64,000 bases of DNA. Origin: Metridium senile (Eukaryota; Cnidaria; Anthozoa; Actiniaria; Metridiidae). Where the stretch lies: NCBI GenBank assembly GCA_949775045.1, contig OX459101.1:15964180-16028179 (forward strand), in the 5' to 3' direction. A model generated the notes under the pieces. That model saw only the letters and a list, made by a program, of their open reading frames with translations, was not told the DNA's origin and did no database searches. Positions 1 through 64,000 of this stretch are shown in pieces (position 1 is the stretch's first letter; each line of letters begins with the position of its first letter). The translations under genes were made by a program, and so were the position numbers.

Positions 1-8
1 TTCGCGTC

Positions 9-70
9 CATGTTGTATCGGCTATACAATCGCGCCTTCGGCTTGTGATTGTATCTGCCGATATAACATG
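9..70. repeat. Short hairpin repeat at window start
   Basis: An imperfect inverted repeat has arms that read CATGTTGTATCGGC and GCCGATATAACATG. It resembles the TATCCGATA-type hairpins at 290-480, so it is probably a remnant of the same MITE family. No coding potential is seen. Confidence 0.5.
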
Positions 71-90
71 GCCGTTCATGTTGTAAACAT

Positions 91-620
91 TACTTATAAA
101 ATTCATGAATAATTAATGAGCAATTGACAAAGGAATACACGTCCGTGACGGAGGTTGTATATCCGATACAGATTCGTCCTGATTTGCATAAGTTTTAACT
201 TGAATTTTCTCGGCCAGATTTACTTTTATCTTGACAACTTTAGTAAAATATGAAAGAAGTAAATGGTGTAGTTTCATAAGTACTATACAATATTCGTGTC
301 TGATCTGTATGAGATATACAGTTTTACTCGTCTTCGACTCGCCACTGTATATCTCATACAGATCGGCCACTCATATTGTATGTAATATATACAATATGAG
401 CGGCCGATCTGTATCCGATATACAATGGCGAGTCGAAGACGAGCCGTTGTATATCGGATACAGATCGGACGCGAATATTGTATAGAACTTATGAAAGTCC
501 AACGTTAGTTCTTTCATATTTTACTAAAATTGTCAAGATAAATATAAATCTGGCCGAGTAAATTCAAGTTGAAACTTATGCAAATCAGGACGAAATCTGT
601 ATGAGATTTACAACCTCCGT
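91..620. mobile_element. Foldback MITE, left part, interrupted by the palindromic element
   Basis: Two long inverted arms lie at about 150-300 and 470-620 around a central nested palindrome that repeats TGTATCCGATATACA-like words. The outer arm at 94-163 has its inverted partner at 6857-6916, on the far side of the large palindrome. The MITE was therefore about 580 bp long and was split by that insertion. A diverged partial copy lies at 38238-38395. No ORF is credible here. Confidence 0.75.
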
Positions 621-1347
621 AGTAGTATTCTTGGGATGAAATGACCCCGGAAATTGAGGTGGGATTGAGGTGGGATTGAGGCGGTGCCATGGTAACCAGG
701 TGACGCGAGAGGATTAGCACCTTGACCAGGAAGTGAAGTGTTGCTATGGTAACCAGGTGACGCCAAAGGCTTAGTGAGCGGGCAAGTTTGGGCAAGTCTT
801 TATCAATTATAATATATAGCGCGCGCCTATTTTGAATCTTTCACTAAAACATTTGAAAAGAAAAAACGTTTGCCGGGTTAGAAAAACATGGCAACTTTAG
901 TTATTCAAACTAGGCAATCGAAGAGCAACCATTCAAGAGAAAATGCACTAAACAATCCAACGCAAAAATAAAGCTACGCGAATTAAGTAAAAGCAATTAT
1001 AATTAAAATCTATATGCAGCACGAAAAAACAACATCTGATGAACTAGCTAATCTGTTTAATGATAAATCAAAACTTTTTACAAGGTTTTGCAAACAACAG
1101 CTTATTATTCAGTGGTCTCTTGTTCAGGTTCAGAGTCAGGCTAACCAAAGAAAGAAAGAATCCCGATTAAAACTTGTGTTTGTAAACATACTTAGTTAGC
1201 TAGAGTTTAGGATTAATTGTTTTGAAACATGAAAATCTCTATAATTAACTAATACATGTAATAGAGAATCGAATCCCCAGAAGAAAAACATTAACAGGAA
1301 ACCAAGATTTATGCTTCAAAGTTTTACAGATATATATATCTAATAAC

Positions 1348-1722
1348 TTATTTTGAATAACTTACAGCCGGCTTAAGAATCATTCGGGATCTTGTTGAAT
1401 ATCTTTTGTAGAAAAGCGTCAGGATCGAATTCATCACACTGCAAAAGGTCTTGTGTACCAATTGATCATCTCCAATATCACATCTTCTTGGTCCAATTAA
1501 ATAATTCAGGCGGAGACCAATAATCAAACTGTAGATTAAGAAAAAGCAGGAGCCCATAAATATGCTTACCACATCTTCAATAAGTTGATAATTAGTAGAT
1601 AATAACTCGGCCATTATGAACAAGAAACAACTGAGTAAAATAATCTTTGCAGGGAAATAATCGCTAATCAGTATCTTTTGGAAGCAATTTATAAGGTTTG
1701 TTAGTACAAAAGATATAAGCAT
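1348..1722 (-). CDS. Hydrophobic ORF in left arm (hypothetical)
   Basis: A 124-codon open frame with several hydrophobic stretches near residues 1-40 and 50-75, which could be membrane segments. Its mirror copy is 5755-6129. No family is recognised. Splice-like signals occur inside: GTAAGC after a MAELLSTNYQLIEDV segment, then a CTACAG acceptor. The real product might therefore be spliced, and the apparent membrane character could be an artefact of reading through an intron. Preservation in both arms reflects arm identity and is not independent evidence of selection. Confidence 0.3.
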   Translation of the reverse strand: MLISFVLTNLINCFQKILISDYFPAKIILLSCFLFIMAELLSTNYQLIEDVVSIFMGSCFFLIYSLIIGLRLNYLIGPRRCDIGDDQLVHKTFCSVMNSILTLFYKRYSTRSRMILKPAVSYSK

Positions 1723-1984
1723 TTCAAAAAGAACCTTATTTCGCGCAACATATTAATTACGTTCAAAAACAAACATGAACACAAAGTTTATTTTAAGCTC
1801 CAATAATTTTCATGAACACAAAAGATATCAAACAAAGGATTGTTTTTTACGATAAATATAACTTTGAATTATAATTAGTGTATCTTAGCTTAAAATCCAT
1901 CAGTAAAAAAAAAGTTTTTTATCACGTGGTGTATGTTCAACTCCTCGATAGTCATAGTTATAGTTATAGTTGACAAGCATTAGT

Positions 1985-2134
1985 ATGGATAAAAACATTT
2001 CAAAACTTTCGGAAGAGGAATTGAGAGAAATTCAAGAAAGTTTGCATGGACAGTTTGCTATTGTTATAACGCACAAGTGTACCTGCATGCATGATATAAA
2101 TAAAATGTTGATCTTATTATTGTCTGATATATAG
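1985..2134 (+). CDS. Small acidic/helical ORF in left arm
   Basis: A short frame begins MDKNISKLSEEELREIQESL and stops after about 49 codons. The first half looks like a charged amphipathic helix. The mirror copy lies on the minus strand near 5343-5492. It is unrecognised. It may be a first exon, because no polyadenylation signal or further domain follows. Confidence 0.25.
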   Translation: MDKNISKLSEEELREIQESLHGQFAIVITHKCTCMHDINKMLILLLSDI

Positions 2135-2740
2135 TTTAACTGAATAACCTTTTTAAAAAAGAACTGTATTCTAGTTAATGGTCAAACACCTATGCTTTAT
2201 AAACATGGATTCATTTTAAATCTTCACTTCGCATAATTTACTTCAGTTATGCGTCTAGTTCATATTGAATTTAAATTTATCATAATTAAGTAACAACAAA
2301 ACGGTTCATATAGTTTTATCTCGATTCAAACAAAATATTTAACTACCTACAAAAGGTATCATATAAGTCAGTCAAGAAATCAACCAACCTTTCGAAAATC
2401 ATTATCATAAAATCTCTGTGCTGCATGTGTGTTTTTATTAGTTATTCAAGCTGATTGTTCACACAACTTGCGTAGTATTGTATCGATCGCGACTAGGAAG
2501 ATAAACAAAAACAATAATAGAACAACTGATCTGAATCTTTATTTTCTATCAAAATAAGAATTACATTTATCAATGACAGCAAAGTTTATTCACTAATGGA
2601 AATGTTCATTTGGTTTGTTTATGAAAAAGTGAATAAAACCGCGTTTGTTCTCCTTACAATGGTGCATGATAAAAGCTAAGTATGAATATTACAAAAATCA
2701 ATTTTGTTATTTATTTTGCATGACTATTATTCGTATGTAA

Positions 2741-3127
2741 TTACAATGATTTCAACTCCAACCATTTACGTTTACAGGCATATTTTCTTCTTTTTGTAGA
2801 TACTTTTGAGGCTGCTTTATCTCCCTTGCGCTTATTTCTATTCATAGAGTTTTCATTTGTTATTATATATTCATAAGAGTTTCTCTCCATCTCTTCCTGG
2901 TGTTTGAGAAGTCGTGCTAATGATTTTTGTACATTTGGTACATTATCCTCTGTTCCAGTTTCATCATAATTCTTTGAGGGAATGCATACTCCAAGTTTAC
3001 TCCATTTTAACCATTTAGCACGCTCTTCGATATCCATTCGATGAACTTGATCGAGATGATTTGCTAGTCGAGTAAGGTTAGTGCTTCCACATCCAAATAC
3101 AGGACAGTTTCGCCTTGTGCGTCCCAT
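2741..3127 (-). CDS. Small zinc-finger protein of the palindromic element (left arm copy)
   Basis: About 128 codons from the Met at 3127; an upstream in-frame Met at 3157 would add ten residues. The 3127 start is preferred because it matches the start of the related ORF at 60876. The N-terminus has a C-x4-C-x10-H-x4-H finger (CPVFGCG...NHLDQVH), followed by a conserved ER-W-KL helix. The C-terminus is Lys/Arg-rich and probably nuclear. It differs from the right arm copy at two residues. A DNA-binding role for element replication or transposition is inference. Confidence 0.6.
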   Translation of the reverse strand: MGRTRRNCPVFGCGSTNLTRLANHLDQVHRMDIEERAKWLKWSKLGVCIPSKNYDETGTEDNVPNVQKSLARLLKHQEEMERNSYEYIITNENSMNRNKRKGDKAASKVSTKRRKYACKRKWLELKSL

Positions 3128-3338
3128 GCTGAGCTCTTGACTTGACCAATGTTTCATAGAAAATAATCTCTTTTTGCAATATTACATTTTTATGTATGAC
3201 GGCCCGAATAAGAGGCCCGCGACGGCCCGAATCAACCCGAATCGGCCCAAATCGGCCCGAACTGGCCCGATAAGACCCGAAGGCCCTATAGGCTTTATTT
3301 GCTCTCTCGCTCTCTTTCTGTCTCTTATTCATTTTGGC

Positions 3339-4138
3339 ACGTTCGCGCATGATCATAGAGAAATTTAATTTCTCTTAAAAAAATGCGATAACAAGATAAC
3401 CGGTCCCATAATAGAGCATAACCCTCTGCTTATAAGGGAGGTTAGCATCCAAAGCAGAGTCATCCCAAAATAACTCTCAAGAAGATAACATGTCTCAATC
3501 CCACTATGAAGAAGATGAATCAAGTTCTGACAGCATGGCAAGTAGTGATCAAGAAAGTATTGAGGATAGCAGCGAGGATAGTGTTGACTCAAGTCAGTTT
3601 GATTCTACTGAAGATGAGAAAAAGGATGTTTGGTCGAGAATGCAACACAAGGCAATGGAAAGGCATCAGCAAGATTTGGAAGTGGCAATGCAGCAATATA
3701 AACAAAACGGTGATAGTGATGAAGTAGCACAAGCCAAAGCCAATAATGCTTTGTTGCCTACATACAGAAAAGAGCTGAGGGAGGTTCTAAACGAACAACT
3801 GACATGGATACATCATTTGAGAAGAGATCCTACTTATAAAAAGATCATGGCCACAAAGAAAAACCTTATGGATGATAATGACTACAGCTGGGAGGAGGCA
3901 ACTGAATCGGCAATACATCAAAGGCAATTTCTACTTAACAAACTATTTGTACAGGAAGAAATTCCAAAACAAAGTATAATTAACTACGCAACTTATAATT
4001 CTTATACTCGTTAGCCTTAGATGCATGTAATTGTGTTTTGAAAATAATTTTTTTCGGTTTAATAAAATGAGGTTTTTGTTTCATTGAGTTTTTGTTTTAT
4101 CTTAATCTACTTTGATTAAGCGCAACCGTTGCGACGGG
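3339..4138. other. Unique loop of the palindrome
   Basis: This is the only part of 621-6856 without an inverted partner. It holds one gene (3490-4014), a polyadenylation-like AATAAAA near 4060, and about 150 bp upstream of the gene that could hold its promoter. The arm edges run through a GGGCCGATTC-type short tandem repeat. Confidence 0.7.
3490..4014 (+). CDS. Acidic coiled/helical protein of the palindromic element
   Basis: An intact 174-codon ORF. Residues 1-46 are rich in Ser, Asp and Glu (SSEDSVDSSQFDSTEDE). The rest is predicted mostly helical, with conserved patches ELREVLNEQLTWIHHL, KKIMATKKNL and SWEEATESAI. A diverged but collinear homologue is at 61392-61946, so this is a real protein family and not a chance frame. 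In both places a zinc-finger gene lies downstream on the same strand. No known domain is recognised. An acidic nuclear or capsid-associated role can only be guessed. The start is the Met after GAAGATAAC, matching the MSHSDSGYEDE start of the homologue. Confidence 0.7.
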   Translation: MSQSHYEEDESSSDSMASSDQESIEDSSEDSVDSSQFDSTEDEKKDVWSRMQHKAMERHQQDLEVAMQQYKQNGDSDEVAQAKANNALLPTYRKELREVLNEQLTWIHHLRRDPTYKKIMATKKNLMDDNDYSWEEATESAIHQRQFLLNKLFVQEEIPKQSIINYATYNSYTR

Positions 4139-4349
4139 GCCAAATTGAATAAGAGACAGAACGAGAGCGAGAGAGCAAATAAAGCCTATAGGGCCTTCGG
4201 GTCTGATCGGGCCAGTTCGGGCCGATTTGGGCCGATTCGGGTTGATTCGGGCCGTCGCGGGCCTCTTATTCGGGCCGTCATACATAAAAATGTAATATTG
4301 CAAAAAGAGATTATTTTCTATGAAACATTGGTCAAGTCAAGAGCTCAGC

Positions 4350-4736
4350 ATGGGACGCACAAGGCGAAACTGTCCTGTATATGGATGTGGAAGCACTAAC
4401 CTTGCTCGACTAGCAAATCATCTCGATCAAGTTCATCGAATGGATATCGAAGAGCGTGCTAAATGGTTAAAATGGAGTAAACTTGGAGTATGCATTCCCT
4501 CAAAGAATTATGATGAAACTGGAACAGAGGATAATGTACCAAATGTACAAAAATCATTAGCACGACTTCTCAAACACCAGGAAGAGATGGAGAGAAACTC
4601 TTATGAATATATAATAACAAATGAAAACTCTATGAATAGAAATAAGCGCAAGGGAGATAAAGCAGCCTCAAAAGTATCTACAAAAAGAAGAAAATATGCC
4701 TGTAAACGTAAATGGTTGGAGTTGAAATCATTGTAA
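4350..4736 (+). CDS. Small zinc-finger protein of the palindromic element (right arm copy)
   Basis: Mirror copy of 2741-3127, about 128 codons from the preferred Met at 4350 (alternative Met at 4320). It has the same C-x4-C-x10-H-x4-H finger (CPVYGCG...NHLDQVH) and a basic C-terminus ending in KRKWLELKSL. It lies downstream of the acidic gene on the same strand, and AATAAA follows at about 4764. The gap between the two genes holds a GGGCCGATTC-type tandem repeat. Confidence 0.65.
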   Translation: MGRTRRNCPVYGCGSTNLARLANHLDQVHRMDIEERAKWLKWSKLGVCIPSKNYDETGTEDNVPNVQKSLARLLKHQEEMERNSYEYIITNENSMNRNKRKGDKAASKVSTKRRKYACKRKWLELKSL

Positions 4737-5754
4737 TTACATACGAATAATAGTCATGCAAAATAAATAACAAAATTGATTTTTGTAATATTCATACTTA
4801 GCTTTTATCATGCACCATTGTAAGGAGAACAAACGCGGTTTTATTCACTTTTTCATAAACAAACCAAATGAACATTTCCATTAGTGAATAAACTTTGCTG
4901 TCATTGATAAATGTAATTCTTATTTTGATAGAAAATAAAGATTCAGATCAGTTGTTCTATTATTGTTTTTGTTTATCTTCCTAGTCGCGATCGATACAAT
5001 ACTACGCAAGTTGTGTGAACAATCAGCTTGAATAACTAATAAAAACACACATGCAGCACAGAGATTTTATGATAATGATTTTCGAAAGGTTGGTTGATTT
5101 CTTGACTGACTTATATGATACCTTTTGTAGGTAGTTAAATATTTTGTTTGAATCGAGATAAAACTATATGAACCGTTTTGTTGTTACTTAATTATGATAA
5201 ATTTAAATTCAATATGAACTAGACGCATAACTGAAGTAAATTATGCGAAGTGAAGATTTAAAATGAATCCATGTTTATAAAGCATAGGTGTTTGACCATT
5301 AACTAGAATACAGTTCTTTTTTAAAAAGGTTATTCAGTTAAACTATATATCAGACAATAATAAGATCAACATTTTATTTATATCATGCATGCAGGTACAC
5401 TTGTGCGTTATAACAATAGCAAACTGTCCATGCAAACTTTCTTGAATTTCTCTCAATTCCTCTTCCGAAAGTTTTGAAATGTTTTTATCCATACTAATGC
5501 TTGTCAACTATAACTATAACTATGACTATCGAGGAGTTGAACATACACCACGTGATAAAAAACTTTTTTTTTACTGATGGATTTTAAGCTAAGATACACT
5601 AATTATAATTCAAAGTTATATTTATCGTAAAAAACAATCCTTTGTTTGATATCTTTTGTGTTCATGAAAATTATTGGAGCTTAAAATAAACTTTGTGTTC
5701 ATGTTTGTTTTTGAACGTAATTAATATGTTGCGCGAAATAAGGTTCTTTTTGAA

Positions 5755-6129
5755 ATGCTTATATCTTTTGTACTAACAAACCTTATAAATTGCTTCCAAA
5801 AGATACTGATTAGCGATTATTTCCCTGCAAAGATTATTTTACTCAGTTGTTTCTTGTTCATAATGGCCGAGTTATTATCTACTAATTATCAACTTATTGA
5901 AGATGTGGTAAGCATATTTATGGGCTCCTGCTTTTTCTTAATCTACAGTTTGATTATTGGTCTCCGCCTGAATTATTTAATTGGACCAAGAAGATGTGAT
6001 ATTGGAGATGATCAATTGGTACACAAGACCTTTTGCAGTGTGATGAATTCGATCCTGACGCTTTTCTACAAAAGATATTCAACAAGATCCCGAATGATTC
6101 TTAAGCCGGCTGTAAGTTATTCAAAATAA
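5755..6129 (+). CDS. Hydrophobic ORF in right arm (hypothetical)
   Basis: Mirror copy of 1348-1722, identical as far as read. It has the same internal splice-like signals and hydrophobic stretches, and no family is recognised. Confidence 0.3.
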   Translation: MLISFVLTNLINCFQKILISDYFPAKIILLSCFLFIMAELLSTNYQLIEDVVSIFMGSCFFLIYSLIIGLRLNYLIGPRRCDIGDDQLVHKTFCSVMNSILTLFYKRYSTRSRMILKPAVSYSK

Positions 6130-6856
6130 GTTATTAGATATATATATCTGTAAAACTTTGAAGCATAAATCTTGGTTTCCTGTTAATGTTTTTCTTCTGG
6201 GGATTCGATTCTCTATTACATGTATTAGTTAATTATAGAGATTTTCATGTTTCAAAACAATTAATCCTAAACTCTAGCTAACTAAGTATGTTTACAAACA
6301 CAAGTTTTAATCGGGATTCTTTCTTTCTTTGGTTAGCCTGACTCTGAACCTGAACAAGAGACCACTGAATAATAAGCTGTTGTTTGCAAAACCTTGTAAA
6401 AAGTTTTGATTTATCATTAAACAGATTAGCTAGTTCATCAGATGTTGTTTTTTCGTGCTGCATATAGATTTTAATTATAATTGCTTTTACTTAATTCGCG
6501 TAGCTTTATTTTTGCGTTGGATTGTTTAGTGCATTTTCTCTTGAATGGTTGCTCTTCGATTGCCTAGTTTGAATAACTAAAGTTGCCATGTTTTTCTAAC
6601 CCGGCAAACGTTTTTTCTTTTCAAATGTTTTAGTGAAAGATTCAAAATAGGCGCGCGCTATATATTATAATTGATAAAGACTTGCCCAAACTTGCCCGCT
6701 CACTAAGCCTTTGGCGTCACCTGGTTACCATAGCAACACTTCACTTCCTGGTCAAGGTGCTAATCCTCTCGCGTCACCTGGTTACCATGGCACCGCCTCA
6801 ATCCCACCTCAATCCCACCTCAATTTCCGGGGTCATTTCATCCCAAGAATACTACT

Positions 6857-6916
6857 CTCCGTCACGGACGTGAATTCTTTTGTCAATTGCTCATTAATTA
6901 TTCATGAATTTTATAA
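6857..6916. mobile_element. Right end of the interrupted foldback MITE
   Basis: This segment is the inverted partner of 94-163. It begins with CTCCGT, the second copy of the 6-bp target duplication of the 621-6856 element; the first copy is at 615-620. Joining 620 to 6863 restores a continuous MITE arm. Confidence 0.75.
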
Positions 6917-6939
6917 TGTATGTAGTACATAAAGAACGC

Positions 6940-6956
6940 ACCTCAACCAATCACAA
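6940..6956. promoter_or_regulatory. CCAAT-like motif upstream of receptor kinase start
   Basis: CAACCAATCACAAT lies about 55 bp upstream of the first coding exon. TTGCTAG just before the ATG could equally be a 3' splice site after a 5'-UTR intron, so the true promoter may lie elsewhere. Confidence 0.2.
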
Positions 6957-7005
6957 TGCGTTATTTCTAATAGTTACTTTGTGATGTTTATTGCTAGGTT
7001 TTACG

Positions 7006-40370
<33,365 letters not shown>

Positions 40371-40449
40371 TCACCATGGAATTACATACGTATGCAGATC
40401 TGCAATTTGCCGTGACATGAGCCGTCGGTACCACAGGAACGAAAAACGA

Positions 40450-40986
40450 GACACGAAAAATTAGACACCAGACACCAGACTTGAAACACGAGACACGAGA
40501 CACAAGACACGAGACACAAAACACGAGACACCAGACACCAGCCACGAGACACCAGACCTGCGACACGAGACACGAGAGACAAGACACGAGACACAAAACA
40601 CGAGACACAGACACCAGCCACGAGACACCAGACCTGAGACACGAGACACGAGAGACAAGACACGAGAGACAAGACACGAGACACAAAACACGAGACACAA
40701 AACACGACACACAAAACACGAGACACCAGACACCAGACACCATCCATGAGACACCAGACCTGAGACACGAGACACGAGAGACAAGACACGAGACAAGAGA
40801 CACAAAACACGAGACACAAAACACGAGACACAAAACACGAGACACGAGACACGAGACACGAGACACGAGACACGAGACACGAGACACGAGACACGAGACA
40901 CGAGACACGAGTCTCCAGACGCCAGACGCCAGACGCCAGACACCAGGCGCAAGACACCAGACACCAGACGCCATACACCAGACACG
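40450..40986. repeat. GACACGA/GACACCA minisatellite
   Basis: About 540 bp of short units such as GAGACACGAGACACCAGAC. Long Cys/Ser/Leu/Val frames on the minus strand and Thr/Arg/His/Glu frames on the plus strand are artefacts. It lies in the probable 3' UTR of the kinase gene. Confidence 0.9.
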
Positions 40987-41293
40987 AGTTAATTTCATTT
41001 TACACATATTGTACATAGTATGGAAATCGGTATTCCATAGTTTGTGAGTTTTAAAAAATCATGTAAAATGTTTGTAAATATATTTACATGTTATGTAGAG
41101 TACATTATACACATCATGCAATTACATGGTATGGAAATCGGTCAAATTTTCCAGTCTACAAACACGCACGATTCGGAGTTTCGATAAAACTACCATTAAA
41201 ATCGCCAATTATATTTCGCGATAAAAAACATCATTACGCGGTTCTCGTCAATCAAACTCACCCACGTTAGCATGTAATATATTATTTTAGAAC

Positions 41294-41770
41294 TTGACTA
41301 CAGCCCGTGGAATTTTGAAGTGTTTCAATAGAATGGTGAAGTGATGACGTCATATAAAATTATTTTCACTATTTCATATTTTTGGCTCTCAATTTTGGTA
41401 GGCAATCACAAAAGATGTTCACATAGCAAATTTGACCAAAATTCGTCCAATAGCAGCTGAAATATGGCCACTTTAAATATATAATTTCCCCATACAAAAC
41501 ACTGTAGTTTCGGGTCTGTTCCAAACTTTTGTAACAGAGCGTAAATTACAGTGATTTGTTTGGAGAAATTATATATTCAAGTGGCCATATCTCAGCTGCT
41601 ATTTGACCGATTCTCTTCACATTTGGAGTGTGAACGTCTTTTTTGATTGTCCATCGAAATTGGCAGCCAAAAAGTGTTGAAGCCAAAATTTATTTTTTCG
41701 TGACGTCACACTTCATCACTCTATTGTTTGATAAAGTGTACATACATTACATTACCGCGAGCTGTAGTTA
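41294..41770. mobile_element. Diverged foldback element
   Basis: Ends ACTACAGCCCGTGG and CCGCGAGCTGTAGT, with subterminal ATGACGTCA and TGACGTCAC. The inner arms are imperfect. Confidence 0.55.
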
Positions 41771-41780
41771 AATTCTAATT

Positions 41781-42282
41781 AAAAAAACTCATTAATGATT
41801 CATGACCATTTTGTCCAATCCGATGCTCCTCTCTGGTCACGAGGAAAGCAGTGTATACCGCATAATCTACGTTTGAAACGCGGAGGGATTTGAATGCGGC
41901 CCAAGGGAATGATGGTGTAGAATAGAAGAACAATGGAATGCAAATGAACATGAAGCATTATATAATGGCACATGTGTCATTATATAATGCTTCATGTCCA
42001 TAATTCAGATATTACCTTTCCCCTCATATCTACTGACAAGTTACATCAGACTTAGAAACAATTTCCTTTTAGATTTTTGGCGAAAAAAGTCTTTGAGTGC
42101 CAATGCCATTATACTAATCAATTAATCGACGAAATGTCATCAAGTTCGTTAGCATTCAAGTTGGTTAGCATTCCTCTGTTATTCCTGTAGATCAATTCCC
42201 AAATGCAAACAACCTTCCGTTAATTTTCTTTTGTTTCATCGATATTGGACAAAATGGTCATGAATTACTAATGAGTTTTTTA
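41781..42282. mobile_element. Foldback MITE with nested hairpin
   Basis: Ends AAAAAACTCATTAATGATTC and the complement, with ATTGGACAAAATGGTCATGA. A near-perfect hairpin at about 41947-42001 has GAAGCATTATATAATG arms. Confidence 0.65.
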
Positions 42283-42290
42283 AGTCATTC

Positions 42291-42386
42291 AAAAAACTCG
42301 CAGCACTTGATTTATCAGGTATAAAATCCCTTGGGTATCGCCCTCGGGATTTTAGTACCTGATAAAACACTGCTGCTCGTTTTTTA
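42291..42386. mobile_element. Small hairpin element
   Basis: Arms AAAAAACTCGCAGCA...TATCAGGTA and the complement. Confidence 0.55.
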
Positions 42387-42404
42387 GATAATACATAATA
42401 CATA

Positions 42405-42771
42405 CACCTATTTCAAAAAACGTCAGAAGGAGATCTGAATCTGCAATCTGAGACCGAAATGAATTCAGGAAAATTGCGTACTGCAAAAACCAGGCATGGC
42501 CCTGTTTTTTGTTTTTCGCGCTTAGCACCTTCAGATCTATATCTACCGTAGGCCTAGTCTGGGACCTTAACTCGCCTTAACTCGCGCAAACTCGCCTTAA
42601 CTCGCACAAACTCGCATTAACTCGCGAGTTTAGGTCCCAGACTAGGCCTTACCGTCGCTATATCTGAAGCCAGAAAGTGCACACGAGAAAAAACTGCCGT
42701 ACCCCACAATTCATTTCGGTCTCAGATTGCAGATTCAGATCTCCTTCTGACAACGTTTTTTGAAATAGGTG
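42405..42771. mobile_element. CACCTA-terminal MITE, element 4
   Basis: TA-CACCTATTTCAAAAAACG to the complement and TA. Arms carry AGAAGGAGATCTGAATCTGC. A second small palindrome with ACTCGC repeats and GTCCCAGACTAGGCCT ends is nested inside. Confidence 0.75.
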
Positions 42772-42931
42772 TATAACACGTTAGCAGGGCTGGGGGTTTT
42801 CAAAGAGAATTGTGAAATGGTGTACAGAAGGATTTTATAGCAGCCATGTTTGTAGGCAAGTACAAAAGAAAGTTTTTAAATGACAAAGGATTTCAGTTCC
42901 ATTGAGAGAAAAGCTCCATTGTTTTGACGAC

Positions 42932-43222
42932 AAACATGGCTGCCATGAAATCAGTCTAATGCTACTGTAAACATGGCTGCCATGAAATCAGTCTAATGCT
43001 ACTGTAAACATGGCTGCCATGAAATCAGTCTAATGCTACTGTAAACATGGCTGCCATGAAATCAGTCTAATGCTACTGTAAACATGGCTGCCATGAAATC
43101 AGTCTAATGCTACTGTAAACATGGCTGCCATGAAATCAGTCTAATGCTACTGTAAACATGGCTGCCATGAAATCAGTCTAATGCTACTGTAAACATGGCT
43201 GCCATGAAATCACTCTAATGCT
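42932..43222. repeat. 37-bp minisatellite
   Basis: About eight near-identical copies of a 37-bp unit containing AACATGGCTGCCATGAAATC, itself partly palindromic. Confidence 0.92.
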
Positions 43223-43431
43223 ACTCTAAACGTGAATGTACATTATTGGCAATATGGCCCTCTCTGTTTAAACTATCTTGAAATTAGACTTATTTATAAA
43301 AGCTGGTTTTGTTCTGGTAATATGTTGAAATTACATTTGTTATCAATAAAATTGATTGTAATACAATAACAAGCACTGATGCTACAATCATGTGCAAAAT
43401 ACCTTCAGACATAATCAGTTTGTTTTTTATA

Positions 43432-43687
43432 CACCTATTTCAATTAACGTTGTCCATCTGTAATGGTTGATCTGAGACCGATAGGAATTGTGGGAGTTCA
43501 ATAAATTCCAAATGTGTTGTTTTAATCACACTTGAATGGTGCTGAATTATGGATAATAGTATTTCAGAAGTAAACATTAATATTCAAGCGTGATAATAAT
43601 AGTGCATTTGCCGTTTAACGGGCTCCCACAATTCCTATCGGTCTCAGATCGACCATTCCAGATGGACAACGTTAATTGAAATAGGTG
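43432..43687. mobile_element. CACCTA-terminal MITE, element 5
   Basis: TA-CACCTATTTCAATTAACG to the complement and TA. Arms carry TGATCTGAGACCGATAGGAA. Same subfamily as element 6. Confidence 0.75.
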
Positions 43688-44238
43688 TATATAAAAAATA
43701 TTTGTATAACATTTTTCCGTTTGCCCTTCTCCCCCGAATCAATGTTGAGTTTTGGAAATGTGAAACGGTTGTCATTTGAAAGGCTAATCAACATTTCTCT
43801 TGGGGGAGAAGTGTTTGCAAATCAAATTGATACATTTTGTGTATTTTTTTTTTTTTAACTCAAACAAAAACGCTCATAAAAATGTGACAATGTACCAACA
43901 ATTTCGAACATGATTGTAGCTTAAAATTATATCCAAAAATACTAGTTATGATCGTCAATGTAGGATAGTAGCTGTAGATTTGAAAACACCAATGATTTTT
44001 GTCAATAACTGCTTATATAGTAACTAACACCTTTACTGACTTAGGAGTTTAACTAATTTTGTAAAATCTAAATAAGAATTTGTCAGTGTATGTTATACTT
44101 GATATATGCTTATTGATACGCCCCTATTAATTTATTGAATAGGTTAGCGTGCCTTAATAAAGTTGATCACACACTATTTCCGAGAAACTTTGTCGCCGGT
44201 GAAGTGAAAAGCCTACAAGCTAATAGCACACGGGAATT
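43688..44238. other. No recognised feature
   Basis: AT-rich intergenic sequence with a poly-T run near 43845. Confidence 0.5.
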
Positions 44239-44512
44239 TGGGTAACCTACGTATACTTTACTAGAACACAGGGATTTCATGGCCACATCACTACACTTGT
44301 CAATGTGTTATCGAGATATGACTAGTAGTGCAGGGGACTATGGATAACCTATGTATACTTTATTAGAACACAGGGATTTGATGGCCACATCGCTATACTT
44401 GTCAATGTGTTATTGAGATATGACTAGTAGTGTAGGGTACTATGGATAACCTATGTATACTTTACTAGAACACAGGGATTTGATGGCCACATCGCTACAC
44501 TTGTCAAGTAAG
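44239..44512. repeat. About 102-bp tandem repeat, 2.7 copies
   Basis: The unit contains ATACTTTACTAGAACACAGG and ATCGAGATATGACTAGTAGT. Confidence 0.85.
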
Positions 44513-44906
44513 AAGTCAGAAGTCATGCTTAGAAAATAGGGCCTTTGCACATCGCCTATTAGAAAAGCTCGTGTTTTAGAAAAAGATGCATAGATTAATA
44601 AAACTTATCCATAAAAAGGAAAACGTTTCGGGTGTTTTTTTTTTTTTTACAAATACAATATGTGTGTGCAAATCCGGACAGTGTGCAAATCCGGACACTT
44701 TGGCATTTTAGCGTTAAAAAGGCGATCGAATTTGATTACAACATTACATAATTAAGCATTTGTATGTTTTCTAATGTGTAAGACGTTTTTGTGACATTAT
44801 ATACATATTTTAGACAAATTTTCAGCGAGGAAAAAAAGCGATTTGTCATGTCATGGCATGTGAAGATGCAAATTCGCAATAAGGGACTGTGCAATGATTA
44901 CCAGGA

Positions 44907-45283
44907 GGGTGTGTGTGTGTGACGCAGAGGAGAGGAACGGATTAGAGAGGAGGTAGAAACAGCAAAAATAAATAGGGTGAAAAAAGAGATAAAAGAGAAA
45001 GAGAGGTACAAAGACATAATGATTTATTTATTTAATAATTTTTTCTTTAGTTTTAAGTGTCAATTCAATATAATACTTAAAATTCTTCGTCTGTAAACCT
45101 GTCGTCCGTCTTACTATACCTAGGCCTCCTTGAAATGTTGCTTTTGACATGCAAATTTGGCGTTTTATGGTTTTCTTTTTCTATTAGTTTGTGAACACCA
45201 CCAAGATAGCAACGTTTCAAGGTTAGTAATCGGGGTAGCTTTTAGTTTTTCACGTTTCAAGTATTTTTTTCGATGCTTTTCTG
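44907..45283. repeat. About 375-bp direct repeat, copy 1
   Basis: Begins GTGTGTGTGACGCAGAGGAG and ends near TCGATGCTTTTCTGTG. It is highly similar to 45726-46099, about 440 bp downstream. It could be a tandem duplication or terminal repeats of a tiny LTR-type element; no coding region lies between. Confidence 0.7.
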
Positions 45284-45725
45284 TGTCGAAAATAGTCGAA
45301 AATATACATATCCCAGATAAGTATTTCTCTTTCCTTACTTGAGTAACCTTGAACAGTAAGAAATAGTATTTCTTTCAAATACAAACAAATACGCCTACGT
45401 CATCATGTACAGTTTTTATGACCAGTGCACAAAAACTATTTACATGCACATTTTGATGTTGTAAAGAAAATTAAACTGGGAGCTCCGCTATTAGGTATAT
45501 ATTGCCTAATTTGTATATTATTGTTTGACTGAAACGAAGGACGAACGTGAACAAAATATTGATATTGCGTTGGTCGATATTTTGAACCATCCATTGTAAT
45601 AGGCGATGTGAATGATCGCCATTTTTTAGAATAAAGTTTGATGGGTAACTGGTTCCTTGCAATTTTTCTCCCCGCTAAAATATATCTCAACTTATGTTTG
45701 TTGACGTTTTATTTGTCTATTTATT

Positions 45726-46099
45726 GTGTGTGTGACACAGAGGAGAGGAACGGATTAGAAAGGAGGTAGAAACAGCAAAAATAAATAGGGAGAAAAAAGA
45801 GAGAAAAGAGAAAGAGAGGTAGAAAGAGATAATGATTTATTTATTTAATAATTTATTCTTTAGTTTTAAGTGTCAATTCAATATAATACTTAAAATTCTT
45901 CGTCTATAAACCTGTCGTCCGTTTTACTATACCTACGCCTCCTTGAAATGTTGCTTTTGACATGCAAATTTGGCGTTTTATGGTTTTCTAATTTTCTATT
46001 AGTTTGTGAACAACACCAAGATAGCAACGTTTCAAGGTTAGTAATCGGGGTAGCTTTTAGTTTTTCCCGTTTCAAGTATATTTTTCGATGCTTTTCTGT
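45726..46099. repeat. About 375-bp direct repeat, copy 2
   Basis: Direct copy of 44907-45283 with scattered substitutions and small indels. Confidence 0.7.
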
Positions 46100-46174
46100 G
46101 ACATAAAGAGAATGGTTAACAAAAAATCAGAGTAAAAATCAGTATTCGGAATGATAAGGTATTAAATATATAAC

Positions 46175-46418
46175 TGTGAAAAATTCAGTTTGGGTAAATG
46201 TAATTGAGCGAAGTTATTGAAATGCGAAACTTCGCAGAAAAAAAGGAGAGCTTGATTGTTTTTGTAAATATCCACGCTTTGACAAACTGATTGATCGGTT
46301 AGCCGACAGCAGACGGTATTCAGTAGACTATGCAGCGAAAGCAAGATTTTGCGAAAGTTCCCAGCTCAATAACTTCGCTCAATAACATTTACCCAAACTG
46401 ATTTTTCACGGTTAGAAA
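46175..46418. mobile_element. Foldback MITE
   Basis: Ends CAGTTTGGGTAAATGTAATT and the near complement, with GAGCGAAGTTATTGA in both arms. Confidence 0.65.
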
Positions 46419-47994
46419 TTTTGAGTAGCACATAGTAAAATATGTTTTTGTTTTTGACCTACTTTTAACAAGGCAAAACGTTTCACATAGAAAAATAAAT
46501 AGAATGATATCTTCAATTAACTAGATATTTTTGTAAATTCTTGACTTTAAACTTTGGATGACAATGAACATTATTAAGAAGTTTTGGAGTCATTAAAGTA
46601 ATTAATTTTGTCACATACGAGGCCGTCAAAGTTGACAGAAAAATTAGGATCTCGATCGAGGCAGCGATTTGACGAAATGTTGTTTTTCGCGATTTTCTCG
46701 TAAAACATGCAATATTTTTCAAAACTAATTAAAATGTAAACATTGCTTGGGTTTTACTGATTTTATTTGATAGCATTTTGCTGTTAAAAAGAAGGAAAAT
46801 GTGATTATTTATGCAAATTACGTCCTCGACTTGACAAATTGAATGAGTTATCCGACAGTAATAAATCAGACATAAATCAGTACTTTAACTCAAAAATCAG
46901 GCCCCAATACAGTTGTTTTAAACCGCAGGACAATGCCTTTTAAGGTTTTTCCAAAAACTCTCAACCAACTGCAAGACATTCAAAAAACCTCACGCAAAGC
47001 CAAGGTTTTGAAACCTATAAAAAAAGTTTATGATTGATAAAACATGTTTTTTTAACGTTCTAGAACGGTTTCTGTGACTTTTTACTAATCTACGGCATTA
47101 AAGGAACATATACTGCAAGAAACAGCTCACCAGAATGCGTATTTTTAGAAATATTTCACTTTTAACAAAACATGCAAAAAACGGGAAATGTCCCTCAACT
47201 TACCCTAGAAACTAGAGTGTTTCTTGATCTAGTATTCGTATTTATCATTTGTACGTCTGTGTTCGTTATTTTCAAGAGAAACCCTCTAGCCAAACGATCC
47301 TATTCTTTTGAATTCGCCGAGCCAATCAGAGGCCGCTACGTGACCCCGACTTCTGATTGGTTTAAGTCTATGAAGATCTTTGATTGGATGAAAGCTGACA
47401 GCAAGATGTCAACAAGTTTGCCAAGTTTCCAAATATGGCTATAATTGGCGGTGTCAATCAAAACAGCATGGAATTGAGATTCTAAGCTCTTTGGGCCAGG
47501 GTTTAGTCTCGTTGAATAACAAACCGTCAACAAACCGTCAAATTTACAAACGCTAAAGCAAACGATAAAGCAAGGGAAAAAATAACCCGTGGTACCCAGG
47601 GTACCCTCAACTGCGCTTTTTGTCATAACTTCGCAAATATTAAAGGAAGAACAGAAAAATTGAAATATGACTAAGGTGATACATCGTGTGGAAGCATAAT
47701 ATTATGAATTCTTTCAATAAAATGAAATAAATATTAATTTGTGTTTTCATTTGTGATTTGCGGAGGGGACATTTCCCGATCATTATCAACTGAATATCTT
47801 GATAATAAAAACGGTTTTTTTTGTTACAATTATCTTCCAATACATGTAAGTTTCAAAAAACTATTTCTGGTGTTCGTTTTATTAAAGACTATAGTTTTAG
47901 GAAATAATTTTTTGTGAAAAGTATTTTTCTGCAGTAGAGATTTTGAAAAAATCGATTTTTCTTGCTTGAAATAGTGACGTTTCGATAGTACAAA
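46419..47994. other. No gene supported
   Basis: Several short open frames exist, the longest about 90 codons at 47172-47444, with no recognised domain or splice context. Nothing else is seen. Confidence 0.5.
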
Positions 47995-48222
47995 TCTGAA
48001 TAAAAAAGCGCTGGGAGTCCAATGGAAAGTCAAAGAAGATACGTTTACGTATAAGATTGTTCCAAAGGACAAGCCAACCAACAGAAGGGGTCTCTTGTCG
48101 ATTATACTGAGCTCAAACTACGATCCGTTCGGTTTTATCTCGCCATGTGTACTATCCGCCAAGGCAATTTTTCAAGATTTATGTCGAAGAGGCATAGGAT
48201 GGGACACCGACATCGATAAATA
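47995..48222 (+). pseudogene. BEL/Pao retrotransposon polymerase fragment
   Basis: From about 48005 the frame reads KALGVQWKVKEDTFTYKI, then RRGLLSIISSNYDPFGFISP and IFQDLCRRGIGWDTDID. This matches the stretch between reverse transcriptase and RNase H in BEL/Pao elements. It is cut off by the SINE at 48224. Confidence 0.75.
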
Positions 48223-48223
48223 G

Positions 48224-48496
48224 GGTGGCATGGGTGGCATAGCGGTGAGAGAGCTGGCCTTTAACCACTGTGACCTGGGTTCGATTCTCGGCTCGGGCGA
48301 CAAGTGAATAGAAATTGTTTGATGTGTTGTTCTCTCTCATGCCACAAGGATTTTTCTTCGGGTTATCCGGTTTTCATCCCTCCGCAAAAATCAACATGTG
48401 AGCAGTGTTGTGTGTTGTAAATATTGAATGTAGTGGTAGTGAGTGTGAGCGAACCTCACGGAAGAGCCCCGACGGGGAGTGATGATTGTAAATATA
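48224..48496 (+). mobile_element. tRNA-derived SINE (family A), copy 3
   Basis: A box TGGCATAGCGGTGAG-like, B box GGTTCGATTCT, conserved CGGGTTATCCGGTTTTC body. It ends near CGACGGGGAGTGATGATTGT. Confidence 0.8.
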
Positions 48497-49899
48497 GTTT
48501 TTTTTATAAATACTAAACTGACATGAATCTAGCTTGATTTTCGACTACTAAAGATGCTTGACTAGAATAGCGTGACATAAATTGTCTCGCTTATATTTCG
48601 AAACCAAAACACAGCAAAGAAACAAGATTTGGCACAAATGTTCGTTTAGGCGAGCTCTAAAGAGTATTACTGCCAGAAGTAAATATAACTAATATTTCCG
48701 AAAAAAAAAATTGATGACGTCACGTGAAACCCGAAAATAGTCTTCATTGTTATGTGTCGTTATTTTTATCATCAACATCATTAATATTGTCATTATCATT
48801 GTTAGTAATATCATTATTGTATCCACACATTTGCATATTACTATTTTATCCTGATTTGCTTTACTTTACCTGATCAAGTTATGGACTTTAAAAAGGAAAA
48901 AGTAATTTTGTAAACCGCCTACATAAATTGTTTTTTCAAAGCTACTGAATAGTTTAGCGGACTATCATGGATTTGACAGGCTGTTTTGTGTACAAGGGAA
49001 GATGAATTTCAATGACAAAACCCGAAAAACTCTGATTAACAAACTAAACAAGTTGTTTTTGTGACCTGATTTATCCATTAAATTGGATTTGAAGTGGGCC
49101 ATGAGCCACCACAGGAGTTGGTGGTCCTCAAAAATCAGGAATAATGAGATTCAAAAACCTATTAGTATTTTCTGGATTAGTACCTCAATATTAATACCTA
49201 TTTGTGCATAGAATATTATGAGATTTGGTGACGTTCGCCTGCAAGCAATTCCCTATGCCTACAGAATACCTGTCTTATATGTTTGTCTATGATTACAATA
49301 TCTTAACTCTCAATGCTCGACATCTTGTTTTGTTTTGGCCATGGTTGTCACGCCATTTCATCCAACCAATCAAAATAACTTGCTCATCTTTGAGAGGGTA
49401 TAAGTTAACAATCAAGATGGACACTTCTGTTAATGAACTTCTGGCACTGGTCATTATTACACACCAAATTTACATTTAACTTTGTGTAAACGACGAGTAT
49501 GATTATGATTATCCATATATGATGTCTTTTTTATACTGTTTGTGTGAGCCTGTAAAAGTTTGTATATTTAATGAAGCCTGGTATGACGCCACGGTAACTT
49601 TAAAGATGTGTTAGGTGTCATTTCAAAAAGTCAGCAGTCTAAAGACTCTGGATGGTCGCTTACGAGAGAAACAAAACAAATAAAAAGTCCAAAACGTGAA
49701 TCCTTAAGGTTGTTGCGGTCGCTTATGAAAGTGGTCACTTATGAAGAGATTCATTACAGAGTTAATATGCCAAACAAAACAGGAAATTAAAATAATGGTC
49801 ATTTGCGGGAGATTGTCGCTAACGATAGTGGTCGTTCAGAGAGATTCAACTGTAGTTAAATACTCTTTCATTTCTAATATTTTTTTTTTATTTCAGAAA
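48497..49899. other. Upstream region of the EGF gene
   Basis: AT-rich. Around 49610-49850 are loose repeats of GGTCGCTTACGAGAG and GGTCACTTATGAAGAG. A T-rich TTTCAG just before the ATG at 49900 suggests that the start codon exon follows a 5'-UTR intron. Confidence 0.4.
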
Positions 49900-49951
49900 A
49901 TGACATACCTTCGAATCTTAGTAATTTGGTTAGTAATTGATGTTGCCACCG
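49900..49951 (+). CDS. EGF gene exon 1: signal peptide
   Basis: Encodes [17 protein letters not shown] and ends in phase 1 at GTAAGA. Confidence 0.6.
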
Positions 49952-51474
49952 GTAAGAAGCTGATGAGATATATATAGCAGATTTCGTATGACTGTGAAAA
50001 GTTCAGTGCCGTGTGCGTGCTTTGCCGCGACCGTGATGTTTCTAGAATGTGTATTGCCGTACCATTACCGCGTTTGCGCCGTGATCACTAGTCTAATTCA
50101 ATGACTAGAGTCTCCATAATCCAGTATACACCTATTTCAATTAACGTTGTCCATCTGGAATGGTTGATCTGAGACCGATAGGAATTGTGGGAGCTCGTTA
50201 AACTGCAAATGCACTATTATAATCACGCTTGAATATTAATGTTTACTTCTAAAATACTGTTATCTGTAATTCAGCACCATTCAAGTGTGATTAAAACAAT
50301 GTATTTGAAATTTAATAAACTCCCACAATTCCTATCGGTCTCAGATCAACCACTCCAGATGGACAACGTTAATTGAAATAGGTGTACACCTATTTCAAAA
50401 AACGATGTCAGAAGGAGATCTGAATCTGCAATCTGAGACCGAAATGAATTCAGGAAAATTGCGCACTGCAAAAACCAATTTTTTTGTGCTTAGCACCTTC
50501 AGATTTATATTTACCGTCGCCATATCCGAAGCCAGAAAGTGCACGCAATGAGAAAAACTACCGTACCCCACAATTCGTTTCGGTGTCAGATTGCAGATTG
50601 CAGATCTCCTTCTGACAACGTTTTTTGAAATAGGTGTAGTATTGTAATTAATGTGTACAGCAATAAATAGCAGCATGTAAATAACTGTTGAAAAACCCTT
50701 ATGGGAACATCTATTACAGATATGTATGTAAGTATGAACCTTTTTAAATTCATACGAAATCTTCTCTATTAGGCCGCTTTCACGTCACATAAGACGATTT
50801 GTCCTTTATAAGTGTGCCTTCTAGTGTGAAAGCAAATATACCTTAGTTCGCTTAAGGCCCGGTCAAACGGTTTCAACAACTGCTTCAACATTTGTTCGAT
50901 TTTGCTGAATGGCAATGTTGAAGCCGTTTGCCCATCCTTTCAACATTGTTGAAACGTCTTGAATCTGTGTTGAATTGATGTTGAAAGAGTTTTAAAACGT
51001 TTAAACTTTGCTTCAACATCTATTCAACATTTTGTTTGTTCTGTGAATGTTGAATCGGAGTTGAAGTCATTTGCACTGCTCCGTTCAACATTGTTGACTA
51101 CATCCATGCGCATTTAGTGGTCTTTCAAATACGTAACACGTTACAACAATGTTGAAAGGGGTTGGCAAACGGTTTCAACATTACCATTCAACAAAATCGA
51201 ACAGATTTTGAAGCAAATGTTGAAACAGTTTGACCACCTACGTTAGTTAAACAATCATTCTAAATCGTTCAAAAAAAAAAAATCGAACAGATGTTGAAAC
51301 AAATGTTGAAGACCTCTGCCCAAGCCCATAGCTGAAAATTAAAAACAAAAAATGGTAAAATATTATCATTTATATCATGATGATCTTAGTCATGCTCATG
51401 CTAGTTATTTGTCATCGTCATTACAATTAACACCATCCAAAATATTATCATTATCATCATCACCAACAACATTG

Positions 51475-51540
<66 letters not shown>

Positions 51541-54500
51541 CCATCATCGTTGTTCCCTACTTACTACTTATTATTAATTTTATTGGGTGGTTTTCAGGTC
51601 AAAATTATTGTAATGTAAAACGCTGTTATCATGGCGGAACGTGTATCCCTGTTGGTAGTAGTAACTACACATGCACATGTACACCAGGACATACAGGGTT
51701 TAACTGTCAAACCGGTAAGAATAGAGTCGGTATTTCAATATCAACCTCACGAATAAATTAAAATATAAGAACTACTGGCCATGTTCTAAATGAGGAGGGG
51801 CGAGAAAGAAACTGGTTACTAGTTTCTAGATTTAATGCAATTAAGAAATAAAGCCCATAGCATGAAAGAGCAAACCAAAATATACAAGATTGTAGAGTTA
51901 CATTATATTCTGTTGAATAATGAACAAGTAGCAGACTTTCAATTATATGAAAAATTAGAAAGAAATGTATAGTTTGGAGAGACAGGTGTCCCTCCAAACC
52001 ATAAATTCCTTTATAATCTTATGGATCTTTGGGAGACTATTGCAATGGATATATACAACCAAATAGCATCAAATTTTTTGATATGGTATATTTTGATGTG
52101 CTTTTTCATGTTATGTAGTGTATTTATTAATTGAATTAATTCTATAAACTAGTACCCAGTCCCCTCCTAGCCCCTCCTCGTTTAGAACATGGCCAGAATA
52201 AATGCAAGAGAAATAAACTCTACAGGGATGATGGACTTGCCGCCATCAATGCAACACCAAGACAAACAGAGAAGATAAAGAAAACTATTTGCCTCCTATG
52301 CAAAGAAGAAGGACTTAACATAACCATCGACGCAAACAAGAAAATAGTTGACTTCCTGGACGTCACCTTCGACCTTAACGAAAGTACATACAGACCCTAC
52401 ACAAAGCCCAACGCCAACTTACCTCTACGTCCACAAAGAAAGCAATTAATTATCCACCTACGATCACAGAAAATATTCCACAACGAATCAGTGCAACAGG
52501 CGCCTATCGTCAATATCATCCGACAAAAAATCATCCGACACGGCCGCCCCTTCGTATCAGAAAGCCCTAGACGAAAGTGGCTACAGCTACAAATTCAAAA
52601 TTTGAACCACCTGCAGAAAACAGAGAAAAAAGGAATTGAACCCGCAAAAATATCCTTTGGTACAATCCACCATACAGCAGAAGTGTCAGTTCCAACATCG
52701 GCAAACGATTCCTAAACCTCGTCGTGAAATATAATGCTTCCCGAGAGGAAATAGCCTGAGCAAAATCTTCAATAAAAACACGAATAAAGTAAGCTACAGT
52801 TGCAGAGTAATTTAAAATTGATCAAAGACAACCAAACCAATTAAGAAGAAGTTAAAAACACTTCAACAAAACCATCCACAAACTACAAAGCCAAGTTCAT
52901 GCAACTGCCGCAACAAAGAAACATGTCCCATGCATGAAGGGAGACTGCCTACAATCTGCCATTATTTACCAAGCAAAAGTCACAAGTAAAGACAACAACA
53001 AATACGAAACTTACATCGGACTGACTGAGAACAAATTCAAGACGCGTTACCGTCACCATACTGCATCATTCCGTAACCAAAAACTTAGAAATTCCACCGA
53101 ATTAAGCAAGTACATTTGGTCTCTTTAAAAAGACAATAACATCAACTTTGAGATCGCGTGGCAAACAAAGCAGGCGCCAAGCCCTATTGTAGCACTAGTA
53201 ATAGATGCAACTTGTGCTTAACAGAAAAGTATATTATAATTTGTCAACCGCATCGGTGCACATTAAACAAAAGAAACGAGATCGTATCTGCATGCCGGAA
53301 TAAACGAAAAGCGCTTCAACGTGGAAGCTCATAACATAAACAACCATGTAAACTATGCGATTTTGTCAGTCAAATTAATCTCTTGATGAGTGAGGTACGC
53401 TTCACGAGACAGGCCTGTAGAGATACATGATGTGTGATCAATCCTGACCACACATATATACGTTTAACTTAATGAACTTAATGAATAGATGTTTACAGCT
53501 TCGTTAATAAGACATATAATTAAACATTATTCAATGATAATTGTAATCATCCATAGTTTATTTCGGACTTGACTTGCCATGAGGCACGGGCTCTCATTGG
53601 TTGATATACATTTACTTCAAAAATCGTTTTCAGAGAAAAAAGTAACAAGCATTAAATAAGCCAAGATGCCGGTTTTGTGATACACCTACTACTTGCAGTA
53701 AGGTTGTCATACAAAATAGAACATTTGTCACAAAGAAAATAGAACATTTGTGATTTAGTGCAAAAGGAATTAATTAAAAAACAAAAGAGAGAGTTCAGCT
53801 TGAGTGATCTTCTTTTGTCTTTTAATCAATTCCTATCGTACTAAATCACAAATGTTCTATTTTCTTTATAACAAATGTATATTTTTGTATGACAACCTTA
53901 CTGCAAGTAGGTGTATATATAATGTATTGAAATCTAGTTTTCAACAAAATTGATTGTAATACATGAACCTGAATAATGAACATGTGGACACTTAAACTAA
54001 ATATAAACTTTATACTGAATTCATTTCGGTCTTGGCTTTGATGCTTGTTGCTAAAGCTGGGAGAAAGTTTCCGGCTAGTATTAGCCAATCATAGTATTTT
54101 TGTATTTAACTTGGACAACAAAAGCTCTATGTACTCTGTCAGCAATAAAGTCCTTTTGTAATGATCTATATTTGTACGCACCCCTCCCCTAGGCGGAGGA
54201 GAACGGTGTGTGTGTTGGTTTTGAGTGCGTGTGACAGAGCATGGAGGAGCGCGACTCGTTTAAGGTTAAATAAAGAAGAAATCATAGATGAAACAAGAGA
54301 TTATGGTATTCATTACACCTTTCATATATTAGTAGATAACTAAAGTTATTGAATTATTCAATATAAAATATTTCCTTTCTCAACCAATATCGGGCTGCTA
54401 CGAGGCATCCCGACGGCTTCTTTGAAGTTGGTTTCTAATTTTTTGACAAATCGCAAAATTATGGTTGCATTACCAAAGCGCTGATGTTGACAGATAGTAA

Positions 54501-55778
54501 TACGATTGTGTTTCTGAACAAAAATAGGCATAATGCGACCCATATGCTAACGTGCAAGTGAGCATATATGTGAAATGACATGCTAACGAGGTGTGTCTGT
54601 GGCTATCTGCTTCCATTTACACATATATACATTTGCATTTTAAAAGTAGCTTAAAAGGAAAGAAAAAGGAAGGATGGTATTCAATTTTTGTTTAAAATAT
54701 GTCGTTTGTATTACAGATTTAGAGGACTGTAGATATCATCCATGTTCTAACGGTGATTGCAAGAACGTATCCAGCAGATTTTCTTGCTCATGCCACAGTG
54801 GATGGACGGGGAGACTATGCAACTTAAGTAATTATTTTATTTATTTATTTAAAGATTCGTACATTTAATACAATGTACAGGTGATACGAATAATAGGACA
54901 TAGGTCCCCTACAAGATTCGATCACCTGTCCAGCCTTATAAAATAACTATTAATATCAAACAAGTTAGTTTTTTTTATCAATTTATCTTATCAATTGCCA
55001 ATTCATCTGTTATCAGGTAAATCCCTTCACAGTTCCCTGCGCTAATTTGAAAGGTAGCCAGGACTTTGCATCGAAGCGAGACGAACGTCGAGCTTGCAAT
55101 GCTAGAGACACGTGAATAATTGTTAGGCAGGGTGTTAACACGTCCGTCCGTGTACATCACGATTCTGATTGGCTGTTACATTTCGGCGGGAACGAAAGTG
55201 ACGCGCGCGCTAAATAGCACTAGAGCAACAAAGAAAAGTTGTTCTTTTATCCACAGGCAGCCCAACTATTCTATCTGAGGATTTTTTTGTTTTACAAAAT
55301 GTGCATAAAGGCGATTCCACTATTTTAAATTTATATAACTTCATGTTTAAGAATAAACAGTTATTCAGTATCTTATATTGGAATTCTCTTAATCTAAAAT
55401 TATTTGTTAAGCTATACACTCTTTGATAGACTGATACCCACTCAATGTCCTTATTGCCCAGAGGCTCGGCAAAATACGTAAGCAACTCGTAAAATATCAG
55501 CCCGTAATACCCAAGAAAATATCTAATAAGTGGTATTTACATGCACATATTGATGTTGTAAGAAAAAATTATAAAGTGGGAGCTCCGCTATTAGGTATTA
55601 CCTAATTTGTATATTATCAGTGTTTATTTAAAAAAAAAAGCTGTTTATAAAATAACCCCTTGTAACCGTGATATTTTTTTTAGGCAACTACACTCGAGCT
55701 ACATCAGCAACAACAGGTGCAATTATTGGTATTGCTTTGGGTGGTTTCCTGCTTTTGCAAACTGTCATTATTGTTTAG
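49900..55778 (+). CDS. Small two-EGF membrane-anchored protein, 4 exons
   Basis: Joined exons: 49900-49951, 51598-51714, 54717-54827, 55684-55778. They total 375 nt, 124 residues, all phase 1. Exon 1 is a signal peptide, [17 protein letters not shown]. Exon 2 is an EGF module with six Cys (CNVKRC...GGTC...[12 protein letters not shown]). Exon 3 is a second EGF module (CRYHPC...GDC...[12 protein letters not shown]). Exon 4 has a short Thr/Ala linker and the hydrophobic segment [20 protein letters not shown], directly followed by a stop. A cytoplasmic tail is absent. The product may be tail-less or GPI-anchored, or the gene may be a truncated relative of a larger receptor. Function is unknown. 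Confidence 0.65.
50129..50384. mobile_element. CACCTA-terminal MITE, element 6
   Basis: Same subfamily as 43432-43687. Its right TA is also the left TA of element 7. Confidence 0.75.
50387..50636. mobile_element. CACCTA-terminal MITE, element 7
   Basis: Same subfamily as 42405-42771, inserted exactly next to element 6. Confidence 0.75.
50854..51310. mobile_element. MITE family C, complex copy
   Basis: Several inverted blocks of CAAACGGTTTCAACA and CATTCAACAAAATCGAACAG. Probably a nested or rearranged copy. Confidence 0.6.
51474..51546. repeat. (ATC)n microsatellite
   Basis: About 24 trinucleotides just before EGF exon 2. Confidence 0.9.
51598..51714 (+). CDS. EGF gene exon 2: EGF module 1
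   Basis: A 39-codon phase 1-1 exon with six cysteines and the C-x-C-x-P-G-x-T-G pattern. An (ATC)n array lies just upstream of its acceptor. Confidence 0.8.
51776..52195. mobile_element. Foldback element with GGCCATGTTCTAAA ends
   Basis: Ends GGCCATGTTCTAAATGAGGA and the near complement. Internal blocks are shared with 22250-22590. Confidence 0.6.
52205..53370 (+). pseudogene. Penelope-like retroelement remnant (RT plus GIY-YIG part)
   Basis: The frame starting near 52210 reads [18 protein letters not shown], then [19 protein letters not shown], the RT catalytic region of Penelope-like elements. After several frameshifts and stops, 52934-53128 reads [15 protein letters not shown] and [20 protein letters not shown], followed by ELSKYIWSL, a GIY-YIG-type endonuclease segment. 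The order RT then GIY-YIG is characteristic. The copy is decayed and inactive. Confidence 0.75.
53683..53913. mobile_element. CACCTA-terminal MITE, element 8
   Basis: TA-CACCTACTACTTGCAGTAAG to the complement and TA. Inner arms carry AAATAGAACATTTGT. Confidence 0.7.
53914..54716. other. Intron with minor repeat fragments
   Basis: Contains a fragment (54540-54600) related to the 39318-39853 MITE. No gene is seen. Confidence 0.4.
54717..54827 (+). CDS. EGF gene exon 3: EGF module 2
   Basis: A 37-codon phase 1-1 exon, [17 protein letters not shown] then [15 protein letters not shown]. Confidence 0.82.
55026..55150. mobile_element. MITE family A partial copy
   Basis: Left arm CCCTTCACAGTTCCCTGCGC plus CATCGAAGCGAGACGAACGT. 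The right arm is missing. Confidence 0.6.
55230..55490 (-). pseudogene. LINE C-terminal zinc-binding fragment
   Basis: The minus-strand frame reads [20 protein letters not shown], then [12 protein letters not shown], the zinc-binding region after reverse transcriptase in L1/Tx1-like elements. It is truncated. Confidence 0.65.
55684..55778 (+). CDS. EGF gene exon 4: membrane anchor and stop
   Basis: Encodes [20 protein letters not shown] and [10 protein letters not shown] before TAG. The acceptor follows a T-rich tract. Confidence 0.6.
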
Positions 55779-55908
55779 GCTTATTGCTGTTTCTTCAAGA
55801 GATGTTAGTATCCTATTCTATTTGATTTGATTATCTTTACCTTCATACACGAATTACTGTGCATGGGCCAATTACTATTAACTGTAGTAAGCTGAGAATC
55901 TGTCGGGA

Positions 55909-55990
55909 GACAGACAACGCAATCACAATCCCAGACCATACGGCCAGGAATTCGATCCCCTGGCGACTAGACTATTACGTTCCTCTTGGA
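55909..55990 (-). mobile_element. tRNA-derived SINE family B fragment
   Basis: The minus strand shows TAGTCTAGTCGCC (A box-like) and GATCGAATTCC (B box-like), then GATTGCGTTGTCTG. Confidence 0.5.
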
Positions 55991-57190
55991 AATTCATGGA
56001 AAGTTTCTTTATTTGTTTGGTGAAGATCTCAGTTTTAAACTCACTCTTGTTTGTTTGGTTTTTTCTCCTCTTGATTTTGTTTTGATAGTTTCACTAGTCG
56101 TTTTTACATTCTTCATCCATATTTTCCCAAATACTTCTGTACTTTCTTTTTGTTATGCCTTTCTCTTCTTTCAGCTCTATTCTCTATTCCTCTGATCCTT
56201 CGATATTTTTCTCCTTTTTCCTTAAATTGTTTTATCTTTTGTTCCCATGATCCCAAGCAACTTATCGATTGTTTTTTATATTTGTTATTTCAATTCCCTT
56301 TTTTTCTTACAAGAATTTCAAAATGATTACTGTTCCCTGAAAATGAATGATCCTGTGCTGCTGTTCCCTAAAAGCACTCAGTTGAGGAGCTCCCTCCTCC
56401 CGACATTCAGTTTTTCTTTTTATAAATCATCGTCGCTCTTCAAAGATCCCTTTTTAAAATAAGTTTATTTTCCTTTCATTTCAGGATGAAACGATGAACG
56501 ATGTTATTTAGTTAAGAGAATAACAGATTCCTAAACCATTGTTATAATAACAAGGAAAATCAAAAAATATATTGTTGAATTAAAATTGTTGGGAAATTAG
56601 CATCACAATATAATAAGATTAATTATTAGATAATTAGATATACTTAGTTTAGTTAATTCAATTAATTGTATGTCAATATTTTAAAATTGATCCACTAGCT
56701 GACAAAGGATATCCGAATATGATAAGGAAATCAAAGCAGCAGAAGAACAAGAAGCTGAATTGAAGGCCGGGAACGATTAAAAGAGAATATAAGTTAACAA
56801 AGATCGGCGCCGTGCAGAATAGAAGATTGCTGCTGTTATCACGACTGAACCGATAAACTTCAATGAGATTTTTAAACTTAAATAAGCTTTTTAAAATACT
56901 CTCTAATTTAGCGATTGCCGTGAAAATAGATATTGAAACTGGCTGATTCTAAATACTATCGTAAGAAAAACTATTTCAGACTATTTCTTTTCAGACTAAT
57001 GGTCACTAATTAATCGAGATCAACTGATTCTGTAAGCTTCGAAATGGCCTTCGAAATAACAATAACACGACCTATTGCATTTAAACATTAACTCGCGAGT
57101 GTAATGCATGTATTTTATTATTTCACTTGAAAAATTCCTGAACATTTCACTGACACAATATGTAAGATGTTTGCAAATGATTTTTTTCAC
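55991..57190. other. No recognised gene
   Basis: AT-rich sequence downstream of the EGF gene. Short open frames have no recognisable content. Confidence 0.5.
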
Positions 57191-59217
57191 CAGTCCGGAT
57201 CAGTCACCAAATTTGGCTACCGTGGTTTGTTGTCTAAAAGGATTATGACGTCATTATTCCGGTGGCTCATTTCACCCGCTGTAACATTCTGTTTTGGGGG
57301 TTTTGAAGATATTTCATCAATATCTTTGCGAGATTAACATATACCATGTTGAAGAGTATTATTCAGAGTACAGTTTCAGCTGGTTACCGGAGTGATGAAG
57401 CAAAGTGATGGCAAACGGTGAGTAGATTTACTAACCACATTGGTACTTCAAAGCAACATTTCAAACCCCAGTTTCCTAAATACATTGCCTACGTTCTCTC
57501 CATATGATTTTTTTGGTTCTACGAAAAAAATATAGAGAAATTCAGAAGATATTCATCTTCCATTGTGCGAAGTCTCAACATGGGCCGGTCTATAGAACGG
57601 TGGGCCGCTTTGATTTTGTCTCTGATTATACAATTTGCCTAAGTAATCTATACGCGTACTGCACTTAGCCTGCGTAGCGGCTCTTAGAGAGGGGGAGGGG
57701 AGGGGAAAGAGGGGAGAGAACGCAGGCTATACTGCACCTTACATGTTTACGTTTAAGAGTTCGCTCTATCGGTCGCTAAAGGCTGTGTTTTATTTGTCAA
57801 TTGGCTTCGCAGCTAGTGTGAAGCTGTTCAAGAGTATTTCGTGAATAGCTACATGCATATATATATCACTATGTAGAACTATGGAGTATAACTTCTGCTA
57901 TAGAGATTTGACACTTGAATCAGTGCAGGCATGTCGGGAGGCATGTGTATATTTTGTCTGTTAATTAAGTTTTAATTTAACCAATATGTTTCTGCTTGCT
58001 CTCTTTCAGAAAGTCAAAGCTCACATTATGAATATCTTGAAGACCGTTGTCGAATATGTAGATCAAACGTACGTGACGATTCCAGAAAAGTCAAAGCTTC
58101 TGTTTTGAAGACTGAATGTGATGACATCTGTAATCTAAACTGAATTTATGTCTCCCTGATGTACACCCGCCGTTGCTATGTCACAAATGCAGAAAAATAG
58201 CACAGAGATCACGTAAGGCGAAAGGAAATGTCAAGAGTTTTACTTCATATAAAGTCCCTGTTGTATGGGGAATGCATAACGTGACTCTGATTGCCCTTGT
58301 GCTAAAATAAAGGAAGGTCAAAGTACCATTAGATACTAGCTCCACAGACTCTGACAGTGATTACAAATGTGTTGATTACAAATGTCTTAATTTTTACACA
58401 GAGAATCAGAAAACAATATCAGTTACTTGAATAAAACAATACAATATAAAACAATCTCTAAGAACGACAATTTATTTATTATTTATTTGTTTTAAATGGT
58501 TACCTTCAGGCAGTCCCAAACATTCTATTTCTTGTAGTTTAAACTGTTTTGTTGTACAAAGGAAATATAGACTAAAGCGTAAACAGAAGATACTCGGAAC
58601 CGTATTTCATACAAACAGTTCATGTGGGTTTCCATTTCAAGAGCAGAATGTCAAAATGTCTTAATATTATAAACGCATATAACCTTACTAAACTTTCACT
58701 CGATATATACATCGCGTTCTGAAATACGATGTCGTTGCATGCAAAGACAAAGTGAGATACAAATGGAAATTTGAAGATCTGACGTAAGAATACTTCAGTT
58801 ATGGAATAATTTGCATGTTTCTCACATCCGTTGTCATGAAGAAGATGATCACAGGGGCGGATCCAGAAATTTGACAAGGGGGGTGAACTTTGATATCCTT
58901 TTGGCGGATAACGGCAGACACAAGAGCGCAAAGATCGTAATGTGCCTGCTTTTCTTTGCTAAAACGGGACTTTACTCCAAAAAAGGGGGGTGAATAGTCA
59001 CCCAGTTCACCCCCCCTCCGTCCGCCCCTGGATCAAACTTCTTCTCAGTCGTAAACAATTTCGGGCGCCATTTAGATTTTAGTTGTGGGCCGGTTAGCGT
59101 TCATGTAGGTGTGACGCCATAAACTAAAAACGTGCTCTGATTGGCTGTTCTACTGTTTTGGTTTCTCAAATACCACAACAAACCACGGTAGCCAAATTTG
59201 GTGACTGATCCGGACTG
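57191..59217. mobile_element. TIR transposon with 5-bp duplication and RAG1-N-like remnant
   Basis: Inverted ends of about 43 bp: CAGTCCGGATCAGTCACCAA, continuing to ACCGTGGTTTGTTGT. TTCAC is repeated at 57186-57190 and 59218-59222. Five-base duplications are typical of Transib-type transposition. Inside is a decayed coding segment at 58011-58330. No transposase core is seen, so it is non-autonomous now. Confidence 0.75.
58011..58330 (+). pseudogene. RAG1 N-terminal-like zinc segment, frameshifted
   Basis: After a CTTTCAG acceptor the frame reads SQSSHYEYLEDRCRICRSN, then ECDDICNL. A shifted frame then gives LCLPDVHPPLLCHKCRKIAQ and, after another shift, SDCPCAKIKEG. The order C-x2-C, H-P-x3-C-x2-C, then a C-x-C resembles the zinc-binding N-terminal region of RAG1-like and N-RAG-type transposon proteins. 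At least two frameshifts make it a pseudogene. Identification rests on motif pattern only. Confidence 0.5.
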
Positions 59218-60560
59218 TTCACGGGGATTTATCACTGTAATCAAACAGTCGAAGAGCTTGTCGCACACTCTAATTGTCACTCACGACGTCTGAGCAGCGA
59301 TCAGAAATCCTGAGAAATCAAAGATTCGAATCTGTTTAAACTGAAAACTATATCAACAAAAGATATATTATTACGAAAACATAACAGTAGTATGCGAGTA
59401 CCAATCCTACGCCACCCGAACCGGCGGTTCCGCCGGTTCCACCGAGAAACAAAAGAAATTCCTCATATTTTAAATTCCTAAGCGGCCGTCAAACAAAAGA
59501 AATAGCAATCGCTAGAAACAGACGCGATCAAAACAAAAGAAATTCTTGAAGCTAGGATTAAATGTGGCGTCCTATTTCGCTAAACAAAAGAAATTCTTCA
59601 GCTGAGGATAAGATATAGCATTTTTAAAATTCCTTTAAGAATAGCGGTTTTTCTAACTACAAACATGCGCGTCACCAAATGCGAATCTATTTTTTTTTAG
59701 TTCATAGACAAAAGAAATGCTTGATTTTGAAGTCAACAAACAAAATTGTGGTGTTAGATATTTCTTACTGATATAACACGAGAACGACGGCCATTAAATA
59801 GTTTATTCTGCGTGATACCTTTTATGATAATGTGTTTTTACAGTCTTGGCGCGTGCCGCGTCACCACCTGCAAATCTATTGTTTAGTTCATAGACAAAAT
59901 AATTTCTTGTTTTTGAAGTAAAATTGCAATGCCTGCCTATAAATCGAGAAATAAACAAACAAAATTGTGGCGTTAGATATTCCTTACTGATATAACAAAT
60001 AGACTACGCAGTTCTTTCTTTTTAAACAATAATAAGTGTGCCGAATTAAACAATAACACATCGTAACTAGGTATAGTCAATTAAAGGTGGAATGAGTACA
60101 TTTGTAAACATTGAGTAATTCAACGGGTTTTATTAGCATTACTTAATTAAACTTTAACTAACCTTAAAGTTAAAACTTTTAAAACAGTTTTTGCGATTAG
60201 TTTTCGGAGCAATTACTAATCTTACTGATATAACAAGAGAACGATGCACTTCTTACTTTTCAAACACTAATATTATGATAATGCATGGTTTGTACAATTA
60301 GTCTGGGCGCGTGCCTATTTTTTAACTAATCCTTGTACATGTTTTGTTTGTTTATCAAATTTAAATCATTAAATGAGTTTGAGCAGTTTGTATTCTATAT
60401 ATATAATGCTCTATAACTTTTAACATATCCGATAATTGAAAATATCCATTATATTTCTTCGACTGGCTTTTCTCCCGACTGCGTAAAGTCTGTCAGCCTC
60501 GTAGAGGCATATCTTGTAATGATGAAAATATTATATATTCTGCAACCCAAAGTGTGTTCA
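59218..60560. repeat. Non-coding tract with recurring AACAAAAGAAAT and duplicated blocks
   Basis: ACAAAAGAAAT occurs at about 59448, 59492, 59533, 59583 and 59707. A block with GCGTCACCA, TAGTTCATAGACAAAA and TTAGATATTTCTTACTGATA is repeated near 59667-59790 and 59849-60013. It may be the terminal non-coding part of the block to its right. No end sequence like AGTAGTATTC was found here. Confidence 0.45.
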
Positions 60561-60564
60561 TAGC

Positions 60565-60876
60565 TCAGAGAGCTTTCTTTGATTTTCTCTTTACGTTTCG
60601 AGGTCTACTGATCTTTTTCCGTCTTTGGACTTGTTGTGGCTTTCTTGGTAAAGATGGTTCATAAACAATGCTATCTTCATACTTTAATTTATTCTTCTCT
60701 TTAGAGTCGAGATAGACAATCACTTTTACTTTCGGTTGAAGTTTTGCTTCTTGTAGGCATTTCCTTCGTTCAATGTGATCTAATTGATGTACATCAGTTA
60801 GATGATTTGATAGTTTCACCAAGTATTTCGCTCCACAATCAGGGATAGGACAATCACGACAGACTCGATTGACCAT
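60565..60876 (-). CDS. Small zinc-finger protein (homologue of the palindrome finger)
   Basis: 103 codons from MVNRVCRDCP. The finger C9-x4-C14-x10-H25-x4-H30 (CPIPDCG...NHLTDVH) has exactly the spacing of the 4350-4736 product. The ER...L-x-KL helix follows, and the tail is Lys/Arg-rich. It lies downstream of the acidic gene on the same strand, as in the palindrome. It is probably a nuclear DNA-binding protein; function unknown. Confidence 0.65.
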   Translation of the reverse strand: MVNRVCRDCPIPDCGAKYLVKLSNHLTDVHQLDHIERRKCLQEAKLQPKVKVIVYLDSKEKNKLKYEDSIVYEPSLPRKPQQVQRRKKISRPRNVKRKSKKAL

Positions 60877-60939
60877 GTTGATACTATGACGTTCTCTTGC
60901 AAATGACGACGTTTACCCCAAATGTTCACATTTATCGAG

Positions 60940-61090
60940 GTTTCAGGCGAGGATGAACAGGACAAAACCCAGGATGAACAGGACAAAACCCAGGATGAAC
61001 AGGACAAAACCCAGGATGAACAGGACAAAACCCAGGATGATGAGGACAAACCCAGGATGATGAGGACAAACCCAGGATGACCAGGACAAA
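60940..61090. repeat. 20-bp minisatellite between acidic and finger genes
   Basis: Seven or so copies of GGATGAACAGGACAAAACCC and shortened variants, placed in the same inter-gene position as the GGGCCGATTC repeat of the palindrome. Confidence 0.85.
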
Positions 61091-61179
61091 CGGGATAAAA
61101 TTCGACTTGTTGTGTATTCCCCTAGCCTATTGTGCTGACATTGCAGTTTTTTCTTTGAGTTTGTCAACATCCCCAGACT

Positions 61180-61320
61180 TGACCCGCGATTCCACCAATA
61201 CAAATACGGAGATATTCATACATATGGTATACTTTTTAAAAACAGACTTGCCCCGCGATTCCACCAATACTAATACGGAGTTATTCATACATATGGCATA
61301 CTTTTTAAAAATCAAACAAG
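61180..61320. repeat. Two direct repeats of about 62 bp
   Basis: CGCGATTCCACCAATAC, ATACGGAG and ATGGTATACTTTTTAAAA blocks occur twice between the finger and acidic genes. Confidence 0.8.
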
Positions 61321-61391
61321 ACAAGACTTTATCGTTTATGAATATATATTTTTATTAAAGATACACATTATGCTTGTACACGATAACATCA

Positions 61392-61946
61392 TCATCTGTG
61401 AAATTTGCAATCATGTGGGTTAAAAGTGTCAAAATTCACCGCACTTTGTATAGGAACTTCTTGTTTCGAAAACAGTTTGTTGAGCAAAAACTTTCTTTGG
61501 TTTATGGCTGATTCAGTTGCTTCTTCCCAGCTATAGTCTTCCATATCAATTAGGTTTTTCTTGGTAACCATAACTTTTTTATAAAGAGGATCCTTTTTCA
61601 AATAGTGGATCCATTTTAGGTGCTCAAATAGGACCTCCCTGAGCTCTTTTCTGAAAGTAGGAACCACGGCATTACTCGCTTTAACTTTTGCTACTTCATC
61701 ACCATCCCCATTTTGCTTATATTTCTGGACCAAATCTTCCCATTCTTCTTCATGCCTTTTGACCGCTTCGCTTTGAAGTCTTTCCCAAACGTTCATTTCG
61801 ACACCAACATCCAGCTCATCCTCTTCATGACTGTCTACAGAAGAGTCATCGCTTTCCTGGATACTTTCCTCATCACTATGCAAACTTTCATCTTCATAGC
61901 CGGAGTCGGAATGAGACATGGTTCTCTTGTAGCGTTCCTTTGTCAA
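61392..61946 (-). CDS. Acidic helical protein (homologue of 3490-4014)
   Basis: 184 codons, with a likely start at the tenth Met (MSHSDSGYEDE), matching the palindrome homologue. The N-terminal 50 residues are Ser/Asp/Glu-rich. The shared core reads VQKYKQNGDGDEVAKVKASN, FRKELREVLFEHLKWIHYLK and YSWEEATESAINQRKFLLNK. Conservation of the helical part between two unlinked copies implies selection on a protein. No known domain is recognised. Confidence 0.7.
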   Translation of the reverse strand: MTKERYKRTMSHSDSGYEDESLHSDEESIQESDDSSVDSHEEDELDVGVEMNVWERLQSEAVKRHEEEWEDLVQKYKQNGDGDEVAKVKASNAVVPTFRKELREVLFEHLKWIHYLKKDPLYKKVMVTKKNLIDMEDYSWEEATESAINQRKFLLNKLFSKQEVPIQSAVNFDTFNPHDCKFHR

Positions 61947-62237
61947 ATGACGCTATAAGCTTTCGTCTCCTCTGTTATATCTTATCTTCATTTTATCATT
62001 AAACAACTTTTAAAATAGAAATCATGTTATGGCTGTATATTCAATTAATCCTAGTTATAAGTTTATTCCCTTTTGTCCCTTTTTCCCCCTTCGCCCCTTG
62101 AAATGTATATTATTGTTCACGATTTAAAATTTTACGGTCATATATTTCAAAACTTCACAAAGCGAAGATGAGTTATCCTAAAGAACGCAAACTATACTTA
62201 CAAGAAGCTTCATTATACACATCAAGACTTCAAATAT

Positions 62238-62837
62238 TCAAGTAGATAAAATATTTATTAAGCTATTTACATCATTTTTTTCTATTATTGCACACCATGC
62301 GTCGTAATCTAATTGTAAACAGTTTTCTAACTTTTGTACATCACAACATAAACTTTTTAAAATGTAATACATCAAACACTTTAGCGTACGCCCATTACCG
62401 TCAGAATAGGGATGTATTTTTAAAAATGTAATAATCAACCAGGCCAATAAATGATTTAGCTTTGTTGGATCAGTACCACTGTGCTTCCATTTTATTGTCC
62501 AAAACACCTCATTGTACACATCTATCATAGACTGCATTTCATTGTCGATAGCGTGTGGAAGAGTATAATATTTAATTTGTCCGTTGTATTCTGTTACACG
62601 TTTACATTGGCTATAACGCATCGATTCTTTCATCATAACTCTGCTATGCACTTCGTTTACAATCTCATGTTCAAGCAATCCTGAATTCTCTTGATCTCTA
62701 ATCAATTCATCCTCTATGTATTTCAAAGCTTTTGTCAGTCCTTTTATCGCCTCAGAACCATGTTCTTCACTTTTTGCAATTCTCGTTCCCATTGCAATTT
62801 CCATTTCCGTAACCATCGCAAATCCGTTGATTGCCAT
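62238..62837 (-). CDS. Fic-domain protein
   Basis: 199 codons. The Fic motif IHPYSDGNGRT is at residues 141-151, with the catalytic His142; Tyr replaces the usual Phe. The helical surroundings (LNHLLAWLIITFLK before, LMYYILKSL after) fit a Fic core. Such enzymes usually transfer AMP or another nucleotide to Ser, Thr or Tyr. An NSGLLEHE segment before the core could correspond to an inhibitory helix, but its Glu is followed by His, not Gly or Asn. It lies on the same strand as the acidic and finger genes, and an A-rich leader precedes the start. Confidence 0.8.
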   Translation of the reverse strand: MAINGFAMVTEMEIAMGTRIAKSEEHGSEAIKGLTKALKYIEDELIRDQENSGLLEHEIVNEVHSRVMMKESMRYSQCKRVTEYNGQIKYYTLPHAIDNEMQSMIDVYNEVFWTIKWKHSGTDPTKLNHLLAWLIITFLKIHPYSDGNGRTLKCLMYYILKSLCCDVQKLENCLQLDYDAWCAIIEKNDVNSLINILST

Positions 62838-63232
62838 TCATACACGTTTTTTTTTTTAATTTATCTATTTCTCTGCTGAACAACTAGGCAACTGGTCTGA
62901 TAAAGTGAATGACTAAATTACTGTTGATTGCTTTTATATAAGAAAATTATAACGATTACCGTTCTGCTTTTTTTTTTTATTATTATTATTATTTATTTTA
63001 GTTTTAAAGATAAAGCCAAACACAGTCCAAAAAGACCAATCACAGGTCAAACAGGCCAATCAAAGACCAACAATGCTAAAGGGGACTAGGTTCTAGAGCG
63101 AATACGAAACACAACACGTTTTTTTTTTTTCTTTTTTTTTTTTCTCGTTCTTTTTATTAATAACACAAATGCATTGTAATTGAAACAGACATTTCATGCA
63201 ATTATCAATTGTTCAAATTGTACATTTTATAA
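62838..63232. other. Intergenic region with homopolymer A/T tracts
   Basis: T runs near 62849, 62969 and 63119-63142 (A runs on the coding strand) and a GACCAATCACAGGTCAAAC-type short direct repeat. No gene is seen. Confidence 0.5.
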
Positions 63233-63736
63233 TTAATCAATGTTCTGTTTTGTATACAGCCTTTTGTACAATAAAAAAGCTTTTCGGATATTGCTTTCGG
63301 GACTTGTAAATGATTCGCCACTGTTTAGGATCTCAAAGCCAAACGTTGGCTTTGATCCCATGCCAAAGTTGTGTAAACTGATGGGTGATCGTACAATCAC
63401 CTGGCCCCCGTCAAACTTAGGGAGGAAACAACACTTCTCTTTAGAATACTTTAACATTTTTTCCCAATGTGAAACATTGTCCTTCTCTCGTTGACCTCGT
63501 AAGAGAGGGTTGGTTGCATGACATGCGGTAGTGGATGCTATTCTATCTAGGTAAATCTTCCTCGCAGACGTGTTGACTTGCCTCTGTTCTCTCATTAAAT
63601 GCAGGATCTTGTCAACAGCCATAGTATCATAGAGTTGGTCGAGGTAGCATTTCATCAGACATTTTAACTTTAGGAACCGTGGATCTTTTGGTTGTAAGTC
63701 ATGTTCAATTCTAATGAACCATTTCACTGCTTTCAT
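63233..63736 (-). CDS. Unknown protein of the minus-strand block
   Basis: 167 codons, no recognised domain. It is Cys-, Lys- and Arg-containing with segments LMKCYLDQLYDTMAVDKILH and FDGGQVIVRSPISLHNFGMG. Its ATG overlaps the stop of the upstream ORF in TAATG, which suggests coupled or overlapping genes as in compact viral genomes, or a frame broken into two pieces. A C-terminal YKRLYTKQNID ends near the Fic gene side. Confidence 0.5.
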   Translation of the reverse strand: MKAVKWFIRIEHDLQPKDPRFLKLKCLMKCYLDQLYDTMAVDKILHLMREQRQVNTSARKIYLDRIASTTACHATNPLLRGQREKDNVSHWEKMLKYSKEKCCFLPKFDGGQVIVRSPISLHNFGMGSKPTFGFEILNSGESFTSPESNIRKAFLLYKRLYTKQNID

Positions 63737-63966
63737 TATTGATGATAGGGGAACTCATCCTTCATGCATATCCAAGCTCGTGGGAACGTCTTTAGCCAGA
63801 AGCTCCCATCAGCTGTCCAGTTGATCAGCTCTTTAAAGGTTGTCTTTCCTTTATTCAAACTTTCAAGCTCTTCTACTCGGTATCTGTTCCCAAGCTCTTT
63901 ACAGAAATGGTAAACTAAAAGCTGAGAAAATATCTTCAGATCGTCGAAAATCTCATTATTACTAGA
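63736..63966 (-). CDS. Unknown ORF, partial at window edge
   Basis: About 75 codons open from an in-frame TGA near 63969. It reads NNEIFDDLKIFSQLLVYHFC, then LINWTADGSFWLKTFPRAW and ends CMKDEFPYHQ. The stop TAA overlaps the next ATG. It could be the C-terminus of a longer gene interrupted by a nonsense change or frameshift, or continue beyond the window through splicing. Not recognised. Confidence 0.35.
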   Translation of the reverse strand, partial: SSNNEIFDDLKIFSQLLVYHFCKELGNRYRVEELESLNKGKTTFKELINWTADGSFWLKTFPRAWICMKDEFPYHQ

Positions 63967-64000
63967 ACCTCAACTGCCATACTTTCAAAGATTCGGGTAA

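What the first reader, a model, noticed from the sequence alone, without database searches (positions are those of the whole stretch)
621..6856. Integrated snap-back-like palindrome with Polinton-type ends
Seen: two nearly identical 2.72 kb inverted arms, an 800 bp asymmetric loop holding one gene, AGTAGT...ACTACT ends and a 6-bp duplication CTCCGT. Known: Polinton/Maverick elements make 6-bp duplications, have AG-type ends and are thought to replicate by protein-primed synthesis; linear protein-primed genomes can give inverted snap-back defective forms. Inference: one end of a larger Polinton-like element was duplicated in inverted orientation to give a compact defective element that still integrates. 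The very low arm divergence suggests recent origin or continued copying.
Basis: partly seen in the sequence, partly recalled or inferred. Interest (0 to 1): 0.88.

Follow-up and report, generated by a model that had tools for sequence, protein, structure and literature searches.

The report
Palindromic satellites of a Polinton
This genome, likely an animal's, holds at least 15 copies of a small mobile element built as a DNA palindrome around one central gene; they carry two genes of their own and share their ends with a complete virus-like Polinton in the same genome, which likely supplies the enzymes that copy and insert them.

Summary
Window 621-6856 has two 2,726-nt inverted arms (8 differences, all in the inner 274 nt), a 784-nt centre with one gene, AGTAGT...ACTACT ends and CTCCGT duplications. 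The joined flanks restore a 585-nt palindromic host repeat, so it is a real insertion.

It is not a one-off defective Polinton end. The host genome (389 Mb) holds 15 copies of this type, 14 with perfect 6-bp duplications. All carry a 174-aa helical-protein gene (LOOP) between two finger-protein genes (ZnF). A complete 16.9-kb Polinton there (rve+chromo integrase, adenovirus-type protease; duplication ATCAAC) shares the terminal ~205 nt at 97-99% but shows no LOOP or ZnF. Longer copies carry its outermost 1.4 kb, on one arm or on both.

LOOP has at least 153 matches in the genome. Four LOOP subfamilies include palindromes; two examples read end to end are nearly centreless. A non-palindromic 5.07-kb sibling lies at 59386-64459.

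Best reading: gene-bearing Polinton satellites kept in palindromic form. Trans-mobilisation and snap-back copying are inferred.

The parts
615..620 (.). Left target-site duplication CTCCGT
621..3346 (+). Left arm of the palindrome, AGTAGT terminus at 621
4131..6856 (-). Right arm of the palindrome, ACTACT terminus at 6856
3347..4130 (.). 784-nt asymmetric centre
6857..6862 (.). Right target-site duplication CTCCGT
2741..3157 (-). ZnF gene, left arm (138 aa)
3490..4014 (+). LOOP gene (174 aa), centre
4320..4736 (+). ZnF gene, right arm (138 aa)
3210..3228 (-). GC core beside a ~10-nt repeat array (3223-3270) between ZnF and LOOP
4249..4267 (+). GC core beside a ~10-nt repeat array (4207-4254) upstream of the right ZnF
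621..825 (+). Terminal ~205 nt, 96.7% identical to the right end of the complete Polinton
94..620 (.). Left part of the host palindromic repeat that the element entered (continues at 6863-6916)
59386..64000 (+). Sibling element, non-palindromic, runs on to 64459 (L032:459); TSD CATAAC at 59380-59385 and L032:460-465; 192-nt terminal repeats
60565..60876 (-). ZnF relative in the sibling
61392..61946 (-). LOOP relative in the sibling
62238..62837 (-). Fic-domain gene in the sibling
60950..61090 (.). 21-nt tandem array upstream of the sibling's ZnF relative

Best explanation
The element is one of at least 15 palindromic copies of a gene-bearing element that has Polinton-type ends but shows none of the Polinton integrase, capsid, protease or ATPase genes searched for, and that is likely copied and inserted by the enzymes of complete Polintons in the same genome. 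Shown: each of the 15 copies has LOOP between two inverted ZnF genes; the terminal ~205 nt of the four ends compared match a complete 16.9-kb Polinton at 97-99%; LOOP hits and Polinton integrase hits almost never lie close together; longer copies carry the Polinton's outermost 1.4 kb on one arm or on both; arms have been exchanged between copies and in several copies are nearly identical to each other. Inferred: the Polinton's integrase and its protein-primed polymerase recognise the shared ends; the palindrome first arose when a nascent strand folded back at a GC-rich repeat upstream of LOOP or ZnF and copied itself, giving a self-complementary genome with two identical ends; the window type then lost one of two LOOP copies by recombination between GC cores, which left the 784-nt asymmetric centre; later copying from end to end keeps the outer arms alike while the inner edge drifts.
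For: 15 copies by LOOP at 97-100%, open frame in 15 of 15; ZnF intact in 28 of 28 arms of 14 copies; perfect 6-bp duplications in 13 of 14 plus the 16.35-kb copy. Helper C7:1802811-1819701: rve, chromo and Peptidase_C5 above cut-off, double-jelly-roll and A32/IVa2 below it; motifs GNSSYGKT and MDTDS (meaning recalled); duplication ATCAAC. Ends compared with the helper's right end: window 96.7%, L009 97.6%, L018 D 97.6%, L011 98.6%. Helper outer 1,417 nt in the L011 arm at 99.1-99.7% in 5 of 5 near-identical Polinton left ends and 96.0% over 1,446 nt in the older L030; in the L018 P arm 97.1-97.3% and 94.4%; PC4 gene on both L011 arms. Hybrids L018-L021: arms differ at 34 of 2,094 sites, one from each clade, four copies with four different duplications. 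1 of 150 LOOP hits within 15 kb of an integrase hit, 4 of 150 within 25 kb (150 of 153 LOOP and 91 of 114 integrase hits used). Arm sides do not separate on the tree: 9 label changes, shuffled mean 8.4. L039 and L038: palindromes of 5,378 and 4,748 nt with AGTAGT ends and duplications GCGGAG and AGTGAA. Window element colinear with half of L039 from its centre, 87.9% over 1,921 columns; GC core 2 copies vs 3.
Against: No mobilisation, replication or extrachromosomal form was observed. The helper's polymerase rests on motifs only: Pfam, PHROGs and PDB gave no polymerase match, and only its last third was used to look for a polymerase in the palindromes. Arms are not always closest to their own partner: L011 P equals L012 P but differs from its own D at 10 sites. 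In L011, L017 and the hybrids arm differences are not confined to the inner edge. L012 lacks a duplication. Whether L038, L039 and the sibling have matching complete Polintons could not be searched. Host-driven inverted duplication and gene conversion could also make and keep palindromes.
Confidence: 0.8

Rival explanations
1. Internally deleted copy of the complete 16.9-kb Polinton with long terminal repeats.
For: Same ends; the L011-type palindromes share 1.4 kb including a PC4 gene with the complete Polinton.
Against: LOOP and ZnF gave no match in the helper pieces; the helper's two ends agree with each other over only ~209 nt; the helper-like 1.4 kb lies outside the satellite part and is missing from the 6.2-kb copies.
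Confidence: 0.05
2. The palindromes were made and are kept by the host: inverted duplication or break repair in the chromosome, then gene conversion between arms, with ordinary trans-mobilisation afterwards.
For: Gene conversion between arms of chromosomal palindromes is established elsewhere (recalled). No extrachromosomal form was seen.
Against: Palindromy recurs in four LOOP subfamilies, with the centre at the same GC core in L038 and L039, and the palindromes read to both ends stop exactly at the transposon termini.
Confidence: 0.17
3. Ordinary long-repeat (foldback-type) DNA transposon of another superfamily whose transposase is not in the copies.
For: No transposase found in the element; other superfamilies also make 6-bp duplications (recalled).
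Against: 97-99% identity of the terminal ~205 nt with a complete Polinton and 1.4 kb shared with it. The six single-ended matches that were read inward (L025-L030) lead into the same Polinton gene set.
Confidence: 0.03
4. Assembly artefact.
For: Palindromes can be made by assembly errors (general knowledge).
Against: Asymmetric centre, target duplications, restored empty site and many independent loci.
Confidence: 0.01

Closest known systems
Polinton/Maverick transposons (adintoviruses)
   Same: (AGT)2//(ACT)2 ends, 6-bp duplications, terminal inverted repeats; the genome's own Polinton shares the terminal ~205 nt
   Different: No integrase, capsid, protease or ATPase found; palindromic; carries LOOP and ZnF, which gave no match in the helper pieces
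Snap-back or hairpin derivatives of protein-primed linear DNA (yeast hairpin plasmid, Kikuchi et al. 1985: title seen in the reference list of PMC4443254, content recalled; adenovirus snap-back forms, recalled)
   Same: Inverted duplication of one end, two identical termini, self-complementary strand
   Different: Here integrated, with target duplications, in many copies with intact genes and several subfamilies
Foldback elements and non-autonomous DNA transposons (recalled)
   Same: Long inverted arms, no transposase of their own
   Different: Polinton-type ends; own protein genes, LOOP with dN/dS about 0.2 between distant subfamilies; nearly full palindromes
Virophages and Polinton-like viruses (recalled)
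   Same: Small element that likely depends on a larger one
   Different: No capsid or packaging gene found

Membership tests
Polinton/Maverick | (AGT)2//(ACT)2 or similar end motif | tested here: met
   motif from PMC8097293
Polinton/Maverick | 6-bp target-site duplication | tested here: met
   window CTCCGT; 14 of 15 copies
Polinton/Maverick | integrase of the rve type | tested here: not met
   No match of the helper integrase in the window, L009 or L011; 1 of 150 LOOP hits within 15 kb of an integrase hit
Polinton/Maverick | capsid, protease and ATPase genes | tested here: not met
   12 helper frames by tblastn in window, L009, L011, L038, L039: only the PC4 gene (L011) and up to 28 residues within the terminal repeat (window, L009, L011) match
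Polinton/Maverick | protein-primed polymerase gene | tested here: inconclusive
   The last third of the helper's polymerase-like frames has no match in the palindromes; the other frames were not used as queries
Polinton/Maverick | terminal repeats of 46-1,447 bp (vertebrate range) | tested here: not met
   2.7-kb arms here; range from PMC8097293; invertebrate range not tested
Non-autonomous Polinton satellite (working name) | ends shared with a complete Polinton of the same genome | tested here: met
Non-autonomous Polinton satellite (working name) | mobilised in trans by that Polinton | not testable with these tools
   inferred from shared ends and the shared outer 1.4 kb
Snap-back derivative of a protein-primed replicon | inverted duplication of one terminus | tested here: met
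Snap-back derivative of a protein-primed replicon | free linear form with protein-linked ends | not testable with these tools
   genome assembly only

The most novel reading that the evidence does not exclude
Animals host a class of Polinton satellites whose heritable genome is a self-complementary palindrome: a small replicon (LOOP plus finger protein) that repeatedly folds back at a conserved GC core, captures the end of its helper, spreads it to both arms, and has radiated into several subfamilies.
Probability: 0.45. Interest if true: 0.92.

Novelty: new variant of a known kind. Interest (0 to 1): 0.83.

Why it matters
Polinton virions and protein-primed replication have been inferred mainly from gene content. 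A family of integrated palindromes with Polinton ends, some with the helper's end on one arm and some on both, is genomic evidence that these elements pass through a stage where ends are copied and exchanged, as linear protein-primed genomes would. It also makes testable whether Polintons have parasites of their own and what LOOP and ZnF do. Six phrases for non-autonomous, defective or satellite Polintons gave 0 papers, and a fold-back/palindrome search gave 0. Broader word searches listed 14 papers and 15 of 20; none of their titles or abstract openings describes such elements, and I did not read those papers.

Tried and rejected
IMG/VR and GTDB contigs gave no relatives of LOOP or ZnF; IMG/VR gave none of the 18-nt end and none of the helper integrase. 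Fold of LOOP: mean pLDDT 66, no PDB or viral match at E 0.001; ZnF model poor. The 63233 frame has no homologue at E 0.001. A filter in my script hid the full palindromes of L038 and L039; one search corrected it. The idea that LOOP and ZnF are genes of the complete Polinton was dropped. Flipping of the centre between arms could not be judged, because the hybrid copies look like one clone. The C10 Polinton copy (L025, L034, L035) shows no capsid or integrase frame and no second end, so of the two copies followed inward only the C7 copy was read to both ends.
Full report
Window 621-6856 has arms of 2,726 nt with a 784-nt centre. The arms differ at 8 sites, all in the inner 274 nt; the outer 2,452 nt are identical. 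The 18-nt terminus occurs only at the two ends. CTCCGT flanks both ends. When the flanks are joined with a single CTCCGT they form a 585-column inverted repeat at 88.5%, a host repeat of which a 140-nt relative lies at 38236-38375. So this is a clean insertion.

Genes. Each arm has an intact 138-aa frame (ZnF) read outward; the centre has an intact 174-aa frame (LOOP). ZnF has a finger-like CPVxGCG...H...H pattern by eye; Pfam gives nothing above cut-off. A search of 5.8 billion proteins found 20 LOOP relatives among 77 candidates and 72 ZnF relatives among 72; one LOOP relative is named from the sea anemone Exaiptasia diaphana, 59% identity. The host is therefore likely a cnidarian; no call named it. 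LOOP is predicted to form four helices behind an acidic, low-confidence start, with no structural match.

Ends. PMC8097293 (passages; section 7) reports 5'-(AGT)2//(ACT)2-3' as the commonest vertebrate Maverick end motif, with 6-bp duplications and terminal repeats of 46-1,447 bp. The window element fits the motif and the duplication and exceeds the repeat length.

The genome. The window is C7:15964180-16028179 of a 389-Mb assembly in 169 contigs; the outer 480 nt of the arm have 43 matches, 40 of 72 candidates being scored, a lower bound. Reading the loci gives copies of 4.56, 6.18, 6.24, 7.33 (four) and 8.41-8.50 kb (seven), and one of 16.35 kb with large nested frames that look like retroelement insertions (not classified by a family search). 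All 15 have LOOP between two inverted ZnF genes (and the window); LOOP is open in 15 of 15 and ZnF in 28 of 28 arms of 14 copies (the 16.35-kb copy was not in that count). Perfect 6-bp duplications: 13 of 14 and the 16.35-kb copy, TAGAAT. L012 has none. Two decayed relatives, L024 and L031, also carry LOOP and ZnF remains and an end.

The likely helper. C7:1802811-1819701 (16.9 kb; L027 and L036, kept apart) reads as a complete Polinton: integrase with rve and chromo domains and adenovirus-type protease above Pfam cut-off, double-jelly-roll capsid and A32/IVa2 ATPase below it; a PC4 gene and a C2H2 protein in the near-identical L025. Polymerase is read only from the motifs GNSSYGKT and MDTDS (meaning recalled), since family and PDB searches gave none. 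Its duplication is ATCAAC. Its integrase has 114 hits: four are identical and lie by the ends held as L026-L029; 11 more without stops, and one with stops, are 97%.

Shared ends. The four palindrome ends compared (window, L009, L011, L018 D) match the helper's right end over 205-209 nt at 96.7-98.6% and its left end over ~300 nt at 92-100%. The arm of L011, one of the seven 8.4-kb copies, has the helper's outer 1,417 nt at 99.1-99.7% (5 of 5 left ends; 96.0% in L030) outside the satellite part, and the PC4 gene is on both of its arms; the other six have the same length class and end type. In the 7.33-kb copies one end is of this type and the other is not; the L018 P arm matches the helper at 97.1-97.3%. 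LOOP and ZnF gave no match in the helper pieces (L027, L036). Across the genome 1 of 150 LOOP hits lies within 15 kb of an integrase hit and 4 of 150 within 25 kb (91 of 114 integrase hits used). So LOOP elements are, with that exception, apart from integrase genes, and the W-type has shared DNA with the helper beyond the ends.

Arms. In a tree of 27 arm segments the two sides do not separate: 9 label changes, shuffled mean 8.4. Differences between the arms of one copy: W 0 of 2,140; L009 1; L012 2; L013 2; L014 3; L015 0; L016 1; L017 9; L011 10; L018-L021 34 each. The last four are identical over the segment, one arm from each clade, with four different duplications, so a hybrid spread. Against a simple story: L011's P arm equals L012's P arm, not its own D arm; and in L011, L017 and the hybrids differences are not confined to the inner edge. 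Homogenisation and reassortment both seem to occur. L010 was left out on one side because its D arm has an internal deletion.

Recurrent palindromy. LOOP has 153 matches, 150 of them listed and used. 26 neighbouring pairs within 6 kb are inverted, 24 of them divergent, against 1 same-strand pair. Three representatives were fetched. L039 (LOOP ~91%) is a 5,378-nt palindrome, 99.55%, duplication GCGGAG; L038 (~61%) a 4,748-nt palindrome, 99.1%, duplication AGTGAA; both end in AGTAGT and have an asymmetric centre of only some tens of nt. L040 (36-41%) is palindromic over all but 3 of the 4,021 nt fetched, its ends not seen; there LOOP is fused behind a C2H2-like finger, which suggests that finger and LOOP act together. 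Gene order from the centre differs: LOOP then ZnF in L039, ZnF then LOOP in L038. The 51-56% group is nearly all single hits.

How the window type arose. The core GGGCCGTCGCGGGCCTCTT stands at the centre of L038, at the centre and upstream of both ZnF genes of L039, and twice in the window element; it was not found, at up to 2 mismatches, in four helper pieces. The window element is colinear with half of L039 starting at its centre (87.9% over 1,921 columns). A full palindrome that lost one LOOP between two cores would have the window's layout. Snap-back priming at the core is my inference; L038 and L039 match at 88% over 60 nt at their centres while their LOOP genes match at 75%.

The sibling. 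The element at 59386-64459 has 192-nt terminal repeats (90.6%), duplication CATAAC and single copies of ZnF, LOOP, a Fic protein and one more frame; it is not palindromic. It shows an unduplicated form, with a tandem array at the same place upstream of ZnF. LOOP dN/dS is 0.18-0.25 between distant subfamilies (NG86, five pairs), though dS is high; between W and L039 it is about 0.5. For ZnF the ratios run from about 0.2 to 0.7, one undefined.

Literature. PMC11071296 (passages) notes zinc-finger regulator genes in some adintoviruses; PMC11071308 (passages) a coral polinton with a separate terminal protein; PMC6431247 (passages) reviews Polintons. Kikuchi et al. 1985 on a hairpin plasmid is known to me from memory and as a title in a reference list. 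Searches by phrase for non-autonomous, defective or palindromic Polintons gave no paper; broader listings were seen as titles and abstract openings only.

Verdict. Polinton-ended, gene-bearing, palindromic elements: many copies, DNA shared with a complete Polinton and recurrence of palindromes are shown; trans-mobilisation, protein-primed copying and snap-back origin are inferred.

Noticed in passing
window 59386-64000 (to 64459 via L032): A second, non-palindromic Polinton-ended element with a Fic-domain gene beside LOOP and ZnF relatives.
   Followed up: yes
L040:1253-1897 and 2128-2772: In the 36-41% subfamily the LOOP domain sits behind a C2H2-like finger in one 215-aa frame.
   Followed up: partly
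window 32895-34733: 612-aa frame with a finger-like start and a recombinase-like middle (both by eye) and a sub-threshold Myb match at its end.
   Followed up: no
window 28990-29916: Reverse-transcriptase fragment (RVT_1).
   Followed up: no
window 94-620 with 6863-6916; 38236-38375: Host repeat that is itself a 585-nt palindrome, with a partial relative in the window.
   Followed up: partly
genome G000, integrase hits: Several further Polinton-type integrase lineages (about 50%, 40% and 28% identity) whose satellites, if any, were not looked for.
   Followed up: no
L010: W-type copy of 4.56 kb whose D arm has an internal deletion yet kept its ends, ZnF and a perfect duplication.
   Followed up: partly
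C10:11102018 with C10:11107134 and 11114248: The one LOOP hit (partial) within 15 kb of integrase fragments; it was not read.
   Followed up: no
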